Source: an uncultured Bacteriovoracaceae bacterium (GTDB lineage Bacteria; Bdellovibrionota; Bacteriovoracia; Bacteriovoracales; Bacteriovoracaceae). From it: a DNA stretch of 64,000 nucleotides. Under the pieces are notes generated by a model. The model worked only from the letters and a program-made list of their open reading frames with translations. It made no database searches and was not told the DNA's origin. The DNA lies in NCBI GenBank assembly GCA_937931205.1, contig CALHBF010000019.1, forward strand, positions 1 through 64,000. Reading direction: 5' to 3'. A program made the translations under genes and the position numbers. Each line of letters starts with the position of its first letter. Position 1 is the stretch's first letter. Shown one piece after another: positions 1 to 64,000 of this stretch.

Positions 1-1
1 A

Positions 2-91
2 TGGCGGAGATGAAGAGATTCGAACTCTTGATTGGCTTTCACCAATACACGCTTTCCAAGCGTGCTCCTTCGACCACTCGGACACATCTCC
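2..91 (-). tRNA. tRNA-Ser(GGA)
   Basis: Reverse complement GGAGATGTGTCCGAGTGGTCGAAGGAGCACGCTTGGAAAGCGTG...GTTCGAATCTCTTCATCTCCGCCA: long variable arm, GGA anticodon, paired acceptor stem, encoded CCA. Confidence 0.95.
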
Positions 92-140
92 GTTCAAGTG
101 GGGATTCTCTTTTTAACACATCAGCGGGTTTTCGAGCAAA

Positions 141-623
141 CTAATTCTTCTGGCGATAAGTCTCGCGACGTTCTCTAAAGAATTGGCTTAAAAGTTTAGA
201 GCATTCAAAGTGACGAATTCCACCGGTTACTGCAAATCGATGATTCAGGCGAGGATCATTGTGAAGGTGATAACCAAGACTAAGGCCTCCGCCTTTCGTA
301 TCATAGGCGCCAAAAACACAGCGTTTGATTCTGGCCTGTACCATACTTGCTAAACACATAGGGCAAGGTTCTAGAGTTACGTAAAGTGTGGCCCCAGTGA
401 GTCTCCAGCTCGAGAGCTTTTTGGCGCCATCAATAAGGGTGAGAACCTCAGCATGAGCAGTCGGATTATGATGGCTTTCTTTTAAATTATATCTTTGTGT
501 GAGAATCTCGCCCTCGGCAGAAACAAGAACAGCTCCAACTGGAACTTCTTTTTCTCTAAAAGCAATTTCGGCCTGTTTAATGGCCAGATCCATAAACCAC
601 AGGTCATCTTGCATTTTGATCAT
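141..623 (-). CDS. tadA: tRNA-specific adenosine deaminase
   Basis: HAEV...PCPMCLASM zinc/deaminase motifs, full-length 160 aa. Confidence 0.95.
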   Translation of the reverse strand: MIKMQDDLWFMDLAIKQAEIAFREKEVPVGAVLVSAEGEILTQRYNLKESHHNPTAHAEVLTLIDGAKKLSSWRLTGATLYVTLEPCPMCLASMVQARIKRCVFGAYDTKGGGLSLGYHLHNDPRLNHRFAVTGGIRHFECSKLLSQFFRERRETYRQKN

Positions 624-1360
624 ACTTTATTTGCGAGAGCAAACTTATTTCTGATCTTAATTTTTTTGCTTTCGTTCCAGTAATTGGTAATAAACTTGAG
701 ACGCTGACGTTGCTCTAGATCACTTGAAATGAATTTCACACCATAGACAGTAGAGCGTCCAATAATTGGCTCTCTTTTTGACCTGACTTCAGCAAATAGC
801 GTGTAATTCTGATTAAGAATTTCCAGACTGATCTGAACCCTTTGCCCCACATTCATTGATTTGAACAATTCAAGGCAAGCGGCACCTCTTCTCATATCAG
901 AAATTCTTCCAGACGAATGCAAACCTTCCGCATCCACCATACACTTAAGATCGGCACGATACCTGAAGTCATATTCCCACCAGTGAAAACGCGGGTAATA
1001 CAGTGGTGAAGAGATAATATAACAAGCGATTCCCATAAGAATGATGCTTCCCAAATAAAGAATACCAATCATGGGAGTTCCAAAAAGAAAGTTTCTGATC
1101 ATTCCAAAAACATAAAAGAACAATAGAATGAGTGAGATGTTCCAGAATGAATAGAAGAGATTCTTTAAGGCGGTATAATAAAAATTAAAAGTAACGAGCA
1201 GAATAATAAATTGAAAAATGAGGGTGAAGTTTAAAAGAATCTGCTTAATTGTTGCTTCCGCCAAAAATGCGAGAACAACAAAAATAAACTGAAACAAAGT
1301 TAGAAATTTAACTTTATCAAAAGAATTTTGCAGATTGAGTTTAAGCTTTGGCGTCATCAC
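620..1360 (-). CDS. Membrane protein with degenerate PilZ-like C-terminal domain
   Basis: Several N-terminal TM segments, then RYRADLKCMV...GRISDMRRGAACLELFKSMNVGQRVQISLEI resembling PilZ, but not a clean DxSxxG. Confidence 0.55.
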   Translation of the reverse strand: MMTPKLKLNLQNSFDKVKFLTLFQFIFVVLAFLAEATIKQILLNFTLIFQFIILLVTFNFYYTALKNLFYSFWNISLILLFFYVFGMIRNFLFGTPMIGILYLGSIILMGIACYIISSPLYYPRFHWWEYDFRYRADLKCMVDAEGLHSSGRISDMRRGAACLELFKSMNVGQRVQISLEILNQNYTLFAEVRSKREPIIGRSTVYGVKFISSDLEQRQRLKFITNYWNESKKIKIRNKFALANKV

Positions 1361-2706
1361 TACTTCCTATTCAATTCATTATCCATCCAGTTGGCCTTCT
1401 TTTCCAGTAATTCATCCATAGAGAAATCTTTGACCATCAACAAGGTTTTTCCCTCTGGAGTAAGAATCCCTTCGCCTTGAAAATCTTTACCATCTACCAG
1501 ATAACAAACCTTTCCAGACGGATACTGCTTCTCAAAACCGTAATAATCAAATTGATTTTTACGAGAGCGATAATTAAGCGCATGGATCTTTCGATTCAAA
1601 TAAAAAGAAAGCTTAGAAGCTGTTTGATAGTTGTTGGCGAGGATCGGCAATCCCTGACATTTTTCTTCAACCATTAAGGCCCACTTATCCCAGCCCACAA
1701 ATTCATGAATTCTTTTAGGAGCAATACTCGGGAAAAAGAAAATAAGTCTTAGAACTAATACTAAAATGAAAGAAATGGCCAACAACGTGCGGGCCCATTT
1801 TTTCGTCCAAACTTCAGCATTGGATACTAGAGGAATCAGCGAAACCGCTAAGTATATAGTCCAGTTAGCTTCAACTCGCTTAGAAAAACTAGAGATTAGA
1901 AAAAAGATCACCGATCCAAAACTTATAAACTTTAAGACACGATTGAAATCTGTTTTAGGTGCTTTTAAGGCTTGCCACCAAACAATAAATCCCGCAAAGA
2001 CTCCGGCCAAAACAATCTGCAGACCAACAAACTCTAGAGACCTTCCTAGTTTAAATTCTGACTTGGGTCTTTCAAGAAAATGGTATCTGAGTGTTGAGAA
2101 ATTATGGTCAATCTGCCAAAGCAAATGTGGAACAAGCAGAATAATGGCGACCAAAGCAGCAATATAGAACTCTCGTCTCAGCATTAAGCGAGGTAATGCC
2201 AGTATTGTGAAGAATACTAAAAGGATTCCATGATATTTGGCATAACACAGAAGAGCGATCACAGTACCCAAGAGAAGGGCATGCTGCCAGTTGGTATTCT
2301 TTAAATAGCGATCAAGGGACCAAAGATAAGCGGCGCACATGAACACAAGAGGAAGATCGGGAAGTGCAAACAGGGAGGCAAAACTCACTAAGGGAAAAGC
2401 AAAATAAAGAAGAGAAGCCGTCATCCAGTTCTTTTTCTCAACCAAACCAAGAAGAATCCCTAGCGTTGCAAACTGAAGAATCACAAATCCAATCCTCAAA
2501 GAAAATTCATTGTGTGGGAGAAATGAAAATACCTTAATAACCCAAGCTACGAAAGGAGGATGATCAAAGTATCCCCAAGACAAATCTAGTGAGTATAGCC
2601 AGTAATAGGCTTCATCATGGGCCAGTCCAATTGATGAAATAACAATCAATTGAATTATTCCCACTAAAATGAGGAGGATAGGAAAGTTCTTAGACATATT
2701 CGCCAA
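1360..2706 (-). CDS. Glycosyltransferase family 39 (ArnT/PMT-like) membrane protein
   Basis: HDEAYYWLYSLDLSWGYFDHPPFVAW motif plus many TM helices. Confidence 0.88.
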   Translation of the reverse strand: MANMSKNFPILLILVGIIQLIVISSIGLAHDEAYYWLYSLDLSWGYFDHPPFVAWVIKVFSFLPHNEFSLRIGFVILQFATLGILLGLVEKKNWMTASLLYFAFPLVSFASLFALPDLPLVFMCAAYLWSLDRYLKNTNWQHALLLGTVIALLCYAKYHGILLVFFTILALPRLMLRREFYIAALVAIILLVPHLLWQIDHNFSTLRYHFLERPKSEFKLGRSLEFVGLQIVLAGVFAGFIVWWQALKAPKTDFNRVLKFISFGSVIFFLISSFSKRVEANWTIYLAVSLIPLVSNAEVWTKKWARTLLAISFILVLVLRLIFFFPSIAPKRIHEFVGWDKWALMVEEKCQGLPILANNYQTASKLSFYLNRKIHALNYRSRKNQFDYYGFEKQYPSGKVCYLVDGKDFQGEGILTPEGKTLLMVKDFSMDELLEKKANWMDNELNRK

Positions 2707-2764
2707 CTTCTTTAATTTGTGTTACAAATATCCCCTATACCACTTGCATAAGGGCATGGACCTA

Positions 2765-3487
2765 ATGAGCATCGATAAAACAGTAGTTATCATACCTACT
2801 TACAATGAAATTGCGAATATTGAAAAAATGTTACTTACTCTAGATCGACTTTATCCGTCGCTCAATATTCTTATCATCGATGACGGCTCCCCTGATGGGA
2901 CTGCTGAAGTTGTAAAAAAGTTTCAAGAGAATAAAAAGAATCTTTTCCTTATTCAAAGAACTGGGAAACTTGGTCTGGGAACAGCCTATATCAAAGGTTT
3001 CAAGTGGGCCCTCGAGAATAACTACGATGCTGTTATTAGCATGGATTGCGATTTCTCTCATGAACCAGAAGCTATAGCTGGTTTTGTTGAAAAGCTTGAA
3101 ACAAACGACTTAGTAATCGGTTCTCGCTATATCGGCGGTATCCGTATTATGAACTGGCCTATGCAGCGTCTACTTCTTTCTTATTTTGCCTCTATCTACG
3201 CTCGCATTATTACGGGAATTCCATTTACTGATGCCACAGGCGGCTTCAATGGTTACTCAAGAAAGGCCTTACTGGCACTTAATCTCGATAACGTATTCTC
3301 TGTAGGCTATGCTTTTCAAATTGAATTAAAATTCAAAGTTTGGTCACTCGGCCTTCCATGTTTTGAAATGCCGATTACTTTTTTTGAACGCACTGAAGGT
3401 GCTTCAAAAATGAGCGGTAACATTATTTCTGAAGCCGTCATCAATGTTTGTAAACTTCGTATTAAAAAAATTATGGGGACTCTCTAA
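2765..3487 (+). CDS. Polyprenol monophosphomannose synthase-like GT2
   Basis: VVIIPTYNE, IDDGSPDGT, DCDFSHEPE, GSRYIGGIRIMNWP; DPM1-like. ORF track start (2669) probably too long; ATG at 2765 or 2756 likely. Confidence 0.9.
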   Translation: MSIDKTVVIIPTYNEIANIEKMLLTLDRLYPSLNILIIDDGSPDGTAEVVKKFQENKKNLFLIQRTGKLGLGTAYIKGFKWALENNYDAVISMDCDFSHEPEAIAGFVEKLETNDLVIGSRYIGGIRIMNWPMQRLLLSYFASIYARIITGIPFTDATGGFNGYSRKALLALNLDNVFSVGYAFQIELKFKVWSLGLPCFEMPITFFERTEGASKMSGNIISEAVINVCKLRIKKIMGTL

Positions 3488-4057
3488 ATGATTGAGAGTC
3501 TCATCTCTCTCGATAAAAGGGTCTTCCTTTTTTTAAATGGATTAAACTTTTCTTGGCTAAATCCCATTATGGATTTTGTTTCAGGTCAGTTTTTATGGTT
3601 TCCCTTTATTGGCCTTAGTCTTTATTTTGCCTTCAAGCAGCTCTCTCGAAAAAACTTCTATATTTTTATTCTTTTCATGGTTTTAGTACTGATTCTTTCT
3701 GATACTACTTCTTCTTATGTCTTAAAGAATTTAACGGAAAGATTAAGACCTTGCCGAGAGCAAGATCTTAAACCCCTTATTTATTCATTTGGACAGAAGT
3801 GCGGGGGAAGATTCGGATTTGTTTCTTCTCATGCGGCCAATTCATTAGCATTGACTCTATTCTGCTTAAGGACTCTAAAACTTCCGAAAGTTTTCTTTGC
3901 GGTTTTCCTCTTACTTCCATTCCTTGTTAGCTACTCAAGAATCTATCTCGGTGTACATTATCCAGGAGATATTCTTGGAGGTCTGCTAGTCGGAACCTTT
4001 TGGTCTAGCATCTACGTCTTTTTCTGGCGCAATCTCTCTACGGAGCAAGACGGTTAG
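3488..4057 (+). CDS. PAP2-family phosphatase (undecaprenyl-diphosphatase-like)
   Basis: KNLTERLRPC, SSHAAN, YSRIYLGVHYPGDILGG. Confidence 0.9.
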   Translation: MIESLISLDKRVFLFLNGLNFSWLNPIMDFVSGQFLWFPFIGLSLYFAFKQLSRKNFYIFILFMVLVLILSDTTSSYVLKNLTERLRPCREQDLKPLIYSFGQKCGGRFGFVSSHAANSLALTLFCLRTLKLPKVFFAVFLLLPFLVSYSRIYLGVHYPGDILGGLLVGTFWSSIYVFFWRNLSTEQDG

Positions 4058-4682
4058 TTTTCCATTCGCCATTCACTTGAATGAAGGCTACTCGATCATG
4101 TAATCGATTAGCACGACCTTGCCAAAACTCCATATAGTCAGGAGTAATGGCAAACCCACCCCAGTTTTTTGGGCGAGGGATGTTTTCCTCATGCTCAAAC
4201 TTCTTAGAAACTTTTTCAAAAATTTCTTCCAGTTCTTTGCGATCTTTAACAATTTTTGACTGAGGAGAAGCAATCGCCCCAAGCTGACTGCCTCTTGGCC
4301 TCTTTTTGAAATAATCATCAGAAACACTTTCAGCGACTTTTTTAATTTTACCTTCGATGCGAACTTGTCTAGCAAGAGGGGCCCACCAAAAGTTCATAGA
4401 AACAAAGGAAGTATTATCTATCTCGTGACCTTTATCGGAATCATAGTTCGTATAGAAAATGAAATCTCCATTCTCAACACCTTTGAGTAAGACTACACGT
4501 GAACGGGGACGATTATTTTTAATGGTTGAAAGAACAAAAGCATTTGGCTCTAAACACTCGGAAGCTAATGCTTCGTTGAACCACTTGTTAAAAAGAACAA
4601 AGGGCTCACTCGTCTCGGATGTAATGTCCAAGGCTTCATTTTGATAGATACCACGCAGTTTTTGTAAGTTGTCATTATTCAT
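4038..4682 (-). CDS. pdxH: Pyridoxamine 5'-phosphate oxidase
   Basis: PNAFVLSTIKNNRPRSRVVLLKG, FYTNYDSDKG, EFWQGRANRLHDR, C-terminal NRLAP. Start at MNNDNLQ chosen over the longer ORF. Confidence 0.93.
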   Translation of the reverse strand: MNNDNLQKLRGIYQNEALDITSETSEPFVLFNKWFNEALASECLEPNAFVLSTIKNNRPRSRVVLLKGVENGDFIFYTNYDSDKGHEIDNTSFVSMNFWWAPLARQVRIEGKIKKVAESVSDDYFKKRPRGSQLGAIASPQSKIVKDRKELEEIFEKVSKKFEHEENIPRPKNWGGFAITPDYMEFWQGRANRLHDRVAFIQVNGEWKTNRLAP

Positions 4683-4939
4683 AAACACAGATTTAAAATG
4701 AACTGCTCCTTTTGTCATGGAAACTTTTTGGCCCGAAAAATTTTGCGGGGCAAGTTTCCCGTTTTTTAAAAACTCCAAACTTAAATTGCTCTTAATTTTG
4801 GGGAATATTGCAGAGAAGAAGGTACCTTAATTCTCTCAAAAGATGAGCAAACTCAATGGTTTGCGCATTTTCTCATGCTTGCCTCGGGGAAATCTAGTCA
4901 ATATAGTGATCCAAAAATTCCACAAAGGATTTTAGCCCC

Positions 4940-6316
4940 GTGAAAATTCAACAACAGGCCCACGTAACAATTATTGATGATGATCAGGATTTTCTAGACC
5001 TTCTTGGAAGTTTTTTTCGCCAGCGCGGTTATCAGGTTCAAGTCTATTCCAATGCTGAAGAAGCATTGATTGATATTGATTCAAAACGTCTGAGCACTGA
5101 CGTGGTCATCACAGATCTGAAACTTCCTTCGATGAATGGCATGGATTTCATCAAGAGAATTAAAAAGAATAATCCCGCATTGCCTATTATCCTTATGACC
5201 TCAGAGGGAAGTTTGGAAACAGCAGTTGAGGCCATTGAAAATGGTGCATATGACTTTGTTCTCAAACCATTACACACTCCCCAACTTCTCATTTCAGTTC
5301 AAAGGGCACTTTATTTAAATGAAGTGCAAAGCGAGAACACTCAACTAAAAAGCATCTTTAATGAAGAGCTCGGCATAAGTGGAGTTATTGGTCGCTCACA
5401 AGGCTTTAAGAAAGCTATCGAACTAGCAAAACGCGTTGCCAGCTCTCAATCAAATATTCTTATTACTGGGGAATCAGGTTCTGGTAAGGAAGTTATTGCA
5501 AAGGCCATTCACGAACTGGGTGATAAAAAAGACGGTCCCTTTATCGCAATTAACTGTTCGGCCATACCTGAAAATCTTCTCGAGTCAGAATTATTTGGTC
5601 ATGCCAAAGGTTCATTCACTGGAGCAAGTGATAAAAAAATAGGGCTTTTCGAGGAGGCCAATAAAGGAACTCTTTTCCTTGATGAGATTGGAGATTTGAG
5701 TCTTCCACTACAGGCCAAACTTCTAAGAGTGCTACAAGAAAGAAAGGTGAAACGAATTGGTGAAAACCATTATCGAGATTTCAGCGCTCGCATTATTTGT
5801 GCCACCCATAAAGATCTTAAAAAAGAAGTTGCTCAAGGTAATTTTAGAGAGGACTTATTCTTTCGTTTAAATGTTATCCCTATTTACATTCCACCCCTGC
5901 GTGAAAGAAAGGAAGATATTCTTCCTCTCAGCGAATATTTCTTGAAAAAATTTGCTTCTATGAATAACTCAAATGTTAAAGGTTTTTCCAAAGAAGCCAT
6001 TAAAAAGCTAGAAATTAATGAGTGGAAAGGAAATGTTCGTGAGCTTGAAAATGCCATTGAACGAGCAGTTGTCTTATCTGTCTCTGATATTATTCAGCCA
6101 GAGGACTTGCCTAGTTCGGAAAACTTCACCAACGAGCAAAAATCAGAGCTCTCCTTTGTAGAGACCAGTAAGGTTATGACTCTTGATGAACTTTCTAAAA
6201 AGTATATCCGCCTGGTCTTTGATAAAAATAATGGGGCCAAAGAACAAACGGCAAAGGAGTTGGGAATTGATAGAAAAACTCTTTATCGAAAACTCAAAGA
6301 AATGAATATTAATTAA
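4940..6316 (+). CDS. NtrC-family sigma-54-dependent response regulator
   Basis: REC domain (DDD, TDLKLP, K), AAA+ GESGSGKE, GSFTGA, GTLFLDEIGD, C-terminal FIS-type HTH. GTG start. Confidence 0.95.
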   Translation: MKIQQQAHVTIIDDDQDFLDLLGSFFRQRGYQVQVYSNAEEALIDIDSKRLSTDVVITDLKLPSMNGMDFIKRIKKNNPALPIILMTSEGSLETAVEAIENGAYDFVLKPLHTPQLLISVQRALYLNEVQSENTQLKSIFNEELGISGVIGRSQGFKKAIELAKRVASSQSNILITGESGSGKEVIAKAIHELGDKKDGPFIAINCSAIPENLLESELFGHAKGSFTGASDKKIGLFEEANKGTLFLDEIGDLSLPLQAKLLRVLQERKVKRIGENHYRDFSARIICATHKDLKKEVAQGNFREDLFFRLNVIPIYIPPLRERKEDILPLSEYFLKKFASMNNSNVKGFSKEAIKKLEINEWKGNVRELENAIERAVVLSVSDIIQPEDLPSSENFTNEQKSELSFVETSKVMTLDELSKKYIRLVFDKNNGAKEQTAKELGIDRKTLYRKLKEMNIN

Positions 6317-6575
6317 CCAGCTTTTCCACCCAGTTTCGGAAATCACTCACATCACTGGCCAGGGATTCTTTGTCCTGCTCTTTGGCATGAGTTTCAAGCT
6401 GGGTGGCCACATCTTGAAGTTCACTAAACCCAAAAGTCAGAGCAGAACCTTTTAGTCGATGTCCAATCTGCTCACATACCAGAAAGTTCTCGTCATCTAA
6501 GGCTGTTTCCAGATATTCAAGGTCTTTAATCCGACGATTAATATAATTCTCGGCAAGCTCTACAGGAATTTCCAT
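6309..6575 (-). CDS. Hpt (histidine phosphotransfer) domain protein
   Basis: EQIGHRLKGSALTFGFSELQDVATQLE matches the Hpt H-x-L-K-G-S pattern. Confidence 0.88.
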   Translation of the reverse strand: MEIPVELAENYINRRIKDLEYLETALDDENFLVCEQIGHRLKGSALTFGFSELQDVATQLETHAKEQDKESLASDVSDFRNWVEKLVN

Positions 6576-6764
6576 AAGTACCTCCAGTTTCCATTATCCC
6601 CCCCAAGAAACCAAAGGCACGACACTTATTAACGCTAGGTAAGTGCTCAAGATTTGTGGCCTCATAATTGCTAATACTCATCAGCATCATTCGTAAGAAT
6701 TTATGAATGAGGAAGAAAAACATACCTGCGTGATTAAGGATGATTTGTGTGATAGCTTAAGGCC

Positions 6765-7589
6765 ATGACACAAATCATTCCCGAATTAAAACCTGGCCAA
6801 TCTATTGAGCTCTTAAAAGAGCTTCACATTCTTACCCGTGATGGAAAACTCAATCAGGACACTCGAAGAAAGCTTAAACAGGTCTATCATCTGTTTCAAT
6901 TCATCGAGCCTCTTCTCAAGGATCTTGAAAGTAGCGGAAAGCCTTATACACTTGCAGATCATGGAGCTGGAAAATCTTATCTAGGGTTCATTCTTTATGA
7001 TCTTTTCTTAAAGAATAATCAGCTTGGTTCTGTTGTAGGAATTGAGTTTCGTGAAGATCTCATCAAAAAATCCCAAGACCTTGCTCAGAGATTGAAATTT
7101 GATCGCATGAAGTTTCATCATCTGACAGTTGAGGATTCAATCCACTCACAAGAACTTCCTGATGAGGTTGAAATTGTAACAGCACTCCATGCTTGTGATA
7201 CGGCAACTGATGATGCCATAAAATTTGCCCTTGAAAAAAAGGCTAAATACGTAGTGATCGTTCCTTGCTGTCAGGCCGAAGTCGCGAGTGTTTTCCGAAA
7301 AAACAAGCAAAAAACATTAGGACAAACTTCACTAGTAGAAATGTGGAGACATCCAATGCATACCAGAGAGTTCGGTTCTCATATCACGAACGTTCTACGA
7401 TGTTTGCAACTAGAAGCTCACGGGTATCAAGTTACAGTGACAGAACTAATCGGTTGGGAGCATTCGATGAAGAATGAATTAATCATTGCTCATCAAAAAG
7501 ATCTGCCGAAAAACTATCCTCAGAAGAGACTTGAATCCTTATTAGATCAATTACATCTTGAAGAATTAAAATTTCGTTTTCTTGACTAG
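6765..7589 (+). CDS. SAM-dependent methyltransferase-like protein
   Basis: LADHGAGKSYLGF, GVEFREDL, VTALHACDTATDDAI, VVIVPCCQAE. Confidence 0.8.
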   Translation: MTQIIPELKPGQSIELLKELHILTRDGKLNQDTRRKLKQVYHLFQFIEPLLKDLESSGKPYTLADHGAGKSYLGFILYDLFLKNNQLGSVVGIEFREDLIKKSQDLAQRLKFDRMKFHHLTVEDSIHSQELPDEVEIVTALHACDTATDDAIKFALEKKAKYVVIVPCCQAEVASVFRKNKQKTLGQTSLVEMWRHPMHTREFGSHITNVLRCLQLEAHGYQVTVTELIGWEHSMKNELIIAHQKDLPKNYPQKRLESLLDQLHLEELKFRFLD

Positions 7590-7595
7590 ATTGCA

Positions 7596-7620
7596 TGAGG
7601 TGGAGAAATTCCACCTCATA
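7596..7620 (+). terminator. 10-bp perfect hairpin after methyltransferase gene
   Basis: ATGAGGTGGA-GAAAT-TCCACCTCAT; weak downstream T-tract. Confidence 0.5.
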
Positions 7621-7812
7621 ACCTAACTTTCTACCCCAAAAATTTCATTAACTCATTCTTGTTTCACTAAACGAGTGGCATCAAAGTTGCTTTTGTATTC
7701 TATGAGAAAAATCTGGTGTCGCATTTTTCTCTTAGTAGCTGTGTCTTATATCCCACCTATAAAAACCCATCTGACACCTTCAATATCCCCCAAATTTCCC
7801 CCGGCAGCTATC

Positions 7813-7837
7813 AAGGTCTCTTCAGAGGAGAGACCTT
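7813..7837 (+). promoter_or_regulatory. 5'-UTR hairpin just upstream of SD
   Basis: AAGGTCTCT-TCAGAGG-AGAGACCTT, followed within a few nt by AAAAGGAGTAAGTATG. Confidence 0.5.
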
Positions 7838-7854
7838 ATTCAAAAGGAGTAAGT

Positions 7855-8118
7855 ATGCAATTTTCTCAACTACAAATTGATTGGCAGGAGTTTAAAAGAG
7901 GTGTGCGTGAACTCTGGGACTTGAATGAAGCCGAACTTGAGGCCAGTGAGAAAAATCTTAGTAAATTAGAAAATATTGTCATTAATAAGTATCCCCACAA
8001 ATCGCCTGAGGTTATTCATGAAATGCTAACTCAGCTAGTGGATTCTTTTAATACGCCAACCGATCATGCTCGAGATGGTCTTTATCAGACCAGTTTTGAG
8101 CGAAGGCCTGAGGTATAA
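7855..8118 (+). CDS. Small hypothetical protein
   Basis: Strong SD (AAAAGGAG) before ATG 7855; ORF track start at 7675 is probably too early. Confidence 0.7.
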   Translation: MQFSQLQIDWQEFKRGVRELWDLNEAELEASEKNLSKLENIVINKYPHKSPEVIHEMLTQLVDSFNTPTDHARDGLYQTSFERRPEV

Positions 8119-8886
8119 TTAAAAATTCTCTTTAAAGTATGAGACATCAGTTGCATAAGTTTTGGCCGCTAGCTCCCTGCGATCAACTAGAGGATAAAAC
8201 TCATCAATTGACTCATCGGTAGTTGATCCCCATAAAATCCCTAATACTTTGTTTTGATTATTAAGTACCGGAGAGCCAGAGTTGCCTGCGATGGAAGCAC
8301 ATTTACGAAAAATGAGAGAAGAGCTTTTTTGATCCAAGATACACTCTAACTCCGTGATTCGACCCAGAAAGAGACTAAGATGATCTACCACCCAGATGCT
8401 TGCAATTTGATTTCTAATAGTTAAATTAGTGGAATAATCGAAGCCTTCAACACCAATTATTTCCTGATCTAAATCAATAATGGCCACATCCAATGCCTTT
8501 CTTTCAAGAGGCTTGAAGTCTTCATATAATTTTATAAGTTTTCCACATTGAGCAATTTCTGTTCTGCCATCTATATAAACTGCTACATAAGTATTTTCAC
8601 AAACTTCTTGAGTGGGAATGCAATGAGCATTGGTAATCAGTCTTTTGGATGATGTGAGAAAACCTGTGCAGAGACCCGATTGGTTTGGATCAATCTGATT
8701 AACAATGAATAATCGAGCCAGGCCATTTGGACAGTCTTTGCCATTGAGACTCTCACACTCAAAATGCTGCTGCTCCAGCAATGACCTTAAGTCTTGCGGT
8801 TCAATGGGCACGATTTTCTTTTTGTTATCCCTACTTTTTCCACATGAAATAAGAAGAGCAATGAACAAGAGACAGAGAATCTTCAT
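8119..8886 (-). CDS. Trypsin-like (S1) serine protease, putative lipoprotein
   Basis: Lipobox LLISC; NAHC, LDVAIIDL, GNSGSPVL catalytic triad motifs. Confidence 0.88.
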   Translation of the reverse strand: MKILCLLFIALLISCGKSRDNKKKIVPIEPQDLRSLLEQQHFECESLNGKDCPNGLARLFIVNQIDPNQSGLCTGFLTSSKRLITNAHCIPTQEVCENTYVAVYIDGRTEIAQCGKLIKLYEDFKPLERKALDVAIIDLDQEIIGVEGFDYSTNLTIRNQIASIWVVDHLSLFLGRITELECILDQKSSSLIFRKCASIAGNSGSPVLNNQNKVLGILWGSTTDESIDEFYPLVDRRELAAKTYATDVSYFKENF

Positions 8887-9016
8887 CAGGGTTCTCCTTG
8901 CAATGTACCTGATAAAACCTTTTTTTCAGAAGTGAATCAAGACCATTTGCAGAGTGATGACACGCACCTCAGTTCGGCACTGATAATGCATATAAACAAT
9001 GGGGAAGGAGATTGTT

Positions 9017-9229
9017 ATGTTAAGAGATAAAATTGATAAACTTGGTTACGATTATCTAGGTAAACAGTATCTTTATCTTAATATTGTGGGAGATGTTTTG
9101 ATCTATCTTAAAGAGTGTATCACTCCCAAAAAGAACTATCCGCTCGTTAAAAAGCCGGATGATCCCTTTCAAGAAAAATGGCCTTACCAGCATTCCTCTG
9201 AAAGTACTCACTCAGAACACATTCACTAA
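9017..9229 (+). CDS. Small hypothetical protein
   Basis: SD-like GGAAGGAG upstream of ATG 9017. Confidence 0.5.
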   Translation: MLRDKIDKLGYDYLGKQYLYLNIVGDVLIYLKECITPKKNYPLVKKPDDPFQEKWPYQHSSESTHSEHIH

Positions 9230-9288
9230 TGCTTAAGCTCGACCAGCTATGCTGGCCTAGAAACAATATCAATTTCGGGGATTTAAAG

Positions 9289-9365
9289 TGGCGCAACCGC
9301 TACGATTCGAACGTAGGACCTCTTGATTCGTAGTCAAGTGCTCTATCCAGCTAAGCTACGGCTGC
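9289..9365 (-). tRNA. tRNA-Arg(ACG)
   Basis: Reverse complement GCAGCCGTAGCTTAGCTGGATAGAGCACTTGACTACGAATCAAGAGGTCCTACGTTCGAATCGTAGCGGTTGCGCCA; anticodon ACG, encoded CCA. Confidence 0.95.
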
Positions 9366-9519
9366 GTTGTTGAGGTCTATACTTTTAATCAATCATTCTT
9401 AATTTTGCAAGGATTGATTCATAATTTTTTACGAACTATGTAAAAGTTGTCTAATTTGTTTGCCATACCAAACAGCTTGGGAGATAAATTTGCGGCCAAC
9501 TTTTAAATAAAGGGAATTT

Positions 9520-9837
9520 ATGAAATTTATCCTCGTAGCTCTATTCTCTGTATCTTCAGCTTTTGCTGCTGATCTTTGTACTCGTTATGACAACAATGCT
9601 CGTTACTCTAAGGCCATCTCAACAGTAGCCACTCACTTGGGCTACAGCCTTGAAGCTCTTTGTAATCACCCATTATTCCTTGATATTGAAGTTCAACCAA
9701 GCCGAGTAATTACTCGCAATGGCGATATCGAGCCTCATGTAAAAGTTCAGTTTCATAAGAATTATGAGAGCTGCTATTACAAAGTTCGTGACCTTGATCA
9801 GGCCGTAACTGAATCTCGTTGTTATTCAGGTTTCTAA
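9520..9837 (+). CDS. Small secreted hypothetical protein
   Basis: Signal peptide MKFILVALFSVSSAFAA; cysteine-containing mature part. Confidence 0.75.
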   Translation: MKFILVALFSVSSAFAADLCTRYDNNARYSKAISTVATHLGYSLEALCNHPLFLDIEVQPSRVITRNGDIEPHVKVQFHKNYESCYYKVRDLDQAVTESRCYSGF

Positions 9838-9840
9838 ATA

Positions 9841-9868
9841 AAAAAGGGCCTCTTTCGAGGCCCTTTTC
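9841..9868. terminator. Bidirectional Rho-independent terminator
   Basis: AAAAAGGGCCTC-TTTC-GAGGCCCTTTT between convergent genes. Confidence 0.9.
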
Positions 9869-9870
9869 AT

Positions 9871-10182
9871 TTATTCTAATTCAATTCTGTCATTAAACTT
9901 AACCAGGTAGCCAGAAATCCCATCTCCAGGGTTCAGGTTACAGCGACGTGAATAAACTCTACCGCTATAAACTTCTTCGATATCAAGAGGACAAATGAAA
10001 TGTGGTTGGTAAGTCTGTCCACCAGAAGAAAGGTTGATATCAAGCTTAATCCAGCATGCATAAGGTTCACCTTCAATCGCCGTTACTTCTTTTACGACGC
10101 TTGAAAATTGTGCTTCATAAGTCGAACATGCCATCGATGCAAAAGATAAAAAAATCCCCGTCAATACCACAAATGCTTTCAT
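9871..10182 (-). CDS. Small secreted hypothetical protein
   Basis: Signal peptide MKAFVVLTGIFLSFASMAC; four Cys in mature region. Confidence 0.7.
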   Translation of the reverse strand: MKAFVVLTGIFLSFASMACSTYEAQFSSVVKEVTAIEGEPYACWIKLDINLSSGGQTYQPHFICPLDIEEVYSGRVYSRRCNLNPGDGISGYLVKFNDRIELE

Positions 10183-10275
10183 GAATACTCCTTAAGTCAA
10201 ATTAATGGCGTACTTGTATGACCTACAGGAAGAGAAAGCAAATAAGTTTTTTGTTAAGATTTGGTTTTAGATATC

Positions 10276-10746
10276 TTAAGAATATTTGAGGTACACATAG
10301 GCACTCGCTCCATCGGAGTAAAACTCTGAAATTATATCTTTTCTGACAAATCCCAAAGACTCATAAAGCTTGATGGCCCCCACATTATCGACCTTAACTT
10401 CCAGTCTGACAGACTCTGTATTTTTTACATCTATTTTTGAAAGAGCAAATTCTAAAAGTTTTCGTCCAATACCTTGTCCCTGAAAATGGGGACTAACAGC
10501 TAAAGAATAAATTCGGATTTTTTTTGAGCCCTTTCTTTTTAGCACAAGAACATAACCCGCCAGCTTTTTATCTTGCTCAATAACCCACAAATCGTTTTTA
10601 CTTTTTATGAATTTGGCAAATGAATTTTTTGAAAGTTGGTCGTAAGCAAAAACTTCGTTTTCAAGAGTGACCAAAGCTTTTAGGTCACCAATCATTGCCT
10701 GTCTGGGAAGAGTGGAAGATGTCATAAAATATCTATCGTGGCTCAT
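10276..10746 (-). CDS. GNAT-family N-acetyltransferase (RimI-like)
   Basis: LAVSPHFQGQGIGRKLLEFAL, EVKVDNVGAIKLYESLGFV. Confidence 0.9.
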   Translation of the reverse strand: MSHDRYFMTSSTLPRQAMIGDLKALVTLENEVFAYDQLSKNSFAKFIKSKNDLWVIEQDKKLAGYVLVLKRKGSKKIRIYSLAVSPHFQGQGIGRKLLEFALSKIDVKNTESVRLEVKVDNVGAIKLYESLGFVRKDIISEFYSDGASAYVYLKYS

Positions 10747-10798
10747 TTTAAAGTGCTAGTCTTTAGTTTAATAGTAACTTCATCACATTTTAAAATGT

Positions 10799-12301
10799 GT
10801 GTACATTGGATTTTTTGTGGCAAACACTTTTGTCATCGTAGACAAACTAAAAGATTGGAAATCATTCTTCCCTGCCGAAAAACTTTTAACATCTCATGAG
10901 TATCTCTCACTTTGGGACGATCCCAAAATGGAAGGACAAGATAAGAGTAAAATTAAAGTCATCAACCTTTGTCGAAGCTATAAATATCTTTCCACTGGTT
11001 ATTATACTTCTCTTCTTGCTGAGGCCAGAGGCCATACTGTTATTCCTTCAGTAAAAACAATCAATGACCTTTCACGCAGCTTTTTATACCTGCTGCAATC
11101 TGAAGACATTGATCATACTTTACAGAAAGTTTTTAAAACAAAAGAACTTAGCAAAGAGCACACTTTTAATATCTATTTCGGGAAAGCTGACCATCCTGAA
11201 TACTCTGAACTTGCTAAGTACATTTTCGAAAAACTTTCTATTCCTATTCTTTCAGTTACTGTTGAATTCGATAAAGTTTGGAAAATCCTTTCTGTAAAAT
11301 CTCCAGCTTTCAACAGTCTTTCACCGACGGATGAGGATAACTTTGCTTCTTCTCTTGATGAGTATTCATCTAAAATTTGGAGAAAACCAAAATCAAAGAA
11401 AAAGTATCGTTACGATCTTGCGATTCTTTATAATCCTGACGATAAAATGCCACCTTCAGATAAAAAAGCCTTACAGAATTTTATCAAGGCCGGAAAAGAG
11501 TGTGATGTTCTGGTTGAACTCATTGAGAAAAAAGATTTCTCTCGAATTGCAGAATTCGATGCTCTGTTTATTCGTGAAACAACTTCTATCAGCAACCACA
11601 CATTCAAATTTGCTAAAAAAGCAGAGGCAGAAGGTGTGGTATGTCTTGATGACTCTATGTCAATTCTTCGTTGTACAAATAAGATCTATATGCACAACGT
11701 GATGGAAAGAAACAATATCCCAAGTCCTAAAACATTTGTAGTTTCCTCCCTTCAAAAAGATCTCCTTAAAGAGATCCCGGAAAAACTTGGATTCCCTTTT
11801 ATTATTAAAATCCCTGATGGCTCATTCTCTAAAGGTGTTTTCAAAGTAAAGACGCAAGAAGATTACGAAAAGTACCAGGAAGAGATTTTTAAGAAGACGG
11901 CACTCATTTTAATTCAGGAATATTTCTACACTGATTTTGACTGGAGAATTGGAGTCCTTAACGGCAAAGCTTTATTTGCCTGTAAGTACTATATGACGAA
12001 AGGTCACTGGCAAATCTATAACCACGAACATAAAAATAAACGTGGGTATGATGTCGGTCGCTTTGAATCGTTACCGATTTCGAAAGTTCCAAAGTACGTC
12101 ATCAGCACGGCACTCAAAATGGCCCACCAGGTTGGGGATAGTCTCTATGGTGTAGACATTAAAGAAAAAGACGGCAAGGCCTACGTCATCGAGATCAACG
12201 ATAACCCTAATATCGATTCAGATGTGGAAGATCTCATCCTTGGAGATGATCTCTATATCAAAATCATCCAAGATTTTGTTAATCGTATCGAAGCTAACTA
12301 G
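10799..12301 (+). CDS. RimK-like ATP-grasp ligase with RLAN N-terminal domain
   Basis: INLCRSYKYLSTGYYTSLLAEARGHTVIPSV (RLAN-like), then ATP-grasp FPFIIKIPDGSFSKGVF, YGVDIKEKDGKAYVIEINDNPNID. Exact start uncertain. Confidence 0.88.
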   Translation: MYIGFFVANTFVIVDKLKDWKSFFPAEKLLTSHEYLSLWDDPKMEGQDKSKIKVINLCRSYKYLSTGYYTSLLAEARGHTVIPSVKTINDLSRSFLYLLQSEDIDHTLQKVFKTKELSKEHTFNIYFGKADHPEYSELAKYIFEKLSIPILSVTVEFDKVWKILSVKSPAFNSLSPTDEDNFASSLDEYSSKIWRKPKSKKKYRYDLAILYNPDDKMPPSDKKALQNFIKAGKECDVLVELIEKKDFSRIAEFDALFIRETTSISNHTFKFAKKAEAEGVVCLDDSMSILRCTNKIYMHNVMERNNIPSPKTFVVSSLQKDLLKEIPEKLGFPFIIKIPDGSFSKGVFKVKTQEDYEKYQEEIFKKTALILIQEYFYTDFDWRIGVLNGKALFACKYYMTKGHWQIYNHEHKNKRGYDVGRFESLPISKVPKYVISTALKMAHQVGDSLYGVDIKEKDGKAYVIEINDNPNIDSDVEDLILGDDLYIKIIQDFVNRIEAN

Positions 12302-13229
12302 CCTTTTCACTTTCAAAAAATCTATCAATAAATTTTACGAATGGAGTGAGCATCACTAAAAAGATGCTCACTAATACCAAGTTAAAACTTAAGTGGGCCA
12401 TAGCAACCACCATTGAAGGATTTGGTGATATTTCAATCACATAATTGCTGAATTCATCCAAAAATGGATAAAGAACCGCAACCCCGATGGAGTTGATCAG
12501 AGTATTAGAAAGGGCAACTTTTTTTGCATTTCTATTCATTCTCAGTGATGCAAAGAGGGCGGTAAACGTTGTTCCAATGTTAGCGCCCAGAATGATTGGT
12601 ATTGAGTTAATTGGCTCGATCAAACCTTGTTGCACAAAAATAATGGTCAATCCTGTTACAACCGTACTCGACTGCATGACAATAGTGAGGAGCAGTCCTG
12701 CTAAAATACTGATGAGGCTATTAGATGTATGCAGCAGAAGGCTCGTTAGTAGTACGGACTCCTTTAAAGGAGCAATGGAAGTACTCACCAGATCAAGACT
12801 GAAGAAAATAAAGCCAAAGTAAAAAACACCCTTACCAAAAACTTTAATCTTCCATGGAAGAGCTGAAAGCAGCGCTCCCAGTACAATGAATATCGGACCG
12901 ATGCTGGTAAGCTTAAAAGATACCAGCCATGCCGTGGCAGATGTTCCAATATATGATCCAAGGATAATTGATAAAGCACCTGCAAAAGAAAGAATACCGC
13001 TATCAACAAATGACACTGCTAAAGAAGAGATCGCTGCTGAAGACTGAATAATAACAGTAAAGAACAGTCCAACCACAAAGCCAATGAAACGGTTTGCTGT
13101 TAATTTTTTTACAATCCACTCTAACTTATTGCCTGCCGCGAGCTTCAGTTCTGTACTAAAAGCCCCGAGTCCAAAAAGAAATAAAACCACAGAACTAACG
13201 ATGGAGAAGACGATCTGATAATTTTGCAT
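12294..13229 (-). CDS. Na+/phosphate cotransporter (NptA-like)
   Basis: Duplicated QSSAA/QSST motifs and GANIGTT; start at MQNYQIVF chosen over the upstream ATG at 13292. Confidence 0.88.
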   Translation of the reverse strand: MQNYQIVFSIVSSVVLFLFGLGAFSTELKLAAGNKLEWIVKKLTANRFIGFVVGLFFTVIIQSSAAISSLAVSFVDSGILSFAGALSIILGSYIGTSATAWLVSFKLTSIGPIFIVLGALLSALPWKIKVFGKGVFYFGFIFFSLDLVSTSIAPLKESVLLTSLLLHTSNSLISILAGLLLTIVMQSSTVVTGLTIIFVQQGLIEPINSIPIILGANIGTTFTALFASLRMNRNAKKVALSNTLINSIGVAVLYPFLDEFSNYVIEISPNPSMVVAMAHLSFNLVLVSIFLVMLTPFVKFIDRFFESEKAS

Positions 13230-13265
13230 ATCAATTATTATAGAGGAAGAAGCAGGGGAAAAGAA

Positions 13266-13295
13266 GGGTTGGGGATAAACAATTACCCCCAACCT
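13266..13295 (-). terminator. Rho-independent terminator
   Basis: Reverse strand GGTTGGGG...CCCCAACC followed by CTTCTTTTCCCC; downstream of 13302..14006. Confidence 0.65.
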
Positions 13296-13301
13296 CTGAA
13301 G

Positions 13302-14006
13302 TTAGAAAATGGTTCTCAGGTTTTTTGGACGAGCTAGTTTGTACTTTAATTTAAAGCCAAGCTTCACAAGAGGTTGTTTTACTAAGCTACCATCACAAAG
13401 CTCTCCACTTTGATCCATAGAAACTAATTTATCCACAAACTCTTCATATGAAGGCTTATCAGTCATCTTTTTAGTGACTTTAGAATAAAGCTTATTCATC
13501 TTCTCACCTTCACGCTCTAGATAGTATTCGCCCAGTGCCTTCATCATCAGATCGTTATCGTAATAATTAATTCCAGAAGCAGTTGTATCAGCAGTAACAA
13601 CGAGAACAGTAGAAGCTGAACCAATCATCGCCCCACCAATAAAGTAACCAAGTGCTGTCCAGCCGTGGGCCCCTTGCCCAGTCGCCGCTGCTATACCTAC
13701 ACCTGCGTATCCACCCACAACGACAGCAGCCGCTGCTGAAGCAGTTAGAACAACAGGAGTTACTGCGAATTTAATAAGAAGCTGTTTTCTTCTCTGAAGA
13801 TATTCATCTAGACAAGTGGCTTCAGAACCTAAGTCTTGTACTAGACCTTTGATCTCATTCACTTTCACCTTCTCTAAAGGCTCATGCAGTTCTAAATCAG
13901 CCGCATTGATGCTTATAGGTGCATCCGCCACTGGGCCTAAGGAATTCTTAGCGAAGGCCGTTTGAAAAGAAAGAAGACAGGTAAGAACAAGTAGACTTTT
14001 TTTCAT
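13302..14006 (-). CDS. Secreted/membrane hypothetical protein with Gly/Ala-rich hydrophobic hairpin
   Basis: Signal peptide MKKSLLVLTCLLSFQTAFA; hydrophobic VTPVVLTASAAAAVVVGGYAGVGIAAATG. Confidence 0.7.
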   Translation of the reverse strand: MKKSLLVLTCLLSFQTAFAKNSLGPVADAPISINAADLELHEPLEKVKVNEIKGLVQDLGSEATCLDEYLQRRKQLLIKFAVTPVVLTASAAAAVVVGGYAGVGIAAATGQGAHGWTALGYFIGGAMIGSASTVLVVTADTTASGINYYDNDLMMKALGEYYLEREGEKMNKLYSKVTKKMTDKPSYEEFVDKLVSMDQSGELCDGSLVKQPLVKLGFKLKYKLARPKNLRTIF

Positions 14007-14226
14007 AAATATCCTTTTTAAGGTTAAGGATATTTACCATAAGGGACGTCGTTTATATGATGATTTGAATAAATTACAAGTAGCTCAACTGGTTGAAATA
14101 ACAAAGGCTTATCACTTTAAAACATCAGTTTTAATAATAACTATATAACCTAACCCTTTGTTTACCTGACCAAGATTGTGATTTCTTAAGTAACTCTTAT
14201 TTTAAAGAATTCCGATACGAGAACAA

Positions 14227-16191
14227 ATGCATGAACAGTTAAGTGGATCTAAGATTAAGCGTAGAATTAGCGTCATAAGGGCGATGATCGTCTCGTTTTT
14301 TGTACTTACTGTTATCTTGATCGGACTATCCATCGCCATATTTAAGACAATCAGAACGTTTGTCTATGGCGAATCTGTGTGGACTCGATCTCAAATTCTT
14401 GCAAGCTACTCACTCACTCAATATCTTTCTACCCATAATGAAGAACATTTTCAGAACTTCCTTTCTCACTTAAAAATCATCGAAGCTGACGAAGCTGGAC
14501 TCATTGAAATCCTTGATCGAGATACCGTAACTACAAAAGCGATAGACTATATTGAAGCTGGTTTGAATGATCGCAGGGACCTCGAGGTCTCTTTGAGAGT
14601 TTTTAGCTTTCTCATTCAATTTCCTATCACTCAAGATATGATCCACGAATGGCAAATAGGAAATAGTCTAACAAAAGAACTGAAAGTTTTAGGAATTAAA
14701 ATTCATCAGGATTATTCTAAGAATGTGAAATACTCTCAGGAGCAGATTGATGGCATTCTAGAAGAAATTCACAACAACAATGCGCGACTTAACAAACATG
14801 AATTGTTGTTCTCTCAACCTCTCGTTGATTTGGCCAGAGAAGTAGAAAATCTTTTAGGCCTTCTTCACCTTTTCCTTTTCTTATTTGTCAGTATGCTTGG
14901 AATCTATATTTATTTTTCAACTGCACAGATTTTCCAAAGAAGTCTTCAAACAATCAAAAACTCTATTCTTGATGCCGTTTCCGGAAATATCAAACAACAA
15001 ATTGTTATTCCAGTAGAAGAAGATATCTTTGATATCTCCTCACATCTCAATTGGATGTATGCTTCTTTTGAAAAACAGCTTCAAGGAAGATTAAGTGCCG
15101 AAGAAAGTGAAGCGAAACTGGCCATTCTTGCGGATGCGATGCCTCAGATTGTTTGTATTTATGACAGTAAATATCAGGTTGAGTTTTTAAACAAGAATGG
15201 TCGTGAATACTTAGGAATTTCGGCTGAAAACATTAAACACATCGATCTCATTCAGTTTTGTCATCATGAAGAGAAAGAGCGAGCCTTAAATCAGAGGACC
15301 CAGGGAACAATCACAAAAACCCCTGGTGAAATTGAAGTTCGTCTTAGAAACACCCATAATATTTATCAATGGTTCCTTTGTCGTTTCGAACCAGTGCTCA
15401 ATGAGAACGATGAGATTATCCGCTGGTATTCATCTTTCACAAACATTCAAGGCCAGAAGGCCCATGCTTTAGAACTTGAAAAATCTGTCGCTATTCGAGA
15501 TCAGTTTCTCTCCATTGCTTCTCACGAATTAAGAACGCCTCTAACAGCATTGAAACTACAAATCGGAATGAGGCAGAGACTCATTGATAAAAAAGCTATC
15601 GAGCATGTTGATCTGAATTATTTTCAGAAAAACATTGTTGATGACAACAAACAAATTGATCGCATTATACGTCTCGTGGATGACATGCTCGATATTTCAA
15701 GAATCAAATCGGGTAAGCTTTCACTCGATTTTACAGAAGTTGAAGTAAATCGCTTTATGAATGAGGTACTACAACGATTTCAGCCTGAATTTAATGAAAA
15801 AAAATGTCAGCTTATTTTTGAATCGATACCAGAAACAATCTGCTTATGGGACAGTCATCGTATTGAACAAGTTATGATCAATCTCTTATCAAACGCTTTA
15901 AAATACGGACGTAACAAAGATGTTTTTGTGAAGCTTGAGAAAAACTTGGACCACATTGCTATCAAGGTCATTGATCAGGGTGAGGGTATTGATTCCATAA
16001 ACAAAGAAAAAATTTTCGAACTTTTTGAAAGGGCCAATAAGGATCAGGCCGTCAGCGGCTTAGGGCTCGGTCTCTACATCGTCAGACAAATTGTACAATC
16101 TCATCAAGGTAAAATTGAAGTTTTCAGTGAGTTTGAGAAAGGCTCAACCTTTGTTATCACTTTGCCAATTAGAGTAGAGACCGAAGCTTAA
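14227..16191 (+). CDS. PAS-domain sensor histidine kinase
   Basis: Two TM regions, PAS, SHELRTPLTALK, NLLSNALKYG, GLGLGLYIV. Confidence 0.95.
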   Translation: MHEQLSGSKIKRRISVIRAMIVSFFVLTVILIGLSIAIFKTIRTFVYGESVWTRSQILASYSLTQYLSTHNEEHFQNFLSHLKIIEADEAGLIEILDRDTVTTKAIDYIEAGLNDRRDLEVSLRVFSFLIQFPITQDMIHEWQIGNSLTKELKVLGIKIHQDYSKNVKYSQEQIDGILEEIHNNNARLNKHELLFSQPLVDLAREVENLLGLLHLFLFLFVSMLGIYIYFSTAQIFQRSLQTIKNSILDAVSGNIKQQIVIPVEEDIFDISSHLNWMYASFEKQLQGRLSAEESEAKLAILADAMPQIVCIYDSKYQVEFLNKNGREYLGISAENIKHIDLIQFCHHEEKERALNQRTQGTITKTPGEIEVRLRNTHNIYQWFLCRFEPVLNENDEIIRWYSSFTNIQGQKAHALELEKSVAIRDQFLSIASHELRTPLTALKLQIGMRQRLIDKKAIEHVDLNYFQKNIVDDNKQIDRIIRLVDDMLDISRIKSGKLSLDFTEVEVNRFMNEVLQRFQPEFNEKKCQLIFESIPETICLWDSHRIEQVMINLLSNALKYGRNKDVFVKLEKNLDHIAIKVIDQGEGIDSINKEKIFELFERANKDQAVSGLGLGLYIVRQIVQSHQGKIEVFSEFEKGSTFVITLPIRVETEA

Positions 16192-16195
16192 AAAA

Positions 16196-16525
16196 TTAGC
16201 TCGTAACTTTTAATCCAATAATTGAAACCAGCAGAAGAACTAAAAAGAAAATTCTTGGTAATGTTGCCGGTTCGTGGAAAAGAACAATACCTAAAATCGC
16301 TGCACCTAATGCACCAATCCCCACCCAAACGCCATAGGCCGTTCCAATAGGAAGTACATTACTAGCGCGAGCAAGAAGATACATACTTGCTGCCAGTGTG
16401 ACTAAGGTAAATATACTAGGAACTAATTTGGTGAAACCTTCGGTGTACTTAAGACCGATGGCCCAGCAGATCTCTAGAAGACCTGCGAACCCTAAGATTA
16501 CCCATGACCAAAACTGTGTAGACAT
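16196..16525 (-). CDS. sugE: SMR-family transporter, SugE/Gdx-like guanidinium exporter
   Basis: 109 aa, four TM, GLLEICWAIGLKYTEGFTKLVPS, GTAYGVWVGIGALGAAILG; preceded by guanidine-III riboswitch. Confidence 0.9.
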   Translation of the reverse strand: MSTQFWSWVILGFAGLLEICWAIGLKYTEGFTKLVPSIFTLVTLAASMYLLARASNVLPIGTAYGVWVGIGALGAAILGIVLFHEPATLPRIFFLVLLLVSIIGLKVTS

Positions 16526-16543
16526 AACAACTCCTTTATTAAA

Positions 16544-16588
16544 GAGCCGTCTTTACCAAGCCTGGTACGGTTCACCTCGTCAGGGGCG
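16544..16588 (-). ncRNA. Guanidine-III (ykkC-III) riboswitch
   Basis: Reverse strand CCCCTGACGAGGTGAACCGTACCAGGCTTGGTAAAGACGGCTC: core GACGAGGUG..CCGUACC.GG..AAGACGG, CCUG/CAGG P1 and pseudoknot pairing, just upstream of sugE SD. Confidence 0.9.
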
Positions 16589-16609
16589 TAATTGCCACTG
16601 ATAGAATTA

Positions 16610-17479
16610 TCAATTTTTGTGCAAACCTGCAAATCCTTCGATTTCAATTTTTGTCATTGTCAGTAACTTAGAAAAAACCTCGTCTTTTAAAGGACTTCTC
16701 ATTAGTTTAGAAAGTTCGATGGGGACGACTTGCCATGAAAGACCGAATTTATCTTTTAGCCATCCACACTCTTCTACCATCCCTCCGCCCTCAAGGAGTT
16801 TATCCCAGTAATAATCTATCTCTTTCTGATCCTCACAGTTAATGACAAGAGAGCTTGAATTGTTAAAGGTATGGGGATGATCTCCCGGACCTTCCATTAA
16901 AATAAACTTTTGTCCCTCAAGATAAAACTCTGCATATTGTACAGCACCTGTCTTTTCATCTTTGCCAATCATTCCGATTTCCGCATGAGGAAAAACGGTA
17001 TTATAAAAATGAATCGCTTCTTCTCCACGACCAAAAAGCTTATTCACAAACAAGAAACTTGGTGCAATCTTTTGATCACTAGGGGCCTGAATCAGCTGCC
17101 ATTCAATGCCGAATTTATCAACTGTCCAGCCATACAAGGATGCCCAAGGATATGAAGCAAGCTCCATTCTTATTTCCCCTCCGGAGGAAAGCTTGTTCCA
17201 CTTACTCTTGATCTCATCTTTACTGGAGCAAAAAACCATAAATGAGAAGGAGGGATTGGATTTAAAAACCGGGCCAGCATTAAGAATCTGCAAGTTTAGA
17301 TTTTCGATTTTAAGATCAATTGCAAGGATTGAGTTTTCTTTTTTTCCCGAAACTTTTTCGGCCGTTTTGGGATAAAAGGAATATTCTCCGATAGAAACAT
17401 TTTCAAATATCTTTTTATAAAACAAGGACATTTCTTCAGCTTCTTTATCAACCCAAAGACATATCCAAATTTTATTCAT
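16610..17479 (-). CDS. VOC-superfamily (PhnB-like) protein, two-domain
   Basis: Duplicated PhnB-like repeats (FYKKIFENVSIGEYS..., FYNTVFPHAEIGMIGKDEKTGAVQYAEFYLEGQKFILMEGPG). Confidence 0.85.
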   Translation of the reverse strand: MNKIWICLWVDKEAEEMSLFYKKIFENVSIGEYSFYPKTAEKVSGKKENSILAIDLKIENLNLQILNAGPVFKSNPSFSFMVFCSSKDEIKSKWNKLSSGGEIRMELASYPWASLYGWTVDKFGIEWQLIQAPSDQKIAPSFLFVNKLFGRGEEAIHFYNTVFPHAEIGMIGKDEKTGAVQYAEFYLEGQKFILMEGPGDHPHTFNNSSSLVINCEDQKEIDYYWDKLLEGGGMVEECGWLKDKFGLSWQVVPIELSKLMRSPLKDEVFSKLLTMTKIEIEGFAGLHKN

Positions 17480-17560
17480 AAATTCTTTCTCCCATAATGT
17501 TCAGCTTCTAGCTTCTTCCTGATTGGGAGAAATTTTAACTCAATATTATCTAAAGAATTT

Positions 17561-18667
17561 CTAGACTTTAAAGCTAAACTGCAAAGTCTCGAGACATATA
17601 CCATTAACTTGTAAACTCAGTTGATGTTTTCCCGAATAGAACTTCATTGTAGTAATCGCCTTAAGTGAGTGGGCTTTAGTAATCTTGATTGAGGAACCTG
17701 CATCCAGTTCAATATTCTTCAGTTTAAAAATTTTTCGGCCTAATTTGCCATTGGCCTTCAAAAAATCTATTCCATAATCAATAACGAGACTCTGGTTGCT
17801 TTTGCTTTGAGAGATTATTTCAAAATGGAAAATTAGTTTGTCATTGAGTTGGTAAGTTTTTTTATCAAGTTTAAATCCCTTAAGCTGAATCTTTCCCTTT
17901 CCGTTCACTCCCATTAACTTCAATGCTCCAGGGTGTCCTTTTTTAATTAAAGTCCTTAACGCCTGCTTCTTGATCCAAGCGATCTTAGAAATGTGCTCCT
18001 CAGGACAGGCTTTTTGCCACTTGGCCATGAGCTCAATTACCAAAAGAGGGTGATGCTTGGAAATGTCATTGAGATGGTTCGCAACACTTTTTCTAACATA
18101 AATCTCTTCATCATATTTCAGTTCTTCTAAAAGACTTAGGGCCAGCTCCGGATGATTTATGAAAACATTAATTTTTTGCCCCCATGGCAGCAGGGGACGA
18201 GTTCCTTCTGAAACCCATCTTCTAATATGAACATTTGAATCATTCGTTAAATTTGCAAAATAACTTAGCACCTTTTGATGATCATGAATGATGAAAGGTC
18301 TTATCGCAAATTCTGCAGTAAACTTTTGAGTCAACTCATACATGACTTCCATTGACTCTTCGAAATGAAGAAGACCGAATTGAGAAATAAATTCTGAGAA
18401 GGGCCAAAGTTGAAACCCCGTAAGTTTATTGTTTTTTATTACCTGCTTTATGACTTTGATATTTTCGGGATAACTCTTCGTCAGGTTTTCTGCCAATCCT
18501 TTAGTCACAAGCAGAACTCTATTTTTCAATTCAAGAGTTTTTAAGTGAGGAATGAGTTGTTCAAAATCTTTTGAAGCAAATTTTTTATCAACTTTTTTAA
18601 TTTCACTTGAAATGAGACGTACTACATCTGCATTAATAAAATTTTTAAACGCTTTTTCATTTTCCAT
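17561..18667 (-). CDS. DNA alkylation repair protein (AlkC/AlkD-like HEAT-like repeat glycosylase)
   Basis: FINADVVRLISSEI...GFQLWPFSEFISQFGL...TAEFAIRPFIIHDHQKVL...HIRRWVSEGTRPLLPWG. Start at MENEKAF. Confidence 0.85.
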   Translation of the reverse strand: MENEKAFKNFINADVVRLISSEIKKVDKKFASKDFEQLIPHLKTLELKNRVLLVTKGLAENLTKSYPENIKVIKQVIKNNKLTGFQLWPFSEFISQFGLLHFEESMEVMYELTQKFTAEFAIRPFIIHDHQKVLSYFANLTNDSNVHIRRWVSEGTRPLLPWGQKINVFINHPELALSLLEELKYDEEIYVRKSVANHLNDISKHHPLLVIELMAKWQKACPEEHISKIAWIKKQALRTLIKKGHPGALKLMGVNGKGKIQLKGFKLDKKTYQLNDKLIFHFEIISQSKSNQSLVIDYGIDFLKANGKLGRKIFKLKNIELDAGSSIKITKAHSLKAITTMKFYSGKHQLSLQVNGICLETLQFSFKV

Positions 18668-18890
18668 AACGCCTTCTTGCCACTTTTTAATTACATTATA
18701 ACTCACCGAAATCTAGAGATTAAACAATTAACAACGCTTAAGGTTATTCTTAATATTTTAAACCTTGCCAAAGATAAGACCCTAAAAAGACATCAGGCCA
18801 GGCCAGCTATCCCCTATGATTTAAAGAGCTTTAGCGAACTTAATCTTTTTTTAAGCCAGTTTTACTTTCTACCTCTATATAATAGCCACT

Positions 18891-21026
18891 GTGAAATTTG
18901 AGAAAATAGAAGCTCGTATCAAATCTTTACCGCCACTTCTCATTCTGAGTCTATTCCTCTTCATTACTTTTATCTCAACTATTATTACCCAGCGAGTAAT
19001 CTCAACCCGACATCAAGAAAGATTAAATCAGCTCTCTCAGCGAATTTCTAATTCAATCATTTCCAGAGTTGAAAGATATGAAAGATCTTTAATTCATATT
19101 CATGCTTATTTTAAAACGAATCCAAATATTACACGAGAAATGTTTCGCATCTATGTCGAAGACATAGACTTAGATAAAAACTATCCAGGACTTCAGGGAT
19201 TAGGGTACACAAAAAGAATTTTAGACAAGGATTTAAAGGTTTATGAGAAATCTGTAAGATCAGAGGGTTTTAAGGATTTTAAAGTTTGGCCTGAGCATAA
19301 AAGAGAAAACTATTTTTCAATTCATTTTCTAGAACCTTTTGAATGGAGAAATCAGCGAGCTTTTGGGTTTGATATGTACACCCAACCTCTGAGACAGGAG
19401 GCCATGGGACAGGCAATGGACACCGGCAAAGCGGCCATAACAGGCATGGTAACGCTTGTTCAAGAGACTGGAAAAAAACCTCAGCCTGGTTTTTTAATTT
19501 ATCTCCCGCTTTACGAGTCTGCACTTATACCTGAAACCACCGAGGAAAGAAGAGAGAAACTATGTGGATTCATCTATGCCCCTTTTCGATCTTATGATTT
19601 TTTTAGCAGCGTCTTTGAAGAGGAAATAGGCACTCACAAGGATGTTAACGTCAAAATTTATGACGGAAATAACATTGATGATGAAAACCTTCTTTATAAC
19701 AATGACCGTTTGTTTAAGAACAAAGTTAAACCTCAATCTAAAATTTTTAATGTTAATCGATTAATGCCCAACGGACACCTTTGGACAGTTATTACGACTT
19801 ATCGTTCTGATACTGCCTTAAAACAAGAACAATTCTTACCTTGGGCCGTTTTAATACTAGGGACTATTTTTAGTTTGCTGCTTTCATGGATTTTTTATGC
19901 TTCTAAAAAGCATGCTGCGGCCATGGAGAACTCTCTCACAAGATTTAATGCTCTTGTTTCTAATTTAACAGAGGGACTCATTTTTGCTGACCCCGATGGA
20001 AATATTCTTTTTATGAATCAGGTTGCTTTAAACATATACCGCTTTCATACATTAGAGGAGATTATTTCCGACCGAAAGAAGTATAAAGAAATTTACTCTT
20101 ACCGAAATTCTAAGGATGAGGAACTTTCATTTGATGATCTCCCTATCGGACGATGCCTCAGAGGGGAAAAGTACTCCGACTTTGAAATTGAACTTTATCA
20201 TTTCGCCACTCATACAAGACAATTTATCAGCTATGGGGGAACTCCTATTTACGATAGAAAGGGGAAATTAGTTCTTGTTGTTATTACGGCCAAAGATATT
20301 ACGAGCAAAAAAAATACAGAGCTAGAATTAAGACATGCTATTATTGCAAGAGATGAGTTTGTTTCTATTTCTTCGCATGAATTAAAAACACCACTCACAT
20401 CTCTTAAACTTAAAACTCAATTTCTTCGCAGGAAACTAGATAAGAATAATAATATGCCACACGAAGAAATTAAAAAGTTTGCTGAAGGCATTGATCATCA
20501 ACTGACACGCCTAACAAGACTTGTTGACGATATGCTGGACATCTCACGCCTCAGATCTGGGAAATTCAACTTAGCAAAAGAAAAAGTTAACTTTTGTGAA
20601 ATTGTACATAATGCTGTCGAACAGATTAAACCTCAATTCATTGAAGCTGGATATGAAGCGCCAACACTTATTAATTTGAAAGAAGTTTATGGAAACTGGG
20701 ATGCTTTAAGAATAGAGCAAGTTATTAACAATCTGCTGACCAATGCCATTCGTTATGGGGAGGGAAACCCTGTAACGTTAGAAGTAAAACTTGATGGTGA
20801 TTTTGTCGAGCTTGCGGTTAAAGATCAGGGTGCGGGTATTTCGGAAGAACAAAAGAAAAGAATTTTTAACCGATTTGAGAGATTAACTGAAGTCCACGAG
20901 ACAACGGGCCTGGGTCTTGGATTGTTTTTATCTCAAAGAATTATTGATGCCCATGAAGGAAAAATATGGGTTGAAAGTGAAGTAGGAAAGGGCTCTACGT
21001 TTTATTTTTCTTTGCCTTTAAAATAA
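18891..21026 (+). CDS. CHASE-PAS sensor histidine kinase
   Basis: CHASE-like region (DLDKNYPGLQGLGYTKRI), PAS, SSHELKTPLTSLK, GLGLGLFLSQRII. Confidence 0.95.
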   Translation: MKFEKIEARIKSLPPLLILSLFLFITFISTIITQRVISTRHQERLNQLSQRISNSIISRVERYERSLIHIHAYFKTNPNITREMFRIYVEDIDLDKNYPGLQGLGYTKRILDKDLKVYEKSVRSEGFKDFKVWPEHKRENYFSIHFLEPFEWRNQRAFGFDMYTQPLRQEAMGQAMDTGKAAITGMVTLVQETGKKPQPGFLIYLPLYESALIPETTEERREKLCGFIYAPFRSYDFFSSVFEEEIGTHKDVNVKIYDGNNIDDENLLYNNDRLFKNKVKPQSKIFNVNRLMPNGHLWTVITTYRSDTALKQEQFLPWAVLILGTIFSLLLSWIFYASKKHAAAMENSLTRFNALVSNLTEGLIFADPDGNILFMNQVALNIYRFHTLEEIISDRKKYKEIYSYRNSKDEELSFDDLPIGRCLRGEKYSDFEIELYHFATHTRQFISYGGTPIYDRKGKLVLVVITAKDITSKKNTELELRHAIIARDEFVSISSHELKTPLTSLKLKTQFLRRKLDKNNNMPHEEIKKFAEGIDHQLTRLTRLVDDMLDISRLRSGKFNLAKEKVNFCEIVHNAVEQIKPQFIEAGYEAPTLINLKEVYGNWDALRIEQVINNLLTNAIRYGEGNPVTLEVKLDGDFVELAVKDQGAGISEEQKKRIFNRFERLTEVHETTGLGLGLFLSQRIIDAHEGKIWVESEVGKGSTFYFSLPLK

Positions 21027-21440
21027 CATTACCAGCGCATTTACAACGAGTACTGATAACACAAGACTCGAAATCAGAAAAAGTACAAATCTAAGATTCA
21101 CGTTGGCAATTGTTGCTTGAGAAATACTGTGAAAAATTCTTAAAATAACATAGGTCCATGCTAGCGTTGTATTTAAAGATGAATCCGCGCTCAAGAGTGC
21201 TAGGACAATAACAACTGCATAAAAGACTGTCGGCTGCTCCATTAAGTGATTATAATTATCTGCTTTCCATCTCACTTTTGCTGGAAGCAAACTCATTTGT
21301 TCCCCTCTAGGAGCGTAAGCATCTAACTTCATTTTCATTTTAAAAATAGCTGGAATTCTCGTTAAATACATCCAAAGCCACATAATCATAGTCCATGCAG
21401 TAAGAGCAATTACGGGTGATAGAAGATTTTTTGAAATCAT
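21018..21440 (-). CDS. MAPEG-family membrane protein
   Basis: Four hydrophobic helices, YNHLMEQPTVFYAVVIVLAL. Confidence 0.85.
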   Translation of the reverse strand: MISKNLLSPVIALTAWTMIMWLWMYLTRIPAIFKMKMKLDAYAPRGEQMSLLPAKVRWKADNYNHLMEQPTVFYAVVIVLALLSADSSLNTTLAWTYVILRIFHSISQATIANVNLRFVLFLISSLVLSVLVVNALVMLF

Positions 21441-21760
21441 GAGCGCTCCACGCAAAGGGCCTGAATATAAGCTTTATTAGTCCAAGAAAAGAAACCATGA
21501 CTTGTAGAAATTCTTGTTACCGGGCCCTGAATTGTTCCCTTTTCACATTTACTAAGCAGTTCTTTGCGGGCTTCATTCACATAGTCTGTCTCTAAAGTGA
21601 ATCCAAGAAATACCCACTGCTCAGCCTTCGCTTCTATCTTTCTTCCTGCAGTATTCTTCTGATAAGGTTTGAAATCTCCCACATTCACTATATGAACGCT
21701 ATGAGTGCACGAAATGAATGAAAGTAAGAAAAGTATACTTAACAGAGTTTTACTTCGCAC
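21437..21760 (-). CDS. Small lipoprotein (family member A)
   Basis: Lipobox LLSFISC; TDYVNEARKELLSKCEKGTIQG; GTG start. Confidence 0.75.
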   Translation of the reverse strand: MRSKTLLSILFLLSFISCTHSVHIVNVGDFKPYQKNTAGRKIEAKAEQWVFLGFTLETDYVNEARKELLSKCEKGTIQGPVTRISTSHGFFSWTNKAYIQALCVERS

Positions 21761-22052
21761 AATAACCTTCCGCCGTAATGTGTTCTTGGTAATAGATAAT
21801 CGGGAAATAAGTAATGATCACATCCTTAGTCAAAATTCCCTCTACTCTTCCATTTTCACACTTGTTCTTAAGCTGAGTTGTCAGATCATTCACATAATCT
21901 GTTCTAAAGTTAAATAAGAAAAAAATGTTATTTTTAACTTCCGCTGTAACCGCATTTGTTCTCTTCGCTGGAATAGAAGTTTGTGACACACTTCTGACTT
22001 GAGCACAGCTTGCAATAAAAAGCAGAGTAAATAAACTGATCACTAATTTCAT
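21750..22052 (-). CDS. Small lipoprotein (family member B)
   Basis: Lipobox LLFIASC; TDYVNDLTTQLKNKCENGRVEG; start in ATGA overlap at 22052. Confidence 0.75.
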   Translation of the reverse strand: MKLVISLFTLLFIASCAQVRSVSQTSIPAKRTNAVTAEVKNNIFFLFNFRTDYVNDLTTQLKNKCENGRVEGILTKDVIITYFPIIYYQEHITAEGYCAK

Positions 22053-22498
22053 ATCTTCTTCCTTACAGGATTTGTTTTTCTTTTTAAGCAATAACCGCGG
22101 ACTTTAACGATCTCACCAGAGACAACAGGATATTTATTCATTTCTCTCACTGATTGAAGGCCAGAGATTTGTCCAGAAGGACACTTTTCGTAAAGGAGCT
22201 CATAAACCCTGTCTGCGTAGTTATCTCCTGAGTAAACTGGCTGCCCAGTTCGGTCACCCATTTGAAACAGAGAAATGATCGCAGCAGCTGCCTGTAGGTT
22301 ATTGCCTGCATTTCTGTCATGAATCACCGCACGCCCAATAGCTCCAGCTTCTTGAATATTGACTCCAGTCTCACTGATAAGAATCTCAAAAGGGATTGAA
22401 ACGAAATCTTGATTGCTGACAACTTCACCAATCTGAGTGTGGTAAACGTAAGCACAACCTTGAAGAATAAATAAAAGTGCAATGAATCGATAAAGCAT
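22049..22498 (-). CDS. Small lipoprotein (family member C)
   Basis: Lipobox LLFILQGC; NYADRVYELLYEKCPSGQISG. Confidence 0.75.
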   Translation of the reverse strand: MLYRFIALLFILQGCAYVYHTQIGEVVSNQDFVSIPFEILISETGVNIQEAGAIGRAVIHDRNAGNNLQAAAAIISLFQMGDRTGQPVYSGDNYADRVYELLYEKCPSGQISGLQSVREMNKYPVVSGEIVKVRGYCLKRKTNPVRKKI

Positions 22499-22613
22499 GA
22501 ATTAATGTTAAGCTCAAAGAAGAATCGATTCAACCGACCCTATTTGATATGACAATCTTTTCCTACTTTAGGATAGTGCCCTGCTTTAAGAGCAGGGCAT
22601 ATCATTTGATCGT

Positions 22614-23039
22614 TTAGAATTTACAGTTAATGACTTTTTTCGGGGAGTAGTAGGAACCAGTCCATACTGTTCTCTCAAGTCGAAATGATCTATTTCCAGT
22701 GATTTGAGCTTCCTGAAGAGTCGCGTCTACTGTCACAGTATTCCAGGCCACATTATCAATGACTTTAGAGAGCTGTTTAAAAAGAGTTGTCCTGCCGATA
22801 ACAAATCTCTCCGTTACCTCAAAGGGCTGATAAGTTGTTTCACCAACAGTCAGAACCAGGGTCATATTTACTTTTCTCTTTGCAACAGATCTTTGGGCAA
22901 TTTCGATCGAACAGTTTTGCTGGCTGACGATGTCCGTTCCCACAAGCTTGTCACCGACATCTAGATCCAGAATGCTTCCAGATGCGTTTGCGGCAAAAGA
23001 CATCATTAGTGCCAGGGTAACTACTGATAGAGTTTTCAT
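22614..23039 (-). CDS. Secreted hypothetical protein
   Basis: Signal peptide MKTLSVVTLALMMSFAANA. Confidence 0.7.
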   Translation of the reverse strand: MKTLSVVTLALMMSFAANASGSILDLDVGDKLVGTDIVSQQNCSIEIAQRSVAKRKVNMTLVLTVGETTYQPFEVTERFVIGRTTLFKQLSKVIDNVAWNTVTVDATLQEAQITGNRSFRLERTVWTGSYYSPKKVINCKF

Positions 23040-23200
23040 GCATACCTCCTCAAGTTTAGATTACAACCGAGAGTATAGAGCAGAGGAACAAAAGAATCTT
23101 TGTTTGGGAAAGGGTTACAAGGCAGTGTTTAAATTTTAGACACCCTGATCATGTTACACTGAAGCTTGATTATGGAATTTCCTCTCCTTAAACTCATCAA

Positions 23201-23986
23201 ATGAAGATTCTTTTCATTATATTCTTCTTTTCGATTTCTAAGGCTTCACTTGCCCAGTCATGGAAAGAGCAAATCATCAATAATGCGAAAGCAGTATATG
23301 CACCACTTTCCATTACAACATTTAATAAACCTCTATATTTTAGAATAAGTGAATCTCAAACCATCGGTGGAAGTGCTCATCACGAAGTTGATCACCTCTC
23401 TATTGTCCTAGATCGAGAGCTGCTCGAAACCCCTCGCTTAACCCCTGATGGATTCAGAATGCTGATTTGCCATGAATTAGGACATTTATTTGGTGGGTCT
23501 CCTCGAAAAAATGTGCCACCTGAATGGGACGGACCAACTGCTCATGATGGCCTTAGTTTAATGACAAGTGAAGGTCAGGCCGACTATTACGCGAGCCTTG
23601 TTTGTTTTAGAAAGCTACTTGCAATTGAAGCCCCAGATTCTCCTGGGCCAAATTTCCAAAGGGTTGGCGCAAGACTTAAACACAAATGTGAAGTCGAAGC
23701 TGGTTTTAAAAACTCTAAACTTGAAGAGTGTTTGCGGGCAGGTCTTGCAGGAGAAGATTTTTTAAAGCTTACTTTTGAATTCAACATCTCCTGTGAAAAA
23801 TTTGATGATTCCATTGCTCCAAATCTCATCAGAGATTTTTACCCGGATCGACAATGTCGTCTTGATACCATTGTTAACGGAGCTCTATGCATTGAGAACC
23901 AGACTTTGGTACTAGACTTTGATCAGATGGAAAATAACGGCTGTCGTCAGGAGTATGCAATACGTCCTGCTTGTTGGTTTCCTTAA
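23201..23986 (+). CDS. Secreted putative zinc metalloprotease
   Basis: Signal peptide; LICHELGHLFGG HExxH plus SEGQADYYAS downstream Glu; several Cys. Confidence 0.75.
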   Translation: MKILFIIFFFSISKASLAQSWKEQIINNAKAVYAPLSITTFNKPLYFRISESQTIGGSAHHEVDHLSIVLDRELLETPRLTPDGFRMLICHELGHLFGGSPRKNVPPEWDGPTAHDGLSLMTSEGQADYYASLVCFRKLLAIEAPDSPGPNFQRVGARLKHKCEVEAGFKNSKLEECLRAGLAGEDFLKLTFEFNISCEKFDDSIAPNLIRDFYPDRQCRLDTIVNGALCIENQTLVLDFDQMENNGCRQEYAIRPACWFP

Positions 23987-24031
23987 TAACGAATTATTTC
24001 CTGTTTTGTCTTTTACATATATCATTAATCA

Positions 24032-24535
24032 ATGAACACAATTAGAGCTCTCAGAGAAAACGAACTTCCTTATTTAATCGAAGTACAGAAAAAAACTTTT
24101 ACTAGCGATCTTTGTGAATCCCTTGCAGTCTTTAAAAATAGATTTGACCGCTTTGGACAATTCTTCAGAGTGGCAACCATCGATGATCAAATAGTTGGTT
24201 ACATCATTTGCTTTCCCTATAAGCTTGGTGAAATCCCCAAAAACAATGCTCCCTTTGAGGCCAACCTTAAACGACCTGACTGCTTCTATATCCATGATGT
24301 CACTCTCATACCAGAGGCCCGTGGCCAAGGACTAGCTCAGCTTCTAATAGAGAGTGCATTCAATCAGGCAAAAGATTTAGGATTTACCAAGGTCAGTCTT
24401 GTTTCTGTTGGTCAGTCGGGAAATTACTGGGACAAACTGGGATTTATTGAATATCCGCAGACCACTCAAGAAATTTTACAAAAGCTTCATTCAAGTTATG
24501 ATGAAAAATCACGCCTAATGGTTAAGGATATTTAA
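24032..24535 (+). CDS. GNAT-family N-acetyltransferase
   Basis: LIPEARGQGLAQLLIESAFNQA. Confidence 0.88.
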   Translation: MNTIRALRENELPYLIEVQKKTFTSDLCESLAVFKNRFDRFGQFFRVATIDDQIVGYIICFPYKLGEIPKNNAPFEANLKRPDCFYIHDVTLIPEARGQGLAQLLIESAFNQAKDLGFTKVSLVSVGQSGNYWDKLGFIEYPQTTQEILQKLHSSYDEKSRLMVKDI

Positions 24536-24536
24536 G

Positions 24537-25547
24537 ATGAGTCACGAAAATAATTCTGAGTGGATTCTCATTGGAGAAGTTGAAAAACTTATTCAAGAAC
24601 TAGATGCACAAGGGTTGAAAGAACTAGAGTTTGATAAGAAGAAGGTTGTGCTGACTTATCATAACAAAGAATTTGGGGCACTTAACAATAAATGTAATCA
24701 CATGGGCGGACCCCTCTCTCGTGGAAAACTTAAAAATGGTTGTGTGGAATGCCCTTGGCATTACTGGCAATTCAATCATAAAACCGGTGAGAGTTTAGAG
24801 GGCTCAGCAGAACCTCTTTCATCCAAAGCTGGAAATGTTCCAAGTTTTCCTTTAAAAATTGAGAATGGCTCACTCTTCATCGATATTAAAGGTGAGTCAG
24901 CAAGAACTCGCGCTGTCTATAATTCAGGTCTGATGCACTTGAATCGTGAGCCAGTCAGAGAGCCAGGAAAAATAAAAGTCCTAGGGATCTCAACTACGGT
25001 CATAGATAAAGACCATCCACGTTTTTCCACTTCTGAAGATCTGCTTATCAGTGCTCTCAAGCAAGCAGCTGAAAAGCTAGATGTGGAAACCAAGATTATT
25101 AAATTATCAGAATTAAGCTTCAGACATTGCGAAGGGTTTTATTCTAGACACGAGAAAGCTTGTACCTGGCCATGCTCAATCACCAAGATGGACCCGAAGG
25201 ATGAGATGGGGCAGGTCTATGAAGGACTTGTTCATTGGGCAGATGTTGTAATCCTCTCAACTCCTATTCGTTGGGGAAATGCCAGCTCTCTCTATTATAA
25301 AATGGCAGAGAGACTCAACAGTGTGCAAAACCAGATAACAATCAATGATCGCGTATTAATTAATAATAAAGTAGCAGGTTTTCTCATCACTGGTGGACAA
25401 GACAATATTCAAGCAGTGGCCGGACAAATGCTCAACTTCTTTGGCGAGTTAGGTTTCGTTGCTCCACCATTTCCTTATGTCGGACATTCTCTAGGATGGT
25501 CATCAGAAGATATGGAAAGAAACATGGATTATGTGAAGCAAAGCTAA
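24537..25547 (+). CDS. Rieske [2Fe-2S] - NADPH-dependent FMN reductase/flavodoxin-like fusion
   Basis: CNHMGGPLSRG...CPWHYWQF, then IKVLGISTT...ADVVILSTPIRWGNASSLYYKMAERLN. Confidence 0.9.
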   Translation: MSHENNSEWILIGEVEKLIQELDAQGLKELEFDKKKVVLTYHNKEFGALNNKCNHMGGPLSRGKLKNGCVECPWHYWQFNHKTGESLEGSAEPLSSKAGNVPSFPLKIENGSLFIDIKGESARTRAVYNSGLMHLNREPVREPGKIKVLGISTTVIDKDHPRFSTSEDLLISALKQAAEKLDVETKIIKLSELSFRHCEGFYSRHEKACTWPCSITKMDPKDEMGQVYEGLVHWADVVILSTPIRWGNASSLYYKMAERLNSVQNQITINDRVLINNKVAGFLITGGQDNIQAVAGQMLNFFGELGFVAPPFPYVGHSLGWSSEDMERNMDYVKQS

Positions 25548-25619
25548 TCACTTCACAGCCAGTCTTATGAGTTAGTGGAGCGATCAGTGGCATTAGTTAA
25601 AAAATTAATTGGTGAATAA

Positions 25620-25650
25620 TAAAAAGGCCCGGATAACCGGGCCTTTTTTA
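25620..25650. terminator. Bidirectional Rho-independent terminator
   Basis: AAAAAGGCCCGG-ATAA-CCGGGCCTTTTTT. Confidence 0.92.
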
Positions 25651-25651
25651 T

Positions 25652-26128
25652 TTACTTACAGTCTGCTTTTAAAAACTTTCCATTCTGTGTGGTCTTGGCC
25701 GTTTGTCCCTTTGGACCTTTTGAGTTAACAACCATTATGTACTCAGAAGAGTTGATGATATCCATAACACCTGTTCCACTTGTCCCATCATCACAGTTTA
25801 AGCTCATCTCCATTTTATTCGAAGTTTGCTTTAATAACTTGTGAGTACATTTACCTTTCTTATCAAATTTAAAATTCTCGGGCTTCTCAATCATTTCTTT
25901 CGTGAAACAAATTTGAGCAGCATTATTATTCTTCAACATTGCCATCATCTGCGCTTGTTGCTCTTTAGGTAACTTGGCCACTGTTTTTTTCATCTCAGCA
26001 ATAGGATCAATCGTTTTCCCCTCCGCTTCAATAGTCATGGAAACTTCCCAAAGACCCGGCTTCATATCAAGGCTTGCGGCAGAGATATTAAAAGTTAGCA
26101 GTAGAGTAGTGAATGCGATTAATTTCAT
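25652..26128 (-). CDS. Secreted DUF3617-like protein
   Basis: Signal peptide; MKPGLWEVSMTIE, CFTKEMIEKPENF. Confidence 0.75.
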   Translation of the reverse strand: MKLIAFTTLLLTFNISAASLDMKPGLWEVSMTIEAEGKTIDPIAEMKKTVAKLPKEQQAQMMAMLKNNNAAQICFTKEMIEKPENFKFDKKGKCTHKLLKQTSNKMEMSLNCDDGTSGTGVMDIINSSEYIMVVNSKGPKGQTAKTTQNGKFLKADCK

Positions 26129-26143
26129 AAAACCTCTTTTCAG

Positions 26144-26515
26144 TTAGATTGAATTGTTGGTTCGACACAAATGACGCTCACGAAGAAAAAGAAAAAGTGG
26201 CAAGGCCAATGAAGGGCCAACCATCATGCATAACAATGGTAACCACAAACGACTCATTTTGAGTTTGCGTCCCTCAATAACGATAAAAATAGCGACCACA
26301 ATGCCCGAGACAAGAACATCTGCCCAAGCGAATGCAGAGATGTGAGTGGAAGTCGCCTCTTGGAGTAAAAGAGGTATATCTAAGCCTCTTAGAGAAAGCC
26401 ACGGAACAAACTGGGTAAGGGGCAGAATCAATCCCAGAATACAGAGAAGTATGTATATAATTTGCACGTTAACTCCAAGACCTACGGGTATTTTTAATGA
26501 AATCATTGCCTCCAC
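26144..26515 (-). CDS. DUF2834-like membrane protein
   Basis: Three to four TM; ISAFAWADVLVSGIVVAIFIVIEG, GPSLALPLFLFLRER. Confidence 0.7.
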   Translation of the reverse strand: MEAMISLKIPVGLGVNVQIIYILLCILGLILPLTQFVPWLSLRGLDIPLLLQEATSTHISAFAWADVLVSGIVVAIFIVIEGRKLKMSRLWLPLLCMMVGPSLALPLFLFLRERHLCRTNNSI

Positions 26516-26708
26516 TCAAAGTCAATTTAACCAGAGCTTGATGCCAAGAGAGACCTTTTCCTCATCAATTGAAAAAGTATTCAGACAATACGAATTAAGC
26601 TCTGCTTGTGCATAAGCATTCCATTTAATGTGATTGATTGTGATTGAACTTGGTTTGATTATTAATGACTTGCTTATAAAAGCTATTCAACTTTCATCCG
26701 TCCAGAAA

Positions 26709-26735
26709 TAAAAAAGGCCAGCAAAAGCTGGCCTT
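26709..26735 (-). terminator. Rho-independent terminator for serS/tRNA-Ser transcript
   Basis: Reverse strand AAGGCCAGC-TTTT-GCTGGCCTTTTTTAT. Confidence 0.85.
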
Positions 26736-26753
26736 GGAGATAATCTTTGAAAG

Positions 26754-26843
26754 TGGCGGAGACGATGAGATTCGAACTCATGGACCCGATTAAAGGTCGC
26801 ACCCTTAGCAAGGGTGTGGTTTAAGCCACTCACCCACGTCTCC
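26754..26843 (-). tRNA. tRNA-Ser(GCT)
   Basis: Reverse strand GGAGACGTGGGTGAGTGGCTTAAACC...CCCTTGCTAAGGG...CGTCTCCGCCA; class II. Confidence 0.95.
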
Positions 26844-26875
26844 GCTTTGGCTTAAATAACACGTCTCTTAAGTAA

Positions 26876-26965
26876 TGGCGGAGGACTAGGGATTCGAACC
26901 CCAGGAGGGCGTTAACCCTCGTCAGTTTTCAAAACTGATGCCTTAAACCACTCGACCAGTCCTCC
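26876..26965 (-). tRNA. tRNA-Ser(TGA)
   Basis: Reverse strand GGAGGACTGGTCGAGTGGTTTAAGG...CAGTTTTGAAAACTG...GTCCTCCGCCA; class II. Confidence 0.95.
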
Positions 26966-27019
26966 GAAAACTTAAGAGCTATAAATATAAGTAAAAATTA
27001 AAAAAAAGACAATAGCTTT

Positions 27020-28294
27020 TTATTTTTTAATTACAGTTAGTCCACCCATATAAGGGATTAAAACTTCAGGAACTTTAACCGAGCCATCTTTTTCCTGATA
27101 ATTTTCTAGAATTGCCACCACCGTACGTCCAACAGCCAGACCTGAACCATTTAGGGTGTGAGCAAATTCAATTTTTCCATCTTTCCCACGCACACGGATA
27201 TTGGCGCGACGGGCCTGAAAATCTCCACAATTAGAAATTGAAGAAATCTCGCGGTACTTATTCTGAGTTGGAACCCAAACTTCTAAGTCAAAAGTCTTCT
27301 GGCTTGAAAAACCGATATCCCCAGAACATAGGGCCATCACACGATAGGGAAGTTTTAACTTTTGTAAAATTTCTGTCGCTGACTTCACCATCAATTGGTG
27401 TGTTTCTTCAGATTGCGCAGGAGTTGTAATCGCCACCATTTCAACTTTATTGAACTGGTGCATACGGATTAGACCTTTTACATCACGGCCGTGTGAACCG
27501 GCCTCTGAACGAAAGCATGGAGTAGCAGCAGTATATTTAAATGGGAATTCCGCTTCATCAATAATCTGATCACGCTTAATGTTGGTAAGGGTTACTTCAG
27601 AAGTTGGAATCAAATACCAAGGCTGCTCAGAATTTAATTTAAACAATTGATCTTCAAACTTAGGAAGGTTACCTGTTCCAATTAATGATCTCTCGTGAGC
27701 AATAAATGGAGTCACCATTTCCATGAAGCCATGGTCAGCTTGGTGATCAAGCATAAAGTTAATGAGAGCGCGCTCTAGACGGGCCAGGTGATTTTTATAA
27801 ACAACAAAACGAGCACCAGTAATTTTAGCTCCCGCCTCAAAATCAAGCATCCCTAAGTTCTCACCAAGGTCGGCATGATCAACTGGAGTGAAGTCAAAGT
27901 TTCTTGGAGTGCCCCAACGAGCAACTTCTTTGTTTTCTTCTTCATCTTTTCCAACTGGAGTTGATGGATCAAGAAGATTTGGAATTCCAAGAAGAATATT
28001 GTGTTGCTGTTCTTGAACAGTTTCAAGTTCCTTCGCTTCTGATTCCATTTCAGCTTTGTACGCCGAAACTTTATTCATCAGCTCAGTAGCATCTTGTTTA
28101 TTTTTTTTAAGTTCACCGATCTCACGAGATAGTTTGTTAATCTCTGATTTTTTAGTCTCGGATGAAGTCGTAAGAGTTTTTCTTGTTTTGTTAAGTTCAA
28201 CCACTTTATCAAGAAGACTTACATCGAAGTTTCTTGTTGAAAGATTCTTTTTAACTGCATCAAAGTCAGCTTCAATTTTTTTGATGTCTAACAT
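27020..28294 (-). CDS. serS: Seryl-tRNA synthetase
   Basis: TGNLPKFEDQLF, CFRSEAGSHGRDVKGLIRMHQF, LNGSGLAVGRTVVAILENYQ. Confidence 0.97.
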   Translation of the reverse strand: MLDIKKIEADFDAVKKNLSTRNFDVSLLDKVVELNKTRKTLTTSSETKKSEINKLSREIGELKKNKQDATELMNKVSAYKAEMESEAKELETVQEQQHNILLGIPNLLDPSTPVGKDEEENKEVARWGTPRNFDFTPVDHADLGENLGMLDFEAGAKITGARFVVYKNHLARLERALINFMLDHQADHGFMEMVTPFIAHERSLIGTGNLPKFEDQLFKLNSEQPWYLIPTSEVTLTNIKRDQIIDEAEFPFKYTAATPCFRSEAGSHGRDVKGLIRMHQFNKVEMVAITTPAQSEETHQLMVKSATEILQKLKLPYRVMALCSGDIGFSSQKTFDLEVWVPTQNKYREISSISNCGDFQARRANIRVRGKDGKIEFAHTLNGSGLAVGRTVVAILENYQEKDGSVKVPEVLIPYMGGLTVIKK

Positions 28295-28302
28295 AGTTCC
28301 TC

Positions 28303-31300
28303 TTATTCCATGATTTTTATATACGATTCAACTTGTTTGCGATCAAGTGCGGTAGGGTCCATTTCAAGATACAATTTATAGGATTCGATGGCCAGACTCC
28401 CTTGTCCTAAAAGACGATACACATCTCCAATCTTGCGATGTAATGTGGCCTGATCAAGCTGTAGCCTAGAGGCCCTTTTATAAAGGTCCAGTGCCAAGTC
28501 ATAGTTAGCTCGCTTGGTACTAAGATCGGCCAAGCCAACTAATGCATCATAGGATTTCGGGTTAAGCTTTTGGGCTTTTTTATAAAGGTTTTCGGCATCC
28601 ACGAACTGACCTTTACTGGTATAAATTTCGGCCATCAAAGAAAGTGACGCATCGTTTTCGCCGTTAGCCGCCATATCTTTTTTAACTTCTTCCAAAGCAC
28701 CATCATAATCCTTATTCATCAGCTTGATCTTAGAGATGTAATAAAGAACCTTTGGGTAAGAAGGAAGTCTTTCCTGTAGTCTAGTGAACCATTTGGCAGC
28801 TTCTACTAATTTTCCGTTCTCAAAAAGAACTCGACCAGCTGTCATCATTGATTCAATTTCTCCCGGTTCAATTCTTAAGAGCTCTTCTGCGTAACCAGGA
28901 ATATCACTGTAGCGCTCATCCAAAAGGGCAGCCTTAATAAGGAATTCATAAAGAGTACTGTCTTTGGTAGGAAGCTTTTCTAAACGGGCCTTAAATGCTT
29001 CAAAATCTTTCACCTTACCAACTCGATAATACATAATCGCAATCTCTGCAATTAACTTGGGGTTCTCACCAAATTCACTGAAGAGATCGAGAAGATAACC
29101 AACCGCTGCGCGGTCATCCTGAGTCTCATAAATGAGGCGAGAATAGGCGATACGATAATCAATATTAATAGGGTCAAGCTCAATACAACGATTAAGCATG
29201 GTACGGGCATTATCAATATTTGATCTCTTTAAAAAGGCCTGTGCCATCATGTAGATGTCTTCATCATTCAGCGGATTCATCTGAAGGCTTGCTTTAAGCC
29301 ATGTCAGTGAATGAAGAGTATCTCCCATATAATTATAAAGCTTTGCCTGGAGAGAGGCATATCTATAATCTTCTCTCATGTCCGTACTGGAAATAACGGC
29401 AATTCTATTCTTGGCCATATTGAACTTATAAGTTTCGATATAAGCGTTAATCAAATCAAAGTTTACACGTGGATTACCTGGATACTTTTCTACCAGTCGC
29501 TCATAAGTTTTTAAGGCCTGCTCCGCTAAACCAAGTTTTAACTGAGTCTTGGCAAAGAAAAGTTCTGCCGGAATATAACCAGGGAAAACCTCTGTTGCTT
29601 TAGCTGCAGTTGAAAGAGCTAATTCATAGTTTCTTTTTTCAAAGTGATCCTGAGCTGTTTGCAGTAGCTTCATCGCCTTTGATTCAGTAATAAGTTGATC
29701 CGTCTCTGCCTCAGCTCCACCTGTTAAATTTAGCTCTGCTAATTTCATCCTGATACTGGTTGAGTTTTCCATATCAAGAGACTTTCTTAGGAGCTTGGTA
29801 GCAACTTTAACATCTCCTTGGGCAGCCACGAGAAAACCAGTGCGTGCTAAAAAACGAGCAAGATAGATGTTGTTGTACTCATAATTTAAATCCTCTACTT
29901 TTTGCAAAACAGTTTTCGCCGTTTTGAAGTCTTTCTTTCTCAACAAAAGATCAGCCTTATAAAAGTAGAACTCAGAAAGCTTCGGATTATTTTTAATGGC
30001 ATCATCAACATATTCCTCAGCACGATCAAACTCTTGATTGGTCATTTCATATTCAATGATGGCCCGATAATTATAGCGATTCTTCTGTGGAGCTTTTTCA
30101 AGTGCTGTTAAGAATGTTTTCGCCTTATCAATTTGTCCAAGCTTGAGCAGAGTTAAAAGATTGATAGCAAATAGATCCTGTGTGACGTTACCCGGATTGA
30201 GTTTAAGATAACGAGAGATCACATCCGCTGCAGCTGCATTTTTATTAATGGCCTGATAAAAGAGATTCAGCCCTATTACACCATTGGGATCTTGAATCAG
30301 CGTAGGGCGATTGGCCTGAACAAGATTGAATACGGTCAGAGCATCGATCTTTTTTTCTGATGAGTTTTCTAACTGCTCTCCATAAGATCTCACTAATAGA
30401 TTGAGAGCTGCTTTATTGGAAAGATCATTTTCATAACTTGATTTAAGAAGAACTCCCGCTTTAACGATATTGGGATAAGTACCAATGGCGTACAGATCGC
30501 GGGCCTTTTCAAATTCAATTTGAGAACGGGCAGTATCGGCCTTATCAAAAGGAATGGGAAAAGCTATTTGTGGCGGCAAGTTTTCAAAAGGTGCTTTTTT
30601 AGGCTTATCATCTTTGGGGCTCAGAAAAACAACTAACAGAATTACTAATGCAGCAATAATGATCAGCTTCTTTCTTTTTTTACCAGCTTCCTCATTCGGT
30701 TTTTCTTCTTCCTCTTCGTCCTCTTCTTCGGCCTTCTTAGCTTCTTTTCTTTTTTTCTCAATAACAGCAAGCTGTTTTGAAATATTAACTTCTTCTTCTT
30801 TAGCGGATTCAATCAACACATGCTTCACTTCATCAAGTCTAAGCATTTGGGTTGAATCATCTTTCGCCTCAAGAGCACGAATTTCTTCCTCTCTCTTTTT
30901 TCTCTCTTCTTCTTCTTGCTGTTTCTTTTCAGCTGCAATTCTGGCCTCTTCAGCTGCGCGGGCCTTTCTTCTCATGGCCTCAATCTCTTGCTGGGCCACA
31001 GGGTTGATGAGAGTTTTATCAGAGTTATCGGTGCTTGTTTGAGGAGAAGCTTCTTCCTCATCAGTAGTTTCTGGAATATTGGTTTCTGAAATTTCTTCTT
31101 TTGTTTTATCTTCTAAAACAACTTCGGTCTTATCCAACCTTTGCGTAGGGGCATCGTTTGCCCCGATGTGTTTTGTATAAGTAAGCTCTTCAATTTCAAC
31201 TGGTGTCTCACTCATCGCGGCCAGTTCTTTTTCTTGAAGCTGCTTTTTAATTTCAGTTAAATTTAAGACGAATGTTTTTTCGCCGACTTCGTCATTAACC

Positions 31301-31494
31301 AGTGTTGTTCGATTCTCATCCATCAGCTCTTGATAGAATTCAAGATGCTTAATATCCCTCCATTCACCTAATGGGTATTCTTGGGCTTCTTCCTTACCGG
31401 AAATATGTCCCTTGGCCTTTAATTCAAAGACTTGTTTTTGGGTAAAAGGTCCGATGATACGTCCATTAGTGAGACGTAGCCGATATTGAGTCAT
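28303..31494 (-). CDS. GYF_2-like domain, coiled-coil, single-TM, TPR-repeat protein
   Basis: N-term YRLRLTNGRIIGPFTQKQVFEL; Lys/Glu-rich coiled coil; TM KKLIIIAALVILLVVFL; many TPRs. Confidence 0.85.
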   Translation of the reverse strand: MTQYRLRLTNGRIIGPFTQKQVFELKAKGHISGKEEAQEYPLGEWRDIKHLEFYQELMDENRTTLVNDEVGEKTFVLNLTEIKKQLQEKELAAMSETPVEIEELTYTKHIGANDAPTQRLDKTEVVLEDKTKEEISETNIPETTDEEEASPQTSTDNSDKTLINPVAQQEIEAMRRKARAAEEARIAAEKKQQEEEERKKREEEIRALEAKDDSTQMLRLDEVKHVLIESAKEEEVNISKQLAVIEKKRKEAKKAEEEDEEEEEKPNEEAGKKRKKLIIIAALVILLVVFLSPKDDKPKKAPFENLPPQIAFPIPFDKADTARSQIEFEKARDLYAIGTYPNIVKAGVLLKSSYENDLSNKAALNLLVRSYGEQLENSSEKKIDALTVFNLVQANRPTLIQDPNGVIGLNLFYQAINKNAAAADVISRYLKLNPGNVTQDLFAINLLTLLKLGQIDKAKTFLTALEKAPQKNRYNYRAIIEYEMTNQEFDRAEEYVDDAIKNNPKLSEFYFYKADLLLRKKDFKTAKTVLQKVEDLNYEYNNIYLARFLARTGFLVAAQGDVKVATKLLRKSLDMENSTSIRMKLAELNLTGGAEAETDQLITESKAMKLLQTAQDHFEKRNYELALSTAAKATEVFPGYIPAELFFAKTQLKLGLAEQALKTYERLVEKYPGNPRVNFDLINAYIETYKFNMAKNRIAVISSTDMREDYRYASLQAKLYNYMGDTLHSLTWLKASLQMNPLNDEDIYMMAQAFLKRSNIDNARTMLNRCIELDPINIDYRIAYSRLIYETQDDRAAVGYLLDLFSEFGENPKLIAEIAIMYYRVGKVKDFEAFKARLEKLPTKDSTLYEFLIKAALLDERYSDIPGYAEELLRIEPGEIESMMTAGRVLFENGKLVEAAKWFTRLQERLPSYPKVLYYISKIKLMNKDYDGALEEVKKDMAANGENDASLSLMAEIYTSKGQFVDAENLYKKAQKLNPKSYDALVGLADLSTKRANYDLALDLYKRASRLQLDQATLHRKIGDVYRLLGQGSLAIESYKLYLEMDPTALDRKQVESYIKIME

Positions 31495-31536
31495 GTAAAT
31501 TATTATAATAGATTTCGAGATTTACGGTGAGAAAAT

Positions 31537-31562
31537 CAAAAGGGGAGCAAAAGCTCCCCTTA
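31537..31562 (-). terminator. Rho-independent terminator after nuoN
   Basis: Reverse strand AAGGGGAGC-TTTT-GCTCCCCTTTTGATTTTC. Confidence 0.88.
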
Positions 31563-31565
31563 GAA

Positions 31566-33032
31566 TTACTTGATGAAAATTGCTGCTGATCCAGCTAGTG
31601 TGAAAACTTTATCCCAGAAGATCCCTAGTAGTACAACAGGAACGAAAAGGGCCAGAATCACAGTTTGGTTAAAGCGAGTAAAGCCAACCACTTCTTCATT
31701 ACTGTCGGCCTTCCCAAAGATGATTACTTTGGCCAGACGAACATAGTAGTAAAGAGAAATAACTGAGTTAATCGCTGCTACAATTGCAATCCCGTAGTAT
31801 TTCTTCTCAATCACGATGTTAAAGATGTTGAACTTAGCAACAAATCCTGAGAAAGGAGGAATACCAGCAAGTGAAAGAAGTGTACCAACCATGATTAGTG
31901 CCATAAGTGGGTTCTTATAAATAAGACCACGGAACACATCATAATTATCAGTTCCATACTGATCGTTTAAGTATGACGTGATGTAGAAAGCACAGAACGT
32001 CATGAACATATAAACGATACCGTAGAAAATAATGGCACGGATACCAGCTTCGTTAAGAACGGCAACACCGAGGATCATTAGACCAACGTGACCGATTGAA
32101 GAGAAGGCAAGCATCCTCTTCACAGAGTTTTGACCGATAGCTGTTACGTTACCAACTGTCATTGTCATCGCTGCTACAACAAGAATCAAACCAACCCAAG
32201 AATTCATAAGAATAGTGTTATTTGTGAAGAACACCATTGAAACACGAATAAGGGCAGCAATACCTGCTAGCTTTGGAACAATTGAGAAGAAAGTCGTTAC
32301 AGGAATAGGTGCACCTTGGTAAACATCCGGTGACCACATATGGAATGGGAAGGCCGAAATTTTGTAACCAAGACCAGCGAAGAAAAGAACAAACGACGCC
32401 ATTACGATATAAAGCTGAATACCCTGAAGTGACCCAACTTTGTCTACTACGTCTACGAACTGGATTGAACCAAGAGCGCCGTAGATGTGAGACATACCGA
32501 ATAGAGCGATACCGGCAGTAAGACCACCATAAAGAATGTACTTAAGACCCGCTTCAGCTGAAGTTGACTCATCTCTTTTCAGAGTGGCCATTACGTATGA
32601 GAGGATAGAAAGGATTTCAATCCCAAGATACATTGTCAGCATATTGTTGGCAGAAGCTAGAAGCATACCACCAATAAGAACTCCTACTGCTAGGATAACG
32701 AACTCAGATTTTAAGTTCGTATAAATATCCTTAGAAGTACGGCTCAACAGAATTGAGCCCATCGTTCCGATCACCATGATGATCTTAACTAGTGTGCTGA
32801 ATTGATCGATCGTAACTGCATTAAAGAAAACATGAACAGGTGCTTTTCCTGAATTTTGGAAAAGTGGAATAAGAGTTAAGCCTAAAAACCCTAGGGCATA
32901 AGCATAAATCTTATCTCTATTACCATGCTCGTCTTTTACGGATGCCTCAGCTACAAGCAGGGACGTCATGAGGACAACCAACATGACTTCCGGAATGTAG
33001 TAGCTAAGAAAACCTAAGAGTTGCTGTATCAC
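31566..33032 (-). CDS. nuoN: NADH-quinone oxidoreductase subunit N
   Basis: Antiporter-like subunit; SSIGHVGLMILGVAV, GIPPFSGFVAKFNIF. Confidence 0.95.
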   Translation of the reverse strand: MIQQLLGFLSYYIPEVMLVVLMTSLLVAEASVKDEHGNRDKIYAYALGFLGLTLIPLFQNSGKAPVHVFFNAVTIDQFSTLVKIIMVIGTMGSILLSRTSKDIYTNLKSEFVILAVGVLIGGMLLASANNMLTMYLGIEILSILSYVMATLKRDESTSAEAGLKYILYGGLTAGIALFGMSHIYGALGSIQFVDVVDKVGSLQGIQLYIVMASFVLFFAGLGYKISAFPFHMWSPDVYQGAPIPVTTFFSIVPKLAGIAALIRVSMVFFTNNTILMNSWVGLILVVAAMTMTVGNVTAIGQNSVKRMLAFSSIGHVGLMILGVAVLNEAGIRAIIFYGIVYMFMTFCAFYITSYLNDQYGTDNYDVFRGLIYKNPLMALIMVGTLLSLAGIPPFSGFVAKFNIFNIVIEKKYYGIAIVAAINSVISLYYYVRLAKVIIFGKADSNEEVVGFTRFNQTVILALFVPVVLLGIFWDKVFTLAGSAAIFIK

Positions 33033-33046
33033 AAAAAACCTCTCTC

Positions 33047-34564
33047 TTAGAACTTCGCAAGTAGATCAACAAGTTGACCAACAGAAGCTTTCATAACGTT
33101 AAGAAGTGGGCTTGGGAAAATACCAAACACGATTACACAAATACATAGAGGGATCATATAGAAAATCTCTCTTGCATTCATATCTTCATACTCTTCGCAC
33201 TCAGGGTTAACTGGACCGAAGAACATACGCTTAAACATCCAAAGAAGGTAAGCAGCACCAAGAAGAAGACCAACTACTGCAATTACAGTAATCGTTGTAA
33301 ATCTTTGGTAGATACCTAGGAAAATAAGTGCTTCTGAGATGAATCCAGAAAGACCTGGAAGACCCATAGAAGCGAACATACCGATAATGAACACTGTTGT
33401 GAACTTAGGTAGTTTTGTAGAAAGACCGCCGTAACCAAGTGAACCATCTGGCTTCACAATCCAACGGTGGTGAGATCTTTCATAGATGATACCGATAAGT
33501 AAGAACATCATCGCAGTAGATGTACCGTGGTTAAACATTTGAAGAACTGCACCTGATACACCTTGAGTTGTCATCGCAGAGATACCAAGCATTACAAACC
33601 CCATGTGAGACACAGAAGAGTAAGCAATTAGTTTTTTAACGTCGTCCTGGGCCATGGCACAGAATGCACCGTAGATAACAGAGATAAGTCCAAGAACAGC
33701 GATTAGTGTCGAGTACTCAACAGCTGCTGCCGGGAAGATCGGGAATGCGATTCTCAAGAATCCGTATGTACCCATCTTAAGTAGAACACCTGCAAGAATT
33801 ACTGATACTGCAGTTGGTGCTTGTACGTGAGCATGTGGAAGCCAAGTATGGAACGGGAAAACCGGAACTTTAATGGCAAATCCAAGGAACATGAACCAGA
33901 AGAAAAGTTTCTCAAAAGAGATTTCATTTCCAAAGATTGAAACTGTTTCGTTAACAAACTTACCACCTTGGTGAGCAAGAATGCTGAATGAATCAGGACC
34001 TTTTCCAGTTGCGTAGTAAAGAGCAACAATACCCACAAGCATGAAAATTGAACCGAAGAATGTATAAAGGAAGAACTTAACAGCAGCGTACTCTCTGTTC
34101 TCTCCACCCCAGATCCCGATAAGGAAGAACATAGGGATTAGCATTACTTCCCAGTAAACATAGAAAAGGAAGAAATCTAATGAGAAGAATACACCAAACA
34201 CTGTCGACTGAAGCATAAGGAGTAGTGCGAAGTAGGCCTTAAGATTCTTTTCAACTGTCCACGATGAAAGTGTACAGATAAAGAAAAGAAGAGCGTTAAG
34301 GAATGTCATGAGCATCGTAATACCATCAAGACCTAAGTAGTAATTGATGTGGAAGCTCTCAATCCAAGGGATTTTCACAACAAACTGCATATCAGCTGTT
34401 GAGTTATCGAAATTCATATAAAGAACAATCGATAAAATTAATGTGATTGTAGTGCTAGCAAGTGTAACAAAACGAATCACGTTCTCTTTTGCCTTAGGTA
34501 CTAGTAGAACCGCTACCATACCAATAATCGGCATCCATAAAATCCAGTTAAGTATTCCGTTCAC
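33047..34564 (-). CDS. nuoM: NADH-quinone oxidoreductase subunit M
   Basis: FPFHTWLPHAHVQAPTAVSVILAGVLLKMGTYGFLR. Confidence 0.97.
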   Translation of the reverse strand: MNGILNWILWMPIIGMVAVLLVPKAKENVIRFVTLASTTITLILSIVLYMNFDNSTADMQFVVKIPWIESFHINYYLGLDGITMLMTFLNALLFFICTLSSWTVEKNLKAYFALLLMLQSTVFGVFFSLDFFLFYVYWEVMLIPMFFLIGIWGGENREYAAVKFFLYTFFGSIFMLVGIVALYYATGKGPDSFSILAHQGGKFVNETVSIFGNEISFEKLFFWFMFLGFAIKVPVFPFHTWLPHAHVQAPTAVSVILAGVLLKMGTYGFLRIAFPIFPAAAVEYSTLIAVLGLISVIYGAFCAMAQDDVKKLIAYSSVSHMGFVMLGISAMTTQGVSGAVLQMFNHGTSTAMMFLLIGIIYERSHHRWIVKPDGSLGYGGLSTKLPKFTTVFIIGMFASMGLPGLSGFISEALIFLGIYQRFTTITVIAVVGLLLGAAYLLWMFKRMFFGPVNPECEEYEDMNAREIFYMIPLCICVIVFGIFPSPLLNVMKASVGQLVDLLAKF

Positions 34565-34591
34565 GACGAACCTCTCTCTATAAAGAAACTA

Positions 34592-36754
34592 CTAAAAATT
34601 TAACGTCCAAATATAACTACCAAGTACAACGATCAGCATGATGAAATAAAATTGAATTTTACCAGACTGAACAATACGAAGTACTAGATTAAATAAATTT
34701 ACGGCAACACCTGTACCATCAACACCAACAGCATCGATGATCACGTTATCAAACCATTTTGCGATTTTAAACATCACACGGTTTACTTTTGCCCAACCAT
34801 CAACAGCGTAACGGTCATAAAGACCCATATCAACCCAGGCCAAGAAGCGGTTTAAACCTAATAAACCTTTTTTGATAATGATGTCCACGTAAACATGGTC
34901 GAAGTAATAACGGTTTTGAAGTGTGCGCACAAATCCAGGGAACTTAGAGCGCGGAGACTTCACAGATCCCTTAACATACATAAGGAACGCTAAGAAAATC
35001 CCTGAGAAAGCAATCACTACAGATGCAGCCGCTCCAACTACGTGAGCAGTATGAATCTTATGATCATCAGGATTTGGTCCAGCATACCCAGTTTGGTGGT
35101 CATAAACAGCTACTGGAAGTTTCTCGGTAACAGTTGTTGGCTCAACAAGCGGAGTAATTTTAGATTTTGAATCAGCAAATTTCTTAACATCAGGTGCTTC
35201 AACCAGAATTTTAAACCATTCTGTTTTTGCTCCCATTACTTTTACAAAACCTTGACCCGTTAGAGATCCTGCGTACCAGAACCCTAGTGTAAACACTGTA
35301 AGAATAAGAAGAGGTACGTTCGAAGTAAGGCTTAAATGCTCATCATGTGCATGATCATAGATATGTTGATCACGAGGCTTTCCGAAGAAAGTTAAGAACA
35401 TCATTCTGAACATATAGAAAGCAGTTAGGAAAGCACCAGCAAATCCAAGGATCGGAACGATCGCAAGCATCGGGTTTTGTCCTGCCATGAAGCCCCAGTA
35501 AAGAGCGTCACCTAGAATTCTATCTTTAGAAACGAATCCAGAGAAGAAAGGAACACCAGCAATTGCTAAGCTACAGCAAAGCATCGCGATGAAAGTGTAA
35601 GGAAGCTTCTTACGAAGGCCACCCATCTTCGGCATCTGCTGCTCGTGGATCGAGTGGATCACTGAACCGGCAGAAAGGAAGAGACAAGCTTTGAAAACAG
35701 CGTGAGTAATAAGATGCATGAAAGCCGCGTTGTATGAACCAACACCAACTCCGATCATCATATAACCAAGCTGAGAAATTGTTGAGAAAGCGAGAACCGC
35801 TTTAATGTCCGTTTGAACAAGAGCGATAGTAGCAGCACCGAAGGCCGTGATAGCACCGATAACAGCAATAAATGTTGTTAGGTCACCAATCACCATTAAC
35901 GGATACATACGAAGAGAGAGATAAACCCCGGCAGCAACCATCGTTGCAGCGTGGATAAGGGCTGAACCCGGAGTTGGACCCATCATCGCATCTGGAAGCC
36001 AAACGTGAAGTGGGAACTGAGCAGATTTACCCATAGCTCCTAGGAACATACAGAAACCAGCAAAAGTTGCGAGTGAAATACCAAGAACTGTTTTGCCTTC
36101 GAATGAACCGTTAGCAATAGCAGCGTAGATATCTGTGTAAGTTACTGAACCAATTACCATCCATACCGCAACAAGACCAAGAAGTAGGAAAACATCCCCT
36201 ACACGAGTAGTCATGAAAGCTTTAATAGAGGCGTTTCCAGCTTCTTCTTTCTCGTAATAGATACCGATAAGAGAGTAAGAACAGAAACCCATTACTTCCC
36301 AGAACATAAAGAGGGCAAGAAGGTTATCTGAAAGAACAAGTCCTAGCATCCCTGAAGTAAAGAGAGGTAGGAAAGTGAAGAAGCGGCCATGACGATGATC
36401 ATGATCCATGTACCAAGTAGAGAAAAGGTGGATCAGAGTAGCAACACCTGACACCATAAGGAGCATAATCGCTGCCATGTTGTCGATGTAGATACCAAGG
36501 TCTACTTTCCAAATCTGATCAGCGAAAGAAAGATCAAACCATGTGAAGGTTTTATGGATGTAGTAGTCAGTAGCAAAGTTACCGAAAACGAAATCCCCGA
36601 AAATTCTAGCCGAGAAAATGAATGAGATGAAGACACCTAGAACTGCAACCCAGTCTCCATTTCTTGGAAGTTTTCTTCCGAAGAAAGCATTAATGACAAA
36701 TGCGAGAACAGGGGCAAGAAAAATAGGAGCGATACTTCCGATGCTGTATTCCAT
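34592..36754 (-). CDS. nuoL: NADH-quinone oxidoreductase subunit L
   Basis: FPLHVWLPDAMMGPTPGSALIHAATMVAAGVYL. Confidence 0.97.
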   Translation of the reverse strand: MEYSIGSIAPIFLAPVLAFVINAFFGRKLPRNGDWVAVLGVFISFIFSARIFGDFVFGNFATDYYIHKTFTWFDLSFADQIWKVDLGIYIDNMAAIMLLMVSGVATLIHLFSTWYMDHDHRHGRFFTFLPLFTSGMLGLVLSDNLLALFMFWEVMGFCSYSLIGIYYEKEEAGNASIKAFMTTRVGDVFLLLGLVAVWMVIGSVTYTDIYAAIANGSFEGKTVLGISLATFAGFCMFLGAMGKSAQFPLHVWLPDAMMGPTPGSALIHAATMVAAGVYLSLRMYPLMVIGDLTTFIAVIGAITAFGAATIALVQTDIKAVLAFSTISQLGYMMIGVGVGSYNAAFMHLITHAVFKACLFLSAGSVIHSIHEQQMPKMGGLRKKLPYTFIAMLCCSLAIAGVPFFSGFVSKDRILGDALYWGFMAGQNPMLAIVPILGFAGAFLTAFYMFRMMFLTFFGKPRDQHIYDHAHDEHLSLTSNVPLLILTVFTLGFWYAGSLTGQGFVKVMGAKTEWFKILVEAPDVKKFADSKSKITPLVEPTTVTEKLPVAVYDHQTGYAGPNPDDHKIHTAHVVGAAASVVIAFSGIFLAFLMYVKGSVKSPRSKFPGFVRTLQNRYYFDHVYVDIIIKKGLLGLNRFLAWVDMGLYDRYAVDGWAKVNRVMFKIAKWFDNVIIDAVGVDGTGVAVNLFNLVLRIVQSGKIQFYFIMLIVVLGSYIWTLNF

Positions 36755-36763
36755 GAGTAACCC

Positions 36764-37069
36764 TTAATTTCTTAACTGTGTTGCTTCATCTACATGAATA
36801 GTTTCTTTGATTTGGAAGAAACGAATCACAATAGCTAAACCAACCGCAGCTTCAGCAGCCGCAATAACGATAATAAATAAGCTAAAAACATGACCATCAA
36901 GGTTGTCTGTCATGTAGCGAGAATAGGCTACGAAGTTAAGAGCTGCTGCATTCATCACCAACTCAACACCTAAAAGAATGGCCACAAGACTCTTTCTGCC
37001 AATCATCACCGTAATACCGGTAACAAAAAGAATCATCGAGATAATAAGATATGAAGATAAACTAACCAT
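36764..37069 (-). CDS. nuoK: NADH-quinone oxidoreductase subunit K
   Basis: GIEVMLNA-like LLGVELVMNAAALNFVAYSRY; AAEAAVGLAIVI; start at MVSLSSYL. Confidence 0.95.
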   Translation of the reverse strand: MVSLSSYLIISMILFVTGITVMIGRKSLVAILLGVELVMNAAALNFVAYSRYMTDNLDGHVFSLFIIVIAAAEAAVGLAIVIRFFQIKETIHVDEATQLRN

Positions 37070-37079
37070 ATAGTCCTTC

Positions 37080-37616
37080 CTATTGATTTTTCTTAGGGCG
37101 AGCAATAATGGCCGCACCAATAAGTGCTCCCAGTAGAAGCACAGAAGAAAGTTCAAAAGCTAAAACGTGATCTTTAATAAGGAGGTGTCCAAGTTGAGAA
37201 ACAGTTGACGGCATTTCATTTGTAAATGTTTTGGCCGGAGCTGTTTTAACAATGCTTGAAATAAGCTTCACGTTTGTCAGGATGAAAACAAGAGAAACAA
37301 GTCCTGCTAGGGAATATGTCCACTTGTTACCCATTGTTGGAGCAAGTCCAAGCAGGTTCTGAGCTTTAGAAACGAAATCCTTACCACCAGTAAGCATTAC
37401 TGCGAAAAGCATAAGAATAACGACACCACCAACGTAAACCATGATTTGAGCAGTGGCGACGAAGTCTGCACCTAAAGTTGCATAGAGACCAGCAACACCT
37501 AAAAGCGTTCCTAATAAAAACACACATGAGTGCATGATGTTTTTAGTCGCAGCTAGGGCAATGGCACATCCAACTGTTAATAAGGCAGAAAGTCCGAATA
37601 AAATTTGAACAAACAT
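37080..37616 (-). CDS. nuoJ: NADH-quinone oxidoreductase subunit J
   Basis: IMVYVGGVVILMLFAVML. Confidence 0.95.
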   Translation of the reverse strand: MFVQILFGLSALLTVGCAIALAATKNIMHSCVFLLGTLLGVAGLYATLGADFVATAQIMVYVGGVVILMLFAVMLTGGKDFVSKAQNLLGLAPTMGNKWTYSLAGLVSLVFILTNVKLISSIVKTAPAKTFTNEMPSTVSQLGHLLIKDHVLAFELSSVLLLGALIGAAIIARPKKNQ

Positions 37617-37627
37617 ACATTCCTTCC

Positions 37628-38743
37628 TTAGTGTCCGAAGATCAGTTCGGCCAGAGATTTTCCATTAAAAGCCACCATCCAAATAGCACAGCCAACCAGG
37701 TTGAAGATGGCAATTGGAGTGAGGTACTTCCAACAAATTGACATTAACTGGTCAACTCTCAGACGAGGAAGAGTCCAGCGAATCCAAATAACTACATAAT
37801 AAAGAAGAGCTGCTTTCGTAACAAAGATGATTACTTCTACAAACTGAAGAGGAAGGAAATCCACTTCAATATTTACTGGAAGATTAGAACCACCAAGGAA
37901 TAGGGCAACTGCAACACCAGAAACAACGAAAACTTCAATATACTCAGCAAGTGCGAAGAAACCAAAGCGCATACCTGTGTACTCAGTGTTATAACCAGAC
38001 ACTAGCTCCGACTCTGCTTCAGGTAAGTCAAATGGAGCACGGTTTGTTTCGGCCAGGGCACCTGTGAAGAAAACAAAGAAAGCAATAAAAGTGAACGGGT
38101 TGTGGAAGATGAACCAGTTAAAAGGGAGACCCTTTTGCTGAGCAACGATTGTTCCAAAGCCCATACCACCAGCAAGAAGAACGATAGCAAGAATTGATAG
38201 AGTTACCGGGATCTCATAAGAAATAATCTGAGAAGCTCCACGCATACCACCAAGCATCGACCATTTAGAGTTAGAAGAATATCCACCCAGGAAAACTGCC
38301 AGACCAACTAGTGATGAGATAGCAACAAGGTAGAACACTCCTACGTTTAAGTCACTCATGGCAAAACCAGAAGACCAAGGGAAAACGGCAAGAGTGGCAA
38401 AAACACCAACAAGAGCGAGAAGTGGTGCTAAATAGAAAAGAAACTTATCAGCCGCATACGGCATGATGTCTTCTTTAGTGATTAGTTTAATACCGTCCGC
38501 AAGCATTTGAAGTAAACCATAAGGGCCTACACGGTTTGGTCCAATACGTGCTTGAAGATCGGCTGAGATTTTACGTTCTGCGAATGTTCCTAAACCACCA
38601 ACAGTTGCACAAAAACCAATAATGATAAGTGCAACGATGAGATAGATAACAAAAGCAAGAAGGCTTTCATTACCGCCGAACAATCCTAGTAGGGTTTTGT
38701 AAAACTCATACTTTGATAAGTAACTTACGATAGTCTGATTCAT
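37628..38743 (-). CDS. nuoH: NADH-quinone oxidoreductase subunit H
   Basis: ERKISADLQARIGPNRVGPYGLLQMLADGIKL; TNRAPFDLPEAESELVSGYNTEY. Confidence 0.97.
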   Translation of the reverse strand: MNQTIVSYLSKYEFYKTLLGLFGGNESLLAFVIYLIVALIIIGFCATVGGLGTFAERKISADLQARIGPNRVGPYGLLQMLADGIKLITKEDIMPYAADKFLFYLAPLLALVGVFATLAVFPWSSGFAMSDLNVGVFYLVAISSLVGLAVFLGGYSSNSKWSMLGGMRGASQIISYEIPVTLSILAIVLLAGGMGFGTIVAQQKGLPFNWFIFHNPFTFIAFFVFFTGALAETNRAPFDLPEAESELVSGYNTEYTGMRFGFFALAEYIEVFVVSGVAVALFLGGSNLPVNIEVDFLPLQFVEVIIFVTKAALLYYVVIWIRWTLPRLRVDQLMSICWKYLTPIAIFNLVGCAIWMVAFNGKSLAELIFGH

Positions 38744-38752
38744 GTCTTAACC

Positions 38753-39184
38753 TTATTTCTTATTTTTGTTCGCAGTTAATTGGAAAGACTTAACCCAGTC
38801 AAGGTCTCCCTTCTTCCAACAGTAAGCAATACCTTCAATAAGGATAGAAACGAAGCTTAAGAAGACGATAAGTGCATAACCACCTTCACCCATCTCGTTC
38901 ATTTCTTTAAAAATTGCAGCAACTGGAAACATGAGAACCGATTCAACATCGAAGATGATGAAGATTAATCCCACAACATAGAAACGAACGTTGAACATTG
39001 ACCACGCTGTTCCTACAGGTTCTTCACCACACTCGTACGGAGTCGATTTAAGGTGAGATGGTTTTTTAGGCGCAAGGTACACGGATAAAAAATGTCCGCC
39101 TAAAAAAAGTAAAACGGCGATGGCCATTAAGATAACAATTGGCATCAAGCCATCAAAAGTAGCTGGTGTCATGGAAATCTCCAC
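38753..39184 (-). CDS. nuoA: NADH-quinone oxidoreductase subunit A
   Basis: STPYECGEEPVGTAWSMFNVRFYVVGLIFIIFDVE. Confidence 0.96.
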   Translation of the reverse strand: MEISMTPATFDGLMPIVILMAIAVLLFLGGHFLSVYLAPKKPSHLKSTPYECGEEPVGTAWSMFNVRFYVVGLIFIIFDVESVLMFPVAAIFKEMNEMGEGGYALIVFLSFVSILIEGIAYCWKKGDLDWVKSFQLTANKNKK

Positions 39185-39326
39185 TGCATTTAATCTGAAA
39201 AAAAGTAGTTTTAAGATACAAAAGATGTTGAAAATAGGGAAGTAATTTTAAAAGTATCGCTGTATTCTCTTCAAAGAGTTAGAAACGCTTCCAAAAGTTC
39301 AAGAACTAAACTTTTTTTATCAGGTA

Positions 39327-42300
39327 ATGGCCGTGAATCTGTTTAATGGAATTATTCAAAAACTAAAATATTGGCGTGAACACCAAGGCCCTTTAGCGAT
39401 TAAGGGAATTTCTCCTCAGCAATGGAGCTTGTTGTTAGGTAATTATTTTAAGGACTTACTCCTTGATCGCCATCATTTTATCGTTTGCTCGGATCAGGAT
39501 GAAGCTGAAAATGTTTTTGAAACATTGAAGGGTGTAGATAATATTTATTTTTACCCAGGGCACAACCACTCCCTCTATTCAACAATTTTGGCCAGTGAAC
39601 AAGTTCTTCTAACGCAGTGGTCCTGCCTTTATCATCTCAAGAAAAATTCTTCATCGACTATCATTACTACGTGGGATGGGCTTCTCATGCTAGGTGTTGA
39701 AGAAAAATTTTTCGACCAAAACGTTTTTGAAATTAAACAAGAAGACATTATTTCCCCATTTGATCTGGCCGAAAAACTAGTCGCTCTCGGGTATCATTCC
39801 ACTTCGACTGTTGAAGAACCCGGAACATTTTCCAAAAAAGGAGAGATTTTTGACATCTATCCTTTAGGTCATTCTCCAGTTCGACTTCATTACTTTGATG
39901 ATTTGGTAGAGCATATTTATGAAATAGATCTATCCACCCAGAAAACAAATAAAGAAAAAACTTATTCAAACATTTCTCTATTACCGGCACCTGGTTTTTT
40001 AACTAAAGATGAGTACACCACTAATCTTCGTGAGAATATTCCCCAGGCCCAGCCGGCCTTTAAAAATAAATACGAACTCCGTAAGATGATTTTTAGAAAC
40101 TTGGGTGAAGGTCAGCTTTTTGAAAATTATTCTGCCTACATTCCTTTATTTTTCAAAAATCCTAAGGCACTTATTGATTATGCTGATTCAAAAACTATCA
40201 TCAGCTTTATTAACTATGAAGTTGGTCTAAAAAACTACGAGTTGTTTTGGGCCGGTCAACAAGAAGATTTTGAACTTCTCAATGAAGATCTCGAAAACGC
40301 TAACCTGCTGCCAAGTCCTGATCATTTCTATTACAAAGATATTCCGGGCAATAATGCAAAGACCTTGATCATTGAGCCGATTAATATTCAGGTCGACTTT
40401 GATGAAAAACTAAATCAAGAACTCAATTTATCTCTCGAGGGTATCGGTTCATTTTTAAAAACAAAAATGAAACTGCATGGAGATATTCCCGATAAAAAGT
40501 TTGAATACATCAAGCTTGCTCTTAGCATTCTGAAAAACGAATTGCGCCATGGCGGTCATCTTGTCATTACTTATAAAAATGATAGTTCTCGCCAAGAACT
40601 TGAGTATCTTCTTCGTGAAAACCAGTTGATGGAATTAGGTGAGAGGCTTCATTTCATCAAAGGTACTCTTGATGAAGGTCTTTACTACCGAACAGAAAAT
40701 ATTTTTATTCTTTCTGAATCTGATTTTTTTGCTACCAAACAACGAAAGGCCAAAAAAGTTGCTTCCGGTGATAAAGATCTTTTCGCTGAACAAATTGCCA
40801 CTCTTAAAGCTGGTGACTACGTTATTCACCGAGATTACGGAATCGGTGTTTATCAGGGAATGGAAACCATCACTGCTGGTGATCAGCAAAACGATTACTT
40901 AATCATTCACTATGAAGGTAATGATAAAGTTTATGTTCCTGTTTATAAGCTAAACCTTGTTCAAAAACATGCTGACGCGACCAGCGGCTTAAAAGTAGCT
41001 TCCCTAAAATCTAAAAAGTTTAATGAACTTAAAGCTAAAGTCAGATCATCAGTTAAGAAGCTTGCTTTTGATCTATTAAAACTCCAGGCCCAAAGAAAAC
41101 TTGCAGGCGGCTATCCTTTTTCGGCCCCTGATCATCTTTATAAAGAGTTTGAATTAACATTTCCTTTTGAAGAAACGCCTGATCAAGAAAAAGCGATCTT
41201 TGATGTACTAGAAGATATGCAACGTCAGCATCCGATGGATCGACTGGTTTGTGGAGATGTAGGGTTTGGTAAGACGGAAGTGGCCATGAGAGCCGCTATG
41301 AAAGCAGTGCTGGATAAAAAACAAGTGGTGGTGCTGGTACCAACAACTGTTTTGGCCCTTCAGCACTTTCATTCTTTTAAAAAGAGATTTGCGCAATTTC
41401 CAGTCAATGTAGATTTTGTTTCTCGTTTCAAGACACCAAAAGAAAAACAAAAAACTTTGGATGACGTCAGCGAAGGTCGTGTTGATATCCTAATCGGTAC
41501 TCATGCCGTACTGACTGACAGTGTGAAATACCATGATCTCGGTCTTCTCATTATTGATGAAGAACATCGATTCGGAGTAGGTCACAAAGAAAAACTAAAA
41601 ACAATGAAATCAGGAATTGATGTCCTGACAATGACAGCAACTCCTATTCCTCGAACCTTACAACTTTCATTTTTAGGTATTCGTGACCTCTCACTTATCC
41701 AAACCGCTCCGCCGAGACGTCAGTCAATTAAGACTTATATTATTAAAGCAGATGATCTCACTTTAAAAATGGCGATAGAAAAAGAGTTGGCCCGCGGTGG
41801 ACAAGTTTATTACATTCACAATCGAGTCCATGATATTGAAGAACATCTTCTCTATTTAAAAAAGCTCGTTCCCAACGCCAGAATTTCGCTCACTCATGGG
41901 CAGTTGAGCGAGCGGGATATTGAAAAAAATATTAATGATTTTTATGAACATAAAACAGACATTCTTTTAGCGACGACTATTGTTGAATCCGGAATTGATG
42001 TTCCTAACGCCAATACCATGATTATTGACCGTGCTGATACTTACGGACTGGCACAACTTCACCAATTAAGAGGAAGAATCGGGCGAAGTGATCGTAAGGC
42101 CTATGCTTACTTCATGATTCCGGGAACAAGAATATTGAGTGAAATTGCTCAACGCCGTTTACACGCACTTCAAACCTACGCTGATATGGGTTCAGGTTTC
42201 GCACTGGCATCAAGTGATATGGAAATTCGTGGAGCAGGGGATATTCTGGGAGGCGAGCAATCAGGCCATATTGAATCTATCGGGCTTGAGTACTACATGG

Positions 42301-42809
42301 ATCTCCTCCAGGAAGCGATCTTAGAGCTTCGAGGAGAACAAAAAGTTTCAATCAAGAATTTGGAAATCCAAGCTTCTTTCTCTGCCTACATTCCAAACTC
42401 ATACATTACTGATCACGCGCTCAGATTGAAGTACTATAAACGTCTATCTAATAGTCAGGATCATAAACGACTAGAAGAAATTATTTCTGAAATAACTGAT
42501 GCTTTCGGAATTACGCCACGAGAGCTGGAAGCTCTTTATGGAATTCTTCGCTCACGTATTCAATTCCAACCACTCGGTATTCGTTTAGTGAAAGTGGCCG
42601 GTTCCCAAATTCATCTGTTCTTTGATGAAGAAATACTGAACCATAACACTCAGCTAAGAGACAAAATCCTTGGTTTTTTCATGAAACAGCCAAAATTTTA
42701 CAAGCTAAACCCCGATGCCTCGGTCACATGTCTATTTAAAGAGCCTGTCAATGCTCAAACCCTATGGGAATTTTCTAAACATATTGCAGGGCAATTGGGT
42801 GCATGTTAA
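39327..42809 (+). CDS. mfd: Transcription-repair coupling factor
   Basis: CarD/RID HRDYGIGVYQGM; helicase GDVGFGKTEVAMRAA, DEEHRFGVGHKEK, QLRGRIGRSDRKAYAYF. Confidence 0.97.
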   Translation: MAVNLFNGIIQKLKYWREHQGPLAIKGISPQQWSLLLGNYFKDLLLDRHHFIVCSDQDEAENVFETLKGVDNIYFYPGHNHSLYSTILASEQVLLTQWSCLYHLKKNSSSTIITTWDGLLMLGVEEKFFDQNVFEIKQEDIISPFDLAEKLVALGYHSTSTVEEPGTFSKKGEIFDIYPLGHSPVRLHYFDDLVEHIYEIDLSTQKTNKEKTYSNISLLPAPGFLTKDEYTTNLRENIPQAQPAFKNKYELRKMIFRNLGEGQLFENYSAYIPLFFKNPKALIDYADSKTIISFINYEVGLKNYELFWAGQQEDFELLNEDLENANLLPSPDHFYYKDIPGNNAKTLIIEPINIQVDFDEKLNQELNLSLEGIGSFLKTKMKLHGDIPDKKFEYIKLALSILKNELRHGGHLVITYKNDSSRQELEYLLRENQLMELGERLHFIKGTLDEGLYYRTENIFILSESDFFATKQRKAKKVASGDKDLFAEQIATLKAGDYVIHRDYGIGVYQGMETITAGDQQNDYLIIHYEGNDKVYVPVYKLNLVQKHADATSGLKVASLKSKKFNELKAKVRSSVKKLAFDLLKLQAQRKLAGGYPFSAPDHLYKEFELTFPFEETPDQEKAIFDVLEDMQRQHPMDRLVCGDVGFGKTEVAMRAAMKAVLDKKQVVVLVPTTVLALQHFHSFKKRFAQFPVNVDFVSRFKTPKEKQKTLDDVSEGRVDILIGTHAVLTDSVKYHDLGLLIIDEEHRFGVGHKEKLKTMKSGIDVLTMTATPIPRTLQLSFLGIRDLSLIQTAPPRRQSIKTYIIKADDLTLKMAIEKELARGGQVYYIHNRVHDIEEHLLYLKKLVPNARISLTHGQLSERDIEKNINDFYEHKTDILLATTIVESGIDVPNANTMIIDRADTYGLAQLHQLRGRIGRSDRKAYAYFMIPGTRILSEIAQRRLHALQTYADMGSGFALASSDMEIRGAGDILGGEQSGHIESIGLEYYMDLLQEAILELRGEQKVSIKNLEIQASFSAYIPNSYITDHALRLKYYKRLSNSQDHKRLEEIISEITDAFGITPRELEALYGILRSRIQFQPLGIRLVKVAGSQIHLFFDEEILNHNTQLRDKILGFFMKQPKFYKLNPDASVTCLFKEPVNAQTLWEFSKHIAGQLGAC

Positions 42810-42840
42810 TGTTTTTACTAGACGATATTTCAAACCAGGG

Positions 42841-43653
42841 ATGTGTATGAAAACTATTTCTATTGTAGTACTAGCTGCCATGATGGCACTTCCAGCAATC
42901 GCTCAGGATCAAGTTGTTGCCACTGTTAACGGTAAGAACATCACTAAAAAGCAATTCGAAGAATATCACTTACAAAATTTAAAATTTGTAGGAACACGTA
43001 AGATCACAAAAGAAGTTTCACTTCGTGATCTCGTAAATAGAGAACTTGCTATTCAGAAAGCTAAAAAAACTGGCCTTGATAAGAGTCCAGATGTTGTAGC
43101 GAAACAGGAAGAAATCCTTTTCCATGCTCAGGTTTCAAAAGATCTGGAAAATGAATTTAAAAAGATCAACGTTACTGATGAAGAGCTGAAGAAGTATTAC
43201 GATGAGAATCAAGAGTATCGTACTGCTCACATCCTTTATCGCTTACGTGCAGAACCAACTCCTGAAGAAGTAAAAGCTGCTCTTGAGCAAAGCATGGAAA
43301 TTTCAGCTGCTCTTAAAAAGAACCCAGATGATTTTGCTAAGCTAGCTAACAAATATTCTCAAACAACAGCAGCTCCTATCGGTGGCGACTTAGGGTTCCA
43401 ACCTCCGACACGCCTAGCTCCTGAATATTTTGAAGCTATTAAGGGTAAAAAAGTTGGATTTATCTCTGAGCCAGTAAGAACACAAATGGGATATCACATC
43501 ATTCGTATTCTGGGCGTTAAGTCATTCGATCAGATCGACAAAAACTTGTATAAGAAAATTATTTACGATAAAAAAAGAGACGCCCTTATTGAGAACTATT
43601 TCGAAGGTCTTGAGAAAGGTGCGAACATTAAGACTAATTTAAATAACTTTTAA
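42841..43653 (+). CDS. PpiC/parvulin-type peptidyl-prolyl isomerase, exported
   Basis: Signal peptide; YRTAHILYR, GGDLGFQPPTRLAPEYFEAI, GYHIIRI. Start at 42841 or 42847. Confidence 0.92.
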   Translation: MCMKTISIVVLAAMMALPAIAQDQVVATVNGKNITKKQFEEYHLQNLKFVGTRKITKEVSLRDLVNRELAIQKAKKTGLDKSPDVVAKQEEILFHAQVSKDLENEFKKINVTDEELKKYYDENQEYRTAHILYRLRAEPTPEEVKAALEQSMEISAALKKNPDDFAKLANKYSQTTAAPIGGDLGFQPPTRLAPEYFEAIKGKKVGFISEPVRTQMGYHIIRILGVKSFDQIDKNLYKKIIYDKKRDALIENYFEGLEKGANIKTNLNNF

Positions 43654-43661
43654 GAGACGTA

Positions 43662-44582
43662 GTGAAATTTTTAATCCTGCTAATTTCTTTGGGTTCAAGC
43701 TTAGCTTGGGCCCAAAGTCCTGATCTAAAACTCCTTGATAAAATCGTTGCTGTTGTAAACAACCAAGTCATCTCACTTTCTGAAATCCAGCGAATCAATG
43801 AAACTCTTGACGCTCGCACTGAGGTGTCTCCGATCCTTTATCATCAAAAGACTTATGATCAAAAGAAGCTGATTGAACTTATTATTAGAAGTTTCATTGT
43901 AAAAGAAAAACTCACGGCCCTTGGTTATGTCATTAATGACGATGCCGTGGAATCACGTATCAAAGCAACAGAAGGGCGTCTTGGTCTTGGCCGAGCTGAC
44001 CTTCTTACTTTCTTAAAATCAAAGAACATCACTTTTGAAGAATACTTTGAAATAATCCGTCAAACGATGGAATACAACATCTTTGCTTCACGTATTATTG
44101 CTCCACTGGTGTCAGTAACTGAACAAGAGATTAAAAATGAATTCTATAAAATGAATTCATCGAATAATGCCCTAAGCTTCAAATACCATCTGGTAGATTT
44201 CTTTATTCCAGAAGAAAAACTGATTAATAAAGATGATCAAAAATTTCTTTCAACTCTGCGTGATTATCAATTAACAGGAAAACTTCCTGAAGAGTTCCGT
44301 GATCTTGAAACAAGTGAGCTGGATAATTTGAGTGAAGAAGGTCTCTCTAAAGAGCTGGTTAAAGTTCTTAAAGAAACACCAGAGGGATCATTTTCTAAGC
44401 CCGTTCTGCTAGCAGGTCACTGGCATTCATTTTATGTGCAGAAAAAAGACCTTGTTGAATCTCTTCAGTATCAAAAAACGAAAGATCATATTCAGCAAGA
44501 TATCTTTATGACTAAAGGTCAGGCCGTAACTGAAAATTGGTTTGAGCGCGAATACGCTAACTACTTTATCAAATATCTTTAA
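43662..44582 (+). CDS. SurA N-terminal-like periplasmic chaperone
   Basis: Signal peptide; LDKIVAVVNNQVISLSEI...; SurA_N-type helices; GTG start. Confidence 0.82.
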   Translation: MKFLILLISLGSSLAWAQSPDLKLLDKIVAVVNNQVISLSEIQRINETLDARTEVSPILYHQKTYDQKKLIELIIRSFIVKEKLTALGYVINDDAVESRIKATEGRLGLGRADLLTFLKSKNITFEEYFEIIRQTMEYNIFASRIIAPLVSVTEQEIKNEFYKMNSSNNALSFKYHLVDFFIPEEKLINKDDQKFLSTLRDYQLTGKLPEEFRDLETSELDNLSEEGLSKELVKVLKETPEGSFSKPVLLAGHWHSFYVQKKDLVESLQYQKTKDHIQQDIFMTKGQAVTENWFEREYANYFIKYL

Positions 44583-44584
44583 TT

Positions 44585-45532
44585 ATGATTATCGTCACCC
44601 AGGGTCACCAACAGGGTATAGGACTTGAAGTTTTATTGAAATCAATTTTGGTTTCAGACGATAAACTTGCTCATTCACTATTATTTATCGGTTATTCACA
44701 CAGCTTAGAGACAAGTCTTAAGCATCTGCAAATTCCTTATCAAATCAACGAAGACTCTTTTGAAATTGCCCATCGAAAGGTGAAGGCCCGATGGCTAAAG
44801 GTCGTTAATGTTTCAGAAAGTTTTAGTTCCTTACTTGAAGGGATGAAAATCTGTGAAGAGGGTGGGCATCTGCTTCTCACACTTCCGACTAGTAAAGATC
44901 AGTTCCCAGCAGGTTTTAGCGGACATACCGAATACTTTCGTCACCATTACCGCTTACCAGAGATGGGTATGTTCTTCCTATCTCCAGACCTAAAAGTTCT
45001 ACTTTTATCAGACCATATACCGCTGCGAGAAGTTCCCCTATTAACCGAGCAGATCTTTATGGAAAGAATTGATCTGGCCCTTAAAACTCTATTGCAATGG
45101 AGATGGCCAGTGGAAAGAGTCCTTGTTGCTGGAATTAATCCCCACGCAGGCGAGGGCGGACTTATTGGCGACGAAGATAATAAGTTAAAGCATGCCATTA
45201 AAAAGCTTTCTGCCAAGCATACTATTAGCCTCGCTGGACCTTATCCGGGGGACACCATGCAACTTGAGCAGAAATCTTCGAATGATCTTCTCATTTATCC
45301 TTATCACGACCAAGGATTAGGAATTTTTAAATCTCTGCAAGGCTTTGTTGGTGCTAATGTAACTCTGGGTTTAAAATATCCAAGGTTAAGTCCAGATCAT
45401 GGAACATCTTTTTCTTTATTCGGCAAAAATAAGGCCGACTACCGTGGATGCGCTTACGTTCTGAGGCAAGCATTAAAATTATCGGAGTCACTCTATGGAC
45501 GAAATTCGCGTAACCAAAGCACGCATTCATAA
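44585..45532 (+). CDS. pdxA: 4-hydroxythreonine-4-phosphate dehydrogenase
   Basis: GHTEYF, SDHIPLREV, GINPHAGEGG, GPYPGDTM, YPYHDQGL, SPDHGTSF. Confidence 0.93.
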   Translation: MIIVTQGHQQGIGLEVLLKSILVSDDKLAHSLLFIGYSHSLETSLKHLQIPYQINEDSFEIAHRKVKARWLKVVNVSESFSSLLEGMKICEEGGHLLLTLPTSKDQFPAGFSGHTEYFRHHYRLPEMGMFFLSPDLKVLLLSDHIPLREVPLLTEQIFMERIDLALKTLLQWRWPVERVLVAGINPHAGEGGLIGDEDNKLKHAIKKLSAKHTISLAGPYPGDTMQLEQKSSNDLLIYPYHDQGLGIFKSLQGFVGANVTLGLKYPRLSPDHGTSFSLFGKNKADYRGCAYVLRQALKLSESLYGRNSRNQSTHS

Positions 45533-48299
45533 TTTAAAAAATATCGATATCGCTTTTCCTAGGCACTCACTGACTGTTATCACCGGCCCTTCTGGTTCTG
45601 GGAAATCCTCTCTGGCCTTTGATACCATCTACGCTGAAGGACAACGCCGTTATATCGAGTCTCTTTCGAGCTACGCCAGACAATTTATCGGCCAGATGGA
45701 AGCACCTGAAGTTGAATCCATCACTGGGCTTTCTCCTTCCATTGCCATTGATCAAAAATCAACAACTAAAAATCCTCGTTCAACTGTTGGAACCATAACT
45801 GAAATCTATGATTATCTAAGACTTCTGTACGCCAGACTCGGAGTTGCTCATTGTCCTGAGACAGGAGAGCGCGTTTCAAAGCAGTCTCCTCAACAGATTG
45901 TGAATACTGTCCTTAAATTAAAACAAGGCTCAAAACTTCAAATTCTTTCTCCCGTTATTCGCAATAAAAAAGGGGAGCACAAGGAAGAGTTAGCAAAGTT
46001 CATGAGTTTAGGTTTTCACCGTGTCCGCGTGAATGGAGAAATCCTTAATCTTGATGATTCAATTAAAATTAACAAATCAAAGTTTAATGATATTGATGTG
46101 GTTATCGACCGCTTAGTTTTAAAAGAAGGAGCGGAATCAAGACTTACAGATTCAGTTGAACATGCCTTAAGACTTTCTGACGGCTACTTAGTTGTTCTTG
46201 CTGATGATAAAGAGCATTTTTTCTCTGAACACAATTTCTCTTTTAAAACAAATAAGAGTTATCCCGATTTAGAACCAAGACTCTTCTCTTTCAATTCACC
46301 TTTAGGAGCTTGTCCAACCTGCAATGGTCTAGGACTTTTAAAACAGTTTGATCGCAATCAGGTTGTTCTTGATAACAGCATGAGCCTAGAGGATGGTGCA
46401 ATTCCTGTTTTAAAGAGAAATGCTTTTCTTTATCAGATGATTGCCGCTGTCGCTAAAGCTGAAAAATTTAAACTGAACACTCCTTTAAAGGAGTTAGACA
46501 AGGCCACTACTAAGATTCTCTTTGAGGGAACAGATACTGTTTATACTTATAAATTTGAGTCTGAGAATTCTTCATGGAACTTCAAAAAAGAATTCCCTGG
46601 TATCATTCCTTGGCTTGAGAAAAAGTATCACGAATCAGAATCTGAAAAGGTCAGAGGTGACCTTGAAGAATTCATGCACATTACAAAATGTCCTGAATGT
46701 CATGGCGAAAAACTAAATGCTTTTGCCCGTGCGGTTACTGTTAAAGATCAGACCATTATGCAGGTTTGCCGACTTTCCATCGAGAAAGCTTCTGACTTTT
46801 TTCAAAAACTAAAATTTGAAGGCAATGAAGCGATTATTGCTGAGAAGGTTTTAAAAGAAATTCGCGATCGACTTCGATTCCTCTTAAACGTTGGATTAAG
46901 TTACTTAACACTAGATCGAGATGCGACAACACTTTCTGGTGGAGAATCTCAAAGGATTCGTCTTGCCACTCAGATTGGCTCATCTCTCTCTGGTGTACTC
47001 TATGTCCTTGATGAACCAAGCATCGGTCTTCATCAGCGTGATAACGAAAGACTCATCCAAACTCTTATTGATTTAAAGAATATTGGTAATACTGTTCTCG
47101 TTGTTGAGCATGATGAAGACACCATGAGGGCCTGTGATTATCTCATTGATATGGGTCCACACGCCGGTATCAATGGTGGAAATATTGTGGCCCATGGTAC
47201 ACCTGATGAAGTATCAAAGGTTAAAGCTTCTATCACTGGACAGTATCTTTCAGGAAAACGATTGATCGAAGTACCGAAGAATCGTAAAAAACTCACCGAG
47301 GCGATTACTATTAATAAGGCCCGTGAAAATAATCTGCACGATCTCTCTGTTTCATTTCCACTAGGGGGATTAGTTTGTGTCACCGGTGTCTCTGGTTCAG
47401 GAAAATCTACTTTAGTTCACAAAGTACTTATTCCAGCGATCAAAAATAATTTAGTCCAATTTAAGAAAAGCTATTCACAAAATTATCACTCCATCAAAGG
47501 TGTGGATAAGATTCAATCAATCATTGAGCTTGATCAATCTCCTATTGGAAGAACTCCTCATTCAAATCCAGCTACTTATACAGGGCTTTTTGATCACATT
47601 AGAACCATCTTTTCTCAAACTAATGAATCAAAAATGCGTGGCTATAAACCTGGTCGGTTTTCTTTCAACGTTAAGGGTGGTCGATGTGAAGCCTGTGAAG
47701 GAAATGGTGTTTTAAAAATTGAAATGCATTTTCTGCCTGATGTTTATGTGACTTGTTCTGAATGTCACGGAACTCGCTATAACAAAGAAACACTTTCTGT
47801 TCTTTATCGCGGAAAATCTGTTGCCGATGTTTTAGCCATGAGCATTGAAGAAGCCGTAACCTTTTTTGAACATCATCCTAAAGTTAATCGTGCCCTCAAA
47901 GTGCTAAACTCGGTAGGCCTGGGTTACATTAAACTTGGTCAGCCCGCGACGACATTATCTGGTGGAGAAGCGCAGAGGTTAAAACTTTCTCGTGAGCTTT
48001 CAAAAAGCACTAAAGGCCATACTCTTTATGTTCTTGATGAACCAACGACCGGTCTTCATTTTGAAGATATTAAAGTTCTCCTCGATGCTCTCAATAAACT
48101 TGTTGATCAAGGAAACTCACTTCTTATCATTGAGCATAATCTTGATGTGATTAAGACAAGTGACTGGGTCATTGATCTTGGTCCTGAAGGTGGAGAGCAT
48201 GGTGGTCAAATTATGGCGCAAGGAACACCGGAAGATGTCGCCAAGGTTCGTGAATCACATACAGGCCGTTATCTTAAAAAGTTACTAAATCGCTCTTGA
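45495..48299 (+). CDS. uvrA: Excinuclease ABC subunit A
   Basis: GPSGSGKSSLAFDTIYAEGQRRYIESLSSYARQF; LSGGESQRIRLA; GVSGSGKSTLV; zinc-finger CEACEGNG...CSECHG. Confidence 0.98.
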   Translation: MDEIRVTKARIHNLKNIDIAFPRHSLTVITGPSGSGKSSLAFDTIYAEGQRRYIESLSSYARQFIGQMEAPEVESITGLSPSIAIDQKSTTKNPRSTVGTITEIYDYLRLLYARLGVAHCPETGERVSKQSPQQIVNTVLKLKQGSKLQILSPVIRNKKGEHKEELAKFMSLGFHRVRVNGEILNLDDSIKINKSKFNDIDVVIDRLVLKEGAESRLTDSVEHALRLSDGYLVVLADDKEHFFSEHNFSFKTNKSYPDLEPRLFSFNSPLGACPTCNGLGLLKQFDRNQVVLDNSMSLEDGAIPVLKRNAFLYQMIAAVAKAEKFKLNTPLKELDKATTKILFEGTDTVYTYKFESENSSWNFKKEFPGIIPWLEKKYHESESEKVRGDLEEFMHITKCPECHGEKLNAFARAVTVKDQTIMQVCRLSIEKASDFFQKLKFEGNEAIIAEKVLKEIRDRLRFLLNVGLSYLTLDRDATTLSGGESQRIRLATQIGSSLSGVLYVLDEPSIGLHQRDNERLIQTLIDLKNIGNTVLVVEHDEDTMRACDYLIDMGPHAGINGGNIVAHGTPDEVSKVKASITGQYLSGKRLIEVPKNRKKLTEAITINKARENNLHDLSVSFPLGGLVCVTGVSGSGKSTLVHKVLIPAIKNNLVQFKKSYSQNYHSIKGVDKIQSIIELDQSPIGRTPHSNPATYTGLFDHIRTIFSQTNESKMRGYKPGRFSFNVKGGRCEACEGNGVLKIEMHFLPDVYVTCSECHGTRYNKETLSVLYRGKSVADVLAMSIEEAVTFFEHHPKVNRALKVLNSVGLGYIKLGQPATTLSGGEAQRLKLSRELSKSTKGHTLYVLDEPTTGLHFEDIKVLLDALNKLVDQGNSLLIIEHNLDVIKTSDWVIDLGPEGGEHGGQIMAQGTPEDVAKVRESHTGRYLKKLLNRS

Positions 48300-48364
48300 T
48301 GCACACTCTGCAAATTGCTCCTTACTCATCCTCAATCTAAAGTGGGATGGGTAAGGGGGATCCC

Positions 48365-48829
48365 ATGTTCAAACTAATTCTCATCTCGCTCTTTCTTGCA
48401 TCTTGCTCGAGTGTTCAACATAAAAAAGACAACAACTTTACCGATGAACGGGTTTCAACTTTCATGAAAGGTTGGAAAAAAGATAAAGCTCAAGTTGATG
48501 AAGCCACCTATAAAAAAACTTATGGAAAATACCTAGAAAGTGTTCGCAAAGTTTTTGTCAAAGAGGGGATGGCCAAGAATATTGACTACTATTTGGATAC
48601 ACTCACAAAAATGGATCATAACGTAGATCTGGCCAATGATAATTACGATGGCAATACTCCAGGAAGTACTGAGCGAACAAAAGTTGTCATCGGTGTTTAT
48701 GATAAACTTCTTGAAGAGCGTAGTTATAAGCTTCTTAATAATTACGGATTTAATTTTTATTCAGAGTTAATGAAGAATAGGAATGAATTTATAGAGAAGA
48801 ACGGAAGCGAGTTTGATTTTCCACTTTAA
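48365..48829 (+). CDS. Hypothetical lipoprotein
   Basis: MFKLILISLFLASCSS lipobox; start at 48365 after AAGGGGGAT. Confidence 0.75.
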   Translation: MFKLILISLFLASCSSVQHKKDNNFTDERVSTFMKGWKKDKAQVDEATYKKTYGKYLESVRKVFVKEGMAKNIDYYLDTLTKMDHNVDLANDNYDGNTPGSTERTKVVIGVYDKLLEERSYKLLNNYGFNFYSELMKNRNEFIEKNGSEFDFPL

Positions 48830-48832
48830 GGC

Positions 48833-48860
48833 AAAAAAAAGGCCCTCTTACGAGGGCCCT
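48833..48860 (-). terminator. Rho-independent terminator after atpE
   Basis: Reverse strand GGCCCTC-GTAA-GAGGGCCTTTTTTTT. Confidence 0.9.
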
Positions 48861-48865
48861 ATTAA

Positions 48866-49099
48866 TTAACCAACAACTGGCTTAATTAGGAACGCGATAA
48901 CGAAAGCGTAGATTACTAGAGACTCGATTAGAGCAAGAGCAATAATCATTGGAGTAAATAGTTTATCAGCAGCAGCTGGGTTACGAGCGATACCTTCAAG
49001 AGCTACAGAAGCAGCTTTACCTTGAGCATAAGCACCACCGATAGCTGAGAAAGTGATTGTGAAAGCAGCAGCAAGACCTAGTACAGCGTTAATTTCCAT
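48866..49099 (-). CDS. atpE: ATP synthase F0 subunit c
   Basis: GGAYAQGKAASVALEGIARNP; ALALIESLVIYAFVIAFLI. Confidence 0.97.
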   Translation of the reverse strand: MEINAVLGLAAAFTITFSAIGGAYAQGKAASVALEGIARNPAAADKLFTPMIIALALIESLVIYAFVIAFLIKPVVG

Positions 49100-49152
49100 A
49101 AAATTTTCCTTCCTTTAAAAAGGGTTAAAATAACTGTTTTCGATAGTTCGGA

Positions 49153-49920
49153 TTAGTGAGCGTGCTCCTCATCATGATCGTGATGAGCAGTAGCTAAGCT
49201 AATATAAACCATAGTTAACAGAGTAAATACGAATGCCTGCATAAAACATACGAAGAGACCAATAATGTAGAACGGAATTGGTACAATGTATGGAATTAAT
49301 CCAGAGAAGATCGAAAGAACAAGGTGATCCCCTTCCATGTTTCCTTTAAGACGAAGTCCTAAAGAAAGTGGACGTACACCGTGCGAGATCAACTCGATTG
49401 GAAGAATAAGAATTGCTAGGTACCAAACTGGACCCATGAAGTGCTTAATGTGGCCAACAAGACCTTGAGCACGAATACCTTGGTAGTTGTAATAAAGGAA
49501 AACGAAAGTACCAAGAGCAAGAGTTGTGTTGAAGTTATCAGTAGGAGGTAAGAATCCTGGGATAAGACCAACAACGTTGTTTGCGAAAATAACAGTGAAG
49601 AAGAACATGATCACTGTGTAGTATTTTTTAGTGGCATCTTCACCCATGATGTTTTTAGCAAGGTTATAGATGAACTGACCCATTGCTTCGAAGATGTTTC
49701 TGAAAGTAATTCCAACATCAGGAATGATAGGGTTTTTTGAACCTGAAACTTTCGCTCTATAAAGAAGACCAGCAACTACAAATAAAAGTCCAACAAGTCC
49801 GAAAGTAAGGACGTGCTGCTTAATGTGTAGAGAGTGTTCTAAAGAACCGATAAAGGTATACCCGCCAGCAAAAGCCGCAGAAGGAACGATCAAGCTAAGT
49901 AGCGTGAATAAACGCATCAT
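49153..49920 (-). CDS. atpB: ATP synthase F0 subunit a
   Basis: LGLRLKGNMEGDHL; PIELISHGVRPLSLGLRL. Confidence 0.96.
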   Translation of the reverse strand: MMRLFTLLSLIVPSAAFAGGYTFIGSLEHSLHIKQHVLTFGLVGLLFVVAGLLYRAKVSGSKNPIIPDVGITFRNIFEAMGQFIYNLAKNIMGEDATKKYYTVIMFFFTVIFANNVVGLIPGFLPPTDNFNTTLALGTFVFLYYNYQGIRAQGLVGHIKHFMGPVWYLAILILPIELISHGVRPLSLGLRLKGNMEGDHLVLSIFSGLIPYIVPIPFYIIGLFVCFMQAFVFTLLTMVYISLATAHHDHDEEHAH

Positions 49921-50312
49921 GATGAAGAACCCTTTTTGAAAAACTTCCCAATGTTTTTAATACTTAAGGTAAGGATTATCAATTGAAAAATATACAGGAT
50001 CAATCCTTGAAGCACCTTGTCAGGCGTAAAAACCATCAAGCAAACTAATCCAATAATTAAAAAAAATATCTTTAGGGCAAAGTGCCCAAGCATGTGAGCT
50101 GAGCTAAAGCTTTGTTTTCGCTCGACTCGGCCAGTAATTAACTGACTCATACCGCGAATATTGAAATACTGGCTTACCACTGTGGTAATAATCATGATCA
50201 ATAAACTGGTAAAAACATCAATTTCCCCACCCGAAAAAAACCATGCAAGTGCGATATTGGCCAGCACACCTGCTATATAAATTTTACTATTTATTTTTGC
50301 GTTCCAGGACAT
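49917..50312 (-). CDS. AtpI-like ATP synthase accessory membrane protein
   Basis: 131 aa multi-TM, overlaps atpB start; context-based. Confidence 0.65.
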   Translation of the reverse strand: MSWNAKINSKIYIAGVLANIALAWFFSGGEIDVFTSLLIMIITTVVSQYFNIRGMSQLITGRVERKQSFSSAHMLGHFALKIFFLIIGLVCLMVFTPDKVLQGLILYIFQLIILTLSIKNIGKFFKKGSSS

Positions 50313-50481
50313 TTTTCACCATGAGGAAGAGTGTATAGGCCACAACCACCAAAAGCACGATTAATAGGGTATTCCAGCTTATAACATCGTTTTGAACTAA
50401 TTGATAGAGAACAAAGAACACGCCAATGATTGTTGAAGGCAGACCAACGGCCAGCCCCATGACGATCATCAACTTCCTCAT
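50287..50481 (-). CDS. AtpZ/AtpI-like small membrane protein
   Basis: Two TM segments; immediately upstream of the AtpI-like gene. Start 50481 or 50499. Confidence 0.6.
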   Translation of the reverse strand: MRKLMIVMGLAVGLPSTIIGVFFVLYQLVQNDVISWNTLLIVLLVVVAYTLFLMVKNVLERKNK

Positions 50482-50495
50482 GCTGCTATCTTCTT

Positions 50496-51290
50496 TCATC
50501 TTTTACGGGCCACACGGCGGGCATAAATCGAGCGAAGCCTAGCTCTTAAGACTTCTGGGTTAGGATAGCTGGGAAGAAGCGAATAATAGATATTATAGGC
50601 TTCTTTTAGTTTTTCATTCGATTCATAAGCGTTGGCGATCATAAATTTTGCTTTCACGATCTTATCTTTTTGAGTTTCGCGTTTGAGATATTCCATCCAG
50701 AACTCAACGGCCTTATCCCAATTTTTGGAATAGAACTCAACTAGTCCTAACTGGTTAAAAGCCTCAGTATGAAAAGCCGAGGTAGGCTGATCAACAAACT
50801 TTTGCAAATGTTCACGGGCCTTCTCATAGTCATTCATTTCAAAATAACATTCGGCCACTCGAAAAGAATAAAAATCAAAGCTTTTTAATTTGGGTTTAAC
50901 TTCCAGAAGAATTTCGTAGGCCCTTTTGGCCTGATAATAATTTCTGGCGAATGAAAAGTTAATATCAGCAACTTTTTCAAGAGACTTAACCTGCCAAAGG
51001 GGATCGTCCACATTATCAACAATATACTGATAATAGGAGAGGGCCTTTACCTGTTCATCAAGATAGAGATAATTAATCTCGGCAATCTGATAATTGATTT
51101 TGGTCTTAATAACTTTAGAGGGATTTTGTCTTAGAATTTTTTCATAAAGTTCAACTGCTTTGGCGAACTCTTGATTATCAACATAGTTTTGAGCGTTGAG
51201 AATATCTCTGTTAACAGTTGAGGTGAAGTCACAAGACCCCACCCCAAATAGTAACATTAAAAATATGAGATTACTGAATAGGTGTTTCAT
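50496..51290 (-). CDS. TPR-repeat lipoprotein
   Basis: MKHLFSNLIFLMLLFGVGSCDF lipobox-like; tandem TPRs. Confidence 0.8.
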   Translation of the reverse strand: MKHLFSNLIFLMLLFGVGSCDFTSTVNRDILNAQNYVDNQEFAKAVELYEKILRQNPSKVIKTKINYQIAEINYLYLDEQVKALSYYQYIVDNVDDPLWQVKSLEKVADINFSFARNYYQAKRAYEILLEVKPKLKSFDFYSFRVAECYFEMNDYEKAREHLQKFVDQPTSAFHTEAFNQLGLVEFYSKNWDKAVEFWMEYLKRETQKDKIVKAKFMIANAYESNEKLKEAYNIYYSLLPSYPNPEVLRARLRSIYARRVARKR

Positions 51291-53742
51291 CACCCTCTGT
51301 CGTCTCTTCATCAGGATCCATAATTTTCTCAACAGCAACTACTGTCTCATCAGGTTTTACATTGATGAGACGAACACCTTGAGTATTACGTCCAAGAAGA
51401 GAGATTCCTGCGATCTTAGTTCTGATTACTTGACCTTTGTCAGTGATGATCATTAGATCATCTTTATCAGTAACTGGAAGGATTCCCATGATGTCTCCAG
51501 TTTTTTCTGTGAGTTTCATCGCCAGGATACCTTTACCACCACGAGACTGTGTACGGTACTCTTCAGAGCTTGAACGTTTACCGTATCCGCGAGCAGTTAC
51601 TGTTAGGATCTGAGATGTTTCATCAATCAGCTCCATTCCAATTACTTCTTCACCTTCATCAAGACTGATACCTTTCACACCTTGTGAAACACGTCCTTGA
51701 GCACGGCAATCATCTTCGTTGAAACGAATTGATTTACCGCTTGAAGCAGCTAGAAGAACATCTTTCTTACCGTTTGAAATACGAACGGCAAGGATCTCAT
51801 CGCCATCAACAACCTTGATAGCCTTAAGACCGTTCTGTCTCATATTCTTGTATTCAGTAAGCTCAGATTTTTTCACAATACCTTGCTTAGTTGCAAAGAT
51901 GATGAAGTGATTTTCAAGATCTTTTGGCATTGTGATAATTTCACGAACTTTTTCACCAGCAGGAACATTGATGATGTTCACAATGTTTCTACCTTTCGAA
52001 GTTCGCTGGCCTTCAGGGATCTGGTAAACTTTAATTGAGAATACTGTACCTTTATCAGTGAAGATCATGAGTGAATCATGAGTATCAGCTGTAAAGATTG
52101 ATGTGTAGAAATCCTCTTCTAGGTCAGCACCTTTCACACCTTTACCTCCACGCTTTTGAGAGCGGTAAGTATCAATGGCCATGCGTTTCAAGTAACCTTT
52201 CTGAGTAATTGTTACGATCACTTCTTCATTTTTAATGAGATCTTCCATCTGAATCTCATCAGCTTGAGCGATAATTTCAGTACGACGAGTATCACCGTAA
52301 TTCTCACGGATTTCTAAGAATTCACCGCGGATAATGTCACGGATTTGCTCTTCACTTCCTAGAATTCCTTCAAGGCGAGCAATCTCTTTCATAATAGCTT
52401 CATAATCAGCAATAATCTTATCACGCTCAAGACCAGTTAAGCGTTGAAGTCTCATATCGAGAACAGCTTGGGCCTGAATAGGAGATAGAGCAAAACGGCT
52501 CATCAACTGTTCTTTTGCTTGTGCAGGACCTTCAGCTTTTTTAACAAGCTCAACAATCTCGTCGATATTCTCAACGGCGATTTTTAAACCTTCTAAGATA
52601 TGTGCACGCTCACGCGCTTTCTTTAATTCATAAGTTGTTCTACGAACAACGATCTCTTTTCTATGCTCGATGAAACACTCAAGCATTTCTTTAAGGTTCA
52701 TTACCTTCGGCTGACCGTTGTAGATCGAAAGGAAAATGATACCGAATGAAACTTGCATTTGAGTTTGCTTATAAAGACGATTAAGGATCACAGCTCCTTG
52801 TTCGCCTCTTTTCACATCAATAACAACACGAATCCCTTCTCGGCTAGATTCATCGCGAATATCGGAAATTCCTTCGATAGCTTTTTCTGTAACTAGCTCG
52901 GCGATTTTTTCAATTAGCTTTGCTTTGTTAACTTGATAAGGAATTTCAGTGATAATGATTTGCTCACGATCATTTTTCTTAATTTCAATATCGGCCTTAG
53001 CACGAATTTGAATCACGCCCTTACCAGTATGGTAAGCTTGTTGAATCCCTGCAGTACCATGAATTGCTCCCCAAGTAGGGAAGTCAGGTCCAGGGATATG
53101 CTTAATTAATTCGTGGATAGAAGTCTCAGAGTTATCAAGAAGAGCAATTAATCCATTCATCACTTCTGTTAAGTTATGAGGAGGAATATTGGTCGCCATC
53201 CCTACAGCAATACCGGCAGAACCGTTAATGAGTAAATTTGGTAATTTTGTTGGAAGTAGTGTTGGCTCTTGTAAAGAGCCGTCATAGTTGTTCTGCCAAT
53301 CAACAGTTTCTTTATCAATATCACCAAGCATATCGTTGGCAAGTTTTTGCATTCTTGACTCAGTATAACGCATGGCCGCGGCACTATCACCATCGATGGA
53401 ACCAAAGTTCCCTTGACCTTCAATGATAGGATATCTCATAGAGAAGTCTTGAGCTAAACGAACAAGAGCTCCGTAAACAGCTGAATCACCATGCGGGTGA
53501 TATTTACCGATTACGTCACCAACGATACGTGCTGACTTTAGGTAAGGACGGTTATGATAGTTATTAAGCATGTGCATTGCGAATAGAATTCTTCTATGTA
53601 CTGGTTTAAAACCATCGCGCACATCTGGTAGAGCACGGCCTACAATTACCGACATTGCATAATCGAGGTAACAACTTCTCATTTCATCTTGAATGAGTAG
53701 AGGTGCAACGTGTCCGTGATTAATTTCGTTATTATCGCTCAT
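51271..53742 (-). CDS. gyrA: DNA gyrase subunit A
   Basis: [61 protein letters not shown]. Confidence 0.98.
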   Translation of the reverse strand: [823 protein letters not shown]

Positions 53743-53760
53743 TGTATTTCTTCCTTAAAA

Positions 53761-57326
<3,566 letters not shown>

Positions 57327-58439
57327 TTACAATTTTAAAGGCATGATAATTCCCAGGAACTCTGGAAGATCTTCTGCCTTAATAACAACTGGACTTAGTT
57401 CATTGTTAAACTCAAAAATCACATCTGTCTCATTAAGCACTGAAAGAGATTCAATTAAATATTTAGCATTAAAACCAATCTCAGTAGGCTTGCCGTTATA
57501 ATCAATTGAGAGTTTTTCAGAAGCCTGACCTAGGGCAGGGTGATTAGTTGAAATAATAAGTTCATTTGGCTGAATGTTTAGCTTCACACCATTAGTTTTT
57601 TCATTCGAAAGAATTTTAATACGTTTAACAGCATTAAGAATGGCGTTTCTGTCGATCAAGAACTTATTAGTTGTCTTAGCTGGAATAACAGTTTGGTACT
57701 TAGGGTATTCACGAGCGATTAAACGAACTGAAAGATAGTACTCATTTCGTGCGTTCACAAACATGAATGAATCATCTAGAGAGATAGCAACATCTTCCTC
57801 TGGGTAAGTATCAGCGATCTTTTTAAGCTCTGAAATACCTTTACGAGGAATGATTACACCATCAACAAGAAATTTGTTCTCGCCAATAAACTCATTGGTA
57901 TCTAGAAGTGCTAGACGGTGACCATCGATAGCAACTGCTCTTAGTTTTGAATCAGTTAATTGTAAGAAAATACCATTTAAGTACAAACGTGTTTCATCTG
58001 TAGAAATGGCATGTGATGTTTTATTAATGATCTGAGAAATCTGTTTCGTTTTAAGACGAAATTCTGTGCTTTGGTTTTGGAAAGAGAGCTGTGGAAATTC
58101 CTCAGGACTAATAACTAAAAGTGAATAATTAATATTTTTACAAGAAAGATTTAATAAGCTGTTGTTATCAACACTAATTAACAAATCTTCGTTTGGTAGC
58201 TCTCTTAAAATATCAGCGATGTTTTTTGAATTGATACAAAAACTTCCTTCGCCTTCAATTTGAGCATCTAAAATAATTTTAGCTGAAACTTCTAAGTCAG
58301 TAGCTACGATTTCTAATTTCTTATTAGCTGCTTTAATTAAACAGTTTGTCAGAATAGGGCGAGAATTCTTTTTATCAACTACAGTTAGTAGCTTATTGAT
58401 AGCTTCACGCAATACATGAGACTGAATCTTTAATTTCAT
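57327..58439 (-). CDS. dnaN: DNA polymerase III beta clamp
   Basis: MKLKIQSHVLREAINKL..., RLVAREYP-like RLIAREYPKYQTVIP, C-terminal IIMPLKL. Confidence 0.97.
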   Translation of the reverse strand: MKLKIQSHVLREAINKLLTVVDKKNSRPILTNCLIKAANKKLEIVATDLEVSAKIILDAQIEGEGSFCINSKNIADILRELPNEDLLISVDNNSLLNLSCKNINYSLLVISPEEFPQLSFQNQSTEFRLKTKQISQIINKTSHAISTDETRLYLNGIFLQLTDSKLRAVAIDGHRLALLDTNEFIGENKFLVDGVIIPRKGISELKKIADTYPEEDVAISLDDSFMFVNARNEYYLSVRLIAREYPKYQTVIPAKTTNKFLIDRNAILNAVKRIKILSNEKTNGVKLNIQPNELIISTNHPALGQASEKLSIDYNGKPTEIGFNAKYLIESLSVLNETDVIFEFNNELSPVVIKAEDLPEFLGIIMPLKL

Positions 58440-58970
58440 AATTATTCCTCAAATTGAATCTTTAAGGTTTTAGCTTTCTAAATGCAGTTAATCAAGCTAC
58501 TTGCCCCTATAGGTCCAATAAGTTTTCAGTCTTATATAATAATATATATATGTATTTATATAGTAGTAGTTGGGATAGTGTTGATGGTTTTCTCGGAAAC
58601 ATATTATTTCATATACTTAGGTGCTCATTTGGTGACTTTTTATCAACTAACAATGAGGCCAAATAAATTTCTATATTCGTATATCATTGCTTAGGCCGTG
58701 GATATTATTGAGTTTTCCACGGCCTGGCGACGAGTTATGCACGGCCCAAGGCCAGCTCATTGCGCAGGCCTCAATGATTGGCCGCGAAGGCCTGCTAGTT
58801 ATCCACAGTTTTATCCACAATGTGGATAACTTTTGTGTGAATCTAGCTAAATTCACGTTAACGGCCGTGGAAATGTTTATTTGAGTAGTCAATTAAACTT
58901 GGGGCCTTGACAATGACTATTCATTGATCAAGACCCAACTATGTGAAAATGTTGATAACTTAGGATAAAA
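58440..58970. other. oriC: Putative chromosomal replication origin region (oriC)
   Basis: dnaA-dnaN intergenic region; consensus DnaA boxes at 58799-58807, 58811-58819 (+) and 58821-58829 (-), plus TTATCAACA on - at 58952-58960; AT-rich tract 58531-58562. Confidence 0.85.
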
Positions 58971-60569
58971 CTAGAGCTGCTTTTCGATTTCGAGCAATTG
59001 CTGGCTTAAAACAGGATCAATCTTAATACGATCACTAATAGTCTTAATGGCGTGGATTACTGTGGAGTGGTCACGATCGTTGAAAAACCTTCCATTATCT
59101 TTAAGGGTAGGTCGTAACATTTTATTAACCAGATACATAGAAACCTGGCGAGCGATCACTACTTCTTTTGTTTTGGCCTTGCCTCGAACATCACCCAGTG
59201 GAATTTTAAAATAGTTACAAACTGACTTGGTGATACTTTCAATAGTCAGATGTTTTTGATTTTCTAATTCTTCATTGAGCTTTAAATGCTCCTTAGCAAC
59301 TTCTAGATCAATATCCACTTTTAGGATAGAGGTCACTGCTTGAAGCTTAATAAGACATCCTTCCAGTTCTCTGACACTAGTCTTTACGCATTTAGCGATC
59401 AGATCCACAACTTCATCACCTAGGTATAAATCTTTTTCTAGGGACTTCTTCTTTAAAATAGCAATTCGAGTTTCCAGATCTGGCTGCTGAATTTCCACAG
59501 GTAGGGCCTGTGAAAGACGAGTACGAATCCTATCCTCAATACCATCTATTTCTTTGGGAGTTTTGTCCGAAGTAAAGATCAGTTGTTTTCCCTGTTCAAT
59601 CAGTTCATTGAAGATGTGGAAGAACATTTCCTGAGTTGTGGTCTTATTTTTTAGTTCGTGGATATCATCAATAATTAAGAGGTCAGTTTTTTCCGAATAC
59701 TTCCTTCTAAAATCGAATGAAGTATTACTTTTAATCGCTTCTACCATTTCATTCATAAAGCGGTTGGCACTGGTGAGAACGATTCTCATATGCGGATATC
59801 GATGGGCCACATCGTTTGCAATAGCATGGATTAAGTGAGTTTTTCCTAGTCCCGAATTTCCAAAGATATAGAGGGCAGGGTACGCCTTACCTGGATCTTT
59901 TGAAACGGCCATTGAGAAAGCATGGGCAATGTTATTTGATGGACCAATAATAAAGTTAGCAAACGTCTTATTAGTATCAATTTGAGACGAGATTTGCGGA
60001 CTTTCGTGTTCGATGACTTTCGAGTCAATCGCCTTATAAAGATCTTCTTGAGTAGGTTCAAGATTATCAATGAAAAATGAAGCATTCTTAATCGAATCTA
60101 ATTTCTTTGAGCTCTTATCAGTTTGAAGCGTTTTTAAAATATTCTCTTTATTAGAAGAGAGACTTGGGGCCAGACCTAAAACCTGGAAAACAACTTGATA
60201 CTCTTTACCTAGAATTTCAAAAAGTGTGTTCTTCAGTTGTTCAGAATAATGAGTCTCAATCATCTGCTTAATAAACTTAGTAGTTACCAAAAATTCGACT
60301 GTGTTCTGACTGATAGAACTTACAGTTAAACTTGATGAGAAATAAGCGTGAAACTTATTAACTGCAATTGTTCCTTTAACACTTTCCAGTACTGCCTCGG
60401 TAATCGACTGCAGTTCTTCTACAGAAAACTCTGAGGGACCAATATCCTGAACAACTGGCGCTGACTTCGGCGTGATATAGGCTTCTGGAGAAAATTTAGG
60501 CTGTGATTCTAATTGGTTATCTTCGATATCAAGCTTTAAAAAATGATTAAAAGGAAACTTTTGTGACAT
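58971..60569 (-). CDS. dnaA: Chromosomal replication initiator protein DnaA
   Basis: FGNSGLGKTHLIHAIAND, LLIIDDIHEL, DRDHSTVIHAI. Confidence 0.98.
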   Translation of the reverse strand: MSQKFPFNHFLKLDIEDNQLESQPKFSPEAYITPKSAPVVQDIGPSEFSVEELQSITEAVLESVKGTIAVNKFHAYFSSSLTVSSISQNTVEFLVTTKFIKQMIETHYSEQLKNTLFEILGKEYQVVFQVLGLAPSLSSNKENILKTLQTDKSSKKLDSIKNASFFIDNLEPTQEDLYKAIDSKVIEHESPQISSQIDTNKTFANFIIGPSNNIAHAFSMAVSKDPGKAYPALYIFGNSGLGKTHLIHAIANDVAHRYPHMRIVLTSANRFMNEMVEAIKSNTSFDFRRKYSEKTDLLIIDDIHELKNKTTTQEMFFHIFNELIEQGKQLIFTSDKTPKEIDGIEDRIRTRLSQALPVEIQQPDLETRIAILKKKSLEKDLYLGDEVVDLIAKCVKTSVRELEGCLIKLQAVTSILKVDIDLEVAKEHLKLNEELENQKHLTIESITKSVCNYFKIPLGDVRGKAKTKEVVIARQVSMYLVNKMLRPTLKDNGRFFNDRDHSTVIHAIKTISDRIKIDPVLSQQLLEIEKQL

Positions 60570-60765
60570 AGCATCTACTAAATTCGTTTAATTAATAATT
60601 AGAGGAGGTGAAGGGGTATCACTTATGGGGATCTTAATCAACGGCCCGGCCTCTTACAAGACCTTACTGTTGACGCTTTGATTTATAAATATTATTGACC
60701 AAAACTCAAATTTACTGTAATAAATGAGTTTTCCAATTTAGCAGTAATTATCTAAGGAACTTTAT

Positions 60766-60924
60766 ATGTCTATGCAAAAGAGAACTTGGCAACCTAAGAA
60801 ACTTAAAAGACTTCGTGATCACGGATTCCTAAAGAGAATGGAATCAGTTGGTGGACGTGCAGTAATTAAGCGTCGTCGTGCTAAAGGCCGCAAGCAGCTT
60901 ACAGTTTCTACTGGTACTAAGTAA
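60766..60924 (+). CDS. rpmH: 50S ribosomal protein L34 (not in ORF track)
   Basis: Translation [61 protein letters not shown] upstream. Confidence 0.97.
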
Positions 60925-60932
60925 TTTTAAAG

Positions 60933-61295
60933 ATGATTGCTCAAAGCTCTTTGGGCTTTCCTAAATCTCTTAAACTTACCCATAAAAAAGATTTTGAATA
61001 TTTGCGTGAACAAAGCACTCGTAGCTTTGTTCACCCTTTAGTTTGCTTCCATAAGAAGTGCAGGATTCCTGCAACCAATTCACGAATAGCTTTTAGTATT
61101 TCCCGCAAAATTGGTAAGGCCCATGATCGTAACCGTTATAAGAGGTTAATGAGAGAGTCGTACCGTCTAAATGAGGCGCTTAAATCTATTCCTAGAGATC
61201 TCTTGTTTGTTGTAGTAAAACGACCAGACTCCGAGGCGCAATTGCTTGCGGCCTTTGATCGTTTAGCAAAACAATTGGTCTCTTTTAATGAATAA
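60933..61295 (+). CDS. rnpA: Ribonuclease P protein component
   Basis: [28 protein letters not shown]. Confidence 0.93.
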
Positions 61296-61503
61296 ACTCT
61301 TCATCCTGCTCATCAAATTTTACCAGTATTTCCTATCTCCGCTTTTAGGCCCGAAATGCCGTTTTCATCCGACGTGCTCACATTATTCTCTTGAATGTTT
61401 TAAGAGGTTTACCTTGCCGCGCGCTTTATGGTATTCATGTCGTCGCATTTGTAAATGTCATCCCTTTCATGCGGGTGGGTACGATCCAGTACCTAAAGGT
61501 TAA
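61288..61503 (+). CDS. yidD: Membrane protein insertion efficiency factor YidD
   Basis: [43 protein letters not shown]. Confidence 0.95.
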
Positions 61504-61517
61504 TATTGGAGATTTAA

Positions 61518-62960
61518 ATGGGTTCTGAACAAAAAAATGCCTTTATGGCGATTGTTCTATCGGGATTAATTCTTTTTGCGTGGCAATTCTATTTCGCACC
61601 ACAAAAGAAGGAAAATGCCCCTATAGAACCAACGACAACCTCTGCCCCTGTAGGGGCAATCGAAAGTGCTAAAAACGAAAGCACTGGAACTGGTCCTATA
61701 GAACCAGCTAAACTTGAGAGCTTTGAACTTAAAACTCCAGAGACTTCTCTTGTATTCGATTCTGAGTTAAAAATTCACAGCATGAGCAACACTCAAGCAG
61801 CATTTGATTTTGCTGATACAGTGGCCTCTAAGAATCCTTTAAAAGTTGAATTTAATTTTGGTGATGGATATAAGACGCTTCTTTTTGCTAAAGCAGGGGA
61901 GAGCGAGTTTGTTAATACTGAACACCAGCTTAGTCTTAAAGTTGAACCGCAAGAAAATGGAGTTTTCACTCTTAAACTTCATTCTCCGAAAGAATTTAAA
62001 TATCGTTTCACTTTCTCTTCAGAAAATAAAAAATTAGAGAACGGACAACAAAGATATTTCTCTTACTTTAATGATTCTCTTAATCATATTTCTGTTAATG
62101 ATGATGAGAACGGCGATAAGGTTATCAAGTGGGCCGGTATTGATTTCAACTACCACCTATTTGCCTTCTATTTTGAGAAAGAAGAGCCACTTCTTTTCAA
62201 ATCTACTCAAGACGGTACATTTAATCTTCAGACATCTAAAGGGACGAATGCTCTTAATTTCTCTCTAGTATTTGCTAAGAAAGAATATAACGATTTAACA
62301 GCTCTAGGTCATAACCTGAACAAGGCTGTTGATTTTGGTATCTGGGGCTTCTTTGCTGTTTGGATTCTTAAAGGTCTTCAGTTCTTCCACACGTTCATTC
62401 CTAACTGGGGTGTGGCAGTTATCCTTCTTACACTTGTAATTCGTTTGATTACTTTCCCTCTTCAGTACAAGTCATTTGCTAGTATGAAGAAGCTGCAAGT
62501 AATTCAACCTGAGCTAACCAAAATTCGTGAAAAGTTCAAAGATGATCCTGCTCGTATGCAGAAAGAATCTATGGAACTTTTCAAGAAGTCAGGAGCTAAT
62601 CCTCTTGGTGGATGTTTACCGCTTCTTCTTCAGATGCCAGTATTCTTTGCTTTCTATAAAGTACTTTACGGTGCAGTAGAATTAGTTGATGCTCCATTTG
62701 TTCTTTGGATTCAAGACTTATCAAATAAAGATCCGTACTTTGTTCTTCCTGTGCTTATGACTCTTGTTATGTTCGTGCAGCAGAAGATTACTCCGAATAC
62801 CATCACTGATCCTGTTCAAAGAAAAGTGATGATGTTTATGCCAGTTATTTTCGGATTTATTATGAAGGATCTTCCATCTGGTCTTTGTCTTTATATTTTC
62901 GTATCGACACTATTTGGTATTCTTCAACAGCTACTAGTTTTCTCTAAGAAGACTGCTTAA
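61518..62960 (+). CDS. yidC: Membrane protein insertase YidC
   Basis: N-terminal TM, periplasmic domain, LVIRLITFPLQYKSFASMKKLQVIQPELTKIREK...GGCLPLLLQMPVFFAFYKVL. Confidence 0.96.
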   Translation: MGSEQKNAFMAIVLSGLILFAWQFYFAPQKKENAPIEPTTTSAPVGAIESAKNESTGTGPIEPAKLESFELKTPETSLVFDSELKIHSMSNTQAAFDFADTVASKNPLKVEFNFGDGYKTLLFAKAGESEFVNTEHQLSLKVEPQENGVFTLKLHSPKEFKYRFTFSSENKKLENGQQRYFSYFNDSLNHISVNDDENGDKVIKWAGIDFNYHLFAFYFEKEEPLLFKSTQDGTFNLQTSKGTNALNFSLVFAKKEYNDLTALGHNLNKAVDFGIWGFFAVWILKGLQFFHTFIPNWGVAVILLTLVIRLITFPLQYKSFASMKKLQVIQPELTKIREKFKDDPARMQKESMELFKKSGANPLGGCLPLLLQMPVFFAFYKVLYGAVELVDAPFVLWIQDLSNKDPYFVLPVLMTLVMFVQQKITPNTITDPVQRKVMMFMPVIFGFIMKDLPSGLCLYIFVSTLFGILQQLLVFSKKTA

Positions 62961-62966
62961 TTAGTT

Positions 62967-64000
62967 ATGAACTTTCTGTATTCGGATGAACCAATCATTG
63001 CCTGCTCAACAAGTGCTACTTCAAATGCGGCAATGGCGGTTCTCCGAATTTCAGGATTTCAAGAATTAACTGAGTATCAAAATTTCTTTTCTAAAAATCT
63101 TTCATCAGTTGAACCACGCAAAGTTTATTACACAAAAATTATCTATAACAATCATGTCTATGATGATGTTTGTATAACATTCTTTGCTGGGCCTGCGAGT
63201 TACAATGGCGAGAATACTTTAGAGATTTCTATTCATGGAAATACTCTCAATATCGAGCGTATTCTCAAACTTTTTACAACTCATTCAAATACAAGATTAG
63301 CAGCTCCAGGTGAGTTCACTTATCGAGCTTTAAAGAATAAAAAACTGACTCTCGCTCAAGTTGAGGGTCTTGATTTATTTTTAAATGCTAACTCAGGTTA
63401 CGCTCTCAATGAAGGCCTTTCACTTTTAAGTGGATCTCTTTATGACTTATATAAAGAGCTCTATTTTCTCTTCACTCGTCACAAAGCTTCATTAGAATTA
63501 TCGATTGATTTTAGTGAGGATGTTGGGGAGGAGACGGCCCGCCAGAATTACCTCTCTTCGCTTGAGGATTTCCGCAAGAAATTTAAATCACTTGTTTCTC
63601 GTGTTGCTCCTCTTACGCATAATCTCTTAGAGCCAGAAATTGTTCTAGCTGGTCTTCCTAATGCGGGTAAAAGTTCACTCTTTAATTTCCTATTGCACAG
63701 TGATCGCGCAATTGTTTCTCCTATCGCGGGAACCACTCGAGATTATCTATCAGAAACGGTAATTATTGATGAGACACGATATAAATTGGTAGATACTGCA
63801 GGCCTTCGAGAGGCGAGTGATGTGATTGAGAAAGAAGGTATTCGGAGAACGAAAAAGTTACTCGAAAAAAGTTTCTTTTCTATTCTTTTAATCAATCCTT
63901 TTGAGAGTGATGAGACGCTCAATGATCTTCTTCGTGATGACTATGATGTGATTTATTTTACTCATGCCGATCTTCCTGGGTTTGATGGAGCGCGCGCTCA
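62967..64000 (+). CDS. mnmE: tRNA modification GTPase MnmE (truncated by window end)
   Basis: Translation MNFLYSDEPIIACSTSATSNAAMAVLRISGF..., EISIHGNT, APGEFTYRALKNKKLTLAQVEGL, GLPNAGKSSLFN, GTTRDY, DTAGLRE. Confidence 0.95.
   Translation, partial: MNFLYSDEPIIACSTSATSNAAMAVLRISGFQELTEYQNFFSKNLSSVEPRKVYYTKIIYNNHVYDDVCITFFAGPASYNGENTLEISIHGNTLNIERILKLFTTHSNTRLAAPGEFTYRALKNKKLTLAQVEGLDLFLNANSGYALNEGLSLLSGSLYDLYKELYFLFTRHKASLELSIDFSEDVGEETARQNYLSSLEDFRKKFKSLVSRVAPLTHNLLEPEIVLAGLPNAGKSSLFNFLLHSDRAIVSPIAGTTRDYLSETVIIDETRYKLVDTAGLREASDVIEKEGIRRTKKLLEKSFFSILLINPFESDETLNDLLRDDYDVIYFTHADLPGFDGARA

What the first reader, a model, noticed from the sequence alone, without database searches (positions are those of the whole stretch)
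16527..16590. Guanidine-III (ykkC-III) riboswitch controlling a sugE/gdx-like SMR exporter
The reverse strand reads CCCCUGACGAGGUGAACCGUACCAGGCUUGGUAAAGACGGCUCUUUAAUAAAGGAGUUGUUAUG. It carries the class core (GACGAGGUG, CCGUACC, AAGACGG), a CCUG/CAGG P1 helix and GAACCGU/ACGGCUC pseudoknot pairing with one mismatch. The 3' end (CUCUUU) can also pair with the SD (AAAGGAG), which suggests a translational ON switch where the ligand-stabilised pseudoknot frees the SD. Guanidine-III is a rarer riboswitch class, and the downstream SMR protein is then best read as a guanidinium exporter rather than a general drug pump.
Basis: partly seen in the sequence, partly recalled or inferred. Interest (0 to 1): 0.75.

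Follow-up and report, generated by a model that had tools for sequence, protein, structure and literature searches.

The report
Guanidine-III riboswitch before a guanidinium exporter
A short RNA switch of a known kind (guanidine-III) sits just before a gene for a guanidinium pump in a Bdellovibrionota bacterium and probably turns pump production on when guanidinium builds up; it is an ordinary, well-supported new member with some lineage-specific sequence changes.

Summary
The finding is correct. Rfam's Guanidine-III model matches window 16601-16541 (minus strand) at 38.3 bits (cut-off 36; E 2.2e-6 for the whole genome), 15 nt before the ATG of a 109-aa SMR protein (16525-16196). The aptamer aligns without gaps to the crystallised 41-nt T. 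fusca aptamer and every ligand-contacting nucleotide is kept. The SMR protein is Gdx-type: Gdx-Clo 5.8e-34 against EmrE about 1e-12, with E13, W16, S42, Y59, W62. The only paralogue found in this genome lacks W16 and a riboswitch. This recurs across the phylum and is absent from riboswitch-less sugE genes, supporting a translational ON switch, untested experimentally. The window belongs to a Bdellovibrionota sequence variant (18 loci, 16 genomes) with a conserved mismatch in P2; about half fall below Rfam's cut-off. In two genomes a copy precedes a LysE/ArgO-type exporter. ykkC-III in delta-Proteobacteria was reported in 2010, so this is a new member of a known kind.

The parts
16541..16601 (-). 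Guanidine-III riboswitch aptamer (Rfam RF01763 match, model 1-67)
   Evidence: 38.3 bits, gathering 36; single copy in genome
16585..16596 (-). P0: short 5' hairpin GGC-AAUUAC-GCC directly before P1
   Evidence: Folds alone at -3.6 kcal/mol; similar hairpins precede most relatives with other sequences
16581..16584 (-). P1 5' strand CCUG (aptamer nt 1-4)
   Evidence: Covaries with nt 21-24 across 27 aptamers: CG/UA/UG/AU, CG/AU, UA/GC
16574..16580 (-). Third strand A5-U11 (ACGAGGU); C6 = 16579 and G7 = 16578 contact guanidinium
   Evidence: A5 C6 G7 A8 invariant in 27 aptamers; contacts from the T. fusca crystal structure (PMC5696562)
16567..16573 (-). P2 5' strand GAACCGU (nt 12-18); G17 = 16568 contacts guanidinium
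   Evidence: A13-U40 / C13-G40 covariation; A14.C39 mismatch shared by most of the variant group
16561..16564 (-). P1 3' strand CAGG (nt 21-24)
16544..16550 (-). P2 3' strand ACGGCUC (nt 35-41), shared by the ON pseudoknot and the OFF hairpin
   Evidence: P2 pairs counted; pairs with SD region
16526..16551 (-). Expression platform: 11-bp SD-sequestering hairpin GACGGCUCUUU-AAUA-AAGGAGUUGUU
   Evidence: Part of the minimum-energy fold; z -4.25 against shuffles
16531..16537 (-). Shine-Dalgarno AAAGGAG of sugE/gdx
   Evidence: 5 nt before the ATG at 16525
16196..16525 (-). sugE/gdx: Gdx-type SMR guanidinium exporter, 109 aa
   Evidence: NCBIfam NF008512 126.4 bits (cut-off 126); Gdx-Clo chain 6wk5 5.8e-34; G10 E13 W16 S42 Y59 W62
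16606..16633 (-). Weak promoter-like site TTTGCA-16-GATAAT overlapping the end of the upstream VOC gene (tentative)
   Evidence: 9 of 12 matches, no more sites than shuffles give; not enriched across relatives

Best explanation
A guanidine-III riboswitch in the leader of a Gdx-type guanidinium exporter gene, working as a translational ON switch. Without ligand, the 3' strand of P2 (nt 35-41) plus UUU folds back on the Shine-Dalgarno region as an 11-bp hairpin and blocks initiation. Guanidinium binding to G7, G17 and C6 locks the pseudoknot and its third strand; P2 then holds its 3' strand, the SD is released and the exporter is made. Shown by computation: class membership, kept ligand site, exporter subtype, two mutually exclusive pairings of one strand. 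Inferred: that guanidinium binds this RNA, that binding shifts the balance, and that the pump exports guanidinium in this organism.
For: Rfam hit above gathering score. Ungapped alignment to the T. fusca aptamer, with A5, C6, G7, A8, C16, G17, A19, C20, C21, G29 and A32-G37 invariant. P1 and P2 covariation. SMR protein with Gdx signature; the other SMR gene found in the genome is non-Gdx and has no riboswitch. OFF hairpin: z -4.25 in the window; P2 3'-strand nucleotides paired to the SD zone 5.7 of 7 in 17 variant loci against 2.7 in shuffles, and 4.9 against 2.2 in 16 canonical loci (Wilcoxon p 1.5e-5 and 3e-4). Ten sugE relatives without riboswitch show none (mean z +0.28, against -2.4 and -1.8; Mann-Whitney p below 0.001). 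In two genomes the same pairing survives a 30-40 nt insertion, once as perfect ACGGCUC/GAGCCGU.
Against: No binding or expression data. The score is only 2.3 bits above the cut-off. P2 has an A14.C39 mismatch where T. fusca has the G14-C39.U11 base triple, which may weaken binding. In T. fusca, P1 and P2 were reported formed even without ligand (PMC5696562), so P2 opening in the OFF state is not the documented picture there. Folding programs cannot weigh the pseudoknot against the hairpin. A few relatives (L007, L018, L031) show little or no SD hairpin.
Confidence: 0.88

Rival explanations
1. Guanidine-III riboswitch, but control acts mainly through mRNA stability: the ligand-folded aptamer blocks RNase E scanning, and SD masking is secondary.
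For: Reported for guanidine-III (Richards and Belasco 2021, as cited in PMC12186494). Not excluded here.
Against: The strong conserved SD hairpin would be unexplained. RNase E in this organism was not examined.
Confidence: 0.2
2. The Bdellovibrionota variant aptamer has shifted ligand, for example to methylguanidine or another guanidino compound.
For: P2 mismatch at the third triplex layer; two copies precede LysE/ArgO-type exporters. The class tolerates methyl- and aminoguanidine (PMC5696562).
Against: All direct ligand contacts and the conserved core are unchanged. Most copies precede Gdx exporters, as in the canonical group.
Confidence: 0.07
3. Chance similarity: the Rfam match is a false positive.
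For: Score only just above the cut-off; two other phylum hits at 25-27 bits look false (L039 over the end of a peroxiredoxin-like reading frame, L040).
Against: E 2.2e-6; exact position before the expected gene; 17 other variant copies with covariation, nearly all before sugE.
Confidence: 0.01
4. The RNA is transcribed only by read-through from the upstream VOC-family gene, so the riboswitch controls sugE as the distal gene of an operon (compatible with the best explanation; concerns the promoter only).
For: VOC stop codon is only 8 nt before the Rfam match and on the same strand. No significant promoter signal.
Against: The VOC gene is not found beside sugE in relatives, so the riboswitch-sugE unit travels without it.
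Confidence: 0.3

Closest known systems
Guanidine-III (ykkC-III) riboswitch, RF01763; T. fusca aptamer PDB 5NWQ
   Same: 41-nt pseudoknot with the same helix lengths, all ligand-contacting and core nucleotides, upstream of an SMR exporter gene
   Different: P1 is CCUG/CAGG; A13-U40 replaces C13-G40; A14.C39 mismatch replaces the G14-C39.U11 triple; position 31 is A instead of C; P2 3' strand is complementary to the SD region
Canonical guanidine-III of Bdellovibrionota (e.g. L002-L005, L010-L017)
   Same: Same phylum, same target gene, same kind of SD-masking hairpin
   Different: P2 GCGCCGU/ACGACGC with a C15.A38 mismatch; scores about 48-64 bits; in several the P2 strand pairs with GUGUCGU/GUGUUGG just downstream of the SD instead of GAGUUGU
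Gdx-Clo (PDB 6wk5), Gdx/SugE-type SMR
   Same: Alignable over 103 residues; E13, W16, S42, Y59, W62 kept
   Different: Diverged in sequence; transport not measured
Guanidine-I (RF00442) and Guanidine-II (RF01068)
   Same: Same ligand and target genes in other bacteria
   Different: Unrelated structures; none found in this genome

Membership tests
Guanidine-III riboswitch | Covariance-model score at or above the Rfam gathering score | tested here: met
   38.3 against 36 bits
Guanidine-III riboswitch | Conserved core ACGA...CCGUACC...AAGACGG and ligand contacts C6, G7, G17 | tested here: met
   All present in T. fusca numbering
Guanidine-III riboswitch | H-type pseudoknot: P1 4 bp, C20-G29, P2 12-18/35-41 | tested here: met
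   P1 all pairs, C20-G29 present, P2 6 of 7 pairs; covariation
Guanidine-III riboswitch | Regular triplex of three layers C16-G37.G9, C15-G38.G10, G14-C39.U11 | tested here: inconclusive
   First two layers kept; third replaced by A14.C39. Distal P2 also varies in Actinobacteria, so this layer is not strictly defining
Guanidine-III riboswitch | Upstream of a guanidine-related gene on the same strand | tested here: met
   15 nt before a Gdx-type SMR gene
Guanidine-III riboswitch | Binds guanidinium (about 60 uM in the literature) | not testable with these tools
   Needs in-line probing or ITC
Gdx-type SMR exporter | E13, S42, Y59, W62 and the Gdx-specific W16 | tested here: met
   role of each residue from PMC7695847
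Gdx-type SMR exporter | Closer to Gdx than to Qac/EmrE proteins | tested here: met
   119.8 bits to Gdx-Clo against about 50 to EmrE; NCBIfam SugE model 126.4 bits, cut-off 126
Gdx-type SMR exporter | Guanidinium/proton antiport | not testable with these tools
   Needs transport assay

The most novel reading that the evidence does not exclude
Bdellovibrionota carry a lineage-specific guanidine-III variant whose P2 3' strand (CUC at 39-41) was reshaped to be the anti-Shine-Dalgarno itself, at the cost of one triplex layer. This makes aptamer and expression platform one strand-exchange element, which in some species also controls LysE/ArgO-type exporters that may form a second route for guanidino-compound export.
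Probability: 0.3. Interest if true: 0.45.

Novelty: new member of a known kind. Interest (0 to 1): 0.3.

Why it matters
It adds well-supported guanidine-III switches in Bdellovibrionota, a phylum that includes predatory bacteria, and gives comparative evidence for how this class controls translation, a step the 2017 structure paper called less well established (PMC5696562). It also shows that Rfam's current model and cut-off miss about half of one branch, and points to a LysE/ArgO-type exporter as a possible extra member of the guanidine regulon.

Tried and rejected
First pair count used a mis-registered structure string and is discarded (corrected). A conserved -10 promoter before the aptamers was looked for: 9 of 36 loci have a 5-of-6 hexamer against 6.6 in shuffles, so not supported. 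Conserved linkage of the VOC gene with sugE: not found. A separate variant class by P1 CCUG/CAGG and the A-rich joining strand alone was dropped, because some Actinobacteria share both features. The Mycobacterium intermedium match to the variant pattern was rejected as a member, since it has P1 CCGG/CCGG and GACAAG. Low-scoring hits L039 and L040 are judged false. The SMR tree is poorly resolved; it places all riboswitch genes in the Gdx branch but does not give one origin for the variant. Swapping P2 3' strands between groups favoured the native strand in 12 of 14 variant but only 8 of 16 canonical loci, so it is not used as proof. Guanidine-I and -II were sought in the genome and not found.

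Full report
OBSERVATION. Rfam's Guanidine-III model (RF01763) matches 16601-16541, full length, 38.3 bits against a gathering score of 36. In the whole 3.08-Mb genome it is the only match, E 2.2e-6. The next feature downstream is a 109-codon ORF, 16525-16196, with Shine-Dalgarno AAAGGAG 5 nt before its ATG.

ANATOMY. In the numbering of the 41-nt T. fusca aptamer (Huang et al. 2017, PMC5696562) the window aptamer runs C1 = 16584 to C41 = 16544 without gaps. P1 is CCUG/CAGG (1-4/21-24), C20-G29 is present, and P2 is GAACCGU/ACGGCUC (12-18/35-41) with one A14.C39 mismatch. Guanidinium in the crystal contacts G7, G17 and the C6 ribose and stacks on C6; all are present (16578, 16568, 16579). A short hairpin GGC-AAUUAC-GCC precedes P1, and comparable hairpins with different sequences precede most relatives.

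COMPARISON WITHIN THE PHYLUM. Named contigs with the same variant are all Bdellovibrionota (Bdellovibrionaceae, Bacteriovoracaceae, Halobacteriovoraceae, Oligoflexia) apart from one Mycobacterium contig of a different type. Matching contig lengths tie these contigs to my genome handles: G165, G159, G030, G303, G174, G130, G005 and G124. RF01763 is found in 38 of 369 genomes of the phylum at E up to 0.01, 29 above the cut-off. The sequences fall into two groups. The canonical group has P1 CCGG/CCGG and P2 GCGCCGU/ACGACGC, or GCGACGU in one genus. A variant group, to which the window belongs, has P1 CCUG/CAGG or its covarying forms and P2 GAACCGU/ACGGCUC. A covariance model of the variant and reading upstream of sugE homologues bring the variant to 18 loci in 16 genomes. 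Of these 8 pass Rfam's cut-off, 7 were reported below it and 3 (G043, G080, G192) were not reported at all; the genome search uses strict filters, so the last number may be pessimistic. Across 27 aptamers the structure pairs in 90.7% of cells (shuffles 80.0%), and five pairs change on both sides: 1-24, 2-23, 3-22, 13-40 and 14-39, the last through a single sequence whose 14-39 alignment is uncertain. Position 14.39, the third triplex layer of the crystal structure, is mismatched in nearly all of the variant group (A.C, A.G or U.C), while canonical Bdellovibrionota instead mismatch 15.38.

TARGET GENE. The SMR protein matches Gdx-Clo at 5.8e-34 and EmrE at about 1e-12, and the NCBIfam SugE model at 126.4 bits, cut-off 126. 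It has E13, W16, S42, Y59 and W62; W16 is the residue that separates Gdx from Qac proteins (PMC7695847). All riboswitch-linked SMR proteins examined carry W16. The Qac-like SMR proteins of the same family have G there and no riboswitch, and the only paralogue found in the window's own genome has F there and no riboswitch. Riboswitch-less Gdx genes also exist in the same genus, so the switch is patchy. NCBI's label 'quaternary ammonium compound efflux' is therefore best read as guanidinium export, with the caveat that Gdx proteins also carry some hydrophobic guanidinyl cations.

MECHANISM. The ligand-free minimum-energy fold of 16606-16500 contains an 11-bp hairpin, GACGGCUCUUU-AAUA-AAGGAGUUGUU (16551-16526), which uses the entire P2 3' strand and covers the SD. 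For the stretch from nt 35 to the start codon, z is -4.25. The same alternative recurs: 5.7 of 7 P2 3'-strand nucleotides pair with the last 18 nt before the start codon in 17 variant loci (shuffles 2.7), and 4.9 of 7 in 16 canonical loci (shuffles 2.2). Ten sugE genes without riboswitch show no such structure (mean z +0.28, against -2.4 and -1.8). In two Bdellovibrio-group genomes (L034, L035) a 30-40 nt hairpin-bearing insertion separates aptamer and SD, yet the pairing survives, in L035 as perfect ACGGCUC/GAGCCGU. In a sample of Actinobacteria the effect is weak (3.4 against 2.8, p 0.07, with imperfect start-codon calls). One strand thus has two exclusive partners: the 5' strand of P2 when ligand is bound, and the SD region when it is not. 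This is the expected design of a translational ON switch and agrees with what has been proposed for the class (PMC5696562, PMC12186494). mRNA protection from RNase E, also reported for the class, is not excluded. Ligand binding itself was not tested.

NOVELTY. ykkC-III was originally described from Actinobacteria and delta-Proteobacteria (Weinberg et al. 2010, PMC2864571), and Bdellovibrio was then counted among the latter (my knowledge). No held paper combines guanidine, riboswitch and Bdellovibrio. Distal P2 also varies within Actinobacteria, and P1 CCUG/CAGG occurs there, so the variant lies inside the class. I rate it a new member of a known kind with lineage-specific features. The least expected result is outside the window: in G165 and G303 a first variant riboswitch precedes a LysE/ArgO-type exporter gene followed by an FMN_bind_2 gene, and a second precedes sugE. 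No held paper links guanidine riboswitches with ArgO or an arginine exporter.

Noticed in passing
L037:1528-3287 (G165) and L036:1587-3350 (G303): Two guanidine-III riboswitches 1.35 kb apart: the first precedes a LysE/ArgO-type exporter (below the curated ArgO and lysine-exporter cut-offs) and an FMN_bind_2 gene, the second precedes sugE. The first copy in G303 has C18 instead of U18 (CCGCACC).
   Followed up: partly
L034 and L035, around and within the leader: Bdellovibrio sp. qaytius and a relative carry hairpin-bearing insertions (for example AAAAAGGGUCUGCCGAAGGCAGAUCAAAAC) between aptamer and SD, and similar hairpins upstream; they look like a short dispersed palindromic repeat placed inside the expression platform without breaking the SD pairing.
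   Followed up: partly
L065 (G080) and L094 (G192): Aptamers with one or two extra nucleotides in the 5' part of P2 (GAGGAAGACCCGUACC, GAGGAUUGACCCGUACC) before sugE, below Rfam's detection.
   Followed up: partly
L013, L017, L019-L025, L027: One genus has GACGAUGUGCGACGUACC: U9 and A15 in the triplex strand and P2, departing from two of the crystal structure's base triples while keeping the ligand site.
   Followed up: no
window 16610-17479 (-): VOC-family protein (two 3-dmu-9_3-mt/glyoxalase-like domains) ending 8 nt before the Rfam match; possible co-transcription with sugE, not conserved in relatives.
   Followed up: partly
window 14227-16191 (+) and 18891-21026 (+): Two PAS sensor histidine kinases (the second with CHASE) flank the sugE/VOC region; the first converges on sugE, with stop codons 4 nt apart.
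   Followed up: no
G000:C13:222816-228973 and G000:C21:14086-14850: Three arginase/agmatinase-superfamily genes (PF00491) in the genome, two of them about 5 kb apart; one could be a guanidine hydrolase, not tested.
   Followed up: no
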